Positions 1 to 64,000 of a stretch of 64,000 bases of DNA are shown here, in pieces. The notes under the pieces are model-generated. The model searched no databases. It was not told where the DNA came from and saw only the letters and a program-made list of their open reading frames with translations. Every line of letters begins with the position of its first letter. Position 1 is the stretch's first letter. Position numbers and translations under genes: made by a program. The stretch is from Methylacidimicrobium sp. AP8. Its GTDB lineage: Bacteria > Verrucomicrobiota > Verrucomicrobiia > Methylacidiphilales > Methylacidiphilaceae. The stretch is taken from NCBI RefSeq assembly GCF_903064525.1, contig NZ_LR797830.1, forward strand, positions 1 through 64,000. The letters are read 5' to 3'.

Positions 1-138
1 AGGAGAATTAAAACCTCCTTTTGCTCCGCAGCTCGAAGATTCTTGTTGTTTTTTAATATACATGTTGTTGATTATCAATGTATTGTACCGACAAGGCTTA
101 AGCTGGTGAGAAAAACGTCCTGTTTCTGTGAATAACTT
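1..138. other. AT-rich dnaA leader, candidate origin region
   Basis: This stretch is clearly richer in A and T than everything after it. It holds a perfect 11-bp palindrome TTGATTATCAA at 68-78 and a consensus DnaA box in reverse orientation, TGTGAATAA, at 127-135. A second near-consensus box, TGTGAACAA, lies at 138-146 and covers the GTG start codon of dnaA, which would suit autorepression by DnaA. The first 20 bases could be the tail of an upstream terminator (AGGAG, then CTCCT plus T residues), but the window edge cuts it. Origin function is inferred from position, AT content and boxes. Confidence 0.5.
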
Positions 139-1512
139 GTGAACAAGTCGTCCGCTGATCTTAAGTGGATCTGGGAGAAAGTGTGCGGGGAGATGCAAGA
201 AATCGCCTCCCGGGAAGCGGTGGAACGCTGGTTTTTGCCGCTTCGGATCCTGACCGTCTCCGAGGAGGCGATCGCCTTGGAGGCGCCCGATTCGATCTAT
301 CGGTATTGGATCGAGGAGAACTATCTTCCCCAGCTCACGAGCGTCTTGGCTAGGGTCCTCGGGAGGCAGGTTCGCGTCACCTTCCCGGCGACTCCACCCG
401 GTGTCACGGCAGCCGATCGGGAAACCTCCAAAAAACGGGAGGAGCCCGAGCCGCGCCTCAACGGCTCGCCCGAGGGACTCGCCACCAATGGCCTAAATCC
501 TCGGTACACCTTCGAAAACTTCATCGTCGGAGCCAACAGCGAATTTGCCTATGCGGCCGCCCGCGCTGTTGCCAACGCTCCCGCCCGGGCCTACAACCCT
601 GTATTTTTTTACGGTAAGGTCGGGCTCGGAAAGACCCATCTCATGCAGGCGATCGGGAATGCGATCTGTCGTCTCCAGCGATCTCTTCACGTGCAATACG
701 TGACCTGCGAGCAGTTCACCAATGAGTTCATCGACGCCATTCAAAAAGGCTCCCTGCTCCGCTTCCGCAGAAAATACCGAGAGGTCGACGTTCTTCTTCT
801 CGACGACGTCCAATTCCTGGCGGGAAAGGAACGCTCGCAGGAAGAATTCTTTCATACCTTCAACTGCCTTTTCGACGGAAGCAAGCAGATCGTCTTGACC
901 AGCGATACGGTTCCGAGCGCGATGCAGACGCTCGAAAAACGTCTTACCTCTCGATTCGAATGGGGCCTCACGGCCGAAATTCTTCCTCCTCAGCTCGAGA
1001 CCCGGCTCGCAATTCTACGCCACAAGATGCGGAGCTTATCGATTGTGATTCCCGATGAAATCCTTTCCACCATTGCGGAACGGATCCAAAACAACGTCCG
1101 CCAGCTCGAGGGCGCCCTGAACCGCGTGGCCGCTTTTGCCGCCCTCCGTCCCGAGAAGCTAACCGCCGGACAAGTCCAGCATCTGCTCAAGGATCTTTTC
1201 CGGAACGATTCTGTCCACGGAATCACCATCGAAGCGATTCAAAAGGAGGTCGCCCAGGCTTTCGACATTCGCCTCGCCGACATGACGAGCAAACGCCGCT
1301 TGGCCCATATCGCGCTGCCGCGCATGGTCGCCATGTACCTTAGTCGTAAGCTAACAACTTACTCCCTCGCAGAAATCGGCGAATGCTTCGGCGGCCGGGA
1401 CCACGGCACCGTTCTTCACGCCCAGCGTGTAATCGCCGAAAAGCTTCAGTCCGATCCGCGATTCGAGGCGACTGTCCGCGAGTTGATTGAAAAACTGGAA
1501 AACCCGGGCTAA
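139..1512 (+). CDS. dnaA: Chromosomal replication initiator protein DnaA
   Basis: Replication initiator, an AAA+ ATPase that binds DnaA boxes and melts the origin. The 457-residue product has the usual order: an N-terminal oligomerisation domain (about 1-85), a variable linker, an AAA+ core with Walker A GKVGLGKTH near residue 160 and Walker B LLLDDVQFL near 220, and a C-terminal helix-turn-helix with the signature GRDHGTVLHA near 418. Two signature positions differ from the commonest form: the Walker A begins GKVG rather than GGVG, and the box-recognition motif reads DHGTV rather than DHTTV. The start is GTG and lies inside a DnaA-box-like sequence. Gene order dnaA-dnaN is the classical origin arrangement. 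Confidence 0.97.
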   Translation: MNKSSADLKWIWEKVCGEMQEIASREAVERWFLPLRILTVSEEAIALEAPDSIYRYWIEENYLPQLTSVLARVLGRQVRVTFPATPPGVTAADRETSKKREEPEPRLNGSPEGLATNGLNPRYTFENFIVGANSEFAYAAARAVANAPARAYNPVFFYGKVGLGKTHLMQAIGNAICRLQRSLHVQYVTCEQFTNEFIDAIQKGSLLRFRRKYREVDVLLLDDVQFLAGKERSQEEFFHTFNCLFDGSKQIVLTSDTVPSAMQTLEKRLTSRFEWGLTAEILPPQLETRLAILRHKMRSLSIVIPDEILSTIAERIQNNVRQLEGALNRVAAFAALRPEKLTAGQVQHLLKDLFRNDSVHGITIEAIQKEVAQAFDIRLADMTSKRRLAHIALPRMVAMYLSRKLTTYSLAEIGECFGGRDHGTVLHAQRVIAEKLQSDPRFEATVRELIEKLENPG

Positions 1513-1596
1513 GGAAAGGGTGGGGAACAGTGAACAACCCGCCGAATTTTTCGTCAACCGATAGAACCGCGCCGCTTTCGTACCGAGCCCGGCCGG

Positions 1597-1660
1597 TTAT
1601 TCACAAAGCAATTCACATCGTAAGTTGTTTTTCACCAACATACTGCATTCATTCTTCACA
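1597..1660. promoter_or_regulatory. DnaA-box cluster between dnaA and dnaN
   Basis: The 222-bp dnaA-dnaN gap holds a perfect DnaA box TTATTCACA at 1597-1605, a two-mismatch copy CAATTCACA at 1609-1617 and a one-mismatch copy TTCTTCACA at 1652-1660, all in the same orientation. Together with the boxes before dnaA this makes the gap the second candidate for oriC. I see no convincing sigma70 promoter for dnaN here. Confidence 0.5.
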
Positions 1661-1734
1661 ATTTCGCTGCCTTTAAGAAGAAGACGGTGAGTGTTTATCG
1701 TTTCCTCCATTAACCTCCTATCCCAGGCTTGCCC

Positions 1735-2838
1735 ATGCAGTGCGAAATTATTCGGACCTCCTTCCTAGAAGCTCTTAACCTAGCGCAAAGTGTCTCCGGC
1801 AGCCGAACTACGGTCCCGATCTTGAACAATGTTCTTCTGGAGGCCGATCCGGCGGGCCACCTTTCGCTCTTTGCCAGCGATCTGCAGACGACCCTCCAGC
1901 TCCGTATCGATGCCGAGGTTAGGGAATCCGGCCGGACGACGCTGCCGGCGCGCCGTCTTTTCGCCATCGCCAAGGAAGCGTCCTCCAAGGAGTTGACATT
2001 GAGCTCCAACGAGAAGGAGGAGAGCACCATCATCGCCGGCCGCTCCTCGTTCCGGCTTTTCGGGTTGCCGGCCGCCGATTATCCGCCGCCACCGGCGTTG
2101 AGCGATTCTTCTTCCTTTGCGATCTCCCAGGATTCGTTCGTTCGGCTGCTCCGTCGAACGGCGTATGCCATGTCGAACGACGAGACGCGTTACGTCCTCA
2201 ACGGGGCGCTCTTCGCTTGGAAAGGGGAGAGCCTCACCGTTGTGGCAACGGATGGAAAGCGGCTGGCTCTCATGGAAGCCCCGGTTTCCGGGAAGGCGGA
2301 GGAGGAAACCCAGGGGATCGTTCCCGCACGGGCGGTTTCCGAGCTGTTGCGGATTCTCGCGTGCGGTGAGAAGATCCAACTAACCGTTTGGCTTGAGTCG
2401 AATCGACTCCTTCTGCAATCCGGAAACCTCGTATTTTCTTCGAAGCTCGTTGACGGAAAATATCCTAACTATCGCGCGGCCATTCCTGAAGCCGCTCGGG
2501 AACGGATGCATCTGTCTCGTGAAGCGCTTTTGTCCGCACTGAGGCGCGTTTCCATTGTCGCAGGCGAAAGGCTCGTACCGGTGAGGCTACACTTCCAAAA
2601 GGATGAGGTTGAACTCTGCTGCAGTTCGGCGGAAGTCGGGGAAGCCAAAGAGACGATTCCGATCCGCTATGCGGGTAGGGAAATTCGAGCGGCGTTCAAC
2701 GTGACCTATCTGATGGATCCTCTGCGGGAGAGCACGGCCGACGAAGTCGTACTTCAGGTCGGGGAAACGTCCGGACCGTGCCTGATCCAGGACGAGGAAT
2801 GCTTCCTGTACGTGGTCATGCCGATGCGCAATGCCTGA
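1735..2838 (+). CDS. dnaN: DNA polymerase III beta subunit (sliding clamp)
   Basis: Ring-forming processivity clamp of the replicative polymerase. The 367-residue product has normal length and clamp-like sequence throughout: an N-terminal domain beginning MQCEIIRTSF, the conserved stretch SRTTVPILNNVLLEA near residues 22-36, VVATDGKRLAL in the middle domain, and a C-terminal end CFLYVVMPMR that matches the usual partner-binding pocket terminus. I chose the ATG at 1735; an in-frame TTG lies two codons upstream. The stop overlaps the next reading frame by 8 bp, suggesting co-translation with the small gene that follows. Confidence 0.96.
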   Translation: MQCEIIRTSFLEALNLAQSVSGSRTTVPILNNVLLEADPAGHLSLFASDLQTTLQLRIDAEVRESGRTTLPARRLFAIAKEASSKELTLSSNEKEESTIIAGRSSFRLFGLPAADYPPPPALSDSSSFAISQDSFVRLLRRTAYAMSNDETRYVLNGALFAWKGESLTVVATDGKRLALMEAPVSGKAEEETQGIVPARAVSELLRILACGEKIQLTVWLESNRLLLQSGNLVFSSKLVDGKYPNYRAAIPEAARERMHLSREALLSALRRVSIVAGERLVPVRLHFQKDEVELCCSSAEVGEAKETIPIRYAGREIRAAFNVTYLMDPLRESTADEVVLQVGETSGPCLIQDEECFLYVVMPMRNA

Positions 2839-3220
2839 AAGAGTCGGATTCATTGCCTTGTGCGAAGAACCGATCGACCGAGACGCGGTCGAGGAGATCG
2901 TTATGCACTGGATCGCCCGATTCGAAAAGGTCGAGCAGGCTCTTCCCGGGGGTGGAAGCGGGGGAGCGGCAACGATCGAAATCCGCGAGGCTTCGGATAT
3001 TTTCTGGGAAGAGTATCCCCAGTTCCGAATCGTTGAAGGTGACGCTTTTGCCTGGGTGTATCTTTCGCTGCGCCGCAGAAGCATCGAGACCACGGGATTT
3101 TCGACCCCGAGCATTCCTTTAGCTCTGGAGGTCCTTCTCGAGCTCCCCCATGTTTCCGAAATCATCGACGAGAGGAACGAGGCCCGCCTAACCCAACTGG
3201 AGGAGGAAGGCGTTCTATGA
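2831..3220 (+). CDS. Conserved-looking small protein of unknown function
   Basis: I do not recognise this 129-residue protein. It starts with an ATG inside the last codons of dnaN and its stop overlaps the lspA start, so it sits in a tightly packed dnaN-X-lspA transcription unit. It is acidic overall (many Glu and Asp), has no signal peptide or membrane segment, and contains a Gly/Ala-rich turn near residues 40-48. The C-terminal third looks helical and Glu-rich. Co-translation with dnaN could mean a housekeeping role, but nothing in the sequence shows what it does. Confidence 0.75.
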   Translation: MPERVGFIALCEEPIDRDAVEEIVMHWIARFEKVEQALPGGGSGGAATIEIREASDIFWEEYPQFRIVEGDAFAWVYLSLRRRSIETTGFSTPSIPLALEVLLELPHVSEIIDERNEARLTQLEEEGVL

Positions 3221-3783
3221 TGGACGTTCTCCGCTCGCACAGTGCTGCGTCCGGAGCCGATGTCCCGGGAGAACGAGAGGGCGGGAGGATCGGGCAAGTT
3301 CCTCGGGCCGCATTGCGGCGATCCCCCGGACCCGTTTTCTGGGGGCTTTTCGTTGTCTTGCTTCTCTTCGATCAGGCTTCGAAGTGGTGGATCCTTGCGC
3401 ACGCAGCCGACCTTCCCGTCTCCCTCATTCCCGGGCTGCTGAATCTTGTCTCGGTCCGGAATACCGGGATCGTCTTCGGCCTCTTCTCGGGATATAACTG
3501 GTTATGGATCGTGGTGGGTGCCGCCTTCCTGTTCGCCGGCCTCCTGGTCGGACGCCGTCTCGACTGGGGACGTCCGGAGATCGGCTCGATCGCCGCTCTT
3601 CTGGCCGCGGGTGCGGCCGGAAATATCGGCGATCGGGTGTTCCACGGATTTGTCGTAGACTTCATAGACGTTCACATCGGCTCGTGGCACTGGCCGAGCT
3701 TCAATGTCGCCGACAGTTGCCTTTGTCTTGCTTCTCTTTGGATGATTCTCCGAATCGGTGCGAATTCCGAAGGTAGGGCTTGA
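3217..3783 (+). CDS. lspA: Lipoprotein signal peptidase (signal peptidase II)
   Basis: Inner-membrane aspartyl protease that removes the signal peptide of prolipoproteins after lipidation. The family landmarks are present in order: DQASKWW near residue 53, VRNTGIVFGL near 80, GAAGNIGDRVFHGFVVDFID near 130-149 and FNVADSCL near 160. The two catalytic Asp are those in GDR and ADS. Four hydrophobic segments are visible. The N-terminus carries about 35 extra polar residues before the first membrane helix, unusual for the family, so the true start may be further in. The ATG at 3217 overlaps the stop of the preceding gene. Confidence 0.93.
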   Translation: MMDVLRSHSAASGADVPGEREGGRIGQVPRAALRRSPGPVFWGLFVVLLLFDQASKWWILAHAADLPVSLIPGLLNLVSVRNTGIVFGLFSGYNWLWIVVGAAFLFAGLLVGRRLDWGRPEIGSIAALLAAGAAGNIGDRVFHGFVVDFIDVHIGSWHWPSFNVADSCLCLASLWMILRIGANSEGRA

Positions 3784-3859
3784 TCCCTCCACGCCTCGGA
3801 GAGAAGGGGCGGAATAGCTCGCCCTTCCTTCAGCCGGCGTTGGGGACGCGGAGGCATCC

Positions 3860-4716
3860 ATGCGGATACTGGTTGTCGAGGACGAGGAGAAGATCGCGGC
3901 ATTCGTGCGAAAGGGTCTGCAAGAGCAAGGATTTGTCGTCGACACGCTCTCTCGAGGCGATGAAGCCCTCCTTGCCTTAACGGCCATTTCTCACAAATTT
4001 CGTAGCCGAGGCGCCGCAAACGGGCTTGAGTGCGAGGCGGGCGCAGGTTTTCCCACCGGAGCTGTATGAAGACATACTGCGAGGATGGGAAACCAAGCCC
4101 AACGAAGCAGACGAGCCCGTTTTGCAAGCCGTAGGAGAAAGCTTGTGAGAAATGGCCGTTAATCAGTCATCCTTACGATGCGGCGATCCTCGACATTTTT
4201 TTGCCGGGTCGCGATGGTCTCAGCGTGCTTCGAGCCATCCGGCGGCGTGGCGTCCATCTCCCCGTGCCCTTGTTGACGGCAAGAGGGGAACTCTACGAAC
4301 GGGGCGAAGGGCTCGAGAGCGGAGCCGATGATTACCTTCCCAAGCCGTTCGCAATGGAAAAGCTTGTCGCGCGGTTGCGCGCCCTAGTCCGCAGGGCGGC
4401 CGGAATCGGGCTTTCGCTCTACCAGGTGGGCGACCTTAGCTTGAACTTGGTAACTCGAGTGGCCATGAGGGGAGGGCGGAGGATCGACTTGACACGCAGG
4501 GAGTTTTCCCTCTTGGAGCTGCTGATGCGCTCTCCCAGCAAGGTCTTCACAAGAACCGAGATCTGCGAGCATGTGTGGAACTTCCATTTCGACCCGGGCA
4601 CCAATCTCGTCGATGTCTACATCCAGAAGCTGCGAAAGAAGATCGACGAGGGAGAGAGCCGGAAGCTTATTCAAACGGTTCGAGGAATCGGGTACAAGAT
4701 CGAGGAGTCTCGGTGA
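3860..4716 (+). pseudogene. OmpR-family response regulator, interrupted by a small mobile repeat
   Basis: Transcriptional half of a two-component system. The first 40 codons encode a receiver start (ILVVEDEEKIAAFV), then a 182-bp insertion at 3981-4162 introduces a stop. After the insertion the frame resumes with HPYDAAILDIFLPGRDG (phosphoacceptor Asp in ILD), the Lys switch in DDYLPKPF, and a winged-helix DNA-binding domain ending in VRGIGYKIEES. Deleting exactly 182 bp joins codon 40 (Leu) to the next codon in frame and gives a 224-residue protein, the normal length for this family. As it stands only a 69-residue fragment and a downstream piece lacking half the receiver can be made. The stop overlaps the GTG of the kinase gene. 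Confidence 0.9.
3981..4158 (+). mobile_element. MITE-like repeat element, copy 1, flanked by TTAA duplications
   Basis: A 178-bp element with near-perfect terminal inverted repeats (CGGCCATTTCTCACAA at the left, TTGTGAGAAATGGCCG at the right) lies between two TTAA tetramers at 3977-3980 and 4159-4162. The duplication can equally be read as TA, the target of IS630/Tc1-mariner transposases. No transposase is encoded. An internal hairpin has arms GCTGTAT (4061-4067) and ATACTGC (4074-4080) with loop GAAGAC. A second copy lies in opposite orientation near the end of the window (63774-63961), about 80 percent identical by eye. It disrupts the response regulator gene and must be moved by an enzyme supplied in trans. 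Confidence 0.88.
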
Positions 4717-6130
4717 GAAGGATTCCCCTCCGTTGGAAGCTTGCTCTTCTGTCCGGGGTCACGGTAGGACTCGCGCTTGCGCTTGCGGGGGCGGTCGGCG
4801 GGGAGGCTCTCTACCGGAGGCTGGTTCAGGAGGCTGACTTCCAAATAGATTCGGACGCCCAAGAAATACTTTCGGCCCTGCGGAGAGACGAATCGAGAGC
4901 ACCCGGCAAACTTCCCGAAGGCTTGGAGAGCGAGGAGAGCAGCATCTGGGAGGTTGCAAGCCCCGGGGGGGCGTCCTGTATCGGGCCGCCTTCTTCGGAT
5001 CTCGAATGCCGGAGCGAATAAGCAAAGAGGGATTCCTTGACTATTCCCTGGGAAGGAAAACATTCCGCGTCCTGGTTAAAAGCCGGGGCGGCTATCGGCT
5101 GGTTCTCGCCCGGGACACCCGAAAGCTAAGAGAGATTCTCTGGCGGGCGCAGGAAGCCTTCCTGCTGGCCTTCCCGCTCGCATTGGCGGTTGCGAGCGTG
5201 GGTGGGTGGCTTGTTTCCGGATACGCCCTGCGGCCGGTTCGGGCTATCGCAGCGGCTGCCGAGAAAATCAGTCCCCATGCCCTCCATGGTCGGGTCGAAG
5301 TTCCTTCCGATGACCCGGATTTGGCGCGCCTGGCGCAAATCCTCAACGAGATGTGGGAAAGAATCGAGAAAGCATTTGTCCAAGAGCAACGACTGACCGC
5401 CGATGCTTCTCATGAGCTTCGGACCCCGCTCACGATCCTCCGAAACCAGTTGGAGGCGGCCCTCGCCGAGGCCGGAGGCCGGCAATCCTCGGAGGAGGAA
5501 GTCTTTCTCTGCCTCTTGGAGCAAGTCAAGCGGTTGAGCACAATCACCGACAATCTTCTTTTCCTTTCTCAGGCGGAATGCGGCCAGATTCGTATTCGGA
5601 GGGAACGGATCGCCTGGAGCGTGATGGTGGCGGAAGTAGCGGAGGATGCTCGGCTTCTGGCGGGGCCCGCGGGCCTTTCGGTCGCGGCGTCGGTCGCTCC
5701 GGGCTTATGTGTTTATGGAGACGGCGATCTGCTGATGCGCATGCTGTGGAACCTCACGGATAATGCGGTGAAATATAATGCGGACGGAGGTTTTGCCTGG
5801 ATAACCCTTTCCGAGGACGGTCCTTGGATCGTCTTGAGCATCGCCAATACCGGGCCGACCATCGAGGCCGGGGATCAGGCGGAAATCTTTCGCCGCTTCT
5901 ACCGCACCCAAGCCGCTAGGGAAGGCCGTGCCAGGGGTAGCGGGCTCGGCTTGAGCCTCTGTCGGGAGATCGTCGCAGCCCACCAGGGAGAGATTCGGTA
6001 TGACAGTCCGAGCGAGGGCTGGAACCGCTTTACGGTCTGGCTCCCGAAGGGTGGAAGCGAAGAGTTCGCTTCTCCATCCATCCGGCAAGCCGTCGCATGC
6101 TCTTCCGCCGCCGCTCGGCCAGGAGCATAG
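4713..6130 (+). pseudogene. Sensor histidine kinase, frameshifted at a G7 tract
   Basis: Membrane sensor kinase paired with the preceding regulator; its GTG start overlaps the regulator's stop. The N-terminal part has a membrane helix at about residues 8-30. Reading then breaks at seven G residues (4965-4971): one more G would join it to the frame that carries the second membrane helix, HAMP region, phosphorylation motif DASHELRTP, N box LWNLTDNAVKYN, F box FRRFYR and G2 box GSGLGLSL. Repaired length would be about 472 residues, typical for an OmpR-type partner. The tract could be a true mutation, a phase-variable run or a sequencing error. Confidence 0.85.
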
Positions 6131-6154
6131 CGGCTCGGCCAAGCGGGTGGAAGA

Positions 6155-6190
6155 CGGCTCCTCCTGCCGGGCGGCAGGCGGGTGGAGCCG
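6155..6190. terminator. GC-rich hairpin between convergent genes
   Basis: Outer arms CGGCTCC (6155-6161) and GGAGCCG (6184-6190) enclose a perfect inner hairpin CCTGCC-GGGC-GGCAGG (6163-6178). It sits between the 3' ends of the kinase and the opposing exported-protein pseudogene, where a shared terminator would be expected. It has no U-tract, so it may act only as a 3' stabilising structure. Confidence 0.35.
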
Positions 6191-6235
6191 AATACGGCCG
6201 CAGGCTTCGGGCGTGCTCTCCGACGGCATCCGAGC

Positions 6236-6967
6236 TCATTGGCGGAGGCCCGGGTGCAAACTTTGTGGATCGGGAGCGGGGATCCGCAGAGCGATCTCTC
6301 GGCAGAGCTCGTCCTCCGCCCTCTTAAGAGTAATATCGAGGAGGAACCCGGCAGCCATAAGCGATGCGATCGCGATATCGACGGAGAAGATTGCGGGAAG
6401 AAGCGTCGAGTCCTGCCGGTTTCCCTTCACCTCGATGAGGGAGCGTCCGGTCCTGCCGGATATGATCCTCAGGCGCAGCCCGACCCGCCAAGCGGAGTAG
6501 AAGAAAGGCGTAGATCGCCATCGAGTCTTGGACTTCTCCATAGACCAGGGCGTCGACACCCAGCCAGTCGGCCACCCGCTCTGCTTTCTCACGGAACATG
6601 TCTGCGGCGGTCCGCCAGCCCATCTGCTGCAGGATGGTATCCGTGAGGCCGGGGCTCTGCACGTAGAAGTCGCGTTGAGCCAGATACGTTGCCATTCCCC
6701 GCCGGAGACGGTTCGCGGTCGTCCACCGCCACTCTTGGCGCTCTATTTGCGAACGCGGCACCGTCGGCAGTCCGTCGAGCAGAAAGCGCCCTCCCGTGGC
6801 CTTGTCGACGAAAGGGAGGACAGCCAGTTGGAATGGGCGTTCGCTCGCAAGGTCGGGCGAGGCGACGGTCTGGAATCGGGAAGGATCCAAATCGATAAGA
6901 TAATCGAGAGAATTCTTTTTCCCATGGGTTGTTCCCTCCCGTTCGGGAAGGAAGAAGCGTTGCGGCC
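6236..6967 (-). pseudogene. GNA1162/DUF799-like exported protein, truncated and frameshifted
   Basis: Decayed paralog of the intact gene at 8953-9846. Matching runs include QRFFLPERE against QRLFLTEK, LAVLPFVDK against IAVLPFLDE, EWRWTTANRLRR against VWRWTHSQRLRR, and DALVYGEV against DTLVYGSL. Reading shifts frame near 6499-6507, where one extra base separates IYAF from FYSAWRVGL; the second frame then continues to a homologous end DELCREIALRIP. The 5' end, including the signal peptide, is missing: similarity fades about 57 bp from the IS boundary at 7024. Both lesions make it a pseudogene. Its closeness to an intact paralog suggests a tandem duplication later split by the insertion sequence. 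Confidence 0.8.
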
Positions 6968-7023
6968 CATGTTTGGGGGAAGGTCTTGTAAGTCGTTGCG
7001 AGACAGTACCCGTCATTTCCAAT

Positions 7024-8818
7024 TGGCACTACAGGGGCTATTTTTGCCCTTTGCGGTCGGCTACGGCTCGCGGGCAGAGATGCGTAAGGCGGAGAGGATT
7101 TGCCGGGCCTGATGATTCCCGGCGGTGACCCCGCGACGTTTTTCGCTTCCGAAGGAGAAATCCACCAGATGGATGGTTCGGAGGGCAACCCAAGCTTGCT
7201 CGCTGGAGAAGGGTAGATTGGCCGCCTTGAGCTTCTTCTCCAGGAGCCGGTCGAGCAGGAAGGCCAAGGCGGCGACGAAGACGTGCGCCCGCACCCGTTT
7301 GGGATTGTGGTGGTAGATCGGACGAAGCTCCAGGACGTCCTTGAGCTTCCGGAAGGCTCTTTCCACCTCGGAGAGCTCCTTGTAGGCCCGGACCGCCTCG
7401 AGCGGGGAGAGATCCTTTTCCTCGGTGAGGATCACGTACTTCCCCTCCAGAAGCTTTTCGGTCTCCACCGGCTCTTCGGACACTTGGAGCTTGCCTGCCC
7501 GCAGACTCCAGCGGAAGTAGCGGTGGCTGCGATGGAGAGAGAGGATTCGGGCGACGGAGCTGCCGATCTCTTCCCGATTCCGAAGCTCTCCTTTTTCGAT
7601 ACGCTTGGCGAGTTTGCCCAACTCTTCCCGGGTCTTCGTGACATCCCTCTCCCGCATGGCCTGCTCGTAGGCCAGCCGCTCGGCGCTTTCGACCACGAAG
7701 ATCCGCTGCCCGGGAAGCGCTCCCTCGACTTCGCAGACCCGATCCTTTTCCTCCGGAGAGCAGGGCTGCCAGGAACCGCTCTGGGCCTTGCGGACATACT
7801 CCAAGACCTCCGGGCTCCTTCGTCGGCGTAAGCCGAACAAAAACCCATGCCCCTGGCTCCACAGGAAGCCCAAGTTGGCCGTGCTCACCATCCCCCGGTC
7901 CCCGACGAAGACGATCCGACGCAACCCGAAGCGTTTCTCCAAATCGGCGACGATCGGCAGAACTGTTTCGAATCGTGCCGATTGCCCCGGAAGACATGGT
8001 GGGCAATCGGCCAGCCATTGGCCATGACGACCCCCAAGAGGATCTGCCGGTTTCCCTCCCGCTGATCCCGGCTGTAGCCGTATTGAGCCAAACCCTCGGG
8101 GCCTTCCCCCTTCGAAATAGGAGGAAGTCAAATCATAGAAGACCATCTCGGGCTTAAGAGAAAAGAGATCCCGCAGCCGGGCAAAGAGCCCTTCCTCGAT
8201 CCGCTCCTTCTGCCCTATGAGCTCGTCAAGGGTCCGGTACCACGGCCAAAGGAAGCGGGGGTCGACCCGAACTCGGCCATTCTGCTTCCAGACCGGCCGG
8301 ATCCGCTCTCCTCTCCCGTCGGGAACGTAGTCGGTCTCCAGCCACTGGGCCAAGGCGTGTTCGCTCCCCCGGGGACAAGAGCCGGTTGACCACAAGGACG
8401 AACGCCCGTTCCGCAAGGGACAGTCCTTTGCCTTTTCCCCTCTTCTCCTCCAAGAGCTCTTCCATACCCAGCTCCTTCCAGAGATGTCTGGCGACAAGCG
8501 TTGGACCCCAAACTGTGGATTCCTGAGGCTCAAGCGCTCTCCGAGAAGCCGGCGCGCTCCGCCCGAGCAACTCCGCGAGCCGATCCAAGTGGGGTGCCAA
8601 GAGATCCTTGCGGCCAAGAGTCGCGACAATCCGCTGCTTGACCTTTCCCTTTTCCCGGTAGCTTTCCACCAAGCGGACATACTCCGCCTCGCTCCCGTCC
8701 TTCCGACGCAACCGCAGGGTGCGCAGAAACATGAAATAGCATTACCGGTCGTCACCGTGAATCGCAAGCACAAAAGGCCACTTTCATGCGGCCAAGTTGT
8801 TCACAGTGTGGCACTACA
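7024..8818 (-). mobile_element. IS1634-type (IS4 superfamily) insertion sequence remnant
   Basis: About 1.8 kb that separates two paralogous genes and carries a decayed transposase on the minus strand. The interval is bounded by a 10-bp direct repeat TGGCACTACA at 7024-7033 and 8809-8818, followed on each side by a TTTTTGC run a few bases further on. I could not find clean terminal inverted repeats, so the exact ends are uncertain. Members of the IS1634/IS1549 group are known for variable and sometimes long target duplications, which would be compatible with these direct repeats. Confidence 0.65.
7061..8732 (-). pseudogene. IS1634-family transposase, three frameshifts
   Basis: DDE transposase pseudogene. 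From the ATG at 8732 (MFLRTLRLRR) the reading shifts at C5 on the plus strand (8366-8370) into the frame with HALAQWLETDYVP, again at C5 (8106-8110) between SSYFEG and GLAQYGYSRDQREGN, and a third time near 7967-7970 before ETVLPIVADLEKRFG. The catalytic landmarks survive in pieces: first Asp in FYDLTSSYFEG, second Asp in FVGDRGM, and Glu in the IS4-type signature SEVERAFRKLKDVLELRPIY. Two shifts are one extra G in a G run and one is a missing base. The enzyme cannot be made without recoding. Confidence 0.85.
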
Positions 8819-8952
8819 TTTTTGCAAAATTTCCTTCCCCAACCCTGGAGCCGTCGTCAAAAAGGCCGCTTTTCACCAAACATGGGGCGGGGGAAGGCTC
8901 GGCGCGGAGGCGGGCTTTCCTGACCGTAAAGAAACAGTGGAGACGAAGGGCC

Positions 8953-9846
8953 TCATCCCCCCCGTTCCGGAGGAAGAGCCATGGCGGTAGCGACGGGGAG
9001 CGCCTTCGGAATCGGACCGGAGGCAGCGCGTGCGGCTCGGGGGGCCCGCGGCACGCGGATGACGAGCTCGCGGCAGGCTTCGTCTTCTCCCCGTCGCAGT
9101 GTCACGTCACGCAAATGGACCAGATTGCTGATAGAGGCGAGCGCAAGATCGATCGGGTTGGTTGCGATCCGAAGGCCGATGATGTTCCGGGTGGACGTGC
9201 CCGCGAAGATCTCCCGGCCGGTGATCGCCGAGAGGATCCGGATCGTAAGCTTCACTCTCCAGCCTGCTGCCAGGAAGAGATAATAGCTCCGATAGACCGA
9301 GAGACTTCCGTAAACTAGGGTATCCGCATCCAGGATGCGGCCCAGAACCGATGGTTCGGCAGCCTCTAGGAGGCGGTCCGAGGAGATTTTATGCGCCGCA
9401 AGAAGCGAATCGACCAGCGCTATGGGGATGAGGTCGAACTCCCGCGCCGCGAGATAGCCATGGATCATCCGGCGCAACCGCTGGGAGTGCGTCCATCTCC
9501 ATACGGCCAGCGCTTCTCCTTTTCGCCCCGGCCACGGGATCTCATCGAGAACATAATTCCCGCTTCCTTCGTCGAGGAACGGGAGAACGGCGATGCGGCT
9601 GGGAGCCGGATCGGAAAAGCTTGGGCTGATCCGGACACGGCAGGAGCCCGGATCGGTATCCATGACATAGTCATACCAGCGCTTGCGGCTGTGGGAATCG
9701 GCCGCTTTCTCGGTAAGGAAAAGACGTTGATCGTCCGTGTTTTCCGCAGCTACAGGAAGAATCACGAGCAACAAAAACCCTAGCGCAACGGAGAAGGGGA
9801 AGCCGAGCGGCTCCGCGTAGAGGGAGGTCGCCCGCCTTCGCCGCAT
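8953..9846 (-). CDS. GNA1162/DUF799-like exported protein
   Basis: Predicted periplasmic or outer-membrane-associated protein of 297 residues. The ATG at 9846 begins a signal peptide with Arg-rich start, a hydrophobic core (GFLLLVILPVAA) and a likely cleavage before ENTDD; there is no lipobox Cys, unlike Neisseria GNA1162. The core has the IAVLPFLDE strand typical of TolB-N/CsgG-like folds, followed by WRWTHSQRLRR, DADTLVYGSL, WRVKLTIRILSA and GREIFAG, which I recognise as the GNA1162 pattern. The last 40 residues are Ala/Arg/Pro-rich. It lies 28 bp after hisC on the same strand. A damaged paralog lies beyond the insertion sequence. Family assignment is by motif, function unknown. Confidence 0.75.
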   Translation of the reverse strand: MRRRRATSLYAEPLGFPFSVALGFLLLVILPVAAENTDDQRLFLTEKAADSHSRKRWYDYVMDTDPGSCRVRISPSFSDPAPSRIAVLPFLDEGSGNYVLDEIPWPGRKGEALAVWRWTHSQRLRRMIHGYLAAREFDLIPIALVDSLLAAHKISSDRLLEAAEPSVLGRILDADTLVYGSLSVYRSYYLFLAAGWRVKLTIRILSAITGREIFAGTSTRNIIGLRIATNPIDLALASISNLVHLRDVTLRRGEDEACRELVIRVPRAPRAARAASGPIPKALPVATAMALPPERGG

Positions 9847-9874
9847 GGTCGATGGAAGGTTTTGCTCCACCCGC

Positions 9875-11056
9875 CTAGTCGCCCTCAGGCTCTCCCGCAG
9901 GGATGGGCTGCAGTGGATGAACCTTTCGAAGGGCCTCACGCAGGCTGCCGGCAAACCGGTGGAGCTCTTCGGGAGTTCCGATGGTTACTCGGAGCCAGCC
10001 GGGCAGTCCCCAGCTATGGAGGCTGCGCACGAGTACGCCTCTCCGGACTAATGCCTTCCAGACTTCTTCCGCCCGGGGCGGCCGGATCATCACGAAGTTG
10101 GCGCAGGAGGGCACCCAGCAGAGACCGAGCTGTCGGAAAAGCCGTTCCAGGTATAGCCGGCCGTCCCGGACGGTCTTCTTCGATTTCCGCTGATGTCTCT
10201 TGTCCTTCAAGGCGGCCATGGCGGCGGCCTGAGCGATGCCGCTCGTATTGGTGGGAAGGGAAGCTTTTTGGCGCGCGCGGGCGATTTCCTCCGAGGCTAG
10301 AGCGTACCCGATCCGCAAACTTGCCAGGCCGTGCAGCTTGGAAAAGGTGCGCAGGACCGTAACGGGGATCCCCTGCTGAATGATCTCTCGGAGGGGCGGA
10401 GGATCGTCGATGAAGTCGGCATATGCCTCGTCGAGCGCCAAGAGCACATGGGGCGGAAGGCCTTTTGCGAAGGCGACCAGAGCGCCGTTGTCGACGCGGG
10501 TTCCCGTCGGATTGTTCGGATTGGCGAGAAGCACGAGCCGGGTTCGGGGCGTGATCGCTTCACGGAGCATCTCCAGGTCCGCGGTGAAGTTCCGGTCGGG
10601 AACGACGCGCGCGCGGCATCCGAAGCGCTGCGCCAGGATCTCGTATAAGGGGAACGAGTGCCGCGGCAGGACGACCTCCTCGTGCCGATTCCGAAGAGAG
10701 ACGTGAAAGAGCAGCTCGAGAAGCTCGGTCGAGCCGTTCCCGAAGACAATCTGTTCCGGGCGGACCCCAAGCTCCGACGCCACGAAGTCCCGCAGCCCTT
10801 CCCCGGCAATCTCGGGATAGCGGTGGGATTCGGCCGCCGCCTTTCGGATCGCTTTCCGGGCGAGCGGGGAGGGTCCGAGAGCGTTCTCGTTAGCATCGAG
10901 CCGGATAAGAGGGAGGCGGCGCGGCAGTAGATCCTGGATCGGACAGAGCTCCCGGTATGACGAAAGGTGGAGTTTGAGAATCCGAGGATTCGGTGAAAGT
11001 CGGCCGGGCAGCCTCTTCGGGCGCGGCGTCTTCGGCGAGTCAGAAGAGAGAGCCAT
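9875..11056 (-). CDS. hisC: Histidinol-phosphate aminotransferase
   Basis: PLP enzyme converting imidazole-acetol phosphate to histidinol phosphate; some members also act in aromatic amino acid synthesis. The 393-residue product shows the fold-type I pattern: LDANENALGPSP near the start, GNGSTELLELLF, the ANPNNPTGT loop, DEAYADF, and the PLP Lys in RTFSKLHGLASLRIGY. The ATG at 11056 overlaps the end of the glutamine synthetase-like gene by 17 bp; about 25 residues precede the conserved core. No other his genes are present, so the choice between HisC and a broader aromatic/histidinol aminotransferase rests on family resemblance. Confidence 0.9.
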   Translation of the reverse strand: MALSSDSPKTPRPKRLPGRLSPNPRILKLHLSSYRELCPIQDLLPRRLPLIRLDANENALGPSPLARKAIRKAAAESHRYPEIAGEGLRDFVASELGVRPEQIVFGNGSTELLELLFHVSLRNRHEEVVLPRHSFPLYEILAQRFGCRARVVPDRNFTADLEMLREAITPRTRLVLLANPNNPTGTRVDNGALVAFAKGLPPHVLLALDEAYADFIDDPPPLREIIQQGIPVTVLRTFSKLHGLASLRIGYALASEEIARARQKASLPTNTSGIAQAAAMAALKDKRHQRKSKKTVRDGRLYLERLFRQLGLCWVPSCANFVMIRPPRAEEVWKALVRRGVLVRSLHSWGLPGWLRVTIGTPEELHRFAGSLREALRKVHPLQPIPAGEPEGD

Positions 11057-12221
11057 GACGATCGATCTCCCATTGGGTGATCTCGACATTGAATTCTTCC
11101 CATTCGGCGAATTTGCATTGAAGGAACTCCTCCCGGAGCGCGGCGCCCAATGCGCTTTCCACAAGCGCGTCGGAGGCGAATTCGAGCAGCGCCTCGCCCA
11201 GCGAACGGGGGAGCAGCGCCTCCTGCGGCAGCCAGTTCTCCCGGCGTTCCGGCCACGCATGGACGCTTTCCCGCTCCGGGATCCCGGGATCGAGGCGTTG
11301 CCGAACGCCTTCGAGACCGGCTTCGAGGGCGAGCGCTGCCGCCAGGTAGGGATTGCAAGAGGCGTCCGGAATCCGGATTTCGCATCGGCCGCCGCCAAGG
11401 GGGATGCGGAAGGCGTGCGTACGATTGTTTCGGCCGACGGAGTTGAAAACAGGGGCCCAGGAATAGAACTTCATCGCCCCTTTCTTGATCAAGCGCTTAT
11501 AGCTGTTGACCGTCGGCGCAAACGCCGCGCAGAGCGCACGGGCATGGCGAACCAGGCCGCCGAGGAAGGAGCTTCCGAGAGGGGAGAGGCCCAGCTCCCG
11601 CGGGTCTTCGCCCGGCTGCGGCAGGAAAAGATTGGCTCCGGTGCGGGAATCGGCCAGCGATAGGTGAAAGTGGGCGGCGTTCCCCGGCTGGTCGGCGAAC
11701 GGCTTCGGCATGAAGACGGCGGCCAGGCCTTCCTGGGCTGCAGTTCGTGCGGCGAGGCAGCGGAAAAAAACGAAGCGATCCGCCATGTCGAGGGCGTCGC
11801 AATGATCAAAGACGAATTCGAATTGGGACCGGCCGTCCTCATGCTGGACGGAGAAGACCTCCCAGCCGAGCCTCTCGAGCGCCTCCAAGATGGTGTCGAC
11901 GAGCTTGGATCCATCGAAGAGCCTCCCGGCATCATAGCTACCCTTGACCAACGTCTCACGCGGATTGGGGAGGGCGAAGCCGGAAGCGGTTCGTCGAAGA
12001 AAATAGAGTTCACATTCGATCGCCAGCCGGAGCTGGAAGCCTTGTTCTCGCGCTTTCTCTAAAGATCGCTTCAAGGCCGCCCGCGTGCAGGCCGGGAAGG
12101 GAGCGTCCGCGAAGGTGAGGTGGGAAGGGATCCAAGCCAGCTCCGGGTTCCAGGGCAAAGGAAAGGCATGCTCCCAGTCGGGAGCCACAGCTACCTCGCC
12201 GTCTTCCGGGTGAGAGCCCAA
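11040..12221 (-). CDS. Glutamine synthetase-like protein (GlnT type), N-terminally short
   Basis: ATP-dependent amide ligase family. The catalytic barrel is complete by eye: ECELYFLRR, QHEDGRSQFEF, NAAHFHLSL (metal and ammonia site), APTVNSYKRL, and GRNNRTHAFRIP with RCEIRIPDASCNPYLAAAL. Type III/GlnT enzymes are about 435-440 residues; this one has about 393 from the TTG at 12221. Upstream in-frame codons run to a TAG near 12340 but do not resemble the family's first 50 residues, so part of the N-terminal beta-grasp domain seems lost. It may act on glutamate, on another amine, or be inactive. It overlaps hisC, and nadA diverges from it. Confidence 0.7.
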   Translation of the reverse strand: MGSHPEDGEVAVAPDWEHAFPLPWNPELAWIPSHLTFADAPFPACTRAALKRSLEKAREQGFQLRLAIECELYFLRRTASGFALPNPRETLVKGSYDAGRLFDGSKLVDTILEALERLGWEVFSVQHEDGRSQFEFVFDHCDALDMADRFVFFRCLAARTAAQEGLAAVFMPKPFADQPGNAAHFHLSLADSRTGANLFLPQPGEDPRELGLSPLGSSFLGGLVRHARALCAAFAPTVNSYKRLIKKGAMKFYSWAPVFNSVGRNNRTHAFRIPLGGGRCEIRIPDASCNPYLAAALALEAGLEGVRQRLDPGIPERESVHAWPERRENWLPQEALLPRSLGEALLEFASDALVESALGAALREEFLQCKFAEWEEFNVEITQWEIDRHGSLF

Positions 12222-12365
12222 GCCATCGAGGGCGTGCCCTGAAAAAAGCTCCCGCCGCCAAGGGCTTCGTTCTTGCCTTTGCGGTTTCCCGAGGCGGGGA
12301 GCCGAACGGGCTTTCCTGGAGCGAAAATCGAGGATATTCTAAGGAGGTCGGCGCTGTCGCACTCG

Positions 12366-13295
12366 ATGCATGCAAAAGAACTCCAGGATCGGATCCGCCG
12401 CCTGAAAAGGGAGAGGAACGCCGTTATCCTGGCGCACAACTACCAGATCCGGGAAGTACAGGAAGTCGCCGACTTCGTGGGCGATTCCCTCGGGCTGGCG
12501 TACCAAGCCCGCGGCACCGCGGCGGACTGGATTGTCTTTTGCGGCGTCCACTTCATGGCCGAGACCGCAAAGATTCTCAATCCGGAGAAGAAGGTTCTGC
12601 TCCCCGATTTGGAGGCCGGCTGCTCCCTTGCTGATTCCTGCAGCGCCGAGGAATTAGCCGACGCGCGCCGGGGCTCGGACCGGCTTTTCGTGGTGACCTA
12701 CGTGAACTCGACGGCAGAGGTGAAAGCGCTGAGCGACGTGGTCTGCACCTCAGGAAATGCGGTGACCATTGTCAACCAGATTCCTCCCGAGTACGAAATC
12801 CTCTTCGTTCCGGATCAAAACCTAGGGGAATGGGTCATGCAGCGGACCGGACGGAAGATGCGCCTATGGCAGGGGCATTGTTACGTTCACGTGGAATTTA
12901 CCCATGCGAGCCTGGCGCAGATGCGGCGCCTGCATCCGGGAGCGCCGATCGTCGCCCATCCAGAATGTGATGCCGCCGTCCGGATGCTTGCCGATGAGAT
13001 TTGCTCCACCGAAAAGATGGTGGAGTTCTGCCGGAAGAGTCCGGCCAAGAGGTTCATCATCGCCACCGAGTCCGGAATGATCCATCGCTTATCTCGCGAA
13101 ATTCCGGACAAAGTGTTTCTGCCCGCCCCCACGGAGCGCTGCGCCTGCGCCAACTGTCTTTTCATGAAGAAGATTACGCTGGAAAAGGTCTACCGAAGCC
13201 TGCAATCTGGCGAGCCGGAAATCGTCGTGCCTCGGGAGATTGCGGAGCGCGCTCGGGTCCCGATCGAGCGGATGCTCGATTGGAGTGCGAAATAA
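12366..13295 (+). CDS. nadA: Quinolinate synthase A
   Basis: [4Fe-4S] enzyme that condenses iminoaspartate with dihydroxyacetone phosphate in NAD biosynthesis. The 309-residue product begins MHAKELQDRIRRLKRERNAV and shows LAHNYQ, GDSLGLAYQA, EAGCSLADSC, YVNSTAEVKA, GHCYVHVEFT, HPEC and the C-terminal cluster motif TERCACANCLFMKK, providing the expected cluster Cys. A strong AAGGAGG lies at 12341-12347, further from the ATG than usual, so a non-ATG start a few codons upstream is possible. nadB and nadC are not nearby. I see no NAD-sensing riboswitch pattern in the 144-bp gap before it. Confidence 0.94.
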   Translation: MHAKELQDRIRRLKRERNAVILAHNYQIREVQEVADFVGDSLGLAYQARGTAADWIVFCGVHFMAETAKILNPEKKVLLPDLEAGCSLADSCSAEELADARRGSDRLFVVTYVNSTAEVKALSDVVCTSGNAVTIVNQIPPEYEILFVPDQNLGEWVMQRTGRKMRLWQGHCYVHVEFTHASLAQMRRLHPGAPIVAHPECDAAVRMLADEICSTEKMVEFCRKSPAKRFIIATESGMIHRLSREIPDKVFLPAPTERCACANCLFMKKITLEKVYRSLQSGEPEIVVPREIAERARVPIERMLDWSAK

Positions 13296-13337
13296 CGGAC
13301 CGAGAAGGGCTGTTCCGTTGGGTTTGATCTCAGAGGT

Positions 13338-13460
13338 GGGACGAACGCTTTCGGCATGAAGCCGCCTCCCGAGGGCCGCCGTGGCCGGGAGGTCGGCGCC
13401 GAAGCCAGCCCGAGCCGTAAGTATGGGATGAGATGTAACCAGAGAAGATAGGCTCGTCCC
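13338..13460 (+). ncRNA. Candidate structured RNA before ugd
   Basis: The 222-bp gap between nadA and ugd contains nested complementary segments: GGGAC (13338-13342) with GTCCC (13456-13460), GAGCC (13412-13416) with GGCTC (13451-13455), TTTCGGC (13349-13355) with GCCGAAG (13398-13404, one wobble), and a perfect hairpin CCTCCC...GGGAGG (13365-13392) that contains GGCC-GCCGT-GGCC. These fit a three-way junction with a 34-nt purine-rich loop. A further inverted repeat CCCGGGA/TCCCGGG follows at 13458-13488. I cannot match it to a known RNA class. It could be a leader of ugd, a separate RNA or chance GC-rich pairing. Confidence 0.35.
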
Positions 13461-13517
13461 GGGAGCGGGCTCTCCCTCGCGTCCCGGGCGGCCTCTTGGA
13501 GACTATCGCTTCGCGCC

Positions 13518-14807
13518 ATGAAAATTGCGATCATTGGTTCCGGGTATGTCGGCCTTACGACAGGGGCGTGTTTCGCTGAAGTCGGCCATGAGGTTCTTTG
13601 TGTCGACAATGATCAGGGGAAGGTGAAGAGCCTGCGCGAAGGCCTCGTCCCCTTCTATGAGCCGGGGTTGGAAGCCATGATCGCACGGAATGTGGCGGCC
13701 GGCCGGCTTCGGTTCGGGGAGTCGATCGCCGAAGCAGTCGAAAGCAGCTTGGCGCTCTTTATTGCCGTGCCGACCCCCCCTCGGGAGGACGGGAGCGTCG
13801 ATCTGCATTATGTCGAGAAAGTGGCGCGGGAGATCGCGGGGGTCCTGCACGAGTATCGGGTCGTCGTCGACAAGAGCACGGTTCCTGTGAGAACCGGAGA
13901 GAAGGTGGCGCAGACCATCGAGCGCTACAGCAAGCAAAAGGCGGACTTCGACGTCGTGAGCAACCCGGAGTTCCTCCGGGAAGGGTCGGCGATCAGCGAT
14001 CTGATGAATCCCGACAGGATTGTGATCGGCGCCTCCTCCGAGCGAGCGATCGCGATCATGAAGGAGATTTACCAGCCCTTTCGGACGCCGGTGCTGATCA
14101 CCGATGTGAACTCCGCCGAGCTCATCAAGCATGCCTCCAACAGCTTCCTAGCGGTGAAAATCTCCTACATCAACATGATCTCGCAGATTTGCGAGGCTTC
14201 GAAGGCCGACGTGCTTCTCGTGGCGGAAGGAATGGGTTTGGACCGGCGGATCGGCCGCTCCTTTCTGCAGGCGGGGTTAGGTTGGGGCGGGTCCTGCTTT
14301 CCCAAGGACGTCTCCGCATTCATTCGGATCGCAGAGGAGCTCGGCTGCGACTTCCGGCTCCTCAAGGAGGCCGCTTCGATCAACCGGCAACAGAGGGAGC
14401 GCTTCTTGAAGAAGATTCGAGAAGAGATCTGGCTCCTTCGGGATAAGACGATCGGCCTTCTGGGCCTCGCATTCAAGAACAATACCGATGACACGCGCCA
14501 AAGTGTGGCCATGGCATTGGCGGAGAACTTTATTCAAGAAGGAGCGGTCGTTCGCGCCTATGATCCCAAGGCGATGGCGAAGGCGAAGCAGGCTCTCCCC
14601 GAGCTGCATCTCTGCTCGAGGGGAGAGGAGGTGGCTCAGGGAGCGGATTGTGTCGTCGTGGCCACGGAGTGGGAGGAGTTTCGCGAGCTTGATTGGCTTT
14701 CCATGAAAAAGCGGATGGTGACCCCGCTGGTTTTCGATGGACGCAACCTTTTGGATCGAGAAAAGATGGCAGCCTGGGGCTTTACCTATCGCGGTATCGG
14801 TCGCTGA
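13518..14807 (+). CDS. ugd: UDP-glucose 6-dehydrogenase
   Basis: NAD-dependent oxidation of UDP-glucose to UDP-glucuronate for envelope or capsule polysaccharides. The 429-residue protein opens with the Rossmann motif IIGSGYVGLTTGACFAEVGH, has VPTPPREDGSVD, FLREGSAI, the central helix linker with NSAELIKHASNSFLA, and the catalytic Cys in GWGGSCFPKDV near residue 260; a second NAD-like fold follows with GLAFKNNTDDTR. Length and motifs are standard. The ATG at 13518 is preceded by the structured gap described above. The next gene, purA, is only 17 bp away and functionally unrelated. Confidence 0.95.
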   Translation: MKIAIIGSGYVGLTTGACFAEVGHEVLCVDNDQGKVKSLREGLVPFYEPGLEAMIARNVAAGRLRFGESIAEAVESSLALFIAVPTPPREDGSVDLHYVEKVAREIAGVLHEYRVVVDKSTVPVRTGEKVAQTIERYSKQKADFDVVSNPEFLREGSAISDLMNPDRIVIGASSERAIAIMKEIYQPFRTPVLITDVNSAELIKHASNSFLAVKISYINMISQICEASKADVLLVAEGMGLDRRIGRSFLQAGLGWGGSCFPKDVSAFIRIAEELGCDFRLLKEAASINRQQRERFLKKIREEIWLLRDKTIGLLGLAFKNNTDDTRQSVAMALAENFIQEGAVVRAYDPKAMAKAKQALPELHLCSRGEEVAQGADCVVVATEWEEFRELDWLSMKKRMVTPLVFDGRNLLDREKMAAWGFTYRGIGR

Positions 14808-14824
14808 GAAGGTCGGTGAACGGA

Positions 14825-16093
14825 GTGAACACGGTTGTCGTCGGAGCGCAGTGGGGAGACGAAGGGAAAGGAAAGGTCATCGATTTCCTTACCGAGGATG
14901 CAAACGTGGTCGTCCGCTGCCAAGGGGGAGACAACGCCGGCCACACGGTCGAGGTCGACGGCGAGAGATTCGTCGTCCATCTGATTCCTTCCGGGATCCT
15001 CCGGCCGGAAAAGCAGTGCGTTTTGGGCAACGGAATGGTTATCGACCCGACTTCGCTCGTACGCGAAATCAAAGGCTTGACTGCCAGGGGGATCGCCCCC
15101 AAGGGCCGGCTCTTCATTTCGGAGGCGGCCCACTTGGTGCTTCCTTATCACCGGCAGATGGATGAGCAGCTGGAAAGTCTGCGCGGGAAGGGAAAGCTGG
15201 GAACGACCGGACGTGGGGTCGGTCCCGCGTACGTGGATAAGGCGAACCGCACCGGGCTTCGCGTTCACGACCTGTTGGAACCGAAGGAGCTTCGCCATAA
15301 GCTCGAGGAGAGAATCGAAGAGAAGAATCGCCTGCTTTCCTTTCTCGGCGGAAAGCCGGTCGATTCCGAAGAGGTGGTTCGCAGCTGCTGCGAGGCCGCA
15401 GAGTTCCTGCGGGAGATGATCGTGAACACGGCCATTTGGCTCTCCGAGGCGATCCGTGAAGGCAAAGACATGCTCTTCGAGAGCGCTCAAGGCACCTTTT
15501 TGGATATCGATTTCGGAACCTATCCCTACGTCACGTCCTCGAATACGACCGCGGGGGGAGCCGTGACCGGAACGGGAGTGCCTCCGCATCGGATCGATCG
15601 GGTTATCGGCTGCCTCAAGGCGTATACGACGCGGGTCGGCGCGGGGCCGATGCCGGTCGAATCGGCTGAGCTCTCGGATCTGCTGCATCGGAACGGACGG
15701 GAATTCGGCGCTACGACAGGACGCGCCCGGAGATGCGGTTGGTTCGACGGAGTGATGAGCCGCTACGCCTGCTTGATCAATGGCTTTGACGAGCTTGCCA
15801 TCACGAATCTGGACGGGTTGGACACGCTCGCCACAATCCCGGTCTGCGTCGCCTACGAGTGGCGGGGCCGGCGCCTGTCCCACCCACCGACCGCTGCCGA
15901 GCACTGGCAGGAGTGCGTGCCGATTTACAAGGAGTATCCGGGATGGCTCCGACCGACATCCGGCGTCCGTCGCTTCGGCGACTTGCCGGACCTCGCCAAA
16001 AGATATCTGGACGCGCTCTCCGAGTTGACCGGATCTCCGGTCGGGCTGATCTCGGTGGGCGCAGGAAGGGAGCAGACATTCCTCGTCGAATAG
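14825..16093 (+). CDS. purA: Adenylosuccinate synthetase
   Basis: GTP-dependent first step from IMP to AMP. The 422-residue product has the P-loop-like start VVVGAQWGDEGKGKV, GDNAGHTVEV, TTGRGVGPAYVDK, ESAQGTFLDIDFGTYPYVTSSN, GPMPVES and TTGRARRCGWFD. I chose the GTG at 14825, which gives the usual short N-terminus and sits after a CGGAG; another in-frame GTG lies at 14816, close to a weak GAAGG. The gene sits between ugd and the isoprenoid/phospholipid genes, all in one direction. Confidence 0.96.
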   Translation: MNTVVVGAQWGDEGKGKVIDFLTEDANVVVRCQGGDNAGHTVEVDGERFVVHLIPSGILRPEKQCVLGNGMVIDPTSLVREIKGLTARGIAPKGRLFISEAAHLVLPYHRQMDEQLESLRGKGKLGTTGRGVGPAYVDKANRTGLRVHDLLEPKELRHKLEERIEEKNRLLSFLGGKPVDSEEVVRSCCEAAEFLREMIVNTAIWLSEAIREGKDMLFESAQGTFLDIDFGTYPYVTSSNTTAGGAVTGTGVPPHRIDRVIGCLKAYTTRVGAGPMPVESAELSDLLHRNGREFGATTGRARRCGWFDGVMSRYACLINGFDELAITNLDGLDTLATIPVCVAYEWRGRRLSHPPTAAEHWQECVPIYKEYPGWLRPTSGVRRFGDLPDLAKRYLDALSELTGSPVGLISVGAGREQTFLVE

Positions 16094-16115
16094 GAAGCCG
16101 AGGTAGGGCGCGCCG

Positions 16116-16832
16116 TTGAAACCGCCGACCCATGTGGCCATCATCATGGACGGAAACGGCCGATGGGCCCGTGCGCGGAGCCTGCCCCGGGTCGAAGGGC
16201 ATCGAGCCGGATTCGAGGCGGCCCGTGAAGTGGTACGCACGGCGGCCGAAGTCGGGGTCGCCTTCCTGACTCTCTACGCGTTTTCCGTGGAGAACTGGAA
16301 GCGGCCGCCCAAGGAAGTCTCGGCTCTGATGGCTCTTCTTGAGAACTTCCTCGCAGAGGCGGAGCCCGAACTGATCGCCAACGACGTGCGCCTAAAGGCG
16401 ATCGGCCGTCTCGTCGACCTGCCCGCCGGGTTGCGGAAGAAGATCGAAGCGGTGAGCCTCCGGACCGCTCGGGGCCGCAAGCTGACTCTTTCGCTCGCCC
16501 TCAGCTATAGCGGCCGGATCGAGATCGTGACGGCCGCCCGACAGATGGCGGACGAGGTGCTGCGGGGAGTCCTGCGGCCGGCGGAGATCGACGAGGCCTC
16601 CTTTCGCCGGCACCTCTACACGGGCGAGGATCCCGATCCCGATCTGCTGATCCGCACCAGCGGAGAGATGAGGCTCAGCAACTTTCTCTTATGGCAGGTC
16701 TCCTATTCCGAGATCTATTTCACCGATGTCCTTTGGCCGGATTTTCGCCGGGACGCATTCCTGCGGGCTCTGGAAGAATACGGTCGAAGGCGGCGGCGGT
16801 TCGGCCGTTTGGAGAGGGAGGAACTGGAATGA
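16116..16832 (+). CDS. uppS: Isoprenyl (undecaprenyl) diphosphate synthase
   Basis: cis-prenyltransferase that builds the C55 lipid carrier for peptidoglycan and O-antigen. The 238 residues include the catalytic HVAIIMDGNGRWA near the N-terminus, GHRAGFEAAREVV, LTLYAFSVENWKRP, and RTSGEMRLSNFLLWQVSYSEIYF near 185-207, all family hallmarks. The likely start is TTG at 16116. Its last codon overlaps the ATG of cdsA (ATGA), a translational coupling seen repeatedly in this operon. Confidence 0.95.
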   Translation: MKPPTHVAIIMDGNGRWARARSLPRVEGHRAGFEAAREVVRTAAEVGVAFLTLYAFSVENWKRPPKEVSALMALLENFLAEAEPELIANDVRLKAIGRLVDLPAGLRKKIEAVSLRTARGRKLTLSLALSYSGRIEIVTAARQMADEVLRGVLRPAEIDEASFRRHLYTGEDPDPDLLIRTSGEMRLSNFLLWQVSYSEIYFTDVLWPDFRRDAFLRALEEYGRRRRRFGRLEREELE

Positions 16833-17728
16833 ATAAGAGGCCCGGATGGCTCGCAAGAAGCGGCTCATCGGCGGTACTCTGGAGTGTCGTGCTCGGCGTG
16901 GTCCTGCTCGGATGGCGCACGGGAGAGATCCTCATCGTGGCGATCTTCTCGACGGTCGCTCAGTGGGAATTTTACTCCATGCAGGAGCAGAAGGGCGCGA
17001 CCGTCTTCAAATATCTAGGCATCGGGTTCGGCCTTTTGTTTTTTGTGCTTCTCTGGTATTTCCGGGTCGCCCATCCGGGCGCCGCCAACCTCTTCCCGGC
17101 CTGGGAAGAGTCGCTCTTCGTCCTGGCGGTCGTCGTGCTGCTCCTTCGTGTTGTTTGGGGCTCCCGGGGGAATCTTTTGCCTTTGGAAACCGCGGGCCTC
17201 ACCCTCCTCGGGGTGGTCTACGTGCCCTTTCTTTTCAGCTTCTTGTGCAGGATTGCCTTGGAGCCGAATAACTACTCTGAACCACGCCTGGCCGCGCTCT
17301 TCGTGGTGCTGGTCACAAAGCTCGGAGACACAGGCGCCTTCATTGCCGGTTCCCTCCTGGGCAGGCACCGGCTGCTGCCCCGGATCAGCCCGAAGAAAAC
17401 CTGGGAGGGGTTGGCGGGCGGCCTCGCCGCCGCGCTTTTGGCCAGCTTGGTCATCGTCTTCCTTTGCGGGCGGGGCCTGATGCGCTTTCGGCTCCTCGAT
17501 ACGATATTGTTGGGATTGGGTCTCGGCTTCCTCGGTGTTTGGGGGGATCTGGCGAAGAGCGCGGCCAAACGTGACGCGCACGTGAAGGATTCCGGCCATT
17601 GGATTCCTGGGATCGGAGGGGCGCTCGACCTTGTCGACAGCCTGCTCTTTACAGCGCCTGCGTTCTACTTTTACGGGTTGGCCCGATTCGGCGGAACCGG
17701 CGCGGCATGGATGCCCGTTCCCCGGTAG
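16829..17728 (+). CDS. cdsA: Phosphatidate cytidylyltransferase
   Basis: Integral membrane enzyme making CDP-diacylglycerol from phosphatidate and CTP. The 299-residue protein has about eight hydrophobic segments and the C-terminal signature SAAKRDAHVKDSGHWIPGIGGALDLVDSL. Two positions of the usual signature differ: HGG reads IGG and DRLD reads DLVD, so the site is slightly atypical. The ATG at 16829 overlaps the uppS stop. The neighbours psd and pssA use its product, so the block uppS-cdsA-psd-pssA forms a lipid operon. Confidence 0.92.
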   Translation: MNKRPGWLARSGSSAVLWSVVLGVVLLGWRTGEILIVAIFSTVAQWEFYSMQEQKGATVFKYLGIGFGLLFFVLLWYFRVAHPGAANLFPAWEESLFVLAVVVLLLRVVWGSRGNLLPLETAGLTLLGVVYVPFLFSFLCRIALEPNNYSEPRLAALFVVLVTKLGDTGAFIAGSLLGRHRLLPRISPKKTWEGLAGGLAAALLASLVIVFLCGRGLMRFRLLDTILLGLGLGFLGVWGDLAKSAAKRDAHVKDSGHWIPGIGGALDLVDSLLFTAPAFYFYGLARFGGTGAAWMPVPR

Positions 17729-17768
17729 GCCATCGGAAGACGGGCGGCGTGAACAACGGACCGACGAC

Positions 17769-18410
17769 ATGCTTCCTCCTGCTCTGCGAGACGCACTACC
17801 TCTTCTGGGAATCGTCGGTGCGCTCGCGCTTTTCTTTCTCCTTCTCCCGTTCGGCTGGAGCCGCCTTTTTGGAACCCTGCTTCTTCTCCTGTTCGGATTC
17901 ATGCTCTTCTTCTTTCGGGATCCCGACCGGCAGGGAACCCTGGATCCGGACGCGATACTGGCTCCGGCCGACGGGAAAGTGGTGGTGGTGGACGTCGTCC
18001 CGCAAAGCCCATTTTCCACCCGTCCCATGCGCCGAATCGCGATCTTTCTCTCGATCTTCGATGTGCATGTGAACCGGGCCCCGGTGGCGGGAAAAGTGGT
18101 AAAGATCGCATATGAACGGGGAAGCTTTTTGGATGCGCGTCGCACGGAAGCGGCGGAACGGAATGAGCGGCAGGATTGGTGGATCGCCACTCCGCGCGGA
18201 ACGGTCGGAGTACGGCAGATCGCGGGCTTGGTCGCCCGGCGGATCGTCCGCTGGGCCGGAGAGGGAGATTCGGTCCGCAGAGGGGAGAGGATCGGAATGA
18301 TCCGGTTCGGCTCCCGGACCGAACTCTACCTGCCCGAGGAGTGCCGCGTTCTCGTCGAGCGGGGTGGTGTCGTTCATGCGGGGGAGACCGTGGTGGGCCG
18401 GTGGCCGTGA
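17769..18410 (+). CDS. psd: Phosphatidylserine decarboxylase proenzyme, short type
   Basis: Makes phosphatidylethanolamine from phosphatidylserine. At 213 residues it belongs to the short PSD-A form. Two adjacent membrane segments (about 13-50) precede FFRDPDR, LAPADGKVVVVD, IFLSIFDVHVNRAP (conserved His and Asp) and, near residue 183, RFGSRTELYLPE, where the Ser of GS should become the pyruvoyl group after self-cleavage. The ATG at 17769 lies 40 bp after cdsA. The stop overlaps the GTG of pssA, the gene that supplies its substrate. Confidence 0.92.
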   Translation: MLPPALRDALPLLGIVGALALFFLLLPFGWSRLFGTLLLLLFGFMLFFFRDPDRQGTLDPDAILAPADGKVVVVDVVPQSPFSTRPMRRIAIFLSIFDVHVNRAPVAGKVVKIAYERGSFLDARRTEAAERNERQDWWIATPRGTVGVRQIAGLVARRIVRWAGEGDSVRRGERIGMIRFGSRTELYLPEECRVLVERGGVVHAGETVVGRWP

Positions 18411-19231
18411 AAGCACACGAAAACGAGGGCAAGGTCTACCTGCTGCCGAGCCTGATGACCGCGGGGAACCTGCTCTGCGGCTTTCTTGCCATCCTCAAGA
18501 TCCTGGAAGCGAGTATCCTGCGCGACAGCGAGCTGTCCGGATGGATCCATGCGTACAAGACGAGCCTGGACTTTATCCTGGCCGCCTTCGTCTTCGATCT
18601 GCTCGACGGACGGGTCGCCCGCCTCGGCGGCAAAGAGAGCGCTTTCGGGCGTGAGTTCGACTCGCTGGCCGATCTGATTTCCTTCGGGGTCGCCCCCGCA
18701 CTCCTGGTCTTTGAGATCGTCCTTTACCAGTTCCCCCATCGGCTCGGATGGATCGTAGCGGCCACCTACCTTGTCTGCGGCGCCCTTCGCCTGGCCCGTT
18801 TCAACGTGTATGCCGCGAGATCCGAGGAGAACAAGGAGGTCTTCACCGGCTTTCCGATTCCCGCTGCGGCAGGGTTGGTCTCTTCCCTCACTCTCTTTTT
18901 GCTTTCCCTCTACGAAACCGATCGGGATCTCAAGCAGGGATGGGGCCGGTATGTGCTGGCGGTCCTTCTCCTGCTCCTTTCCTTCATGATGTTCAGCAAG
19001 CTGCGCTACCCTAGCTTTAAAGGGGTGGGCCTGCGGACCCAGCGTTCGCTACCGAAATTCCTGTTGGTGTTCGCCACCGTCGCCCTGACGGTGATTTACT
19101 ATAAGTGGATGCTGGCCGTGGACTTCTTGGCTTACTTCCTCTTCGGCATCATTCGGCCGCTTCTTTCCCCGCACTGGCGGCAAGCTTTGGAGCGGGAGAC
19201 CGAGGAAGAAGGGGAGGTGGCTTCGGAGTGA
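18407..19231 (+). CDS. pssA: CDP-diacylglycerol-serine O-phosphatidyltransferase
   Basis: Membrane enzyme that forms phosphatidylserine from CDP-diacylglycerol and serine. The 274-residue protein carries the CDP-alcohol phosphatidyltransferase motif DGRVARLGGKESAFGREFDSLAD (Asp-Gly, Ala-Arg, Gly, two spaced Asp) near residue 68 and several membrane helices after it. LLPSLMTAGNLLCGFLAI at the N-terminus is typical of the PssA subtype. The GTG start overlaps the psd stop. A Glu-rich tail ends the protein 14 bp before the opposing tRNA-Tyr. Confidence 0.93.
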   Translation: MKAHENEGKVYLLPSLMTAGNLLCGFLAILKILEASILRDSELSGWIHAYKTSLDFILAAFVFDLLDGRVARLGGKESAFGREFDSLADLISFGVAPALLVFEIVLYQFPHRLGWIVAATYLVCGALRLARFNVYAARSEENKEVFTGFPIPAAAGLVSSLTLFLLSLYETDRDLKQGWGRYVLAVLLLLLSFMMFSKLRYPSFKGVGLRTQRSLPKFLLVFATVALTVIYYKWMLAVDFLAYFLFGIIRPLLSPHWRQALERETEEEGEVASE

Positions 19232-19244
19232 ACGAGCATTGTTT

Positions 19245-19327
19245 TGGGCAGAGCTGGATTCGAACCAGCGAAGGTGTTACCCAGCAGATTTACAGTCTGC
19301 CCCGTTTGGCCGCTTCGGTATCTGCCC
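19245..19327 (-). tRNA. tRNA-Tyr (GTA)
   Basis: On the minus strand an 83-nt cloverleaf begins GGGCAGA and ends TCTGCCC plus discriminator A. The anticodon loop CTGTAAA gives anticodon GTA (plus-strand TAC at 19291-19293). A long variable arm and the TTCGAAT T-loop are present, as expected for bacterial tRNA-Tyr. No CCA is encoded. It stands alone between pssA and the aminomutase gene, antisense to both. Confidence 0.95.
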
Positions 19328-19639
19328 GTCCTGCCGAGGGAGAAAGGAATGCGGCGAATTTCCTTCCTTTCACCCGGAGCGCATCAAAAAAGCACAACGG
19401 TTGGAGCTTCGCAAGGAGGAACAAGAGGCGCAGCCAACTGCGTCCTCGGCCCGCCGGCGCGAGCTTTTCTTCTTCGGCAGCCTCCCCCGAACCGCATCCC
19501 GGCGGCCTGCGACGCACGCCCGTGCCTCGTTTATGGGTTTTTTTTTGGCGGCCAGGCGGCTCCCTTTTGGGCCGGCTCGGCGGTTGACAAGGATGCCAAA
19601 AGACTTAGCTTTGATTTCTGTGCTGGGAAGGGCCTTCTC

Positions 19640-20815
19640 TTGAGCTGCCGCGATTGCGACTTTTGTTCGGCGGGGAAAGGTTTCTGGGCCGACGTTCCGG
19701 ATGAGCAGTGGAACGATTGGCGGTGGCAGCTTCGCCACCGACTCACTTCGCTCGAGGAGATCGACGGACGCCTCAAGCTGACAGACAGCGAAAGGCGGGG
19801 CATCCTGCTCGCCTCTTCGCGGAAGCTGGCCTTGGCCATCACCCCCTATTTCTTTACGCTGCTAGCTCCGGAAGATCCCGACTGTCCCGTCCGGCGCCAG
19901 GTCATTCCGCGGGCCGAAGAGCTTCTCCGCGCCCCCTACGAGATGAGCGACCCCTGCGGTGAGGACAAGGACATGGTCGCTCCGGGGCTCGTCCATCGCT
20001 ATCCCGATCGGGTTCTCTTTCTGGTGACCGATCGGTGCGCCAGCTACTGCCGCTATTGCACTCGATCGCGGATTGTGAGCGGGGTAGGCGAGCAGCATCT
20101 GTCGGTCGACATCGAACAGGCGCTGGCCTACCTTTGGGAGCATCGGGAGGTGAGGGACGTCCTGCTCTCTGGGGGGGATCCGCTCCTGCTCTCCGACGTG
20201 CGGCTCCGAGAGCTGCTCGGCCGCCTGCGGGAGATTCCTCACATCGAGATCGTGCGAATCGGTACCCGGGTCCCGATATTTCTCCCGCAACGCGTGACTC
20301 CGGACCTTTGCGGTCTGCTGCGGGAGTTTCACCCGCTTTGGATCAACATCCACGCCAATCACGCGGCCGAGTTGACCGCGGAGGTTCGCGATGCGCTCGG
20401 GCGCTTGGCCGATGCGGGGATTCCGCTCGGCAACCAGTCGGTTCTCTTACGCGGCGTCAATGATTCGGCCGATGCCGTGCGCGATCTGGTTCATAAGCTG
20501 GTTCGCGCGCGGGTCCGTCCCTACTACCTCTATCAGTGCGATCTGATCGAGGGGACCGATCACCTCCGGGTCCCGATCGAAGAGGGGATCCGGATCATGC
20601 GGCGCCTTCGGGGATATACCACCGGCTTCGCCGTTCCTCAGTACGTCGTGGACGGGCCGGGCGGCGGGGGAAAGATCCCCCTCAATCCTGAATACCTGAT
20701 CGGGGAGGAGGGAGGGCAGATCCTCCTTCGGAATTTCCTCGGAAAAGAGTATCGTTATCCTTCTTGCCGCCCGTTGCAGCGCAACCCCGGCAACACTCCT
20801 CATCCGGCTTCCTGA
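19640..20815 (+). CDS. kamA: Lysine 2,3-aminomutase family radical SAM protein
   Basis: Radical SAM/PLP enzyme family that moves the alpha-amino group of lysine to carbon 3; beta-lysine can serve as an osmolyte precursor or EF-P modifier. Visible: DVPDEQWNDWRWQLRHR near the N-terminus, the cluster motif CASYCRYCTRSR, LLSGGDPLLL, NQSVLLRGVND, YYLYQCDL and PGGGGKIPLNPEY, whose Lys is the PLP anchor. The open frame continues upstream through the tRNA-Tyr, so the true start is uncertain; TTG at 19640 gives 391 residues, close to family length. An N-terminal Cys trio (CRDCDFC) follows this start. No acetyltransferase partner is adjacent. Confidence 0.85.
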   Translation: MSCRDCDFCSAGKGFWADVPDEQWNDWRWQLRHRLTSLEEIDGRLKLTDSERRGILLASSRKLALAITPYFFTLLAPEDPDCPVRRQVIPRAEELLRAPYEMSDPCGEDKDMVAPGLVHRYPDRVLFLVTDRCASYCRYCTRSRIVSGVGEQHLSVDIEQALAYLWEHREVRDVLLSGGDPLLLSDVRLRELLGRLREIPHIEIVRIGTRVPIFLPQRVTPDLCGLLREFHPLWINIHANHAAELTAEVRDALGRLADAGIPLGNQSVLLRGVNDSADAVRDLVHKLVRARVRPYYLYQCDLIEGTDHLRVPIEEGIRIMRRLRGYTTGFAVPQYVVDGPGGGGKIPLNPEYLIGEEGGQILLRNFLGKEYRYPSCRPLQRNPGNTPHPAS

Positions 20816-20855
20816 AGCGCCCGCCTCTCGGTCTGCATAGGAAGCAAGAAGATTC

Positions 20856-22082
20856 GTGCCTGTGGACCCGACGCCGATCCGGCATCCCCTTCCTCCGGGG
20901 ATTTCCGGACGACTCCAGCTCCAGCGGCAGGGAATGCATCGATGCCTACATGGGCACCCCTGGATCTATCGAAGCGAGCTGGCGCAAATCGAAGGCGACC
21001 CCGCCGACGGCGACTGCGTGGAGGTAAGGGACGCCCGGGGCGAAAGGATCGGCTGCGGCATCTGGAGCAGCCGCTCGCAGATCTCGGTTCGACTCTACTC
21101 GCGGCGGGAAGAACCCCTGGACGGACCTCTCCTCGCCCGGCGGCTCGACGCCGCCCTCGCTTACCGGAATTCCCTCGGCCTCTGGAGACCGGAGAGCACG
21201 GAGGCGTTGCGACTCGTCTGGTCGGAATCGGACGGGCTTCCCGGGCTGGTGGTCGATCGCTACCAGGATTGGCTGGTCGCTCAGTTTCTCACCGCCGGCA
21301 TGGAGAGGAGGGCGGCCGAAGTCGTCTCCCTGCTCCGGGAAAGGACAGGACTCTCTCGGATCATCCTGCGCAATGATGCGCTTGTGCGGCTTCAGGAAAA
21401 CCTTCCTCTCGAGAAGAAGGTCCTCTCGGGCGTCTATGGGGATCCTCTCTGGATTCGGCAAAACGGAGTTTGGCTGCCGGCACGGCTGCTGGATGGGCAA
21501 AAGACAGGGCTCTATCTGGATCAGAAGGAGAACTATCTCGAAGTCGCCGCGTGGGCTGCGGGGCGGCGGGTGCTCGACCTTTTCTGCTATCAGGGGACCT
21601 TCTCCCTTTTCTGCGCGGCGGCCGGCGCCGCCTCCTGCACGGCGGTCGATCAGTCGGGTGCGGCCCTCGAGGCCGGCCGGGCTGCGGCGGAAAAGGCGGG
21701 TGCGGCGATCGATTGGGTGCAGGAGAATGTCTTCGACTGGCTGCGAAGAGCGCAAGAGGAGAAGCGGCAGTACGATCTGATCGTCCTCGATCCCCCGTCG
21801 TTTACGAAGACCAAGGCCCAACGCCCCTCCGCCGTCCGGGGCTATCACGAGCTCCACCTGCGGGCGCTGCGGTTGCTCTCCCCAGGCGGAATCCTGGCCA
21901 GTTTCTGCTGCTCTCACCACTTCGGCCTCAGCGAGTGGAAGGAGCTGATCGGGCGAGCTTCTTGGGAGGCCAATGCGCCGCTTCGGCTTCGGAAGATCCT
22001 CAGCCAGTCCTCGGACCATCCGATCCTGCCCACGGTCCCCGAGACCGAATACCTCAAGGGGTGCCTGCTGGAGAGGGAGTAG
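20856..22082 (+). CDS. rlmI: RlmI-like 23S rRNA (cytosine) methyltransferase
   Basis: SAM-dependent RNA methyltransferase of the RlmI/PUA type, which in E. coli modifies C1962 of 23S rRNA. Of 408 residues, about 20-110 form the PUA-like part (HPWIYRSELAQIEG), then GLPGLVVDRYQDWLVAQF, and the Rossmann methyltransferase with DQKENYLEVA, VLDLFCYQGTFSLFCA (SAM site), DLIVLDPPSFTK (catalytic loop) and SCCSHHFGL. The GTG at 20856 is the most upstream plausible start; about 25 residues precede the PUA. The 3' end overlaps the convergent beta-glucosidase gene by 29 bp. Confidence 0.88.
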   Translation: MPVDPTPIRHPLPPGISGRLQLQRQGMHRCLHGHPWIYRSELAQIEGDPADGDCVEVRDARGERIGCGIWSSRSQISVRLYSRREEPLDGPLLARRLDAALAYRNSLGLWRPESTEALRLVWSESDGLPGLVVDRYQDWLVAQFLTAGMERRAAEVVSLLRERTGLSRIILRNDALVRLQENLPLEKKVLSGVYGDPLWIRQNGVWLPARLLDGQKTGLYLDQKENYLEVAAWAAGRRVLDLFCYQGTFSLFCAAAGAASCTAVDQSGAALEAGRAAAEKAGAAIDWVQENVFDWLRRAQEEKRQYDLIVLDPPSFTKTKAQRPSAVRGYHELHLRALRLLSPGGILASFCCSHHFGLSEWKELIGRASWEANAPLRLRKILSQSSDHPILPTVPETEYLKGCLLERE

Positions 22083-24321
22083 GCCACGGTTCGTTCTCCA
22101 AACGGAAGGCGGCGGTGGGCCCGGAAGCGGCGGAGGGGCCGATCCGAAGCTCGAAATCACCCGCTTCCCACCGGAGTTCCCCATCCGGCCCGATGAACGC
22201 GAGCGTTTCGGAAGGGAGGGAGAACCGGATCCGGCGTTCTTCGCCCGGTTCAAGAGAGACGCGCTGAAAGGCTTTGAGCTCGGCGACGGGGCGGGTCCGG
22301 CTCGCCACCCGGTCCCGGAGGTAAAGCTGGACGGTTTCCGCTCCGGCCCGTAGGCCGGCGTTGGCCACGATCACGCTCGCTTCCAGCGATTGCCCGCGCC
22401 TGACGACCGGGGGGGCCACCCGGATCTCCCGGTAAGCGAAGCGGGTATAGGCGAGCCCGTAGCCGAACGGGAAGAGCGGGCTTTCCGGCAGGTCGATGTA
22501 TCCCGAAACATCCCGACCGCTTCCCGGAGGCCGGCCCGTGTTCGTGCGGCCGTAGTAGATCGGGATTTGGCCGACGGAACGGGGAACAGTCACAGGAAGA
22601 CGGCCCACCGGACCGGAAATCCCGAAGAGGATATCGGCGAGGGCGTTTCCCGATTCCACGCCGAGGAACCAGGCGGCCAGCACCGCCGGAAGATGCTCGG
22701 CGATCCACGGCAGGGCCAGCGGCCGCCCGCTGCAGAGGATTGCCACCACCGGCCGGCCGGTCTCGACAAGCGCGCGGACGAGCTCTTCCTGCGGCCGCGG
22801 CAGCCCGAGATCGGCTCGCGAGGCGGCTTCCCCGCTCATTCGCGCCGGCTCGCCGACCACCGCTACGACGATCTCCGCCGACTTCGCGAGGGAGACGGCC
22901 TCCGCGAAACCGGCGGTTGACGGGTCGTCGACGGCGCAGCCGGGGGCGAAGAGAACGCGCGTGCCCGCGGGGGCGCGGCTCCGGATGCCTTCTAGGACCG
23001 TGACGACATCCTCTTCGCGCCCGGCACCCGGCCAGGGGCCCAAGGGGTTCTTTCGGTCGTCGGCGAGGGGACCGACGACGGCGATCGACCGGAGCCGGGG
23101 AGGAAGCGGGAGGAGCTCGTCTTGATTCCGGAGAAGGATGATTGCCTCCCGAGCCGCCCGCAGGGCGAGGCCGCGGGAGGCGGCCGGGAGCGGGCCGGTT
23201 CGCGAAGCCGCCTGGGGCTCCGGCGGGCTGCTCCAAAGGCCGAGCTGGGCCTTGAGCTCCAGGACGCGCAGGGCCGCCTGGTCGAGGAGCGATACCGGCA
23301 CTTTGCCCGCCCGGATCAGCCCGGGCAGCTTCTCGGCAAAGAGGCCGCTCGCCATGTCGACATCCACCCCCGCCTCCAGCGCGAGCCGGGCCGCCTCCTC
23401 CACGTCCGCGGCGACCCCGTGGACCGGCAGCTCGCCGACGGCGTTCCAGTCGCTCACGACCACGCCCCGGAAGCCGAGCTTTCGCCGCAGGAGAGTTTGG
23501 AGAAGGAATGGGTTGGCCGCCGCCGGCAGCCCGTTGATGCTGGGAAACGCCGCCATAACCGAAGCCGCCCCGGCGCGGACCGCGGCGGCGAACGGCGGAA
23601 GATAGACCTCCAGGAGCTTGCCGAGGGAGAGGTCGACGGCGGCATAATCCCGCCCTCCCTCGCCTGCGCCGTAGCCGACGAAGTGCTTCGCGCAGGCGGC
23701 CACCCGTTCTCTCGAGGCCAGATCCTCTCCTTGGAATCCGCGGACCCAAGCCGAGGCGAGCTCCGAGGCCAGGAACGGATCTTCCCCCGGTCCTTCGGCG
23801 ATTCGACCCCAACGGGGGTCCCGGCAGACGTCGACCATGGGCGCGAAGGTCCAATGGATGCCGGCGGCCCGCCCCTCCCGGGCAGAGAGTCGGGCGACCT
23901 CCTCCACTAGGGGGGGATTCCAGGTGGCGGCGAGCGCCAAGGGGATGGGGAAGACTGTATGGAAGCCATGCAGGATATCGAAGGCGAAAAGCAGGGGGAT
24001 GCCGAGGCGGGATTCTTCCCGGGCCAGCCGCTGAGCCTCCGCCATCCCCGCCGGATGGCGCCAGTTGAGAAAACTACCTACCCTTCCTTCCCGGACCCGG
24101 CGCTTCTCTTCGGAGGAGAGCCGGCCGGCCGCTCGGCTCGGCGCCATCTGCACAAGCTGGCCCACCTTCTCTTCGATCGTCATGCGGGAAAGAAGCTCCC
24201 GCGGATCGGGGGGCGAGGGTCGGGCATTCATGGCGAAGCAAGCAAGGCAGGAGAGGATAGGCGGGACAAATAGGCCTCGGCTTGACCATTTTCTTCTTGC
24301 CGGCGCTTTCTTTCCAACCAT
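22054..24321 (-). CDS. bglX: Glycoside hydrolase family 3 beta-glucosidase
   Basis: Exported GH3 enzyme that releases glucose from beta-glucans. The 755 residues show a signal-like N-terminus (GLFVPPILSCLACFAMNA), the GH3 N-domain with MTIEEKVGQL, GIPLLFAFDILHGF, FAPMVDVCRDPRWGRIAEGPGEDP, KHFVGYG, and the nucleophile Asp in VVVSDWNAVGEL; then the second domain with AREAIILLRNQDELLPL, and a C-terminal fibronectin III-like domain (NAGLRAGAETVQLYLRD). The ATG at 24321 is chosen because it precedes the signal peptide; the frame is open 44 codons further up. It diverges from opgG with a 55-bp gap, suggesting a role in turning over or using beta-glucans made or shaped by the opg genes. Confidence 0.9.
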   Translation of the reverse strand: MVGKKAPARRKWSSRGLFVPPILSCLACFAMNARPSPPDPRELLSRMTIEEKVGQLVQMAPSRAAGRLSSEEKRRVREGRVGSFLNWRHPAGMAEAQRLAREESRLGIPLLFAFDILHGFHTVFPIPLALAATWNPPLVEEVARLSAREGRAAGIHWTFAPMVDVCRDPRWGRIAEGPGEDPFLASELASAWVRGFQGEDLASRERVAACAKHFVGYGAGEGGRDYAAVDLSLGKLLEVYLPPFAAAVRAGAASVMAAFPSINGLPAAANPFLLQTLLRRKLGFRGVVVSDWNAVGELPVHGVAADVEEAARLALEAGVDVDMASGLFAEKLPGLIRAGKVPVSLLDQAALRVLELKAQLGLWSSPPEPQAASRTGPLPAASRGLALRAAREAIILLRNQDELLPLPPRLRSIAVVGPLADDRKNPLGPWPGAGREEDVVTVLEGIRSRAPAGTRVLFAPGCAVDDPSTAGFAEAVSLAKSAEIVVAVVGEPARMSGEAASRADLGLPRPQEELVRALVETGRPVVAILCSGRPLALPWIAEHLPAVLAAWFLGVESGNALADILFGISGPVGRLPVTVPRSVGQIPIYYGRTNTGRPPGSGRDVSGYIDLPESPLFPFGYGLAYTRFAYREIRVAPPVVRRGQSLEASVIVANAGLRAGAETVQLYLRDRVASRTRPVAELKAFQRVSLEPGEERRIRFSLPSETLAFIGPDGELRWEAGDFELRIGPSAASGPTAAFRLENEPWPTPSPAGTP

Positions 24322-24376
24322 CTCTTTCTTATCCTCTCCATGGTAGAGCAGCCCGTTGGAGACTTGCCCCCGTCCG

Positions 24377-25909
24377 ATGGCACTCCTTTCCCGAAAGACG
24401 TTAAAGATCCATCTGGTTTTCGGGACCGCGGCGCTGCTTCTCTTTCTCTTCATCGTGCGGGAGACCCGCTATCGTCCGCCGCTGCGCTTCGAGAATGTCA
24501 TCGAGGAGGCCCGGAGAAAGGCCTCCGAACCCTACGCCGCGCCGACCGTGCCCGCTTTTTTGGCAAAATTGACCTATGACCAGTACCGACGGATCCGCTG
24601 GCGCGACGAAGATCTTCTGTGGCGCGACGCGGCTCTTCCGTTCCAGATCGGCTTTTTTCATCCGGGCTACCTCTTCAACCAGCCGATCCGCTGCTTCCAG
24701 GTCGATCGGAAGGGTGTGCAGCCGATCCCCTATCTGCCGCGCTTCTTTGATTTCGGAGGAGCGATTCCTATCCAGAAACTGCCCCCCAATCTGGGATACG
24801 CCGGCTTTCGCATCTACTATCCCCTGGAGAGGCGGGATCGGCTGGCCGAAGTCGCTTCTTTTCTGGGGGCGAGCTACTTCCGGGTGGTCGGAAAAAACAT
24901 GACCTTCGGCCTTTCGGCACGAGGGCTGGCGATCGACACGACGGCCGAGCGCCCCGAGGAATTTCCTTCCTTTACTCGCTTCTGGTTCCGCGAGCCTTCG
25001 TCGAGCGCCCGCACCCTGCTCTTCTACGCTCTGCTGGACGGACCCTCGGTCGCCGGAGCCTACCGATTCGAGCTCGAGCCGGGGGCCGAAACCCTCCTTC
25101 GGGTCCGGGCGGTGATCTTCCTCCGGCGCGAGCGGCAAGAGATCGGGCTGGCTCCCTTGACGAGCATGTTCTGGTACGGAGAGAATACCGATATCCCTGC
25201 CGGCAACCGGCACCCCGAGGTTCACGATTCCGACGGGCTGCTCCTTCGGCTCGGGGAGGAGGATTGGTTCTGGTGCCCGCTCGAGGCGGGCAAGGAACGG
25301 CGGGTGAGCGACTTTCCGGCCGGCGACCTCCGGGGGTTCGGACTTCTCCAGCGGGACCGGGATTTCTCCCATTACGACGACTTCGACATGATGTATGAAC
25401 GCAGGCCGAGTTGCTGGGTGGAGCCCGTAGGGAGCTGGGCGGCGGGAACGATTCGTCTCGTCGAGCTGGCGACCGTCGACGCGAACCTGGACAACGTCGT
25501 CGCCTACTTGGTGCCCGGCAAGCGGCCCAAGCCCGGCGAGCCTTTCACCGTGGAATACACCCTTCGCTGGTTCCTGGACAATCCCCAGCTTCCCCCTCTC
25601 GGCCGTTGCCTGGCGACCCGTGTCGAAAGGATACCCGGAGAAGCCCTCCGCCGTTTCATCCTTGAGTTCGGGGGAAACCGGCTCCGGTCCCTGGGAGAGG
25701 GTGCTCCGCTGCAAGCTCTGGTGGACAGCGATCCTCCGGCGGCCATCGGAGAGATCCATGTCTTGAAAAATCCCGTAGAGGGCTCCTGGAGAGTAACTTT
25801 TACGGCTGCGCCTCCTTCTGCATCCTCGGCGCCGACGCGGCTCCGCTGCCGGCTCGAGCTTGAGCAGGAGGCGCTCACCGAAACGTGGATCTATCCTTTC
25901 TATCCCTGA
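24377..25909 (+). CDS. opgG: Periplasmic glucan biosynthesis protein OpgG/MdoG
   Basis: Periplasmic protein needed for osmoregulated periplasmic glucan synthesis. The 510-residue product has an N-terminal membrane anchor or signal (HLVFGTAALLLFLFIV) and the MdoG pattern: LTYDQYRRIRWRDEDLLW, PFQIGFFHPGYLF, the LGYAGFRIYYPL strand, FLGASYFRVVGKNMTFGLSARGLAIDT, TSMFWYGENT and HDSDGLLL. The far C-terminal Ig-like part is present (EWIYPFYP-type ending). It starts 55 bp from the divergent GH3 gene and its end overlaps the next gene by 25 bp. Confidence 0.93.
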   Translation: MALLSRKTLKIHLVFGTAALLLFLFIVRETRYRPPLRFENVIEEARRKASEPYAAPTVPAFLAKLTYDQYRRIRWRDEDLLWRDAALPFQIGFFHPGYLFNQPIRCFQVDRKGVQPIPYLPRFFDFGGAIPIQKLPPNLGYAGFRIYYPLERRDRLAEVASFLGASYFRVVGKNMTFGLSARGLAIDTTAERPEEFPSFTRFWFREPSSSARTLLFYALLDGPSVAGAYRFELEPGAETLLRVRAVIFLRRERQEIGLAPLTSMFWYGENTDIPAGNRHPEVHDSDGLLLRLGEEDWFWCPLEAGKERRVSDFPAGDLRGFGLLQRDRDFSHYDDFDMMYERRPSCWVEPVGSWAAGTIRLVELATVDANLDNVVAYLVPGKRPKPGEPFTVEYTLRWFLDNPQLPPLGRCLATRVERIPGEALRRFILEFGGNRLRSLGEGAPLQALVDSDPPAAIGEIHVLKNPVEGSWRVTFTAAPPSASSAPTRLRCRLELEQEALTETWIYPFYP

Positions 25910-26493
25910 CGGCCGAAGCGGCGGATTTGGCGAAGCTTCCGGCCGAATCCCTCGCCGATTGGCGGGAAGCGGCGGCGAGGCTCGATGCCTACCTAGCGCG
26001 CTGGAAGCTTGCGGATCCGCTGTATCAGCGGCTGCTCGGAACGAGCCTCTTGGCGCTCGCTCTCCGGGAGCGGAAGGGGAATCCGGACTGCCCGCCGGTC
26101 GAGCTCACCCTGAAGCTGGCGCTGGAGAAGGTGACCGAGTGGCTCGCAGAGCTCCCCTCGGGCGGCCCGGCAGCGGGAAGCTCGGAGCGTGCGGCCGTCG
26201 CCGCCGTGAGCCTGGCGCGGATCGGCGGCTTAGACCGGTGGCCGCGGGCCTTCCTTTCCAAGGAGGTTCCTCCGGAGCTGGCCGAACGGTTGCGGGCGTG
26301 CGCCTTCGAGGCGGGCCCGGCTCTCCGGATTTCCCACATGGTTTCCCGGCCGATCGACTACGGTCCCTTCGCGCGGCTGGCCCGGGAAGCCTGGGAGCAG
26401 GTGGGTTGGAAGGAGGTGGGTGCGATCCTCGTTTTTTGGATAGGCGTTTTCGGCGCAGCCTGCGCGGTCTACTTCCTCTTCTTTTCTCCATGA
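25885..26493 (+). CDS. Unknown protein encoded between opgG and opgH
   Basis: I do not recognise this 202-residue protein. It starts with GTG inside opgG and its stop overlaps the opgH ATG, so it is translationally coupled to both. The first 160 residues are soluble and Ala/Leu/Glu-rich with likely helices; a single membrane helix follows near the C-terminus (VGAILVFWIGVFGAACAVYFLFF). That topology, with the bulk on one side of the inner membrane next to OpgH, suggests an accessory or regulatory subunit of the glucan synthase. Its position could also reflect a split-off N-terminal region of OpgH, but I see no clear sequence similarity to that region. Confidence 0.8.
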   Translation: MDLSFLSLTAEAADLAKLPAESLADWREAAARLDAYLARWKLADPLYQRLLGTSLLALALRERKGNPDCPPVELTLKLALEKVTEWLAELPSGGPAAGSSERAAVAAVSLARIGGLDRWPRAFLSKEVPPELAERLRACAFEAGPALRISHMVSRPIDYGPFARLAREAWEQVGWKEVGAILVFWIGVFGAACAVYFLFFSP

Positions 26494-28580
26494 CGCTCCC
26501 TTCCGCCGATCTTCCTCCCCAAGCCGTGCTCCTTCCGCGGGACGTGCTCCCGCTGCGGCGCTCTCTCTTCTTCGGGCTCTTCCTCCTGCTAGTCGGCGTC
26601 GGCTCCCGGCTCATGGTCGAAGCCCTGGGAGCGCCCCTATTCGGAGTTCGGCATCTCCTCCTCTTGGGGATCTTTGTCTTCCTCTTTTCGCAGATCGCAT
26701 TCGGCGGCTGCCTGGCCCTCTTCGGGTTTTTCGAGTGGACGAGAGGCGGGGACCCCTACGAGGTCTTCCGGCTCTTCAAGGCAAAAGTGGATGGAGGCCA
26801 GCCCGCCTTGCCGCCCACCGCGATCGTGATGCCGATCTGCGACGAGCCGGTCGCCCGTGTCTTCGGCGCCGTCCGCAACATGTGGCGGTCTCTCGCGGCG
26901 ACCGGGCGCAGCGCCGGCTTCGACTTCTTCGTGCTGAGCGATTCGAGGAGTCCGGCCGTCTGGGCCGCCGAGGAAGCGGCTTGGTTCGGCCTCTGCAAGG
27001 AAGAGAACGCCTTCGGGAGGATATTCTACCGGAAGAGGCGGCTTTCAACGCACGGAAAGAGCGGAAACATCGCCGACTTCTGCCGGAGATGGGGAAGCCG
27101 CTACCGGTACATGGTCGTCCTCGATGCGGACAGCGTTCTTTCCGGGAAGCTCTTGGTCTGGATGGTCGCGGCCATGGAAGCTAATCCGAAAGCCGGGATC
27201 ATCCAGACGATGCCCAGGTTAGTCCGGGGGCGGACCCTCTTCCGGAGGATCCAGCAGTTTTCCGCCGCCTTGTCGGGGCCGCTCTTCGCGGCGGGTTCCC
27301 ACTACTGGCATTTCGCGGGCGGCCCCTACTGGGGCCACAACGCCATCCTCCGCCTGGCCCCTTTCATTGCCTCGTGCGCTCTTCCCGACCTTCCGGGCCC
27401 CGGGAGGCTGCGGCTGCACATCATGAGCCATGACACCGTGGAGGCCGCCCTGATGCGAAAGGCGGGCTATCAGTGCTGGCTGGCGTATGCGCAAGAGGGG
27501 TCGTACGAGGAGGGGCCTCCGAATCTGACGGAAAGTCTCGGGCGCGATCGACGCTGGTGCCAAGGGAATCTGCAGCACTTCTGGTTCCTCTTTGCCCCGG
27601 GACTCCGCTTCTCGAGCCGGATCCACCTCTACGCGGGACTCCTAACCTACCTTAGCTCTCCGCTTTGGCTGCTCTTTCTCGGGCTCACAACCTGGGAAGC
27701 CTACGACGTGGAGCGCTTCGCCGCGCTAGGCGCGCTGGTGCGCCGCGCCGGCGGCCTGGCGGATCGAGCGGCCGCCGAGCTGCTGGGGCTTACCCTGATT
27801 CTTTTGTTCTTGCCCAAGCTCTTCGGCCTCGTCTGCGGACTCTTCCGGCGAAGAAGCTTCGGCGGGGCCCTCCGTTTGACCGCAAGCGCCCTCCTGGAGC
27901 TCTGCTTCTCGGCGCTCCTCGCTCCGGTCCTGATGCTCTTCTACACCCGGTTCGCGCTCCTCGCGAGCCTCGGGCGGCAGATCCCGTGGCGGACTCAGAG
28001 ACGCGGGGAGGCAGAGGCTCCGCCGTTCCGATCGGTCCTGCGAGACTATGGCCCGATCAGCCTGGCGGGAGGCCTCGGGCTCGCGCTCGCCGGCTGGGGC
28101 ATGCCCTTCTTCTTCTGGCCGCTCTTTCCTATTCTTTTCGCTTGGCTCTCCGCGCTCCCCCTGGCGTGGCTCACCGGCGGCGCCCGCCTCGGCGATCGTG
28201 CCCGTAGGGCGGGACTCTTCCTCACGCCGGAGGAAACCGATCCGCCCCCGGAGCTCGCCGGACTCGATCTGCCGGAGGACGAGGAGAGGAAGCGGAGCGC
28301 CCAGGCTCTTCTCGCTCTGATCGCCGATCCCATTGCCAATGCCCTCCACTTAGCGCTGCTGGGAAGGAGAGGGAAGCGTTCCGGGCACGCGAGGGCCGCC
28401 CTGCGGCCCTTAGAGGCACGGCTGTGGGAAGGGGGGCCGGACGCCCTGAGCCCGCGGGAGCTTATGACCTTGCTTTCCGATCCGGCCTCGGTCGGTGCCT
28501 TGCATCTCCAACTCTGGACGCGGCCCCGAAGCGGACTTCACCCCTTCTGGGCATCGGCCTTCACGCCGCCCAACGAATGA
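26490..28580 (+). CDS. opgH: Glucan glucosyltransferase OpgH/MdoH
   Basis: Inner-membrane GT2 enzyme that polymerises the beta-glucan backbone from UDP-glucose. The 696 residues contain two N-terminal membrane helices, the cytoplasmic catalytic domain with TAIVMPICDEP, FVLSDSRSP, HGKSGNIADFC, VLDADSVLSG (metal-binding Asp pair), MSHDTVEAALMRKAGY and the acceptor motif GRDRRWCQGNLQH, then several membrane helices and a cytoplasmic tail. It is shorter than the 850-residue E. coli protein, mainly at the N-terminus, where the preceding coupled gene may substitute. The ATG overlaps the upstream stop. Confidence 0.93.
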   Translation: MTLPSADLPPQAVLLPRDVLPLRRSLFFGLFLLLVGVGSRLMVEALGAPLFGVRHLLLLGIFVFLFSQIAFGGCLALFGFFEWTRGGDPYEVFRLFKAKVDGGQPALPPTAIVMPICDEPVARVFGAVRNMWRSLAATGRSAGFDFFVLSDSRSPAVWAAEEAAWFGLCKEENAFGRIFYRKRRLSTHGKSGNIADFCRRWGSRYRYMVVLDADSVLSGKLLVWMVAAMEANPKAGIIQTMPRLVRGRTLFRRIQQFSAALSGPLFAAGSHYWHFAGGPYWGHNAILRLAPFIASCALPDLPGPGRLRLHIMSHDTVEAALMRKAGYQCWLAYAQEGSYEEGPPNLTESLGRDRRWCQGNLQHFWFLFAPGLRFSSRIHLYAGLLTYLSSPLWLLFLGLTTWEAYDVERFAALGALVRRAGGLADRAAAELLGLTLILLFLPKLFGLVCGLFRRRSFGGALRLTASALLELCFSALLAPVLMLFYTRFALLASLGRQIPWRTQRRGEAEAPPFRSVLRDYGPISLAGGLGLALAGWGMPFFFWPLFPILFAWLSALPLAWLTGGARLGDRARRAGLFLTPEETDPPPELAGLDLPEDEERKRSAQALLALIADPIANALHLALLGRRGKRSGHARAALRPLEARLWEGGPDALSPRELMTLLSDPASVGALHLQLWTRPRSGLHPFWASAFTPPNE

Positions 28581-28896
28581 GCGGACGGGCCGATCCGCGC
28601 CTCCGACGGCGGCTTTGGAAAAGAGGCGGCTTTACGAGCGCGAATTCCCTCCCGTAGAGTAGTGGGCCTGGTGACGGCACGAGCATCGGGGCCGGGCAAC
28701 CCAGAGGGCCGGGACTTCCGAAAGCTCTTGGGCAGCGCATCCGCAAAATTGTTGTTGACGACGCGTGCAGAAAATAGGAATTTGACCGTCGAATCGCACG
28801 GAGGCTAGAGAGCTGACCGATGCGGAGCCGCGGGCTCAACGGCCGGCGGCCGGACTGAAGGATGAGGGAAAGAAGGAGGAAAGAAGGAGGAAAGCA
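28581..28896 (+). promoter_or_regulatory. Leader of the outer-membrane protein gene with tandem ribosome binding sites
   Basis: This 316-bp gap holds no gene that I can support. Immediately before the next ATG an 11-bp unit AAAGAAGGAGG is repeated twice without spacing (28869-28879 and 28880-28890), so two full AGGAGG Shine-Dalgarno sequences precede the start at 28897; the second has ideal spacing. A possible but weak promoter core TTGACG lies near 28755. The arrangement suggests high translation of an abundant envelope protein. Confidence 0.55.
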
Positions 28897-29700
28897 ATGA
28901 AGCGACGAACATGGAAAGCGACGGCCTTGCTCGCCGGGGTCAGTTGCCTGCTGACGCTTGGAGCTCTGCCGTTGCGCGCGGGCACGACCGCCGCCCAAGA
29001 CAGTGAGGAAGACGGGGTGACCGTGCCCCAGGGCCACAAGGAAGCCTACGAGGCGGCCAAGGAGCAGATGAAGGAGGCTCCGAAGGAGGAGCACAAGTCC
29101 GGAGCGTGGTTCATGGCCGGCGCCGCGGGCATGGGCTGGGGCTGGTTTGACAACGGGTCGGTGGTCAACAATGCGACCGGATTTGGCACCCAGCTGAACG
29201 GAAACTGGAATCAGGTCTTTACCGGCGGTTTGCTCGGCGGCTACTACTGGCATGATCCCGACAAGTGGGGCAACCTGAGCTTCACGGCCGAAGCGCTCGG
29301 CCTCTTCACCGGCGCGACGATGGGTTCCAGCGCTATGGGCATTGCCGCCACGCAGCAAGCGGTCAACGTCGGTCTGCTCGGCCTGGGCGGAACGATCGGC
29401 TACCGGATTGCGAAGTCGTTCGAGCCTTTCGTGGGATTCTACGGCGGCGGTGCGATCGGCAACATGGGCTTGGATGGTGTCAACCTGGGGACTGTCTGGG
29501 GCTACTTTTTCACGCCCGCCCTCGGTTTGCGCTACTTCATCCCGAACAGCCACTGGTTCATCGGCGCGGAGGCCCTGTTCCTCTTCATCGGCGATCTGAA
29601 CGGCTACAACAAGATGAGCGGCGTTACGGTGAACACCACGACCGGCAACTCGTACATCTACGAGCCGGTGGTGATGATGACGATCGGCTACGCCTTCTAA
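28897..29700 (+). CDS. Putative outer-membrane beta-barrel protein
   Basis: The 267-residue product starts with a clear signal peptide (MKRRTWKATALLAGVSC through ALPLRAG). A short charged, Lys/Glu-rich helix (about 45-65, HKEAYEAAKEQMKEAPKEE) follows, and the rest is Gly- and aromatic-rich with alternating hydrophobic residues, ending in VMMTIGYAF, the C-terminal Phe pattern of barrel proteins inserted by BamA. I do not recognise the specific family. Tandem ribosome binding sites and a strong terminator right after it suggest a single-gene, highly expressed unit. Function may be porin-like or structural. Confidence 0.75.
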   Translation: MKRRTWKATALLAGVSCLLTLGALPLRAGTTAAQDSEEDGVTVPQGHKEAYEAAKEQMKEAPKEEHKSGAWFMAGAAGMGWGWFDNGSVVNNATGFGTQLNGNWNQVFTGGLLGGYYWHDPDKWGNLSFTAEALGLFTGATMGSSAMGIAATQQAVNVGLLGLGGTIGYRIAKSFEPFVGFYGGGAIGNMGLDGVNLGTVWGYFFTPALGLRYFIPNSHWFIGAEALFLFIGDLNGYNKMSGVTVNTTTGNSYIYEPVVMMTIGYAF

Positions 29701-29750
29701 GGACGTAAACGACGGTCAGAGTTGCCGTTCCGGCAAGGAGCGGCGATGGA

Positions 29751-29790
29751 AAAAGGGCGGCGGGCCGGCCAGGCTGGCCGCCCTTCTTTC
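29751..29790 (+). terminator. Intrinsic terminator of the outer-membrane protein gene
   Basis: Stem AAGGGCGGC (29753-29761) pairs with GGCCGCCCTT (29776-29785) and is followed by CTTTC, with an A-run before the stem. It lies 50 bp after the stop codon. Because A and T residues flank both sides it might work in both directions. Confidence 0.75.
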
Positions 29791-29830
29791 ATGGCTTGAT
29801 CGCCCTCGGCGCTTGCGCTTCCGAAAGGCT

Positions 29831-29846
29831 GCGTTAAGCTTAACGC
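29831..29846. promoter_or_regulatory. 16-bp perfect palindrome touching a start codon
   Basis: GCGTTAAGCTTAACGC is perfectly self-complementary and ends one base before the ATG at 29848. No Shine-Dalgarno sequence is visible there. It could be an operator for a dimeric regulator or a hairpin hiding the start. The AT-containing centre stands out in the GC-rich surroundings. Confidence 0.4.
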
Positions 29847-29847
29847 C

Positions 29848-30504
29848 ATGCGCGGCCAACGGCGGACCCTCCTCGGGGCGCTCAGGCGGCGTTCCGGCGA
29901 CCGGCAGCCGCTGAGGAAGCTCCTTCCTCCTCTTTGCGGAGCGCTTGCGGGCGCTTGCCTGCTTCTTTCCTCGGCAAGGGCGATCGGCGGCATCCCGCCG
30001 CGGATCAACCCGCCGATAACGGCGCGGGATGCCTTCGGCCGGGAAGTGGTGCTCAACGCGCCCGGCTACGTGACGGTCGTTCTGAGCTCGAGCGAAAAGA
30101 CGCAGCAGGCGACGCGGCGGGCGGCCGGAGCGCTTGAGCACTTCCAGACGACGCCCGGTTTTCGGCTGATCGTGCTGGTCGACCTGCACGGGTCGGTCGC
30201 CGCCTGGATGCCGGGCTACGTATCCCGGCGGATGCAGGAGGATCTCCGGCGGGAAACCATCCGATTGCAGATGCTCTCCGGAAGGGATAGGAGCCGCCCC
30301 GGCTGGCGTCCGTTCGTCTGTGCCATTCCCGATTTCAGCGGACAAACGGTCCGCAGCCTGGGATGGCGGGCCGACCGGGGGCGCCTCCGGGCCACGGTCT
30401 ATGACCGTCACGGCATGGAGCTGGCGAAATGGAACAACCTGGAGCCCAAGGAGTATAGCGTGGTTGAGGCGCTAGTGGATCGCGCGCTGCGCCGGGAAGG
30501 CTGA
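29848..30504 (+). CDS. Exported protein of unknown function
   Basis: The 218-residue product has an Arg-rich N-terminus followed by a hydrophobic stretch (LCGALAGACLLLSSARA) that looks like a signal peptide with a long n-region, cleavage probably near AIGGI. The mature part contains a strand VTVVLSSSEKTQQATRRA and RLIVLVDLHGSVAAWMP, with alternating beta and alpha character reminiscent of a thioredoxin-like fold, but the catalytic CxxC is absent. The start abuts a palindrome and lacks a ribosome binding site, so the true start is uncertain. The following 165 bp before ppsA hold nothing I recognise. Confidence 0.6.
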   Translation: MRGQRRTLLGALRRRSGDRQPLRKLLPPLCGALAGACLLLSSARAIGGIPPRINPPITARDAFGREVVLNAPGYVTVVLSSSEKTQQATRRAAGALEHFQTTPGFRLIVLVDLHGSVAAWMPGYVSRRMQEDLRRETIRLQMLSGRDRSRPGWRPFVCAIPDFSGQTVRSLGWRADRGRLRATVYDRHGMELAKWNNLEPKEYSVVEALVDRALRREG

Positions 30505-30669
30505 AAGGGGAGCTCGCCGCCCGCTGTCGGCAGCGCTGGGGCCGGCGGTCGGAAGAGGGAGCGCGGTGCGAGGCTTGCTTCGCGGGAGAACTAGCCGATA
30601 GAATGGCCGCCGACGCAGGGAAGGCTCCTTGCGACATCCTCGAAGCCATACCGCGCATCCGAAAAGCCG

Positions 30670-33123
30670 ATGCCCATGAAAACCGCCGCCCCCTCCACCG
30701 AACCCTCGGCCCCCCCGGGGTCCTTCATCCGCTGGTTCTCGGAAATCGGCATCGAGGACGTTCCGAGCGTCGGCGGAAAGAACGCTTCCCTCGGGGAGAT
30801 GTTCCGCGAGCTTTCGGCCCAGGGGATCCAGGTGCCCAACGGCTTTGCGACCACGGCGGCGGCTTATCGTTACTTCTTGCGGAAGGCGGGGCTCGACCGG
30901 CAGATCCAGGAGATCCTGCAGGGGGTGACCAGCCGCAACCTGGAGGATTTGCGTCGGCGCGGCAAGCAGGCGCGGCAGGCGATCCTTTCGGCCGAAATTC
31001 CGCCGGAGCTTGCCGCGGAGATCCGCGAGGCCTACCGGAAGCTCGACGGCGAAGGCGGGCAGCCGGCGGACGTCGCCGTCCGGAGCAGCGCGACCGCCGA
31101 GGATCTTCCGACGGCGAGCTTCGCCGGCCAGCAAGAGACCTATCTCAACATCCAGGGGGAGGACCAGCTTTTGGTCGCCTGCAAGCGGTGCTTTGCCTCT
31201 CTCTTTACCGACCGGGCGATCTCGTACCGGATCGACAAAGGGTTCGACCACCTTCGGATCGCTCTTTCGATCGGAATCCAAAAGATGGTCCGCTCCGATC
31301 TTGGAGCCTCCGGGATCATGTTTTCGATCGACACCGAGAGCGGCTTTTCCCACGCGGTGCTCATCAACGCGTCCTACGGGCTCGGCGAGAACGTGGTCCA
31401 AGGCGCGATCAATCCCGACGAGTACTATGTCTTCAAGCCGACTCTACGGGAGGGATACCGGCCCATCCTTCAAAAGACGCTAGGCTCCAAGGAATTCAAG
31501 CTGGTTTACGACCTCGGGGGCTCGAAGTTCGTCAAGAACGTGCCGGTCCCTCCCGAAGACCGGCGGCGCTATGCGATCTCCGACGAAGAGATCCTGCAGC
31601 TCGCCCGTTGGGCGTGCGTGATCGAGGACCATTACACGCGAAAGCGCGGAAAGCCCACTCCGATGGACATGGAGTGGGCGAAGGACGGGTTGACGGGCGA
31701 GCTCTTCATCCTGCAGGCCCGGCCGGAAACGGTGCAATCCCAGAAGAATCGGAACGTTCTGGAGGTCTACCGCCTGCAAGAACCGGGCAAGCCGCTCGTC
31801 CGCGGCCGAAGCGTGGGCGAGAAGATCGCCGCCGGCACGGCCCGGGTGATCCAGAGCGTCCAGCTTCTCCACGAGTTTCGGGACGGGGAGATTCTGGTTA
31901 CCGAGAAGACCGATCCCGACTGGGAGCCGGTGATGAAGCGGGCCGCCGCGATCGTGACGAACCGAGGGGGGCGTACTTGCCATGCGGCCATCGTGAGCCG
32001 GGAGCTCGGAGTGCCCGCGGTCGTCGGCACGGGCAACGGCACCGAGATCCTGCGCGACGGCCAGTCGGTGACGGTTTCCTGCGCCGAAGGAGAGGTCGGA
32101 ACGATCTACGAGGGGAAGCTCCCCTTCACGGTCGACCGCGTCGACCTCCAGGAGCTGCCCCGGCCCAAGACCAAGATCCTGATGAACGTGGGGAATCCCG
32201 AGCAGGCTTTTTCCCTTTCGATGATCCCGAACGACGGTGTCGGGCTGGCGAGGATGGAATTCATCCTAACGACCTATGTCCGGATCCATCCCTTGGCGCT
32301 GATTCACTTCGACCGGCTGGAGGATCGGGAGGCAAAGGCCGAGATCGCTCGGCTGACCGCGGGCTACGCGGACAAGCGGGAGTTTTTCATCGAAAAGCTG
32401 GCCCAGGGAATCGGGATGATCACGGCGGCCTTCTATCCCAAGGACGTCATCTTCCGGCTTTCGGATTTCAAAACCAACGAATATGCCAACCTGATCGGCG
32501 GCAAGCAGTTCGAGCCCGTGGAAAGGAACCCGATGGTCGGCTTTCGCGGCGCCTCCCGATACTACAATCCCCGCTACCGGGAAGGTTTCGCCCTCGAATG
32601 CGCCGCCGCCAAGCGGGTCCGTGAGGAGATGGGGCTGTTCAACCTCAAGCTCATGGTGCCGGTCGTGCGAACGGTCGAAGAGGCGCGGCGCGTTCTCTCG
32701 GAGATGGAGAAGAACGGTTTGGCGCGGGGAGAGCGGGGGCTCGAGGTCTACATGATGTGCGAGGTGCCCAGCAACGTGGTCTTGGCTGAGGAATTCAGCG
32801 AGATCTTCGACGGCTTCTCCATCGGTTCCAACGATCTGACCCAGCTGGTGCTCGGGGTGGATCGGGATTCGGAGATCGTCGCGCCGATCTTCGATGAGCG
32901 GAACGAGGCGGTGAAGCGAATGATCGCGCAGGTCATTCGCACCGCCAAGGCAAAGGGCCGGAAGATCGGAATCTGCGGGCAAGCGCCGAGCGACTATCCC
33001 GAATTCGCGGAGTTTCTGGTCGAGCAGGGGATCGATAGCATCTCCTTGAACCCCGATACGGTCGTCAAGACCACACTTCTGGTTCTCCGGAAAGAGAAGG
33101 AGCTTCAGTCGAGGCGCGCTTAG
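30670..33123 (+). CDS. ppsA: Phosphoenolpyruvate synthase
   Basis: Converts pyruvate and ATP to PEP, AMP and phosphate: a gluconeogenic entry point for growth on C1, C2 or C3 substrates. The 817 residues include the ATP-grasp N-terminal part (VGGKNASLGEM, VAVRSSATAEDLPTASFAGQQETYLN), the swivelling domain with phospho-His in GGRTCHAAIVSRELG near residue 440, and the PEP-binding barrel with GIGMITAAFYPKDVIFR, GFRGASRYY, MMCEVPSN, IGSNDLTQLVLGVDRD and GICGQAPSDYPE. An in-frame ATG two codons in (30676) is an alternative start. It is followed after 44 bp by an acyl-CoA synthetase fusion. Confidence 0.96.
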   Translation: MPMKTAAPSTEPSAPPGSFIRWFSEIGIEDVPSVGGKNASLGEMFRELSAQGIQVPNGFATTAAAYRYFLRKAGLDRQIQEILQGVTSRNLEDLRRRGKQARQAILSAEIPPELAAEIREAYRKLDGEGGQPADVAVRSSATAEDLPTASFAGQQETYLNIQGEDQLLVACKRCFASLFTDRAISYRIDKGFDHLRIALSIGIQKMVRSDLGASGIMFSIDTESGFSHAVLINASYGLGENVVQGAINPDEYYVFKPTLREGYRPILQKTLGSKEFKLVYDLGGSKFVKNVPVPPEDRRRYAISDEEILQLARWACVIEDHYTRKRGKPTPMDMEWAKDGLTGELFILQARPETVQSQKNRNVLEVYRLQEPGKPLVRGRSVGEKIAAGTARVIQSVQLLHEFRDGEILVTEKTDPDWEPVMKRAAAIVTNRGGRTCHAAIVSRELGVPAVVGTGNGTEILRDGQSVTVSCAEGEVGTIYEGKLPFTVDRVDLQELPRPKTKILMNVGNPEQAFSLSMIPNDGVGLARMEFILTTYVRIHPLALIHFDRLEDREAKAEIARLTAGYADKREFFIEKLAQGIGMITAAFYPKDVIFRLSDFKTNEYANLIGGKQFEPVERNPMVGFRGASRYYNPRYREGFALECAAAKRVREEMGLFNLKLMVPVVRTVEEARRVLSEMEKNGLARGERGLEVYMMCEVPSNVVLAEEFSEIFDGFSIGSNDLTQLVLGVDRDSEIVAPIFDERNEAVKRMIAQVIRTAKAKGRKIGICGQAPSDYPEFAEFLVEQGIDSISLNPDTVVKTTLLVLRKEKELQSRRA

Positions 33124-33167
33124 GCCGCCTTTTTCGCGCGTGGCGGGGCGCCGAAAAAGCCGAGGGC

Positions 33168-35966
33168 ATGGAGGAGGGAAGCCAAGCAAGCAGCGGAAGA
33201 GCGGACGTCGCGGCCGAGACGTCCGCGCCCGACTTCTTTTCGGGCGCCTACGGCCTGGCTGCCTTTCTGCCGCCGCGGAGCGTGGCGGTGATCGGAGCGA
33301 GCGAGCGGCCCGGGAGCGTCGGTCGGGCTGTTCTGGAAAATCTCCGGGAAGGGAGCGCGAAGGTCTTTCCGATCAATCCCCGGCACTCCCGGATTCTGGG
33401 TTCCCCCTCCTACCCGAGCGTCCGCGATCTTTCGCCTGCCCCCGACCTAGCCGTGATCGCCACCCCGGCCTCCACCGTCCCCGGGATCGTCCTGGAGTGC
33501 GCGGAATCCGGGGTGAAGGCGGCCCTGATCCTTTCTGCGGGCTTCAAGGAAATCGGGCCGGCCGGAAAAGAGCTCGAAAGGCGGATCGCCGCCACCGCCC
33601 ATGCTAAGGGGATGCGGCTGATCGGACCGAACTGCTTGGGAATCATGCTCCCTCATGCCCGCTTCAACGCGACCTTCGCGGCGAAGCCGGCCCTGCCCGG
33701 AAGCATCGCCTTCTTGAGCCAGAGCGGGGCGATGGGGACGGCCATTCTCGACTGGAGCCTCCGGGAGCGGATCGGCTTCAGCGCCTTCTTTTCCCTCGGC
33801 TCCATGGCCGACGTGGATTGGGGAGACGTCCTCTTTTTCCTGGCCGACGACCCGAGAACCCGCAGCATTGTCATCTACATGGAGTCGATCGGCAATCCGG
33901 CTTCCTTCCTTTCGGCCGCCCGGGCGATCGGCTCGCAGAAGCCGATCGTCGTTCTCAAGGTAGGCAGGACGAAGGCGGCGGCCCGGGCGGCTCTCTCGCA
34001 CACCGGATCGCTCGCCGGGAGCGACGAGGCTCTCGACGCCGCCTTCCGTCGGGTCGGCGTGATCCGGGTGCAGACGGTCGAAGAGCTTTTCTCCTTGGCC
34101 GAAGCGCTCGGCGGGGACGCCCGGCCCGCCGGCCCTCGTCTCTCCATCCTTACGAATGCGGGCGGAGCAGGTGTGCTCGCGACCGATGCCCTGATACTTT
34201 CCGGCGGGGAACTCGCCCCGCTCTCCGAGGAGACCGCGCGGGAGCTCGATCGGATTCTGCCTCCTTCCTGGAGCCGCAACGATCCGGTGGACATCCTTGG
34301 CGACGCGGACGGCGACCGTTACCGGAAAGCGGCGGAGCTGTTGATGCGGGAACCGCAGAGCGACGGAATGCTCGTTGTCCTCTGTCCCCAAGCGATGACG
34401 GAGCCTACCCGGACCGCACGCCTCCTCTGCGAAGCGATCAAGGGTTACCCGAAGCCGGTTCTTGCCGCTTGGATGGGGGGGGAGGCGGTGGAGGAGGGAA
34501 GGGCGATCTTTCACGAAGGCGGGGTCCCCTGCTTCGGTTATCCCGAGGCCCCCGCACAGGCCTTTTCGCTTATCTGGCAACACCGTCGCAATCTGGAGCT
34601 TCTCTACGAAACTCCTACCCTGTCGGTAGATCCGGAGGCCTTGGGCGCGGCGACCCGCCGCTGCCGGGAGATCCTCGGCCGGGCGGAACAGGAGGATCGC
34701 ATCCTTCTGGACGAGTGGGAGTCGAAGGAGATTCTCCGTGCCTTCGGAATCCCTGTCGTGGCGACCCGTCTGGCGGCGACCGAGGAGGAGGCGGTCGAGC
34801 AAGCCCGGTCGCTCGGTTTCCCGGTGGCCGTCAAGCTTCGTTCCCATAAGCTCTCCCACAAGAGCGACGTGGGCGGAGTGCGCCTCGGACTGCGGGAGGA
34901 GGCGGCTGTGCGCTCCGCCTTCCATGAGATCCGCGCCGCCGCCGTCGAACACTCCGGACCCGATGCGTTTCTCGGGGTTACGGTCCAGGCGATGGTCATG
35001 GACCGGGGGGTCGAGCTGCTTCTGGGCAGCGTCGCCGACGAGCAGCTCGGACCTCTTCTGGTGTTCGGCGCCGGGGGAATTTTCGTCGACATCCTCCAAG
35101 ATCGGGCGATGGGCTTGCCGCCGCTCAACACCACCTCGGCCCGCCGAATGATCGAGAGGACGAGGATTGCGCGCGCCCTGAGCGGCATGCGGGGAATCCC
35201 TCCGGTGGATCAAGCAGCGCTCGAGGAGATCCTGATCCGGTTCAGCGCGCTCGCCCTCGCCCTTCCTCGCATCCGGGAAATCGACATCAACCCGCTCTCG
35301 GCTTCCGGCGGAGGACGGATCCTGGCCCTAGACGCGCGGATGGTGCTCTTCCCCCGCACCGTCCCGGTATCGGGCCTGCCGCGTCCCGCGATTCGGCCCT
35401 ATCCCATCGAACAGGTCGAAACAGTCCGATTGCCGGATGGAACCTCTCTGCGGTTCCGCCCGATCCGAGGCGAGGACGAGCCGCGGATGATCGCGTTTCA
35501 TCGCGGCCTCTCCGAAGAGACGGTATTCTGTCGCTATTTCGAGCATCTGAAGCTTGAGCAAAGGATCGCTCACGAGCGCCTCGCGCGTATCTGCCTGGCG
35601 GATTATAATATCGAAACGGTGCTTGTGGCAGAGGTTCTTCCGCCCCATGAGGAAGCGGGGCAGATCGTCGCGGTGGGAAGGCTGGGGAAGCTGCACGGGT
35701 TCGCGGCTGCCGAGTTTGCTCTTCTGGTCACGGATCGCTGGCAAGGAAAGGGGATCGGGCGGATGCTCCTCGAGCGCCTGACTGCGATCGGCCGGCAGGA
35801 AAACCTCAGGTGGATCGTCGGCCGGTTCCTGCCGGAGAACGAGCGGATGAGGCGGATCTGCCTGGCGTTGGGTTTTCGGGTCCGGAGCCGCCCGGAAACC
35901 GGAGAGGACGAAGCGATTCTTTCTTTGCCGCCGCTGCACGGAGACAGACGACCGGCGGAGGAGTAA
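33168..35966 (+). CDS. ADP-forming acyl-CoA synthetase fused to a GNAT acetyltransferase domain
   Basis: A 932-residue multidomain protein like YfiQ/PatZ/Pat. Residues about 25-150 form the CoA-binding domain (PRSVAVIGASERPGSVGRAVLENL); 170-480 the succinyl-CoA synthetase-like part (LIGPNCLGI, SQSGAMGTAILDW, LTNAGGAGVLATDA); 510-740 the ATP-grasp part (ESKEILRAFGIPVV, FPVAVKLRSHKLSHKSDVGGVRL, EIDINPLSA); and 750-930 a GNAT domain with acetyl-CoA loop WQGKGIGRMLLERL. E. coli PatZ acetylates lysines of enzymes such as acetyl-CoA synthetase; homologs with active synthetase parts can make acetate and ATP. Which applies here cannot be read from sequence. Placement just after ppsA suggests central carbon control. 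Confidence 0.88.
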   Translation: MEEGSQASSGRADVAAETSAPDFFSGAYGLAAFLPPRSVAVIGASERPGSVGRAVLENLREGSAKVFPINPRHSRILGSPSYPSVRDLSPAPDLAVIATPASTVPGIVLECAESGVKAALILSAGFKEIGPAGKELERRIAATAHAKGMRLIGPNCLGIMLPHARFNATFAAKPALPGSIAFLSQSGAMGTAILDWSLRERIGFSAFFSLGSMADVDWGDVLFFLADDPRTRSIVIYMESIGNPASFLSAARAIGSQKPIVVLKVGRTKAAARAALSHTGSLAGSDEALDAAFRRVGVIRVQTVEELFSLAEALGGDARPAGPRLSILTNAGGAGVLATDALILSGGELAPLSEETARELDRILPPSWSRNDPVDILGDADGDRYRKAAELLMREPQSDGMLVVLCPQAMTEPTRTARLLCEAIKGYPKPVLAAWMGGEAVEEGRAIFHEGGVPCFGYPEAPAQAFSLIWQHRRNLELLYETPTLSVDPEALGAATRRCREILGRAEQEDRILLDEWESKEILRAFGIPVVATRLAATEEEAVEQARSLGFPVAVKLRSHKLSHKSDVGGVRLGLREEAAVRSAFHEIRAAAVEHSGPDAFLGVTVQAMVMDRGVELLLGSVADEQLGPLLVFGAGGIFVDILQDRAMGLPPLNTTSARRMIERTRIARALSGMRGIPPVDQAALEEILIRFSALALALPRIREIDINPLSASGGGRILALDARMVLFPRTVPVSGLPRPAIRPYPIEQVETVRLPDGTSLRFRPIRGEDEPRMIAFHRGLSEETVFCRYFEHLKLEQRIAHERLARICLADYNIETVLVAEVLPPHEEAGQIVAVGRLGKLHGFAAAEFALLVTDRWQGKGIGRMLLERLTAIGRQENLRWIVGRFLPENERMRRICLALGFRVRSRPETGEDEAILSLPPLHGDRRPAEE

Positions 35967-36017
35967 CCGTTCCCGGCAACGCGCAGGAGTGCGGGGTTAC
36001 GTCCGGCTGCCTCTCCC

Positions 36018-36089
36018 TGCGCGGTATAGGGTTCGAACCTATGACCTCTCGCGTGTGAAGCGAGCGCTCTACCACTAAGCTAACCGCGC
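36018..36089 (-). tRNA. tRNA-Val (CAC)
   Basis: A 72-nt minus-strand cloverleaf with acceptor arms GCGCGGT/ACCGCGC and discriminator A, D-loop AGTGGT, anticodon stem CTCGC/GCGAG around loop TTCACAC (anticodon CAC), and T-loop TTCGAAC. No CCA is encoded. It lies alone between the acyl-CoA synthetase fusion and parB. Confidence 0.94.
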
Positions 36090-36198
36090 CTTTCTTCTCT
36101 TGATGCCATAGCTGCGGGAAGTCGGCAAGGCGAATGCTTGCCAGGAAAAGGATTCGCGCGCACACTTTCGGTCCAGAGGCGGGGAGACGCCGGAGAAT

Positions 36199-37071
36199 AT
36201 GGCGCAGAGACGGCTCGGCCGTGGGTTGGAGGTGCTGCTAGGACGCGGAATCACGGCTCCGCAACCGGATCTCAAGGGCGGGGAGCGCGTGGAAAAGCTA
36301 CCTGTCGAGCGGCTGGTCAGCAGTCCCTTTCAGCCCAGGAAGACCTTCAGCGAAGAAGCGCTCGAAGAGCTGGCCGACTCGATCCGCGAGCGAGGGATCC
36401 TGCAGCCGCTCATCGTCCGTCGGGTGGAGGAAAGGTACGAAATCATCGCCGGCGAGCGCCGCTGGCGCGCGGCGGTGCGTGCGGGGCTTGCCGAGGTTCC
36501 GGCCATCGTTCGCTCGGCGAGCGACCAGGAGATGCTCGAGGTCGCGCTTGTGGAAAATCTCCAGCGGAGCGATCTGCCGATCCTCGAGGAGGCTCGAGGG
36601 TACGCCCTCCTCCAGGAAAAATTCGGACTTACCCAGGAAGTGATCGCCCGAAAGGTCGGAAAGAACCGGAGCACCGTGGCCAACGCGCTTCGTCTCCTTT
36701 CCTTGGAAAAGGAGGTGCAGGAACTCTTGGCGAGCGGCAAGCTGGCGGGCGGCCATGGGAAGGCGATCCTGGGACTGGCGGTTTCCTCGGATCGGATTCG
36801 GGTCGCCCGGTTGATTGCGCGCCGGGGGCTGAGCGTCCGCCAGGCGGAGGATCTGGTCGAGAGAGTCCGCCGGAAGAAAGCTCGACAACCGGACGATCGG
36901 GAGCGGGGGCGGGATGCGGCCGCGGCTTGGCGGGAGGTGGAAAGGAAGCTGCGGGAGCGGCTGGGCACCCGCGTGCGGGTGCTCGGCGAGGCGGAGCGGG
37001 GCAGAATCGAGATCAGCTACTCCTCCGGAGAGGAGCTCGACCGGCTGCTACGCCTGCTCGGACTCGGCTGA
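36199..37071 (+). CDS. parB: Chromosome partitioning protein ParB
   Basis: CTP-dependent DNA clamp that loads at parS sites and guides origin segregation. The 290 residues begin with the ParB/Spo0J N-terminal RRLGRGLEVLLG, followed by the nuclease-like CTP-binding domain with SPFQPRKTF, ADSIRERGILQPLIVR, IAGERRWRAA (arginine-rich C motif) and ALVENLQRSDLPILEEARGY, then the helix-turn-helix with TQEVIARKVGKNRSTVANALRLLSL. Length is typical. No parA lies beside it and I see no consensus parS nearby, although the gene is only 36 kb from the origin. Its stop is 12 bp from the opposing CAP-domain gene. Confidence 0.95.
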   Translation: MAQRRLGRGLEVLLGRGITAPQPDLKGGERVEKLPVERLVSSPFQPRKTFSEEALEELADSIRERGILQPLIVRRVEERYEIIAGERRWRAAVRAGLAEVPAIVRSASDQEMLEVALVENLQRSDLPILEEARGYALLQEKFGLTQEVIARKVGKNRSTVANALRLLSLEKEVQELLASGKLAGGHGKAILGLAVSSDRIRVARLIARRGLSVRQAEDLVERVRRKKARQPDDRERGRDAAAAWREVERKLRERLGTRVRVLGEAERGRIEISYSSGEELDRLLRLLGLG

Positions 37072-37082
37072 GCCGATGCCGG

Positions 37083-37619
37083 CTATTCCGTTCGGCGAGA
37101 GAAAGGAAGGTGTTTCCAAAAATCTTTCCAAGCCTTCGGCCGCTTGCCGCCGGCGCCATTGAATACGACGTAATGGGTGCGGTCCTCCGCCGTCGCCGTT
37201 CCGAGGCCTGCGAACCGGATGGCGGGATTCAATAGGTTCTTTTTGTGCAGAGGGCTCTTCTCCCAATCCGCGAGGATTCGTTCCGGATCGGGAGGCGAAG
37301 TGCTGTAGTAGAGGTTTTCGTTAATCGTCTCCCAGCCTCCTGAGTCCGAGAGGGAAGAGAGCGAGTCATCCGAGCGGTGCTGCAGGCGCCGGATGGTCGC
37401 GAGGTGGTCTGCCCACTCCTGGCTTGCGGCCTCGAGCCGGGAATCGGCTTCCAGCGGCGGCCGGCCGTACCGCGCGCGAAGTTGATTGATCCGGTCCAGC
37501 AGTCGCTCGCGAAACGCGCCACGATCGACGGAAGGGTCGGCTCCGGGTGCGCCGGCGGGCAAAAGGAGCAACGAGGCGGTCGTTGCAAGCAGAATCAGCC
37601 GGCCGGGATGGTAGGACAC
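37083..37619 (-). CDS. Secreted CAP (SCP/PR1)-domain protein
   Basis: Extracytoplasmic protein of 178 residues. From the GTG at 37619 it has a signal peptide (RLILLATTASLLLLPAGAPG) and a CAP domain: LDRINQLRARYGRPPLEADSRLEAASQEWADHLA, HRSD, GWETINENLYYST, ILADWEKSPLHKKNLLNPAIRFAGLG and THYVVFNGAGG. The HxxN/E-N-L-Y/W-S pattern and the late His are typical. Bacterial CAP proteins such as YkwD are mostly uncharacterised. It is embedded antisense between parB and mutL, so it has its own promoter in the 69-bp gap it shares with mutL. Confidence 0.85.
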   Translation of the reverse strand: MSYHPGRLILLATTASLLLLPAGAPGADPSVDRGAFRERLLDRINQLRARYGRPPLEADSRLEAASQEWADHLATIRRLQHRSDDSLSSLSDSGGWETINENLYYSTSPPDPERILADWEKSPLHKKNLLNPAIRFAGLGTATAEDRTHYVVFNGAGGKRPKAWKDFWKHLPFSRRTE

Positions 37620-37688
37620 GGGAGAAAGAGAAACGAAAAAAAACGGATCGCACAAGCCCGCGGCGCGCGCGATCTTCGCGGTGAGCAA

Positions 37689-39473
37689 ATGGGGACGAGA
37701 AAAATTCGGATTTTGCCCGAGGCCTTGGCCTCTCAGATCGCCGCCGGCGAGGTGGTCGAGCGGCCCGCGTCGGTCGTCAAGGAGCTGTTGGAAAATGCGC
37801 TGGATGCGGGAGCGACCGAAATCGAGCTGATTACTCAGGGCGGCGGCTGCGCTCTGATCCGGGTCGCCGACAACGGCTGCGGAATGGGAAAGGAGGATGC
37901 GCTTCTCTGCCTGGAACGCTACGCGACGAGCAAGCTGGCCTCCCTGGAGGATTTGAGCCGGCTCCATTCGTACGGTTTCCGCGGAGAGGCGATTCCCACG
38001 ATCGCCTCGGTGAGCTTTTTCCTCCTTCAGACGCGGAACGAGGAGGAACCGGTCGGAACCGAGGTAACGGTCGAGGCCGGAAAGCTGCTCTCGGTTCGAG
38101 AGATCGGCAGGGACCGGGGGACCACCGTCGAGGTTCGCTCTCTGTTTTCCCGTTTCCCTGCGCGGCGCCGCTTTCTGCGCTCCCCCGCTCGGGAGCAGGC
38201 CCATCTGCAACGGCAGCTTGTCCTCGCGGCGATCGCGGAGCCGTCGACGACCTTTCGCTTCCGGCATGGGAGCCAAGCCGGGTGGACGGTCTGGCCCGCT
38301 ACCGGCGTCCGCGAAGACCGGTTGGCGGCGATCTTCGGAACGGGATGGGTTGGAGCGCTTCTGCCGCTGCAGGGGCGACGGGCGGGTCTCTCCGTTTCCG
38401 GCTTTCTTAGCCGTCCGGGCATCGGGCGGCCGAGCCGCGAGGAGCAGTTCTTCTTCGTCAACCGGAGGCCGGTGGAGAGCCGCATGCTCTCGGCGGCCTT
38501 GCAAGAAGGATACCGCCACTCCCTTTTGCGCGGTCTCTATCCGACGGCTGTCCTCTGGATCGAGATCGACCCGGCCCGGATCGACCCCAACGTCCATCCG
38601 GCTAAGAGGGAGGTCCGCTTCCGTGAGGAAAGGGAAGTGTGGAGCCTGGTCGTCGATGCGGTCCGCGAGAGCCTGGAACAGAGATCTTCGGTCGCGTTTC
38701 CGGAAGGCGTGCATCCGCGCGGAGTGGCGGAGCCGGCCGCGGCCGGGTACGGGCCGGACGGCGGAGATGCGGCGCCGGCAGGAGAGGGGAGAATCGAAGC
38801 CTCTTTTGCGCCGGTGGTCCAGGATGAGCTCCCGGCGCCGATCGAAGCGCGCGCAGCGCCGACAGGCGGGAACCGGGGGCGTCTCCTCGGCGTCTTGGGG
38901 TCTCTCTATCTCCTGGTGGAAACGGAAAAAGGTTTGCTTCTAGTCGATCAGCATGCCGCGCATGAGCGGGTGCTCTTCGAAAGGCTGCTGGCCGGCTGGG
39001 AGGGCGCGGCGGGTGGAGCGCAGCCCCTTCTGCAGCCGGTCGTGGTCACGCTGCCGGCGCGCGACGCGGCGGCGCTGGGCGAAGAGCTGCCGGCCCTGCA
39101 CCGGTTGGGATTGGAGCTACGCGAGATGGGGGGAGGGGCGTTTTCGGTCGAGTCGGTCCCGGCGCGGCTAGCGTCCTTGGACCTTGCCCTCTTCGTGCAG
39201 AAGCTGGGAGCCGATCTCGCCGACCGGAAGGGGAGCGGTGCGATCGGGAAGGCGGAGGCGGAACGGCTGGCCGGGATCGTCTGCCGACGGGCGGTGAAGG
39301 CCCATGACCGGCTCTCCTCTGTCGAAGCCGAACGGCTGCTCGTGGAGCTCTTTGCCTGCCGCAATCCCGACACCTGTCCTCACGGGCGCCCGACCTGGAT
39401 CTCCCTCTCCTACGGAGAACTCGAGCGCCGTTTCGGGCGATCCGGATCTCCCGGAGGGTGCGGCTTCTTCTGA
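37689..39473 (+). CDS. mutL: DNA mismatch repair protein MutL, endonuclease type
   Basis: GHKL ATPase that couples mismatch recognition by MutS to strand removal. The 594 residues include ASQIAAGEVVERPASVVKELLENALDAGA, IRVADNGCGM, and YGFRGEAIPTIASV in the ATPase core, NRRPVESRML and DPNVHPAKREVRF in the transducer domain, a variable linker, and a C-terminal dimerisation domain with DQHAAHERVLFERL (the metal-dependent endonuclease signature) plus CPHGRPT. That makes it a nicking MutL, as in bacteria lacking MutH. The ATG at 37689 gives the standard N-terminus. It is 6 bp from the convergent L,D-transpeptidase gene. Confidence 0.95.
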   Translation: MGTRKIRILPEALASQIAAGEVVERPASVVKELLENALDAGATEIELITQGGGCALIRVADNGCGMGKEDALLCLERYATSKLASLEDLSRLHSYGFRGEAIPTIASVSFFLLQTRNEEEPVGTEVTVEAGKLLSVREIGRDRGTTVEVRSLFSRFPARRRFLRSPAREQAHLQRQLVLAAIAEPSTTFRFRHGSQAGWTVWPATGVREDRLAAIFGTGWVGALLPLQGRRAGLSVSGFLSRPGIGRPSREEQFFFVNRRPVESRMLSAALQEGYRHSLLRGLYPTAVLWIEIDPARIDPNVHPAKREVRFREEREVWSLVVDAVRESLEQRSSVAFPEGVHPRGVAEPAAAGYGPDGGDAAPAGEGRIEASFAPVVQDELPAPIEARAAPTGGNRGRLLGVLGSLYLLVETEKGLLLVDQHAAHERVLFERLLAGWEGAAGGAQPLLQPVVVTLPARDAAALGEELPALHRLGLELREMGGGAFSVESVPARLASLDLALFVQKLGADLADRKGSGAIGKAEAERLAGIVCRRAVKAHDRLSSVEAERLLVELFACRNPDTCPHGRPTWISLSYGELERRFGRSGSPGGCGFF

Positions 39474-39479
39474 TTCGGC

Positions 39480-40298
39480 TTACTCCACCACCATGACCGG
39501 AGTGCCGTCCTGGACGAGCTCGAAGATCTCCGACGCGAAGCTTTTCGGCAAGCGGATGCAGCCGTGCGAGGCCGCGAATCCGGGAAGATAGCCGCCGTGA
39601 AGCCCGATGCCGTCCGCGGTGATGCGCAGGAAGTGGGGCATTTCCGCGGCTTCGTAGTGGGTTCCCGGAGGCGGGCGTTGTCCGATCACGGCGTTAGCGT
39701 CCACGATTCGGCCCGTGGCGTTGTCAACAAAGCAGCCGTAGCGGTTCGAAAGGTGGTTTCGGTCTTTCTGGATCACGGTGAAGCGGCCCAAGGGAGTTGG
39801 ATGCCTCGCATCCCCGGTGCAGATCGGAGCGATCGCCGCCAGCGTCTTCCCTTGATAGACATAGAGCTTCTGCTCCCGTACATGGATGACCAGCGCGGAG
39901 ATCTTCCGGGAGGGAACCAGCTGAGACCAGATCGCCGCGAGGACTCGGGGCGGCGCCTGCCGCCCGACCGGGATCGCCGCGCGAACCGGCGGCTGGATGG
40001 AGGCGGATCTCTTCGATTGTCGACGCATCTCCTTTTCCGCTTCCTGGCGTTCCTTCTCCAAGCGCTTCCGCTCAAGCTCCGCAGCTTTTCGCGCCTCCTT
40101 CTCCCGCCGAGCCTCTTCTCGCTCGGCCTGCTTGTCGAGCTTGCGAAGCGTCGCGGCATCCACCGCGCTGTTCTCCGCCGGGTCCGCTGACGGGAGCGGA
40201 GGATCGGCAAGGAGGGGACGGCAGAGAATCGGGAAGAAAAACGCCAAAAAAAGGGCGAGTGCCGACCCACGTCGGCGAGGGATAGGCAAAACGGACAT
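39480..40298 (-). CDS. L,D-transpeptidase (YkuD domain) with coiled-coil linker
   Basis: Envelope enzyme that forms 3-3 peptidoglycan cross-links or attaches proteins to the wall. From the ATG at 40298 the 272 residues have a signal peptide (LALFLAFFFPILCRPLLA), then a highly charged Arg/Glu/Lys heptad-rich coiled coil (about 40-100), and the YkuD domain: ALVIHVREQKLYVYQGK, CTGDARHPTPLGRFTV, GIGLHGGYLPG and the catalytic SHGCIRLPKS with Cys nucleophile. The coiled coil may act as a spacer. It ends 7 bp before the ychF stop on the same strand side, so the two may be cotranscribed. Confidence 0.9.
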   Translation of the reverse strand: MSVLPIPRRRGSALALFLAFFFPILCRPLLADPPLPSADPAENSAVDAATLRKLDKQAEREEARREKEARKAAELERKRLEKERQEAEKEMRRQSKRSASIQPPVRAAIPVGRQAPPRVLAAIWSQLVPSRKISALVIHVREQKLYVYQGKTLAAIAPICTGDARHPTPLGRFTVIQKDRNHLSNRYGCFVDNATGRIVDANAVIGQRPPPGTHYEAAEMPHFLRITADGIGLHGGYLPGFAASHGCIRLPKSFASEIFELVQDGTPVMVVE

Positions 40299-40305
40299 CG
40301 GGCGC

Positions 40306-41409
40306 CTAGACGTTGAAACGAAACTCAAGGACGTCGCCGTCCTCGACGACGTAGTCCTTGCCTTCCACGCGGAGCTTTCCCGCTTCCCGGAGCCGGGGAA
40401 AAGAACCGAAGCGCTCCATGTCCTCGAACGAGGCGCACTCGGCCGCGATGAATCCGCGCTCGAAGTCGGAATGGATCACCCCCGCCGCTTGGGGCGCTCG
40501 ATCGCCGGCTCGGATCGTCCAGGCCCTGGTCTCCTTTTCCCCCGTCGTGAAGTAGGTGCGAAGTCCCAGCAGACGATACGTCGCGCGGATCAGGCTTTCC
40601 ACGCCGCTTTCGGAGACGCCGAGCGCCTCGAGGTAGGCTCGCCGCTCTTCCGGAAGAAGGTTGGGCAGCTCGGCCTCTAATTGCGAGGAAAGAACCACAA
40701 TCTCTGTTTCGGCCCGGCCCTCCAGGAAGCGGAGGACAGCCTCGACCCTCGGGTTCTTCGTGCCCCGGGCCAACTCCTCTTCCGCCACGTTGCACGCGTA
40801 GAGAGTGGGCTTCATCGTGAGAAGGTTCAACGGCCGCAGGGCTTCTCGTTCTTCCGGCGTCCAGCTTTCGGAAAAGAGCGGGGTCCCGCGATCGAGGATC
40901 CGCGCCGCCTTATCGAGCAGCTCATTCCGCAGCGGGGCGCGGGAATCCGCGCGCAGCTGCCCTTTCCGGCTTTTTTCGCGCTGCCGCTCGACGGTGGCCA
41001 GATCGGCCAGAGCGAGCTCGGTGTGGATGATTTCGATGTCGCGAACCGGATCGATCGAACCCGCTACATGGTGGACCTCCGCTCCCTCGAAGCAGCGAAC
41101 CAGATGGATGACCGCGTCGACCTCCCGGATGTGCGCAAGGAACTGATTCCCTAATCCCTCTCCTTTGCTGGCGCCCGCCACCAGACCGGCGATATCGACG
41201 ATCTCGATCGCCGCGGGGACTACTTTCCGCGAGCGGGAGAGCTCGGCAAGCCGGCTAAGGCGACGATCGGGCACCTCGACAACGCCGACGTTGGGCGCGA
41301 TGGTGCAAAACGGGTAGTTGGCTGCTTCCGCCTTGCGGCTCTGCGTGAGGGCGTTGAACAGCGTACTCTTCCCTACGTTCGGCAGTCCGACGATTCCCGC
41401 ACGCAACAT
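40306..41409 (-). CDS. ychF: Redox-regulated ATPase YchF (Obg-like)
   Basis: Universally conserved TRAFAC nucleotide hydrolase that prefers ATP and associates with ribosomes. The 367 residues include G1 GLPNVGKST, NYPFCTIAPNVG, DIAGLVAGASKGEGLGN, FLAHIREVDAVIHLVRCF, the NVAEEE replacement of the G4 NKxD motif that explains ATP preference, and the C-terminal TGS domain ending VEDGDVLEFRFNV. The ATG at 41409 is preceded on the minus strand by AAGAAGAAG. The 163-bp gap to the divergent sugar operon should hold promoters for both; a small palindrome GGAAGTAGTTCC lies there. Confidence 0.95.
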   Translation of the reverse strand: MLRAGIVGLPNVGKSTLFNALTQSRKAEAANYPFCTIAPNVGVVEVPDRRLSRLAELSRSRKVVPAAIEIVDIAGLVAGASKGEGLGNQFLAHIREVDAVIHLVRCFEGAEVHHVAGSIDPVRDIEIIHTELALADLATVERQREKSRKGQLRADSRAPLRNELLDKAARILDRGTPLFSESWTPEEREALRPLNLLTMKPTLYACNVAEEELARGTKNPRVEAVLRFLEGRAETEIVVLSSQLEAELPNLLPEERRAYLEALGVSESGVESLIRATYRLLGLRTYFTTGEKETRAWTIRAGDRAPQAAGVIHSDFERGFIAAECASFEDMERFGSFPRLREAGKLRVEGKDYVVEDGDVLEFRFNV

Positions 41410-41572
41410 GTCTTCTTCTTTTCTAGCACATACAATGAATTTGACTAGAGGAAGTAGTTCCTTCCTTGCGCGACGGCGGCTTGCGTGGGCAGACTCTCTA
41501 GGAGAGAATGGTCCGCCCGGGTGGCGGAGCCGAAAGGCTTGACGAAGGATCAGCAAAGGATCAGAGGGCGCA

Positions 41573-42484
41573 TTGGAAAAGATTGCACTTCTCGGCGGTT
41601 CCGGGTACGTGGGAAGCGCTTTCCGGCGGTACTTCCTCCGCCGGGAGATTCCGTGTGCGGCGCCGTCCCGGAAGGAAGTTGACCTTCTCCATCCGGAATC
41701 CGTCGCCCGCTTTCTCGATGAAGTCAAGCCGACCTTCCTCATCAACGCCGTCGGTTACACGGGTCGACCCAATGTCGATGCCTGCGAAGACCACAAGGCC
41801 GAATGCCTGCTGGGAAACGCGGTGCTTCCCGGAATCCTGGCCAAGATCTGCGCGGAACGCGGGCTCCCCTGGGGCCACGTCTCCTCCGGATGCATCTACA
41901 CCGGCGATCGAGGCGAGGGCCCCGACGGGGAGCGGCTTGGTTTTCGGGAAGAGGACCCGCCCAACTTCTGCTTCCGGACCAACAACAGCAGCTTCTACAG
42001 CGGGACCAAGGCCCTCGGCGAAGAGATCCTGGCCGGCGCCTGTAGCTGTTATCTCTGGAGGCTTCGGATTCCCTTCAACGAGATCGACTCGTCCAAGAAC
42101 TACCTGAGCAAGCTCTTGCGCTACGAACGCCTCCTCGATGCGCGGAACTCCCTCTCGCAGCTGGACGACTTTGTCCGCGCAGCCTTCGAATGCTGGGAAC
42201 GGCGCGCCCCCTTTGGAATCTACAACGTTGTCAATCCAGGGTCCGTAACCACCCGCGAGGTGATCGAGCTCCTCCATCGCTCTTCCTTCGGGCGGCGGCT
42301 CGCTGCGTCGGGCAAGCGGTTCGCGTTCTTCCCGGGAGAGGATGCGTTCCGGAAGGTGACACGTGCCCCGCGCTCCAATTGCGTCCTCGACAGCTCGAAG
42401 CTTCTCGCTCTCGGAATCCGCCTGGAGGAGGTGCATGAGGCGGTGGAGCGCGCATGGAGCCGGTGGCAGCCGGAAGCGGCGTAG
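41573..42484 (+). CDS. Nucleotide-sugar reductase resembling NRS/ER (4-keto-6-deoxy sugar epimerase/reductase)
   Basis: Short-chain dehydrogenase/reductase of 303 residues. The Rossmann start is LLGGSGYVGSAFRR; then AVGYTGRPNVDACEDHKAE, HVSSGCIYTGDRGEG, FREEDPPNF, the YxxxK pair in SFYSGTKALGEEIL, RIPFNEIDSSKNYLSKLLRY, and APRSNCVLDSSKL. These match the pattern of plant UER/NRS and the C-terminal half of plant RHM (for example GRPNVDWCE, GCIF, SFYSKTKA, APRSNNELD) better than ordinary RmlD. That family does both 3,5-epimerisation and 4-reduction, which would explain why no rmlC is present. It heads the operon with rmlB and rmlA. Confidence 0.8.
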   Translation: MEKIALLGGSGYVGSAFRRYFLRREIPCAAPSRKEVDLLHPESVARFLDEVKPTFLINAVGYTGRPNVDACEDHKAECLLGNAVLPGILAKICAERGLPWGHVSSGCIYTGDRGEGPDGERLGFREEDPPNFCFRTNNSSFYSGTKALGEEILAGACSCYLWRLRIPFNEIDSSKNYLSKLLRYERLLDARNSLSQLDDFVRAAFECWERRAPFGIYNVVNPGSVTTREVIELLHRSSFGRRLAASGKRFAFFPGEDAFRKVTRAPRSNCVLDSSKLLALGIRLEEVHEAVERAWSRWQPEAA

Positions 42485-42500
42485 AAAAGAAGGGCGGTCG

Positions 42501-43580
42501 ATGGCGGGAACGGGTCGTTGGCTGGTTACGGGCGGGGCCGGATTCATCGGCTCGAACTTCCTCCATCTCCTTTTCCGGGAAGGACCCCGGCCCGAGCGGG
42601 TGGTGACCATCGACAAGCTTTCCTATGCGGGCCGGAGGGAAAACTTGATCGGCCTCCCGGATGATGGCAGCCACCGGTTCGTGCGGGGCGACATCGGCGA
42701 TGCGGCGTTGGTGGGCCGCCTCTTGCGCGAAAACCGGATCGAGGCCGTTGTCCATTTCGCGGCCGAAACCCATGTCGATCGGTCGATCGAGAGCGCGGAA
42801 CCCTTCGTCTACACCAATGTCGTCGGCTCCTGGCGCCTGTTGGAATCGGCCTGCTCCTACTGGCGGGAGCTCCCGGAAGCCGAGCGCGAGAAGTTCCGCT
42901 TTCTTCACGTTTCCACCGACGAGGTCTACGGGTCGCTCGGGGCGAAGGAAGCGCCGACTCGAGAGGGAGCTCCGTACGCCCCGTCGAGTCCCTATGCCGC
43001 CTCGAAGGCGGCGTCGGATCATTTCGTCCGCTCCTACGTCAAGACCTTCGGCTTTCCGGCCATCGTGACCCACTGTTCGAACAACTACGGGCCCAGGCAG
43101 TTTCCGGAGAAGATGATTCCCCTCATGATCCTCAATCTCCTGGAGGGGAAGCCTCTCCCGGTCTACGGGGACGGCCGCCATCGGCGGGATTGGCTCTATG
43201 TCGAGGACCATTGCCGGGCTCTGCGCGAGGTGCTCTTCCGAGGCAAGCCGGGGGAGACCTACCATATCGGCAGCGGCGACGGATGCTCGAACCGCGAGCT
43301 GGTGGAACGGCTCTGCGATCTGATGGGTGAAATCCGGCCCCTCCGTCCGGGGCGCTCGTACCGGGACCAGATCACCTACGTGGCCGACCGGCCCGGACAC
43401 GACTTCCGCTATGAGGTCGATTCGAGCAAGCTCCGGCAGGAGCTAGGCTGGAGGCCTCGGGAAACTCTGGAAGGCGGCCTTCGGAAAACCATCGACTGGT
43501 ACTGCGGGAACGGAGCATGGTGCGAAGCGGTGCGACGGGACGGGTTTGCACGGGAGCGGCTGGGGCTTCTGCGAGGCTGA
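42501..43580 (+). CDS. rmlB: dTDP-glucose 4,6-dehydratase
   Basis: Forms dTDP-4-keto-6-deoxyglucose for deoxysugars of surface polysaccharides. The 359-residue product has the NAD motif VTGGAGFIGSNFLH, HFAAETHVDRSI, the catalytic STDEVYG (Asp and Glu), YAASKAASDHFVRSY (Tyr and Lys), THCSNNYGPRQFPEKMIPL and GDGRHRRDWLYVEDH, all standard. The ATG at 42501 follows GGGCGG weakly; it lies 16 bp after the reductase gene. rmlA follows after 1 bp. Confidence 0.95.
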   Translation: MAGTGRWLVTGGAGFIGSNFLHLLFREGPRPERVVTIDKLSYAGRRENLIGLPDDGSHRFVRGDIGDAALVGRLLRENRIEAVVHFAAETHVDRSIESAEPFVYTNVVGSWRLLESACSYWRELPEAEREKFRFLHVSTDEVYGSLGAKEAPTREGAPYAPSSPYAASKAASDHFVRSYVKTFGFPAIVTHCSNNYGPRQFPEKMIPLMILNLLEGKPLPVYGDGRHRRDWLYVEDHCRALREVLFRGKPGETYHIGSGDGCSNRELVERLCDLMGEIRPLRPGRSYRDQITYVADRPGHDFRYEVDSSKLRQELGWRPRETLEGGLRKTIDWYCGNGAWCEAVRRDGFARERLGLLRG

Positions 43581-43581
43581 T

Positions 43582-44481
43582 ATGGGAGAGCGAAGAGGGA
43601 TCGTGCTCGCCGGGGGTCTCGGGACGCGCCTGTATCCGGCCACCCTCTCGGTGAGCAAGCAGCTCTTGACGATCTACGACAAGCCGATGATCCATTATGC
43701 GCTTTCCGTTCTCCTGCTCGCCGACATCCGGGAAATCTTGATCATCTCGACTCCGCACGACCGTCCTCTCTTCGAGCGGCTGCTGGGCGACGGGAGCGCA
43801 CTCGGCGTTCGCTTCTCCTACGCGGAGCAGCCCCGCCCGGAAGGCCTGGCGCAGGCCTTCGTGATCGGGGAGGATTTCTTGGCCGGAAGGCCCTCCTGCC
43901 TCGTGCTCGGGGATAACCTTCTCTACGGGCACAGCTTGAGCCGGACCCTTAGCCGCGTCTCTGCGGCCACCGAAGGGGCGACGATCTTCGCCTATCGCGT
44001 TTCGGATCCGACCTCCTACGGTGTCGTCGAGTTCGACGCGAGCGGAAGGGTGATCTCGCTCGAGGAAAAGCCTAAGCGGCCGAAGTCGCCGTACGCGATT
44101 CCCGGTCTCTATTTTTATGACAAAAGAGCTCCGGAGTTCGCCCGCTCTCTTGTTCCTTCGGCCCGGGGGGAGCTCGAGATCACGGATCTCAACCGATGCT
44201 ACCTGCAGGAAGGGACCCTCCGGGTAGAGACCCTCGGCCGCGGGATCGCTTGGCTTGATACGGGTACCCACGATGCGCTTGCGGATGCCAGCGCCTTCGT
44301 CCGGGCGATCGAGCACCGGCAGGGATTGAAGATCGCCTGTCTGGAGGAAATTGCCTGGAGCAAAGGATGGATCGATCGGGAAACCGTCCTCGCGCAAGCC
44401 CGGCGGATGGGGAGCTCGGCCTACGGCGACTATCTCCGGAAGCTCGTGGAGGAGGATCGGACGCCTCCGGTGTGGGGATGA
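43582..44481 (+). CDS. rmlA: Glucose-1-phosphate thymidylyltransferase
   Basis: Makes dTDP-glucose, the substrate of the neighbouring RmlB. The 299 residues open with GIVLAGGLGTRLYPATLSVSKQLLTIYDKPMIHYAL and continue with YAEQPRPEGLAQAFVIGEDF, LVLGDNLLYG, SYGVVEFD, LEEKPKRPKSPYAIPGLYFYD and LDTGTHDALADAS, all textbook RmlA. Only one base separates it from rmlB, and its stop overlaps the ATG of the aminotransferase gene. Confidence 0.96.
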   Translation: MGERRGIVLAGGLGTRLYPATLSVSKQLLTIYDKPMIHYALSVLLLADIREILIISTPHDRPLFERLLGDGSALGVRFSYAEQPRPEGLAQAFVIGEDFLAGRPSCLVLGDNLLYGHSLSRTLSRVSAATEGATIFAYRVSDPTSYGVVEFDASGRVISLEEKPKRPKSPYAIPGLYFYDKRAPEFARSLVPSARGELEITDLNRCYLQEGTLRVETLGRGIAWLDTGTHDALADASAFVRAIEHRQGLKIACLEEIAWSKGWIDRETVLAQARRMGSSAYGDYLRKLVEEDRTPPVWG

Positions 44482-45677
44482 CGAAGATTCCTTTGCTTGA
44501 TTTCAGCCGGCTTGCTCCCGAGGAAAGGACGCGGCTGAAGGAAGCCTTCGACCGGGTGCTGGCCAGCGGGCGGTTCATCCTGGGGGAAGAGGTGGCCGCT
44601 TTCGAGAGGGAGTGCGCCGATTTCTTGGGCGTAACCCATGCAATCGGCGTCTCCTCCGGAACCGATGCCCTCCTCCTCTCCCTCGTGGCCTTAGGCGTCG
44701 GGCCCGGCGACGAAGTGATCTGTCCGGCCTATACCTTTTTCGCCACGGCGGGCTCGATCGCCCGGACCGGAGCGAAGCCTGTCTTCGCCGACTCCTGTCC
44801 CGGCTGCTGGAATCTCTCTCCGCGGGAGGTCGTCCGGAAGAGGACGCCAAGGACCCGGGCGTTGATTCCCGTCCACCTCTTCGGCCAGCCGGCGGCCATG
44901 AGTCGGCTGCTTGGCCTGAGCCGCGAGTCCGGCATGGCCCTGATCGAGGATGCGGCGCAAGCCTTCGGGGCTCGCTCCGAGGGCAAGGCGGCGGGCGGAC
45001 GGGGGACCCTGGGCTGCTTCTCGTTTTTTCCGACCAAGAATCTGGGGGCGCTCGGCGATGCCGGCCTTGTGACGACAGAGGACGGAGCGCTTGCCGAAAA
45101 GGTCCGCGCCCTCCGGGTTCACGGCTCCCGCATCAAGTATCGGCACGAGTGGGTCGGAGGCAACTTTCGCATCGATGCGCTGCAAGCCGCCTTTCTCCGG
45201 GCGCGGCTGCCGGGCGTCGAAGCCGCTCTGGAGGCGCGACGGGGCAACGCTGCCCTTTATGAAGAAGCCTTCCTGGCCAGCGGTGCGGCTGCTCTCTGTC
45301 CGGAGCCCTGCCGGTGCTGCGGGGAGGAGGCGGAGGTCCCCCTGGGCCCACCGCCGGCTCCGATTCTTTTGCCGCGGGACGTGCGCGGCGAGCACACCTG
45401 GAACCAGTATGTGATCCGCTATCCGGCGGATCGGGACGGGCTTCGCCGGTTTCTCGCGGAAGAGGGGGTGCAAACCGAAGTCTATTACCCTTTACCCCTC
45501 CATCGGCAGCCCTGTTTTCTTGACAAGGAGGGGGAAGCCGAAGAGCTTCCCGTAGCCGAGCGTCTCGCCCGGGAGTCGCTCGCCCTTCCGATCTTTCCGG
45601 GCTTGACACCTGAGGAGATCCGCCGAGTAGTCGATCTCACCGTGCGTTTTGCTTCCCGTCCGGTTAGTCGGATGTAG
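44478..45677 (+). CDS. DegT/DnrJ/EryC1 family sugar aminotransferase
   Basis: PLP enzyme that aminates a keto-sugar nucleotide. The 399 residues show SGRFILGEEVAAFE, GVSSGTDALLLSL, PAYTFFATAGSIARTGAKPVFAD, HLFGQPAAM, LIEDAAQAFGA, the PLP Lys in FFPTKNLGALGDAG, and NFRIDALQAAFLRA. An unusual insertion near residues 272-300 carries four clustered Cys (LCPEPCRCCGEEAE) followed by a Pro-rich loop, ahead of the HTWNQYVIRY strand. With RmlA and RmlB upstream it may build a dTDP-amino-deoxysugar such as a viosamine or thomosamine type; the exact product is not readable. It overlaps rmlA by 4 bp. Confidence 0.88.
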   Translation: MTKIPLLDFSRLAPEERTRLKEAFDRVLASGRFILGEEVAAFERECADFLGVTHAIGVSSGTDALLLSLVALGVGPGDEVICPAYTFFATAGSIARTGAKPVFADSCPGCWNLSPREVVRKRTPRTRALIPVHLFGQPAAMSRLLGLSRESGMALIEDAAQAFGARSEGKAAGGRGTLGCFSFFPTKNLGALGDAGLVTTEDGALAEKVRALRVHGSRIKYRHEWVGGNFRIDALQAAFLRARLPGVEAALEARRGNAALYEEAFLASGAAALCPEPCRCCGEEAEVPLGPPPAPILLPRDVRGEHTWNQYVIRYPADRDGLRRFLAEEGVQTEVYYPLPLHRQPCFLDKEGEAEELPVAERLARESLALPIFPGLTPEEIRRVVDLTVRFASRPVSRM

Positions 45678-45721
45678 GAACGGGCGCCTTCGTTTTCGGC
45701 GTGCCGCGAGAGGGAAAACCA

Positions 45722-48157
45722 ATGGCAGCCATACGAGCCCAAACGCGAGGAAGCCGGGTCCGGCGCCTCTGGATGCGGCTTGTGCTCGTTCTGTCGTCCG
45801 TTTTTGGGAATCCCTCCGTCTCCTTTCCCGCGCTCTCGGCGAACGATCCGGATCGTCCGCCGGGCCAGGTGCCGGTCGAGATCAACGCCGAGGAGACCCA
45901 CTTTGTGGGCGGGATCGCCACCGCGGAAGGGAACGTTGTCGTCCATTACGGAGAAACGACCCTGTACGCCGACCGGGTCAGCTTCGACAACCGGACGCGC
46001 AACATCTTCGCCGACGGAAACGTTCGCGTCTACACCGGCGAGAAGATCTTCCGCGCCGCCCACATGGTTTTCAACATCGACACCAAGGCGATTACGGCGA
46101 GCGACTGGGGCATGGTAGACCTCCCGCTCCTGGCGAGCGGCGAAAAGCTCACGACACCGGAGACCGATCATTATCATGTAGATCACGGCATGTACACGGT
46201 GCAGAATCGAGAGAATCCCTCCCTCCGGGTGAAGTCTCGGACGATGGACATCTATTCCGGAGACCGGGTCGTCATGCGCGACGTCGTCATTTATATAAGC
46301 AACATTCCGGTGCTCTGGCTTCCTGCGATCAGCCAATCGCTCGACAGCGATTCGAACACCGTCTTCTTTACGGCAGGGGACAACGCCTACTGGGGATGGT
46401 TCGGCACCATCCTCTATAATTGGAAATTCAACCCGAGCCTCTCCGCCCGGTTCAACCTGACCTATTACCAAGACCGGGGCCTTGCGTTGGGCGGCCTCTT
46501 TCGCTATCGGCCGCAGAATGGCTTTGCGGATCTACGTATCTTCGGTTTGCCGAATGACTTCGGCTATACGCTGAACTACTCCTCTCTCCCCCGCTACGAC
46601 GTGGGCCCGCAACGGTTGATGGCAAGCCTGCAGCAGCGATACGAGCTTGGGCCCGATCTCACGCTGACTACGGATCTCAACTATTGGACCGATCCTTACA
46701 TCATGGAGGACTTCTTTTACGGGCTCTATCCCTATAATCGGCAGCCGAACAATGTGGCCTGGCTCAATTACTACCATACCGGCTTCACGCTCGACCTGCT
46801 CGTGCAGGACAACTTGATGCCTTTTTTCAACGGGCTCAACCGCCTGCCGGAGCTCGACTTTGAAACCAACCGCTCGAAGATCTTCCATAGCCCGATCGCT
46901 TACGAAAGCCGCTGGAGCGTGGTCAACTTCGAGCAGCAGTTCTCCAACCTCAATCCGCTGACGGGCAATCTGTTTGGTCTGTACTATCCATGGTTTCCCC
47001 TGAATCGGTTCTACCAGCAGCATGGGTTGGATAATGCGTACCTCTTGAGCAACTACGGCGGCTGGCGCTGGGATACCTTGCAACAGATCTCCTACCCCAA
47101 GGAATATTTTCATTGGCTTTCCCTCACCCCGCGTCTGGGCGTCGAAGGTACCTACTGGTCGGATCAGAACGTTTACGGCAATGCGTTCTATGCTCCGATG
47201 CCGTTGCGGCAGCCGTCGCAGCTTACCTTCGATCGCGGTCTGCTCATCGCCGGATTGGACACTTCTTTCAAGCTGTCGAAGACCTGGAACGACGTGGAGA
47301 GCGAGGTTCTGGGGATCCACGGGCTGCGCCACGTGGTGCAACCTTTCGCTACCTTCCAGTACATTCCGAACCCCTACGGCAACCCTTACAACATCTTGGG
47401 CTTCGACAGTCTCTTTCCGACGATTACCCCTTCGCTCATCAACCCGATCGATTATCCCTCGATCGACTCCTTCTTCGGCATGACCTTCCTGCGCGCCGGG
47501 ATGACTCAGCGGCTCCAGACCAAGCGCAACGGGCAGAACTACGATCTGGCGGAGCTAACGCTCTTCACCGATGCCAACTGGGATCGGAAATATAATACGC
47601 TTCTTATGCCGACGACTGACACGGTCAACGAGGTCTACGGCACATTCGACTTTATGCCCGTGCCCTGGCTGACCTACCACATCGATCTGGCTTTACCTAC
47701 GTACGACCAGGGGTTCACCAACTTCAACAACAGCATATCCTGGCAGTTTCACCGGTCGAACCAGCTCACGGTCGGATACCAGTATTTGGATCACGTGACG
47801 ATCCCCAGCAGCTTTCTTCCGGTTGCGATGATCGGCGGCGGGTATCTGCCGATCAACAATATGGTGCCGATCATCGCGCAAATCTCCCCCAACGTGCAGA
47901 GCAGCATCTATCTGTCCGACTTTTGGCGGCTCAACGAGAATTGGCAGGTGAGCGGGAGCCTATTGTACATGAGCGAGGTCGGTGCCATCATCATGAAGAC
48001 GATCTCGGTCTACCGGGATCTGGGGGACTGGATGATCTCGTTCAACTTCCAGGACTACAGCTATCCGGGGGCCCAGTCGATCATCATGGGCTCGATCGGC
48101 GCGACCTTGAAGGCCTTCCCGTCGCTCAAGCCGAGCTACAGCTTCGGCAGCCAGTAG
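45722..48157 (+). CDS. lptD: LPS-assembly outer-membrane protein LptD
   Basis: Outer-membrane translocon that inserts lipopolysaccharide. From the ATG at 45722 the 811-residue protein has a signal-like N-terminus (RLWMRLVLVLSSVFG), an OstA/LptA-type beta-jellyroll (about 45-200: VEINAEETHFVGGIATAEGNVVVHYG, LYADRVSFDNRTRNIFADGNV) and a long barrel with many aromatic beta strands from about 215 to the end. VVIYISNIPVLWLPAI is the typical jellyroll-to-barrel transition. Cys pairs that lock E. coli LptD are not seen, as in many non-proteobacterial homologs. Its place after the sugar genes fits envelope LPS export. Confidence 0.85.
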   Translation: MAAIRAQTRGSRVRRLWMRLVLVLSSVFGNPSVSFPALSANDPDRPPGQVPVEINAEETHFVGGIATAEGNVVVHYGETTLYADRVSFDNRTRNIFADGNVRVYTGEKIFRAAHMVFNIDTKAITASDWGMVDLPLLASGEKLTTPETDHYHVDHGMYTVQNRENPSLRVKSRTMDIYSGDRVVMRDVVIYISNIPVLWLPAISQSLDSDSNTVFFTAGDNAYWGWFGTILYNWKFNPSLSARFNLTYYQDRGLALGGLFRYRPQNGFADLRIFGLPNDFGYTLNYSSLPRYDVGPQRLMASLQQRYELGPDLTLTTDLNYWTDPYIMEDFFYGLYPYNRQPNNVAWLNYYHTGFTLDLLVQDNLMPFFNGLNRLPELDFETNRSKIFHSPIAYESRWSVVNFEQQFSNLNPLTGNLFGLYYPWFPLNRFYQQHGLDNAYLLSNYGGWRWDTLQQISYPKEYFHWLSLTPRLGVEGTYWSDQNVYGNAFYAPMPLRQPSQLTFDRGLLIAGLDTSFKLSKTWNDVESEVLGIHGLRHVVQPFATFQYIPNPYGNPYNILGFDSLFPTITPSLINPIDYPSIDSFFGMTFLRAGMTQRLQTKRNGQNYDLAELTLFTDANWDRKYNTLLMPTTDTVNEVYGTFDFMPVPWLTYHIDLALPTYDQGFTNFNNSISWQFHRSNQLTVGYQYLDHVTIPSSFLPVAMIGGGYLPINNMVPIIAQISPNVQSSIYLSDFWRLNENWQVSGSLLYMSEVGAIIMKTISVYRDLGDWMISFNFQDYSYPGAQSIIMGSIGATLKAFPSLKPSYSFGSQ

Positions 48158-48180
48158 GCCTGCGGGTCGGCTTTTCTGGC

Positions 48181-48222
48181 GGGAGAGGGGGTCCCGGCCG
48201 CCAAGCGGCAGAGCGCTCTCCC
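48181..48222. terminator. Hairpin between convergent lptD and alcohol dehydrogenase genes
   Basis: Arms GGGAGAG (48181-48187) and CTCTCCC (48216-48222) enclose a second perfect hairpin GCCGC-CAA-GCGGC (48197-48209). The element fills the 71-bp gap between two convergent stops. No U-run follows on the plus strand, and on the minus strand the T-run precedes the stem, so intrinsic termination is uncertain. Confidence 0.35.
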
Positions 48223-48228
48223 GGTCCG

Positions 48229-49278
48229 TTAAAAAAGGATGAGCGGCTTGAGGACGCCTTCGAGCTTTTTGGCCATGATCTCGAACGCGCGCTCGATCTC
48301 CTCGAAGCGAAAACGGTGGGTCGTCAGGCGCGTGGGATCGAGCCGCCCGCTTTGCAAGATCCGGAGGAGCCGCTCCATCCGCAGACGACCGCCGGGGCAG
48401 AGCCCCGTCCGGATCGTCTTCTCCGCCATGCCAACTCCCCAAGCGTCGCGAGGAATATGGACGAACTCGCCGGATCCATGGTAGCCGACATTCGAAATCG
48501 TTCCGCCCGGCTTGGTGACTCGGACGGCGTTTTGAAAAGCGGTGTCCATCCCGACCGCCTCGATCGCGGCATCCACTCCTTCGCCGCCGGTGATCTCCAG
48601 GATTCGGGCCACCGGGTCATCTTGGCTCATGTCGACGACGATGTCCGCCCCATAGTGTTTCGCCAGTTCGAGGCGTCTTGGCACGGAATCGACTCCGATC
48701 ACAAGGCCCGCCCCACGCAGTCGGGCTCCGGCCACGGCCATCAACCCTACCGGCCCAAGGGCAAAGACCGCAACGGTCCCCCCAATCGGGAGGTCGGCAT
48801 TTTCAGCTGCCATGAAGCCCGTGCTCATCATGTCGGCGCAATAGACCGCCTTCTCGTCGCTGACTCCATCCGGGATGTGAGCCAGATTCCCGTCGGCGTC
48901 ATTGACATGAAAATATTCCGCAAAGACCCCATCTTTCACGTTGGAGAACTTCCAACCGCCGAGTGCGCCGCCGGACTGGGAAGAATGTCCCGCCTGTGCC
49001 GCCCGGTCGCTCCAGTCCGGAGTGATGGCGCCGGCCAGGACCCGCTCGCCCGGGCGGAACTCCTTGACCAGGCTTCCCACCTCCTGAACGACTCCGACCG
49101 CCTCATGGCCCAAGGTCAAATCCTGTCGCGGGCCGATGGCGCCATGCAGGGTGTGAACGTCCGAGGTGCAGATCAAGGCGGCCGTGGTGCGGATCACTGC
49201 GTCCAACGGTCCCGGCTTCGGAATCGGCTTGTCCAGGAAACCGACTTCGCCGATCCTGCGCATGACAAATGCTTTCAC
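48229..49278 (-). CDS. Zinc-dependent secondary alcohol dehydrogenase
   Basis: Medium-chain dehydrogenase of 349 residues, close in pattern to the isopropanol dehydrogenases of Clostridium beijerinckii and Thermoanaerobacter: AALICTSDVHTLHGAIG (zinc Cys), LGHEAVGVVQEVGS, TPDWSDRAAQAGHSSQ, GWKFSNVKDGVFAEYFHVNDADGNLAHIP, ADMMSTGFMAAE, ALGPVGLMAVAGARLRGAG and YHGSGEFVHIPR. The structural zinc loop is shortened, as in that group. It would interconvert 2-propanol and acetone or similar pairs. After GLVIGVDS the coenzyme-binding strand ends in an acidic residue where NADP enzymes have Gly-Ser, which suggests NAD rather than NADP. It stands alone between convergent lptD and a divergent gene. Confidence 0.88.
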   Translation of the reverse strand: MKAFVMRRIGEVGFLDKPIPKPGPLDAVIRTTAALICTSDVHTLHGAIGPRQDLTLGHEAVGVVQEVGSLVKEFRPGERVLAGAITPDWSDRAAQAGHSSQSGGALGGWKFSNVKDGVFAEYFHVNDADGNLAHIPDGVSDEKAVYCADMMSTGFMAAENADLPIGGTVAVFALGPVGLMAVAGARLRGAGLVIGVDSVPRRLELAKHYGADIVVDMSQDDPVARILEITGGEGVDAAIEAVGMDTAFQNAVRVTKPGGTISNVGYHGSGEFVHIPRDAWGVGMAEKTIRTGLCPGGRLRMERLLRILQSGRLDPTRLTTHRFRFEEIERAFEIMAKKLEGVLKPLILF

Positions 49279-49569
49279 GAGTAGCCTCCGGTTGCGGGGT
49301 TCGCGGGCTGGTCGCCCGAGTGGACCGAGGGATAATCGACAAAATAGATGCTAGCAATTCTGCGCAAGCGGCGTCAAATCAATCCTATTGCGGGGCCGAT
49401 CTCTGCGCTCGCCTCCGCTCGGCGGGTGGAAATTGGGCTTGCGGGAACGGTCCCCAAGGGGAGAGGCGCTTGTAAGCGCAGGGTCTGGTGGCGGGCTGGT
49501 GTATGGGTTGACGGAATGATTTCGATTTCCCAGGAACGCTCCCGCCTTCTTCTCGATAGGCGGCAAGCG

Positions 49570-50601
49570 ATGTCTGCGCGCGCAAGATCCTTGCGGCGGT
49601 TCCTGGTTGCCGCAGCCGTGATCGGCGCTCTTTGGGCGGCGTCGGAAGCGAAGGCCGAAGAACCGGTCCCGGCACCGGAAAGACGGATCGTGCGTTTCGA
49701 GGATCTCCCCGGGCTCGAAAAGCGGGAAGGGCCTCACCCAAGAAACGTCTGGGTCTACGGTAGGTTTACCGCTCGCATGCCGGTATCCGGCGGAGTCTTT
49801 CTCGCCTCGGTAAACGAAGGCGTCAATCTGCCGGATTGGGAAGAAAACTTCAGCTTTCTAAACAACCCCGGAGATTTTGTGTTTCGGCGGGTGGTTTTCC
49901 GAACCAACCAGCCGTTGCCGGAGATTCGGAAGGGGACCAAGCTCGCGGTATCCCGGGACCGGCCGGCGAAGCTTTTGGAGGTCGCGCGAGTCGACGGCAT
50001 CATCGCCCGCCTCGCCCTCGAGAGCGCCCCGACGATCGAGTCCCAGGACGGTGCGGGCCGAGCGGGCGCTTGGCCGCCGAAATCGAGGGCGGGGAACGGG
50101 GCAGGAGGCTATCCTCCCCGGAGAATCGTCCCGTTCCGGGAGCTTGGCGCGATCGCCAAGGCGGAAGGCGTCCATCCGGAAAATGTATGGACCTGGGGGA
50201 GGTTCAGCGCGCGCTCGAACCTACGCGAGGGGATCGTATCCGCCACGCCGGCGGGAATGGAAACCCGGCGCGCGCTGGAAACGGGGATCAGCGCGGCGTT
50301 GACCTTCTATTTGCCGTACTTGGCATACTTGGTGGTCGGCGCGGAAGAGCCGGTCCACCGGGTAATCTTCCGTGTGTATCAACCGAAGACGATACAATAC
50401 GGCGACTTGATCGAAGTTACGAAGGAAAGTCCGGCCCGCGTGAAGCGGATCTTCACGGCCGGAGGAATCCTCGCCTGGCTCGACCTCGATCCGCCGGTCC
50501 CGGTCGCGATCCCGGTCGAATTGGGAAATAGGGGGCGGGAATCCGCGTCACCCGCTGCTCTGCTGCGGGGAGGATCTCCCGAGCGGGTCGCGGCGGAATA
50601 A
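49570..50601 (+). CDS. Secreted protein with an internally duplicated domain
   Basis: I do not recognise this family. From the ATG at 49570 the 343 residues begin with a signal peptide (SLRRFLVAAAVIGALWAASEAKA, cleavage before EEP). The mature protein has two related halves: about 38-160 opens RRIVRFEDLPGLEKREGPHPRNVWVYGRF and ends in a VARVDGIIARLAL strand; about 190-320 opens RRIVPFRELGAIAKAEGVHPENVWTWGRF and ends FTAGGILAWLDL. Between them is a Gly/Ala-rich linker. The shared RRIV-F--L-----EG-HP-NVW--GRF pattern suggests a tandem duplication of a surface or periplasmic domain. The frame is open upstream to 49348 and an ATG at 49516 is an alternative; the 291-bp gap before 49570 otherwise shows nothing definite. 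Confidence 0.7.
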   Translation: MSARARSLRRFLVAAAVIGALWAASEAKAEEPVPAPERRIVRFEDLPGLEKREGPHPRNVWVYGRFTARMPVSGGVFLASVNEGVNLPDWEENFSFLNNPGDFVFRRVVFRTNQPLPEIRKGTKLAVSRDRPAKLLEVARVDGIIARLALESAPTIESQDGAGRAGAWPPKSRAGNGAGGYPPRRIVPFRELGAIAKAEGVHPENVWTWGRFSARSNLREGIVSATPAGMETRRALETGISAALTFYLPYLAYLVVGAEEPVHRVIFRVYQPKTIQYGDLIEVTKESPARVKRIFTAGGILAWLDLDPPVPVAIPVELGNRGRESASPAALLRGGSPERVAAE

Positions 50602-50652
50602 CCGCGGTACGCCGGCGCGGCCTCCTGCGCGCAAGAGGGGGGGCGGGGTCAA

Positions 50653-50680
50653 AAGGGCCCGCTTCCGAGCCCGCCCTTGT
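50653..50680 (+). terminator. Possible weak terminator
   Basis: AAGGGC (50653-50658) pairs with GCCCTT (50673-50678) around an inner GC-TTCCGA-GC, followed by TGTT. It lies 50 bp after the duplicated-domain gene and before the hydrolase gene. The short stem and poor T-run keep confidence low. Confidence 0.3.
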
Positions 50681-50713
50681 TCCGAGCCGGGGCGGGCGGT
50701 TAGACTGGTCCAC

Positions 50714-51427
50714 ATGGAGGTCGTCTACTACGGACATTCGTGCTTTGTCCTGGAAATCGGCGGGGCGCACCTGCTCTTCGATCCCTTTCTCAGCGGCAAC
50801 CCGCTCGCGGCCGGCCTAGACGCCCGGGAGATCCCGGCGGACTACGTTCTCCTCTCGCATGGCCATGCGGATCATATCGGCGATGCCCCCGAGATCGCCA
50901 AGAGGACCGGAGCGCTCGTCATATCGAGCTTCGAAGTGGCCGAATGGCTAGTCAAGCAGGGGGTCGAGCGCGTCTACGCGATGAACCTGGGCGGGAAAAA
51001 GCGGTGGCCCTTTGGCTTGGTCCACTACGTTCCGGCTTTCCATTCGAGCAGCCTTCCGGACGGCAGCTACGGGGGACCGGCGGGGGGATTCGTGATCCGC
51101 GCGGCCGAAGGAACAATCTACTATGCCGGCGACACCGCCCTTTTCGGGGACATGAAGTTGCTCCGGGAGATGCATCATCCGATCGCCCTTGCCATCCTTC
51201 CGATCGGTGACACCTTCACGATGGGAGTGGAGGAGGCGATCCGGGCGGCGGAGCTCCTCGAGTGCCGGAGTGTCCTTGGAGTGCACTACGATACCTTCGA
51301 GGGCATTCGTATCGATAAGCAGGCCGCTCAGGAAGCCTTCGCCGCTGCGGATCTCGACCTGCATCTGCTGCCGATCGGCGGGAAGCTGACCGTTCCGCAG
51401 GCGAAGAGGACTTTGGAGGCCGGATGA
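50714..51427 (+). CDS. UPF0173 metal-dependent hydrolase
   Basis: Metallo-beta-lactamase fold protein of the YtkL/UPF0173 family, 237 residues: [38 protein letters not shown] (HxHxDH metal site), [46 protein letters not shown] and VLGVHYDTF. Substrate unknown. The gene overlaps the following thioredoxin-domain protein gene (ATGA), so the two are likely co-translated. Confidence 0.9.
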
Positions 51428-53553
51428 ATCGATTGGCGACCGCCAGAAGCCCTTACCTCCGGCAGCACGCCGGGAACCCGGTCGACTGGTATCCATGGGG
51501 GAGCGAGGCCTTCGCCAAGGCGAAGGCCGAAGGGAAGCCGATCTTTCTCTCCGTCGGCTATGCCACCTGCCACTGGTGCCATGTGATGGCCCACGAATCC
51601 TTCGAGGACGCGGAGGTCGCCGAAAGGCTCAATCGGGCCTTCGTGCCGGTCAAGGTCGATCGCGAGGAGCGGCCCGACGTGGACCAGGCGTACATGACCT
51701 TCGTCCAGGCGACCACGGGGCAGGGGGGCTGGCCGATGAGCGTCTGGCTCACCCCGGACCTCGAGCCGTTTTACGGAGGGACCTACTTTCCGAAGAACGA
51801 CCGCTGGGGACTGCCGGGGTTCCTGTCCGTTCTCGACCGGATTGCGGATCTCTGGTCCCGCCATCGGGAGGAGCTTGTGCGCCGGGGAGAGGAGGTCGCA
51901 GCGCGGCTCCGGGAGGCCTTGGCGGCGGGCGGCTCCGGGCCGGTGGATGGAGAGCGGGCGGTGGAGCGCGCCTTGGAGGAGTTTTCGCGGACGTTTGATT
52001 CCGAATGGGGCGGCTTCGGGCCCAAGCCCAAGTTTCCCCGGCCGGCCGCCCTCCACTTCCTTTTGCGTTACGCAGCGGCCCGTGCCGGCCGGCCGGAGGG
52101 CAGACGCGCCTGGTCGATGGCCGAGCGGACGTTGGAGATGATGGCCCGCGGGGGCATTCGCGACCGGATCGGGGGGGGCTTTCACCGGTATTCGGTGGAC
52201 CGTTTCTGGCAAGTGCCCCATTTCGAGAAGATGCTCTACGACCAGGCGCAGCTGGCTTGCTCCTACTTGGAGTGTTTTTGCGGCAACGGGGATCCGCGCT
52301 TCGCGTCGGTCGTCCGGGAGATTCTCGACTATCTGTTGCGCGACCTCGAGCTCCCCGACGGAGGATTCGCCTCCGCGGAGGATGCGGACAGCGTCCCTCC
52401 GGAAGGGGGGCCGGCTCGGGAAGGTGCCTTTTATCTTTGGACCGGAACGGAGATTGCGGAGCTGCTCGATCCGGCGGAAGCGCGCCTAGCCGGCGACCTG
52501 TGGGGTGTGCGGCCCGAAGGAAACATCCCGGCGGATGCGGATCCGCACCGCGAGCTGGCCGGAAAAAACATTCTCTTCGAGCGGGAGCCGATCGAGGAGG
52601 TCGGGCAGCGGCTCGGTCTGTCCCCAGAGGAAGCGGAGCGGAAAGCGCGGGCGGCGGCCGCCAAGCTCTTTGCCGCTCGCGAGCGGCGGCCCCGGCCTAC
52701 GAAGGATGACAAGGTCGTGCTCGGGTGGAACGCCCTTGCCGTTTCGGCTCTGGCCCGAGCAGGGCTATGCCTGGATGAGGAGCGCTACCAGGTCGCTGCG
52801 GAGCGGACGGCACGGTTTCTCCTCAGCCAGCTCTTCGATGCCGCGACCGGAAAGCTCTTCCGTCTCTATCGGGAGGGGCGGGGCGAGGTCGAGGCCTTTG
52901 CGGGGGATTATGCGATGCTGGTGCAAGCGCTCCTCGATCTTTTCGAGCTGACGCAGGAGGCCGAGTGGGTCGAAAGGGCATGCTTTTTTCAAGATCGGAT
53001 GGAAGCCCTGTTCCGGGATCCCGCATCGGGCGGCTACTGGACGAGCGAAGAGAAGAGAAGCGAGATTCCGTTCCGGATTCGGGAGGAGCACGACGGAGCC
53101 GAGCCCGCCGCCATTTCGCTGGCGGCGGCGAACCTACTGCGCTTTTCCGCCCTGCTGCCCGAAGAAAGGTGGCCGGGACGGCTCGACGAACTCTTCCGGG
53201 CCGAAGCCGGCCTGCTCACCCAGGCGCCTGGGTCCCTCCCGCAGCTTCTGGCGGCCTATCTCGACTCGACCCGGCCTCCGGTATCGGTGGTCATCGTCGG
53301 CGCTCGCAGCGATCCGCGAACCCGAGCCCTTCTGGCGTCCGGAGCCGGCATTCCCACCTCCCGCAGGCTTCTTCTGGCCGTCGAGCCGGGAAGGCGCTAC
53401 CCTTTCCTGGGGGAAAAAGAGGAGTTTTATCTCTCCCTCTCTCTGCGGGCGGGGGCTCCGGTCGCCTATCTCTGCCGATCCTTTTCCTGTTCGGAGCCGA
53501 TTTCCGATCCCGATGCTCTCCGGGAGCGCTTACGGGAGGCTCCGGCCCTGTAG
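51424..53553 (+). CDS. YyaL/SSP411-type thioredoxin-domain protein
   Basis: A 709-residue protein of the YyaL (spermatogenesis-associated protein 20-like) family. The N-terminal thioredoxin-like domain has [38 protein letters not shown] (CxxC near residue 53) and [14 protein letters not shown]; the rest is an (alpha/alpha)-barrel resembling N-acylglucosamine 2-epimerase and GH76-like folds ([54 protein letters not shown]). Function in bacteria is not established. It overlaps the hydrolase gene upstream and its end overlaps the convergent pyrD by 24 bp. Confidence 0.9.
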
Positions 53554-54549
53554 GAGTCCGCGGCCGATCTCGCGGGCGAAGAGCGGCCCCCGAAAGACAA
53601 AGCCCGTATAGGCTTCGAGCAGGCACGCCCCTGCGTCGAGCTTTTCGCGCGCATCACCTGCCTCGAAGATTCCGCCGACGGCCACGACGGGCAGTCGGCC
53701 CCCGCTCTCCCGAACCAGAAACCGGATTACCTCGGTGGATCGCTTGGCCAACGGTCTGCCGCTCAGCCCGCCGATAAGCCCCCGAGGACCCGGGGCCGGC
53801 AGGGTGTTCGTCGCGACCAGGCCGTCGCAGGGCGCCGACAGCACCGCTTCCAGGACGCCTCCGAGCTCCTTTTCTCCCAGATCCGGAGCGATCTTCACCA
53901 GAACGGGCTTGGCGGGCGGAGGGGTGTTGGCGGCGGCCACCGCCTCCAGCAGCATCCGCAGATGGGACTCCTGCTGGAGGGAGCGAAGCCCCGGGGTGTT
54001 CGGCGAGCTCAGGTTAAGAACGAAAAAGTCGCCGTAGGGACGGAGGAGGGCGAAGGCCCGCGCGTAGTCGGCGGCGGCCTGATCGAGCTCCGTCCGCCGC
54101 GATTTTCCGACGTTAATCCCCACCGGAAAGCTCGGCCATCTCCCGGCGTTGCGAAGTCCGGCGAGCCGGCGGGCGACTCGCTCCGCGCCCTCGCTTGGGA
54201 ATCCGAGCCGGTTCCAGAGCGCCTCCGAGCGGGAAAGGCGCCGGAGGCGGGGCGGAGGGTTCGGTTTTTGCGGATCTGGGGTGACCGTGCCGATCTCGCA
54301 GAAACCGAAGCCCAATGCTTCCCATGCCCCGAGGGCCACACCGTTCTTGTCGAACCCGGCTGCGAGTCCGAGCGGGGTTGAGAAACGAAGCCCCCAGACC
54401 GTCCGCTCCAGACCGGAGGGGAGCGGAGAGAGGGCCCGCTGCAGCATCGATTGCACCCGGACATCGGCGCAGAAAGCCAGTGCGAGATGGTGGGCTCTTT
54501 CGGGTGGAAGAAGAAAGAGGAGGCGGCGCAGGAGCGAGCTGTAGAGCAT
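53530..54549 (-). CDS. pyrD: Dihydroorotate dehydrogenase (quinone), class 2
   Basis: Membrane-associated flavoprotein of pyrimidine synthesis that passes electrons to quinone. The 339 residues have the class 2 N-terminal helix ([21 protein letters not shown]), [71 protein letters not shown] (catalytic Ser), [27 protein letters not shown] and [31 protein letters not shown]. The ATG at 54549 gives the usual start; the frame extends 31 codons upstream without family resemblance. It diverges from the RNA ligase partner gene. Confidence 0.95.
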
Positions 54550-54668
54550 TCGGACAGTCTCGGGAAGCTCAAGGCCGTTGGCAATCCGCAACCCGTGGAA
54601 GCGGAAATACCAACAAACGGCTGGATCGCCGCCGCCCGGCATCCTAGTCTTGCGCGCTGGTGGGGCCC

Positions 54669-55277
54669 ATGTACCGGTTCGTCCTGGATACGAGCATCTT
54701 CACCAATCCGGACGTCGCCTCCCAGTTCGGAGAGGACGAGGCGGCGGTGGGGGGCTTCCTCGATCTGGCTCGCAAAGTGCCTGCGGACTTCTTCATGCCG
54801 CTCTCCGTCTACGAGGAGCTGCGGAAGATGCGGGACCTCGATCCGCTGATCGGCTACTTCGAGTCGGTGGTGCGGATCCGTTCGCCACGGAGATCGGATC
54901 TGCAGATTCCCGGGGATTTCCTTTACGACTTCATCGATGAGGTCCGGAAACGGATCGACCATGGTCTGCGCATCGCCGAGGAGCACGCCAAGCTGGCGGG
55001 AGCAGCCGCCGAAATGGGACAGCTCCTCCACCAGCTCCGGGAGCGCTACCGGGAAGCTCTGCGGCGGGGAATTCTCGACAGCCGAGGAGACGTCGATGTG
55101 GTTCTTCTCGCCTTCGAAATCGACGGGAGCCTGGTCGCGGCCGACCATGGGTTGCGGAAGTGGGCGGATCGGATCGGGGTCGCCGTGGTCGACGCACGCC
55201 ACTTTCGCGACCTGCTCCGCCATCTAGTCGAAACGAAGGGAGCCGCCGAGGGCGTTGTGGAGAAATCCGGTGGTTGA
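54669..55277 (+). CDS. RNA ligase partner protein, PIN-like (MJ0950 family)
   Basis: The 202-residue product starts MYRFVLDTSIFTNPDVA and matches the PIN-like family described as the partner of archaeal-type RNA ligases. Acidic residues of a PIN nuclease site are visible: Asp in FVLDTS, Glu in SVYEELRKM, and Asp in SRGDVDVVLLA and VAADHGLRKWADRIG. A central helical stretch (EVRKRIDHGLRIAEEHAKLAGAAAEMGQ) is lysine-poor and long. The ATG at 54669 is preferred; a GTG lies three codons up. Its 3' end overlaps the convergent RNA ligase gene by 54 bp. By family it is probably a ribonuclease working with that ligase; this is inference. Confidence 0.88.
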   Translation: MYRFVLDTSIFTNPDVASQFGEDEAAVGGFLDLARKVPADFFMPLSVYEELRKMRDLDPLIGYFESVVRIRSPRRSDLQIPGDFLYDFIDEVRKRIDHGLRIAEEHAKLAGAAAEMGQLLHQLRERYREALRRGILDSRGDVDVVLLAFEIDGSLVAADHGLRKWADRIGVAVVDARHFRDLLRHLVETKGAAEGVVEKSGG

Positions 55278-56318
55278 ACGGTAGAGCTTTTCGAAACGCA
55301 GAACCCAGAATCCCGCTTCTTTTTCGAGCGAGACCATGCGCGTGTCTCCTTCATGGCCGGGGATCCGCGCCATGTTCTCGAGAAGCCGGAGAGCGTTTTC
55401 GCGGTCATGGAAGCGGCAGACGAACGATCCCACACAGCGGCCTCGCCGAGCCGAGCCGATTCGCTCGTGAAGGGCGGAAAGAAAGGCCTCCCCTAGGCGT
55501 CGGTTCCACTCTTCCCGATCGGGCGCTTCGATGTCCTCGAGAAAGAGCGCCAACCGCAAGACCCGTTCCGTGAAATACTCCGGGGGGACATCGAGATAGC
55601 GACGGGACATGGAAGAGATATCCGCCAGCTCGGCGCTGCCCGTCACGTATTTGGCGCGGAATCCTCGAAGAGAATCCTCCTTGAGGACGACTCCTTCCCG
55701 GCCCTCCGCGTCGAGCCGGAGGAGGATATCCCGCAAGGATCCGAGCTCCCCGGCTTCCAGCCGACCGTGGCCGGGCACCTCGGGGAGGCGGAAAGATCGG
55801 GCGATCGCCTGTTTCTCGCGCACCGGGAAAAATCCTTCCGTGCCTTGCTGCATCAGATCGAAGAGGAAGAAGCCGACTCCTTCGGGCACCAGAGGGGAGC
55901 TGCCTTCGACATAAGGGGTCTCGGGCCCGGTCACTTCGCCGCAGAGAATCCATTCCGGATGTGCGGAGAAAACGGCGGGATCGATCAAATCGGCGATCCG
56001 ATCGGTCGTGAACGGGCAGATCAGTCCGCCCCGAGTGGCGGCGTAAAGCGCATCGCCGGCGCGGAAGATACGGACGTTGTAGCCGTCGACCTTCTCTTCT
56101 ACCCAGAATGGGCCGTGAAAGAGGGAACGGATGCCCGCCAGAGTCTGTACCCGCCCGATCTTCGGATAGCCGGGAACGACGACTCCGTCCGCCAGCAGAG
56201 TGCCGCGCGGCCATCCGTGCCAATCATGGAGCAGCCGGGTATACGTCCAATCGCCGAAAGACTCGCGCTTCGCCTTTTTTTCCGCGACGGCCGCATGTAT
56301 CTCGGACTCGGGGATCAT
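55224..56318 (-). CDS. ATP-dependent RNA ligase, Pab1020 (Rnl3) family
   Basis: Nucleotidyltransferase of 364 residues. The adenylation motif I is EEKVDGYNVRIF with Lys at about residue 76; motif III is near FFLFDLM, motif IV EGVVLKED and motif V FRAKYVTGS. The N-terminal SFGDWTYTRLLHDWHGWPRGT and the C-terminal domain with MSRRYLDVPPEYFTERVLRLALFLED match the archaeal Pab1020 group, whose members circularise single-stranded RNA. The ATG at 56318 is the most likely start; the frame is open nine codons further. It is tail-to-tail with the PIN partner gene. In archaea and a few bacteria the two families occur together. The substrate here is unknown. Confidence 0.9.
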   Translation of the reverse strand: MIPESEIHAAVAEKKAKRESFGDWTYTRLLHDWHGWPRGTLLADGVVVPGYPKIGRVQTLAGIRSLFHGPFWVEEKVDGYNVRIFRAGDALYAATRGGLICPFTTDRIADLIDPAVFSAHPEWILCGEVTGPETPYVEGSSPLVPEGVGFFLFDLMQQGTEGFFPVREKQAIARSFRLPEVPGHGRLEAGELGSLRDILLRLDAEGREGVVLKEDSLRGFRAKYVTGSAELADISSMSRRYLDVPPEYFTERVLRLALFLEDIEAPDREEWNRRLGEAFLSALHERIGSARRGRCVGSFVCRFHDRENALRLLENMARIPGHEGDTRMVSLEKEAGFWVLRFEKLYRSTTGFLHNALGGSLRFD

Positions 56319-56415
56319 TTTCGGCCTTCGGTCTGCTTGGAGCATTATGAAGCGCCGGCGGCCGCAGGCAAACTCCCGCTGGCCTCCCGCTCCGCGGCAG
56401 ATCTGCAGGGAGGGA

Positions 56416-57744
56416 TTACTTCCCGATGCAAAACCGCCGGAAGACCTCGTCGAGAATCTCCTCGCTTGTCACCGCGCCCGTGATCTCTCCCACCTCCTGG
56501 AGAGCCGTGCGCAACTCCAGGCACCAGAGCTCGCAGGCGAGGCCGGCCCGAAAGGCATCGGCGGCTTGGTCCAGCGCCGCGATCGCACGTCGCAAAGCGG
56601 CTTCCTGCCGCGCGTTGACCGCCCCTCCCGCAGCAGCGTCGGGCCCTAGGGCCGCGATTTCCCGGGCTAGGAGCTGATCGAGCTCGGGCATCCCTTCGCG
56701 AGTCAGCGCGGAGACGCAGAGATGGTAGCGGTGCTCCGGGTGAACGCCCAAGTCCGATTTGTTGGCTATCCGCAAAAGCCGCTGATGGGGAAGAAGGGGG
56801 ATGGGGGCGGAGACATCGGCATCCGGCGGCTCCGAAGCGATCGAGACGTGGAGCACGATATCGGCGGAGCGGACCGCCTCCTCCGCCCGGAGCACCCCTT
56901 CCGCCTCTACCGGGTGTTCGGCCGTCCGCCGGCCCGCCGTGTCGATGAGCCGGACGGGATATCCCGCGACCTGGCAGAGGGATTCGATCGTGTCGCGGGT
57001 CGTGCCCGGATGCGGAGAGACGATTGCTCGGTTCTGCCGCAGGATCGCGTTGAAGAGGCTCGATTTGCCGACGTTCGGAGGGCCTTCCAAGACGACGGTG
57101 ATTCCCTCGCGAAGGAGACGGCCCATGGGCGCGGTTCCCGCCAGAGCGGCCAGCTCGCTCCGCAGCCTGTCGATACGGCGGAGCATTTCCTCCCCGACCT
57201 CCGGATCAATGTCCTCGTCCGGAAAGTCGAGGAAGGCTTCCGCGTGCGCAATGAGCTCCAGAAGCTCGGCTCTGGCATCCGCCAGCTTACGGCCGAGCCT
57301 CCCCTCCTGCATCTGCTGAGCGACAACCAGGCTGCGAAGGCTGCCGGCATGAATGAGGTCTGCAATCGCCTCGGCCTGGGTCAGATCGAGCTTGCCGTGA
57401 AGGAAGGCGCGCTGGGTGAACTCTCCGGGAAGAGCCGCCCGGACGCCTCGGCTGAAATAGGCCGCCAGGATCCGGTCGACCAGCAGCGGATTCCCGTGGC
57501 AGGAGATTTCGACCATCTCTTCGCCCGTATACGAGCGGGGCTGCTGCCAGTAGAGAAGGACGACGTCGTCCAGCTTCTGCTCTCCGTCCCAGAGTTCCCG
57601 GTACCAAGCCTTTTGCGGGAGCCAGGAAACCGGCTTCCGCAGCAGAAGTTCGGTGATCCTCCGGGATTCCGGGCCGCTGATCCGAATCACGGCCAAGGCC
57701 GCCGGTGCGGCGGGAGTGGCGAGTGCCGCAATGGTATCGTTCAT
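56416..57744 (-). CDS. mnmE: tRNA modification GTPase MnmE
   Basis: With MnmG it installs the 5-carboxymethylaminomethyl group at tRNA wobble uridine. The 442 residues comprise the formyl-THF-binding N-domain (MNDTIAALATPAAPAALAVIRISG, SYTGEEMVEISCHGNPLLVDRIL, FTQRAFLHGKLDLTQAEAIADLI), the inserted G domain (G1 GPPNVGKSS, G2 TTRDT, G3 DTAGRR, G4 NKSDLG) and the C-terminal FCIGK with its catalytic Cys. The ATG at 57744 gives the standard start. No mnmG is nearby. The RNA ligase gene lies 98 bp downstream on the same strand, so a shared transcript is possible. Confidence 0.95.
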   Translation of the reverse strand: MNDTIAALATPAAPAALAVIRISGPESRRITELLLRKPVSWLPQKAWYRELWDGEQKLDDVVLLYWQQPRSYTGEEMVEISCHGNPLLVDRILAAYFSRGVRAALPGEFTQRAFLHGKLDLTQAEAIADLIHAGSLRSLVVAQQMQEGRLGRKLADARAELLELIAHAEAFLDFPDEDIDPEVGEEMLRRIDRLRSELAALAGTAPMGRLLREGITVVLEGPPNVGKSSLFNAILRQNRAIVSPHPGTTRDTIESLCQVAGYPVRLIDTAGRRTAEHPVEAEGVLRAEEAVRSADIVLHVSIASEPPDADVSAPIPLLPHQRLLRIANKSDLGVHPEHRYHLCVSALTREGMPELDQLLAREIAALGPDAAAGGAVNARQEAALRRAIAALDQAADAFRAGLACELWCLELRTALQEVGEITGAVTSEEILDEVFRRFCIGK

Positions 57745-57928
57745 CGGTTGCCGCGCAAAGGCGGTGAATTCTCTTGCCGCGCGCGTCCGCTGCCCGCCGG
57801 GCGAAGAGGCTGGCCGCGGAAGAGGCCGGCGGCGCTCCATCCTCTGGTCCTGACCATACTCGTCCTGTCGGCGGGCGGCAAGCGGACCCTAAGAAGGAAG
57901 TTGGTGGGAGCTTTTCTGGCGGGATACG

Positions 57929-60232
57929 ATGGCCGCGTCCCGAACCATGCCGAACGAGCTCTTGGAAGGAAAACGGCCCTCCGCCGCTCCTCGAGGTTCC
58001 ATCGCCCGAGTTCTCTTGGAGAGAAAGCGGGATTGCCTGCTCGACTATGCCGTTCCCGAACGGCTCGCCGGCCGGGTTGAGATCGGTTCCCACGTTCGGG
58101 TTCCGTTGCGGCGGGCGGAGACCACGGGCTGGGTCATCGATTTTCCGGCCGAGCCCGCCGTCGAGGGATTGCGCGAGCTGGCCGGAATCTGCTCCGACGC
58201 TTTTCACCTCCCTGCTCCTCTCCTGCAACTCGCCGCGTGGGTCGCCGACTACTATTGCGCTCCTTTGGCCGCCTCTCTCGCTTGCATTCTGCCCGCTCCG
58301 GTCCGGCGGGCGCGCGCACAGGAGCGGTTGCGGGCCGTCTGCCTTGGCGAAGCGGACCCAGAAGCCCTCGAGCGGATCGGCTGCTCTCCGCGCGAAAAGG
58401 AGGCGTGGATGCGGCTGCGCGAGCTGGGATCTGCTTGGCTCTCCGAGCTCTGCACCGGCACGGGAATCGGGCCGCAAGTCTGGAATCGGCTCGCAAAGCG
58501 CGGACTCATCGACCTGCGGAAGGCGGAGCGACGGCGGCATCCGTTGGACGTCCCTCTTCAAAAAAACGAGGTCCTTCCGATCTTGACCGCGGATCAGGCG
58601 GCGGCGTTCGACTCCGTTCGGCGGGCGATTCGGGAGAACGCGTTCTCCGCGTTCCTTCTCTTCGGAGTTACCGGCAGCGGGAAGACGGAGATCTATCTGC
58701 GGTCGGTGGCGGAGGCGCTTGCCCAGGGGCGGTCCGCGCTGATTCTTGTTCCGGAGATCGCCTTGACCCCGCAACTCGCCGAGCAGGTGCAGAGCCGGTT
58801 CGGCGATCATCCCGGCAGGGTGGCGCTCTGGCATAGCCGGCTTTCCCCTGGAGAGAGGCACGACCAGTGGCGGGACGTTCGCTCCGGGCGTGCGCGCATC
58901 GTGCTCGGCGCGCGCTCCGCCGTTTTCGCTCCGTTGCGCGATCTCGGGCTCATCGTCGTCGACGAGGAGCACGAGCCCGCCTACAAGCAAAGGGAGACTC
59001 CGCGGTATCACGCGAGGGACGTCGCCGTAATGCGCGCCCGCCGGGAAGGGATTCCGGTAGTCCTGGGCTCCGCCTGCCCCTCGCTCGAGTCCTATGCCAA
59101 CGCCCTTGCGGGCAAATACCGGCTCTTGGAGTTGAGCAGCCGCGTCCAGGACCGCGCCCTTCCTTGGGTCCGGATCGTCGATCTGCGCAGAAGAGGCAAA
59201 CGGCGGAATCCGGCGGCCGACGCCAAGGAGACCAAGGAAGAAATCCCTTGGCTTTCCCGCGAACTCCGGGAAGAGCTGGGGAAGCGACTGGCGCGGGGGG
59301 AGCAAGCGATTCTCTACATTAACCGGCGGGGATATGCGCGGGTTCTCCAGTGCGCGGGGTGCGGCGCCGTCCGGGAGTGCCCGGATTGCAGCGTCGCCTT
59401 GACCTATCATCGCGCGGCCGGAAGGCTCCGTTGCCACTTCTGCGGCCACCACGAACCCTACCCCGAAGCATGCTCCGCCTGTTCCGGAAAGCGCTTCGAC
59501 CTGCTCGGAACCGGAACCGAACGCGTCGTCGAGTCGGTCGAGCAAGCGTTCCCCTCGGCCCGGGTCTTGCGGATGGATTCGGATTCGATGTCCCGGAAGG
59601 GCTCCCTTTCGGAAGCCTTGGCGGCTTTTGCCGCCCGCCGCTTCGACATCCTGGTCGGCACCCAGATGGTCGCCAAAGGACTCCACTTTCCCGGGGTGAC
59701 CCTGGTCGGGATCATCCAAATCGACGGGCTGCTGCACATGCCCGACTTCCGCTCGGCCGAACGCGCCTTCCAGCAGCTTGTCCAGGTCGCCGGCCGCTCC
59801 GGCCGCGGGGAAGAGCGAGGCGTCGTCTTGATCCAGACCCGCTGTCCGGTGCACCCGGCGATCCAGTTCGCCCGGCACCACGACTATCGCGGCTTCGCCG
59901 AGCAGGACCTGGAATTTCGGACGTCGCTCGGCTATCCGCCGGCGTTGCGCCTGATCCTCCTTACTTGGAAGGGCCTAAAAGAAGATCTGTGCCGGCGGAC
60001 GGCGGAAATCGAGGCTGCGGAGATCCGGCGAAGGCTTGAAGGATCCGCGGAAGTCGGCCCGGTGGTGCCCGCCCCGATCGCCCGGCTTCAGGGCGCCTTC
60101 CGCTTTCAACTCCTTCTTAAGACATCGCGGATCGCCGAGGCCGCCCGCCGCCTTAAGCAGTGGCTAGGGGAACGCGGCCGCCGGAAGGAGGCCGACCTCA
60201 TCGTGGATGTCGATCCGGTCGAGTTCCTGTAG
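57929..60232 (+). CDS. priA: Primosomal protein N' (replication restart helicase PriA)
   Basis: SF2 helicase that reloads the replisome at stalled forks. Of 767 residues, the first 200 form the DNA-binding domain (IARVLLERKRDCLLDYAVPE, GSHVRVPLRRAETTGWVIDF), followed by Walker A FGVTGSGKTEIYL, PEIALTPQLAEQ, VDEEHEPAYKQ and LGSACPSLES, then the zinc module with four Cys pairs (CAGC, CPDC, CHFC, CSAC), YINRRGYAR and GTQMVAKGLHFPGVTLVG, and QVAGRSGRG. All motifs are intact. The gene diverges from mnmE with a 184-bp gap and converges on the peroxiredoxin gene with a 12-bp gap. Confidence 0.95.
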   Translation: MAASRTMPNELLEGKRPSAAPRGSIARVLLERKRDCLLDYAVPERLAGRVEIGSHVRVPLRRAETTGWVIDFPAEPAVEGLRELAGICSDAFHLPAPLLQLAAWVADYYCAPLAASLACILPAPVRRARAQERLRAVCLGEADPEALERIGCSPREKEAWMRLRELGSAWLSELCTGTGIGPQVWNRLAKRGLIDLRKAERRRHPLDVPLQKNEVLPILTADQAAAFDSVRRAIRENAFSAFLLFGVTGSGKTEIYLRSVAEALAQGRSALILVPEIALTPQLAEQVQSRFGDHPGRVALWHSRLSPGERHDQWRDVRSGRARIVLGARSAVFAPLRDLGLIVVDEEHEPAYKQRETPRYHARDVAVMRARREGIPVVLGSACPSLESYANALAGKYRLLELSSRVQDRALPWVRIVDLRRRGKRRNPAADAKETKEEIPWLSRELREELGKRLARGEQAILYINRRGYARVLQCAGCGAVRECPDCSVALTYHRAAGRLRCHFCGHHEPYPEACSACSGKRFDLLGTGTERVVESVEQAFPSARVLRMDSDSMSRKGSLSEALAAFAARRFDILVGTQMVAKGLHFPGVTLVGIIQIDGLLHMPDFRSAERAFQQLVQVAGRSGRGEERGVVLIQTRCPVHPAIQFARHHDYRGFAEQDLEFRTSLGYPPALRLILLTWKGLKEDLCRRTAEIEAAEIRRRLEGSAEVGPVVPAPIARLQGAFRFQLLLKTSRIAEAARRLKQWLGERGRRKEADLIVDVDPVEFL

Positions 60233-60244
60233 CCTGCCGGTTGC

Positions 60245-60802
60245 TCAGGCGGCCGCCGGCCTGAGGAACTCTTCTCCCTTCCGCCAGTTGCAGGGGCAGA
60301 GCTCGCCCGATTGCAAGGCGTCGAGCACCCGCAGCACCTCCTCCGGGTTGCGTCCGATCGAAAGGTCGTTGACCGAAACGAACCGGATGACGTTCTCCGG
60401 GTCGACGATGAAGGTCGCCCGGAGCGCGACCCCCTCCTTCCGATCGAGGATGCCGAGCGCGCTCGAGAGCTCCCGCTTGATATCGGCGAGCATGGGAAAA
60501 GGAATATCCTTCAGCTCCGGGTGGTGGAGCCGCCAGTTGAGGTGGACGAACTCGCTGTCGATCGAGACGCCGTAAAGGACGGCGTGGCGCTCGGCGAACT
60601 CCTTCATCAGCTTGCCGAATGCGACCAGTTCGGTCGGGCAGACGAATGTGAAATCCTTCGGCCAGAAAAAGAGGACCTTCCATTTGCCGCTGTGCGTCTG
60701 GTCGGAAATCTCGGTGAATGCCGTGTCGAGCTTCAGGCCTTCCGGCCCCCCTTGGACGGCTTTCAGGGTAAACTTGGGAAACGGATCGCCCACTGTCAGC
60801 AT
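60245..60802 (-). CDS. Typical 2-Cys peroxiredoxin (AhpC/Prx1 type)
   Basis: Thiol peroxidase of 185 residues reducing hydrogen peroxide and organic peroxides. The fold start MLTVGDPFPKFTLKAV, WKVLFFWPKDFTFVCPTELVAF with the peroxidatic Cys near residue 56, GVSIDSEFVHLNW, FPMLADIKRELSSALGIL, ATFIVDPENVIRFV and a C-terminal SGELCPCNWRKGEEFL with resolving Cys are all present. The extra Cys in CPC is common in this AhpC subgroup. The ATG at 60802 follows AAAGGAG. No dedicated reductase (AhpF) is adjacent, so electrons may come from thioredoxin or an AhpD-like partner. Confidence 0.92.
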   Translation of the reverse strand: MLTVGDPFPKFTLKAVQGGPEGLKLDTAFTEISDQTHSGKWKVLFFWPKDFTFVCPTELVAFGKLMKEFAERHAVLYGVSIDSEFVHLNWRLHHPELKDIPFPMLADIKRELSSALGILDRKEGVALRATFIVDPENVIRFVSVNDLSIGRNPEEVLRVLDALQSGELCPCNWRKGEEFLRPAAA

Positions 60803-60850
60803 GCTGGCATCTCCTTTGCGTCTCTTTTGGTTTAGGGTGTTGTGCTTTAG

Positions 60851-60880
60851 GACATAACAAGAAGGCGGACAAGCGGTCAA
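60851..60880 (-). promoter_or_regulatory. Possible sigma70 promoter of the peroxiredoxin gene
   Basis: Read on the minus strand, TTGACC (plus 60875-60880) is followed after 18 bp by TATGTC (60851-60856), 48 bp before the start codon. The -35 is good, the -10 weak. No OxyR-like pattern is obvious. Confidence 0.35.
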
Positions 60881-60940
60881 TTCCCGGTGCCCGCCCTGCG
60901 GAGGGGCGGATCGCATCCCCGGCGGCCGCCGCCGCTTGTC

Positions 60941-60977
60941 CAAGAAACCGCTATCCGGCGACTTCCGCCGGATAGCG
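60941..60977 (-). terminator. Intrinsic terminator overlapping the glgA stop codon
   Basis: A perfect 12-bp inverted repeat, arms CGCTATCCGGCG (60949-60960) and CGCCGGATAGCG (60966-60977) with loop ACTTC, is followed on the minus strand by GTTTCTTG. The stem includes the last codons and TAG of glgA (stop at 60951-60953), so the terminator begins inside the coding sequence. Confidence 0.7.
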
Positions 60978-62678
60978 ACGGTGCCGGAGCGCTTCGGTGT
61001 AGACCTCTTCGTACTGCCGCGCGGCTTCCGACCAGGGAAAAAGCACCTTCATCGCCTCGGCACGGAGCGCTGCCAGGGTCGAGGGCGAGCTTTTCCAGAG
61101 GCGCAGAGCGCGCCGGCAGGCGGCGGCCAGCCCCGGCCCGGTGGGATCGAAGAAAAGCAGGCCCGTGCCGCGGCGCGTCTTGTCTTCCAGATCGATCACC
61201 GTGTTCTTGATCCCTCCCGTCGCGCGTGCCACGGGGATCGAGCCGTAGCGCATCGCGTAGAGCTGGCTTAGGCCGCAAGGCTCGTAGAGGGAAGGCATCA
61301 GAAAGAAATCGCTTCCCGCAAAGATCCGGTGGCTCAGCTCCTCGGAGAATCCGATCGAAGCTGCAACCTTGTCGGGGAACTCGCGGGCGAGCCAGCGTAG
61401 AAACTCCTCGAACTCCCGTTCCCCCGATCCTAAAGAGACGCACTGGAACGACTCCTCCCGGAGAAGGGAAGGAAGGGCTTCCCGAACGAGGTGGATTCCC
61501 TTTTGAAGATGGAGGCGGCTGACCATGGCGAAGAGCGGCAGGTCAGGCCGAACGGGGAGGCCGAAATGACGTTGGAGCGTTTCCTTGCACCGGGCCTTCC
61601 CGCTTAAGTCTTCCACCGAGAAGTTCGCCGGAAGAAGCGGATCGGTGCTCGGATCCCATCGCGTCTGGTCGACGCCGTTGAGGATGCCGCGCAAGCGGCT
61701 TCGCCGTTCGGACAAAAAAGGGGCGAGCCCGCAGCCGCCGACCGGCTCGAGGATCTCTTCGGCGTAAGCCGGGGAGACGGTGGTCAGAAAGTCGGCATCG
61801 TGAATGCCCGCCTTGAGCAGGTTCACCTGGCCGTAGTCCTCGATGAAGTCCGGCCGGAACCGGTCCCACTCCAATCCGAGATAGGGGAGGACGGCGGATC
61901 CGTACTTCCCTTGGTGGCCGACATTGTGGATGGTCAGCACGCTGATGCTGGCGCCGAAAGGCGACAGGAGATGCGGCCAGGCTTTGAGAAAGACCGGCAC
62001 GAGCGCCCCCGGCCAATCATGGACATGAAAGACGTCCGGTATCCAGGCCAGAGACTTGCAGATTTCCAGGGCGGCCTTCGCAAGGAGGGCGAACCGGAAC
62101 GCGTTGTCCGCGTACTCTCCGGACGGCTCGTCATAGACGCCGGGCCGTCCGAAATAGTTCTGGTAATCGATGAGCCACACCGGGACCCGCTCGGCTCCCA
62201 GGACCGTTTCCCAGACGGCGATCCAATGTTCCTGCCCATCCCCCATGTGCACGCAGCAGGAGCCGAGGAGGCGGGCGGAAGCCTTTTCGCGGTCGATTGC
62301 GGCATAAAAGGGGAGAACGATCCGTACCTCGTGGCCGCGCCGGGCGAGCGCCGATGCGAGCCCTTCGACGGCGTCGCCTACTCCTCCTACCTTCACCAGC
62401 GGCGCGCATTCCGCGGCGACGAACAGGATCTTTCTCCGGTTCTCCGCGGCAGAAGCCGACTCCGGCCTGCGACGAGGGCCCGCCGCGCCAGCGGAGCTCT
62501 TCCGCCTGCGCCGCGGCTTTTCGATTTGGCCCGGAACCGCTTCGACCGCCTTGGCGTGCAAGCCGACCTCCGCGTGCTGGGCTTTCTGGTCCTTTCCCGG
62601 AGACACGGTCGGTTCCGACCGCTTCCGCCCCGGTCGACGCTCTTTCTTGCTCGATCGCTCGGATGGTTGCAGGGCCAT
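60951..62678 (-). CDS. glgA: Glycogen synthase (GT5) with basic N-terminal extension
   Basis: ADP-glucose-dependent (or UDP-glucose) alpha-1,4-glucan synthase. Of 575 residues, about the first 85 are an Arg/Lys/Ala/Pro-rich, probably disordered extension. The GT5 domain then begins RKILFVAAECAPLVKVGGVGDAVEGLASAL, where KVGGVGD replaces the commoner KTGGLGD, and continues with DVFHVHDWPGALVP, TIHNVGHQGKY, TTVSPAYAEEI, GILNGVD, MVSRLHLQKG, GSDFFLMPSLYEPCGLSQLYAMRYG and ATGGIKNTVID. The ATG at 62678 is used; an internal start after the extension is possible, but I see no strong ribosome binding site. No other glg gene is adjacent. A terminator overlaps its end. Confidence 0.9.
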   Translation of the reverse strand: MALQPSERSSKKERRPGRKRSEPTVSPGKDQKAQHAEVGLHAKAVEAVPGQIEKPRRRRKSSAGAAGPRRRPESASAAENRRKILFVAAECAPLVKVGGVGDAVEGLASALARRGHEVRIVLPFYAAIDREKASARLLGSCCVHMGDGQEHWIAVWETVLGAERVPVWLIDYQNYFGRPGVYDEPSGEYADNAFRFALLAKAALEICKSLAWIPDVFHVHDWPGALVPVFLKAWPHLLSPFGASISVLTIHNVGHQGKYGSAVLPYLGLEWDRFRPDFIEDYGQVNLLKAGIHDADFLTTVSPAYAEEILEPVGGCGLAPFLSERRSRLRGILNGVDQTRWDPSTDPLLPANFSVEDLSGKARCKETLQRHFGLPVRPDLPLFAMVSRLHLQKGIHLVREALPSLLREESFQCVSLGSGEREFEEFLRWLAREFPDKVAASIGFSEELSHRIFAGSDFFLMPSLYEPCGLSQLYAMRYGSIPVARATGGIKNTVIDLEDKTRRGTGLLFFDPTGPGLAAACRRALRLWKSSPSTLAALRAEAMKVLFPWSEAARQYEEVYTEALRHRRYPAEVAG

Positions 62679-62786
62679 GATTGGATTCTCTGCCCATGAG
62701 CGAAGCGGCGGCAAGCTTTTGTCGAGCGGCGCCCCGACTACCGGCAATTGGCTTGCGTGGTCCGGCGGGCAAGGGAAAATGACGGA

Positions 62787-63422
62787 ATGCGCCGGGCATT
62801 ATTGTCGGCCGCCGCCCTCGTCTTTCTCTTCCTGCTCGGCTATTGGGCTTGGCGAGGCATGGTCCTGCGGGAAGACAGCCGCTACGAAGCGCAGGTCCGG
62901 CAGGCGGCCGCGCGCTACGGGGTCGATCCTCTGCTGATCCGCGCGGTCATTTGGGAGGAGACCGGATTCCGCCTGAACAAGGTGGGGCGTGTCGGCGAGC
63001 TCGGCCTCATGCAGGTCCGTCCCACGACCGCCTTCGATTGGGCTCGCAGCGAGAAGCGGACCGATTTCCGGCCGGAGCAGCTTGCCGATCCCGAGATCGG
63101 TATTTTGGCCGGAAGCTGGTATCTGGCTCGGGCGCTGCGCCGCTGGAAGGATACCGACAATCCCCCCGTGTTCGCCCTGGCCGAATATAACGCCGGACGC
63201 CGGAATGCCCTGCGTTGGGTCGACCCGGCGCATCCGAAAAGCGGCCGCGCCTTCTTTGCGCGCATCGATTTTCCCAAGACAAGACAGTATGTGCGCGAAA
63301 TCCTGGATCGCTATGCTTTCTACCGCGGCCGCCCGCCATGGGAGGCCTGCCGTAGCCTCACGTCGCGGCCCGGCCGGGTCCGGAAAGGAGAGGAGGCCGT
63401 GGCCGACTCGGCGCGGCCGTAG
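62787..63422 (+). CDS. Lytic transglycosylase with SLT domain
   Basis: Peptidoglycan lyase of 211 residues. The N-terminal membrane anchor or signal (RRALLSAAALVFLFLLGYWAW) is followed by the goose-type/SLT domain: YGVDPLLIRAVIWEETGFRLNKVG with catalytic Glu near residue 54, GELGLMQVRPTTA, DPEIGILAGSWYLARALRRW and LAEYNAGRRNALRW. These are the E. coli Slt70 C-domain hallmarks. The C-terminal tail is basic. It diverges from glgA and is followed after 98 bp by two tRNA genes. Confidence 0.92.
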   Translation: MRRALLSAAALVFLFLLGYWAWRGMVLREDSRYEAQVRQAAARYGVDPLLIRAVIWEETGFRLNKVGRVGELGLMQVRPTTAFDWARSEKRTDFRPEQLADPEIGILAGSWYLARALRRWKDTDNPPVFALAEYNAGRRNALRWVDPAHPKSGRAFFARIDFPKTRQYVREILDRYAFYRGRPPWEACRSLTSRPGRVRKGEEAVADSARP

Positions 63423-63520
63423 CTTCCCGGGAGCGCACCGGCGGATCCGCGAACAAAGCAGGAAAGAAGAAAAACGGGTTGCCAAGCCCGCGGCCCGGTG
63501 CATGATGAAACATTGTCGCA

Positions 63521-63594
63521 GGGCCCTTAGCTCAGCGGATTAGAGCGTCTGACTACGGATCAGAAGGTCGTAGGTTCAAATCCTACAGGGCCCA
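63521..63594 (+). tRNA. tRNA-Arg (ACG)
   Basis: A 74-nt cloverleaf with acceptor GGGCCCT/AGGGCCC and discriminator A, D-arm GCTCAGCGGATTAGAGC, anticodon loop CTACGGA (anticodon ACG, whose A34 would be deaminated to inosine), and T-loop TTCAAAT. No CCA is encoded. tRNA-Gly follows after 13 bp, probably in one transcript. Confidence 0.95.
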
Positions 63595-63607
63595 GGCCGG
63601 AAACGCT

Positions 63608-63678
63608 GCGGGTGTAGTTCAATGGTAGAACGGCAGCCTTCCAAGCTGCATGCGAGGGTTCGATTCCCTTCACCCGCT
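63608..63678 (+). tRNA. tRNA-Gly (TCC)
   Basis: A 71-nt cloverleaf with acceptor GCGGGTG/CACCCGC and discriminator T, D-loop CAATGGTAGA, anticodon loop CTTCCAA (anticodon TCC), and T-loop TTCGATT. No CCA is encoded. It lies 13 bp after tRNA-Arg. Confidence 0.95.
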
Positions 63679-63773
63679 CTCTCGGCCGGCCATGCGACGG
63701 ATCGCGTTCTCCCGCTGGATATGGCCGGGTTTCGCCGGCGCTCGTGAGTTCGGCTGCGGATGGGCGAGGGGCA

Positions 63774-63961
63774 GCCGGCCGGAATTTGTCACAAGCTTTT
63801 TCCTGCGGCTTGCAAACCGGGCTTCCCTGCTTTGCCTTCGCTTGGTTTCCCATCCTCGCAGTACGTCTTCGTACAGCTTCCGGTGGAAACCCTGCGCCCC
63901 GCCTTGCACCTAAGCCCATTTCCGGCGCCCTCGGCTACACAATGGGTGAGAAATGGCCGCT
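63774..63961 (-). mobile_element. MITE-like repeat element, copy 2, opposite orientation
   Basis: Reverse complement of the element in the response regulator gene, about 80 percent identical by eye. The end near 63961 keeps GGCCATTTCTCAC next to a TA; the other end (CGGCCGGAATTTGTCACAAGC) has diverged, and I see no clear target duplication there. The internal hairpin is conserved with a base-pair exchange: arms GCAGTAC (63858-63864) and GTACAGC (63871-63877), loop GTCTTC on this strand. It follows the tRNA pair by about 95 bp and interrupts no recognisable gene within the window. Confidence 0.8.
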
Positions 63962-64000
63962 AGTGAGCAAAGCGGTTCGCCCGCTTGCGCCTTTCCGAAG

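Follow-up and report, generated by a model that had tools for sequence, protein, structure and literature searches.

HARP (homolog of Aquifex RNase P) and the ATP-dependent RNA ligase Rnl3 co-occur in prokaryotic genomes, often side by side (Seshadri & Gopalan, mBio 2025; PMC12153264). The ligase is present in 89% of HARP genomes, and the two genes are close together in 127 of the 164 bacterial genomes that have both (PMC12153264). For archaea, the proposed task of the pair is the maturation and circularisation of C/D box RNAs (PMC12153264). Among individual proteins, the closest described relatives are Aq_880 of Aquifex aeolicus and Hhal2243 of Halorhodospira for HARP, and PAB1020 of Pyrococcus abyssi, Rnl of Methanothermobacter and TK1545 of Thermococcus for the ligase. 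Some prokaryotes retain a protein-only RNase P as a second enzyme of this type, and the best hint at the reason comes from its ligase partner. The HARP-Rnl3 pair, its co-occurrence and its adjacency are already published (PMC12153264); modestly new here are a conserved convergent overlap in Methylacidiphilaceae with its coding explanation, the independence of the pair from mnmE, and the exclusion of a C/D box role by gene content.

We analysed a window of 64,000 nucleotides from Methylacidimicrobium sp. AP8, whose genome is a single contig of 2.30 Mb. The Methylacidiphilaceae are acidophilic methanotrophs of the Verrucomicrobia. The window contains the following features:

54669-55277, + strand: HARP (homolog of Aquifex RNase P; PIN_5 nuclease, 'RNA ligase partner protein'), 202 aa
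55224-56318, - strand: Rnl3 (Pab1020-family) ATP-dependent RNA ligase, 364 aa
55224-55277, 54 bp: convergent overlap in codon-on-codon register, conserved ligase C-terminus and variable HARP tail

The HARP frame runs from ATG 54669 (alternative GTG 54660) to a stop at 55275-55277, and the ligase frame from ATG 56318 (alternative ATG 56345) to a stop at 55226-55224. The initial annotation had described a PIN nuclease and a Pab1020-family ligase lying tail to tail and sharing 54 bp, and both frames were found at these positions. As in the published pairs (PMC12153264), the same two families are adjacent on opposite strands, and the host genome, like most HARP hosts in that study, also carries RNA-based RNase P. 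Methylacidiphilaceae are not included in the list of main bacterial orders given there. The genes here are convergent with an overlap of 39-54 bp across the family, whereas two haloarchaeal plasmid pairs are instead head to head.

Identity of the two proteins

In profile searches the PIN protein matched TIGR03875 (202.1 bits, cut-off 95.3, 6.7e-60), PF08745 (196.8 bits, cut-off 27, 3.6e-58) and NF003344 (271.5 bits, cut-off 241), and seven PDB sequences named 'RNA-free ribonuclease P' matched it as well, the best at 1.7e-64 and Halorhodospira 7og5 among them. These matches identify the PIN protein as HARP, a member of the family of the Aquifex protein-only RNase P; 'RNA ligase partner protein' is the NCBI name of the TIGR03875 family. 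A single-sequence contig scan with HARP returned close relatives only, with 85-88% identity to Methylacidimicrobium and Methylacidiphilaceae records. D7, D137, D141 and D159 are invariant across the 13 Methylacidiphilaceae members, and R124 and R128 of the spike helix are conserved or invariant in the same relatives. In Aq880, the catalytic aspartates D7, D138, D142 and D161 are essential, and in its spike helix R129 is needed and R125 is also important for pre-tRNA cleavage (PMC8266387). The four aspartates here would correspond to those of Aq880, and R124 and R128 to its R125 and R129, where the equivalence is an ungapped offset of one and Aq880 itself lies outside the alignment. Catalytic aspartates and spike-helix arginines are common to HARP here, Aq_880 and Hhal2243; unlike in the latter two, the C-terminal tail of HARP is overprinted on the ligase gene.

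Loss of the PIN catalytic acids had been named in the initial annotation as a finding that would speak against its reading; the acids proved intact. That annotation was right about the two families, their co-occurrence and the combination of cutting and joining, and it missed the identity of the nuclease as HARP, with its demonstrated RNase P activity. Because the PIN protein belongs to a family with such activity, the link to tRNA is more specific than one drawn from the proximity of mnmE.

The ligase matched TIGR01209 with 298.4 bits (cut-off 136.9, 6.4e-89) and PF18330, the Pab1020-specific C-terminal domain, with 58 bits (cut-off 25); PF09414 also matched in the profile search. Its PDB matches were 3qwu (1.1e-91), 2vug, which is PAB1020 (1.4e-56), and 5d1o (2e-40). 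The motif EEKVDG, which had been taken as the mark of a Pab1020-family ligase, was confirmed as the KxDG lysine motif at residues 74-79, and further motifs are TRGG at 95, GEVTG at 127, FFLFDL at 150, EGVVLK at 208 and RAKY at 221. The nucleotidyltransferase motifs align with those of 3qwu, 8uce and 2vug, and all core motifs are intact. By these criteria of sequence the ligase is Rnl3, with a full-length match to PAB1020, Methanothermobacter Rnl and TK1545 that extends over the Pab1020 C-terminal domain and every core motif.

These motifs bear on a proposal of PMC12153264 that, under stress, Rnl3 produces 5'-adenylated leaders and HARP takes them off. Another Rnl3 is described as a strong adenylator and weak ligator in the part of PMC12153264 that deals with it, which would suit such a decapping pair, but the motifs of the ligase here appear to comprise all that ligation requires, and we regard decapping as improbable.

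A conserved convergent overlap

The convergent overlap was found in 13 of 13 Methylacidiphilaceae genomes, always in codon-on-codon register, with one of the 13 ligases interrupted by a contig end. Its length differs by genus, being 54 bp in this genus (seven genomes), 39 bp in a second (five genomes) and 42 bp in a third. Since overlaps of 54, 42 and 39 bp recur in one codon register in all 13 genomes, the overlap is not a chance open frame. In this genus the pair is flanked by pyrD and mnmE; the second genus has nadA and a UDP-glucose dehydrogenase gene on either side of it, and the third has cutA and NUDIX genes nearby. The pair has therefore been kept together through rearrangement, and mnmE, which the initial annotation had read as a clue to a tRNA substrate, is ruled out as functional context, because the second and third genus have other neighbours. 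Overlapping genes are mechanically hard to separate, so linkage within Methylacidiphilaceae is weak evidence for joint function. Upstream of HARP, the genes are packed very tightly (53530-54669): a DUF255 gene (to 53553, + strand) and pyrD (53530-54642, - strand) share a 24 bp convergent overlap, and the start codons of pyrD and HARP are divergent with about 26 bp between them.

When the residues encoded in the overlap were compared between pairs of this genus's seven genomes, 18 of 336 comparisons showed a difference in the ligase frame, against 109 of 336 in the HARP frame. The order is the opposite in the rest of the two genes, where HARP differs by 8% and the ligase by 23%. Within the overlap, nearly all nucleotide changes hit the first position of HARP codons, where the ligase has its third position. 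Moreover, Aq880 without its last residues (184-191) keeps substantial activity (PMC8266387). Because the ligase frame is conserved, the HARP frame drifts and the Aq880 tail can be deleted, the overlap is best read as the conserved C-terminus of the ligase, read antisense as a dispensable-looking HARP tail. The 54-bp overlap would be a continuation of the HARP reading frame into the ligase gene, at its conserved end.

A strong terminator-like site was not found between the HARP and ligase genes, and overlapping transcripts are therefore possible. This, together with the conservation of the overlap in three genera, would fit the earlier suggestion that the tail-to-tail arrangement couples expression through complementary mRNA 3' ends. 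Yet the excess of HARP-frame over ligase-frame differences and the concentration of changes at ligase third positions are what ordinary coding constraint predicts, and the two haloarchaeal plasmid pairs, being head to head, have no such arrangement. The suggestion thus found little support, and we consider the coupling very improbable. A regulatory device is likewise unsupported given the codon constraint and the plasmid pairs, and the genes are probably not arranged this way for the sake of the overlap.

Distribution and RNA context of the pair

Both genes are present in all 13 Methylacidiphilaceae genomes examined. In a sample of the phylum, both families scored above cut-off in 5 of 145 genomes, all of them Methylacidiphilaceae, and neither did in the remaining 140, two of which gave weak sub-threshold ligase matches. 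Co-occurrence in the phylum is strong, yet it may reflect a single evolutionary event or acquisition. HARP and Rnl3 appear to be inherited as a unit in this lineage. Occurrence of each gene without the other had been proposed as a test of the pairing, and its outcome is mixed: in the phylum sample the two are together or absent, but HARP occurs alone elsewhere, in about 11% of HARP genomes (PMC12153264) and in Haloferax volcanii, one of our control genomes, which gave a HARP match and no TIGR01209 match. Among PLSDB plasmids there are five HARP genes, all haloarchaeal; two of them, in Halocatena and Natrinema, are head to head with an RNA ligase about 100-120 bp away, and for the other three, annotation shows no ligase within 3 kb. 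A single-sequence query found no viral carriers of HARP.

The fixed presence of the pair also bears on a toxin-antitoxin reading, discussed in PMC12153264, in which HARP would act as a toxin of the VapC kind and the ligase would mend what it damages. Membership of HARP in the VapC-like PIN proteins and the adjacency of the genes suit this, but toxin-antitoxin modules are patchy, unlike a pair found in 13 of 13 genomes, and a Thermococcus ligase knock-out that retains HARP grows normally (PMC12153264). We therefore hold this reading to be scarcely credible.

RNase P RNA (RF00010) was detected at 1690658-1691094 of the host genome with 170.8 bits, and RnpA is also present (PF00825, 55 bits). HARP therefore need not be the sole or main RNase P, and replacement of RNase P of the Aquifex type is ruled out by rnpB and rnpA, in contrast to Aquifex itself, which is without RNase P RNA. 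On our reading, HARP would not be the chief enzyme of tRNA 5' processing in this organism. In four other Methylacidiphilaceae sampled, RF00010 scores were 198-227 bits compared with the 170.8 bits of this genome, whose RNase P RNA may be divergent or length-variant.

Nop56/58 had no match in the host genome, and fibrillarin had one 42-position match only, at 19.4 bits and below the cut-off of 27. Because of this, the C/D box RNA circularisation role should not apply in this genome, which, unlike the archaeal HARP-Rnl3 setting, encodes no C/D box machinery; the C/D box role cannot account for bacterial pairs in general. The Rnl3 proteins of Thermococcus and Pyrococcus circularise C/D box sRNAs, a substrate class that this bacterium should not have. 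Methylacidiphilaceae are a useful test case, with the pair in every genome examined, RNA-based RNase P as well, and the C/D box hypothesis, the leading one in print, excluded by gene content.

Possible joint action on structured RNAs

We tentatively favour, as a reading somewhat short of probable, that HARP and Rnl3 act together, HARP trimming the 5' ends of structured RNAs and Rnl3 sealing or circularising them. RNase P-type cleavage leaves 5'-phosphate and 3'-OH ends, as an ATP-dependent RNA ligase needs, so the chemistry would work without end-healing enzymes. In some tRNAs or other structured RNAs with a terminal, acceptor-like stem, HARP would cut at the base of that stem; the 5'-phosphate left behind would then be joined by Rnl3, with ATP, to a nearby 3'-OH, so that the trimmed RNA is circularised or the cut RNA resealed. 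The specificities of the two enzymes would meet on a stem-closed RNA, which would be trimmed and then sealed. Archaeal Rnl3 favours RNAs with ends paired in a terminal stem, and in Thermococcus the enzyme circularises small RNAs of this kind (PMC9014305). A more specific and unlikely version is that the pair in Methylacidiphilaceae forms a pathway devoted to RNA circularisation that does not depend on C/D box RNAs: HARP would generate the 5' end at a terminal stem, which Rnl3 would then close into a circle. If true, bacteria would have a class of small circular RNAs that are made by enzymes.

Alternatively, the two proteins could have independent roles under shared harsh conditions, with HARP a backup RNase P and Rnl3 repairing broken RNA, and no common substrate. 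The authors of PMC12153264 put this forward, members come from extreme habitats, some genomes have HARP alone, and every single-gene knock-out tested in archaea was viable: neither HARP knock-outs in two archaea (PMC12153264) nor the Rnl3 knock-out in Thermococcus (PMC9014305) had a growth phenotype under standard conditions. However, the genes are neighbours in about 80% of the bacterial genomes that have both (PMC12153264), and they occur in two orientations; this would be difficult to account for unless they share a task or were transferred together, and separate roles seem to us somewhat unlikely.

Published results on the activity of HARP on pre-tRNA disagree. According to the passage of PMC12153264 that draws on Gossringer 2023, recombinant HARP of the relative M. 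infernorum reportedly failed in pre-tRNA processing, as did the HARPs of Halorhodospira and two others. The failure of the M. infernorum enzyme counts against joint action, as do the archaeal knock-outs without a growth phenotype and the genomes with HARP alone. Halorhodospira HARP is active on pre-tRNA in PMC8266387, in conflict with that passage.

With respect to joint action on tRNA, introns were rejected as a substrate, since the 46 tRNA matches in the host genome are 71-88 bases long, which leaves no room for an intron in any of them. RtcB is encoded separately in this genome. The 3'-CCA is encoded in only 3 of the 30 tRNA genes examined, so CCA encoding is no obstacle to HARP, and it is uninformative on its role. 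Two tRNA genes lie at 63521-63678 of the window, with 13 bp between them.
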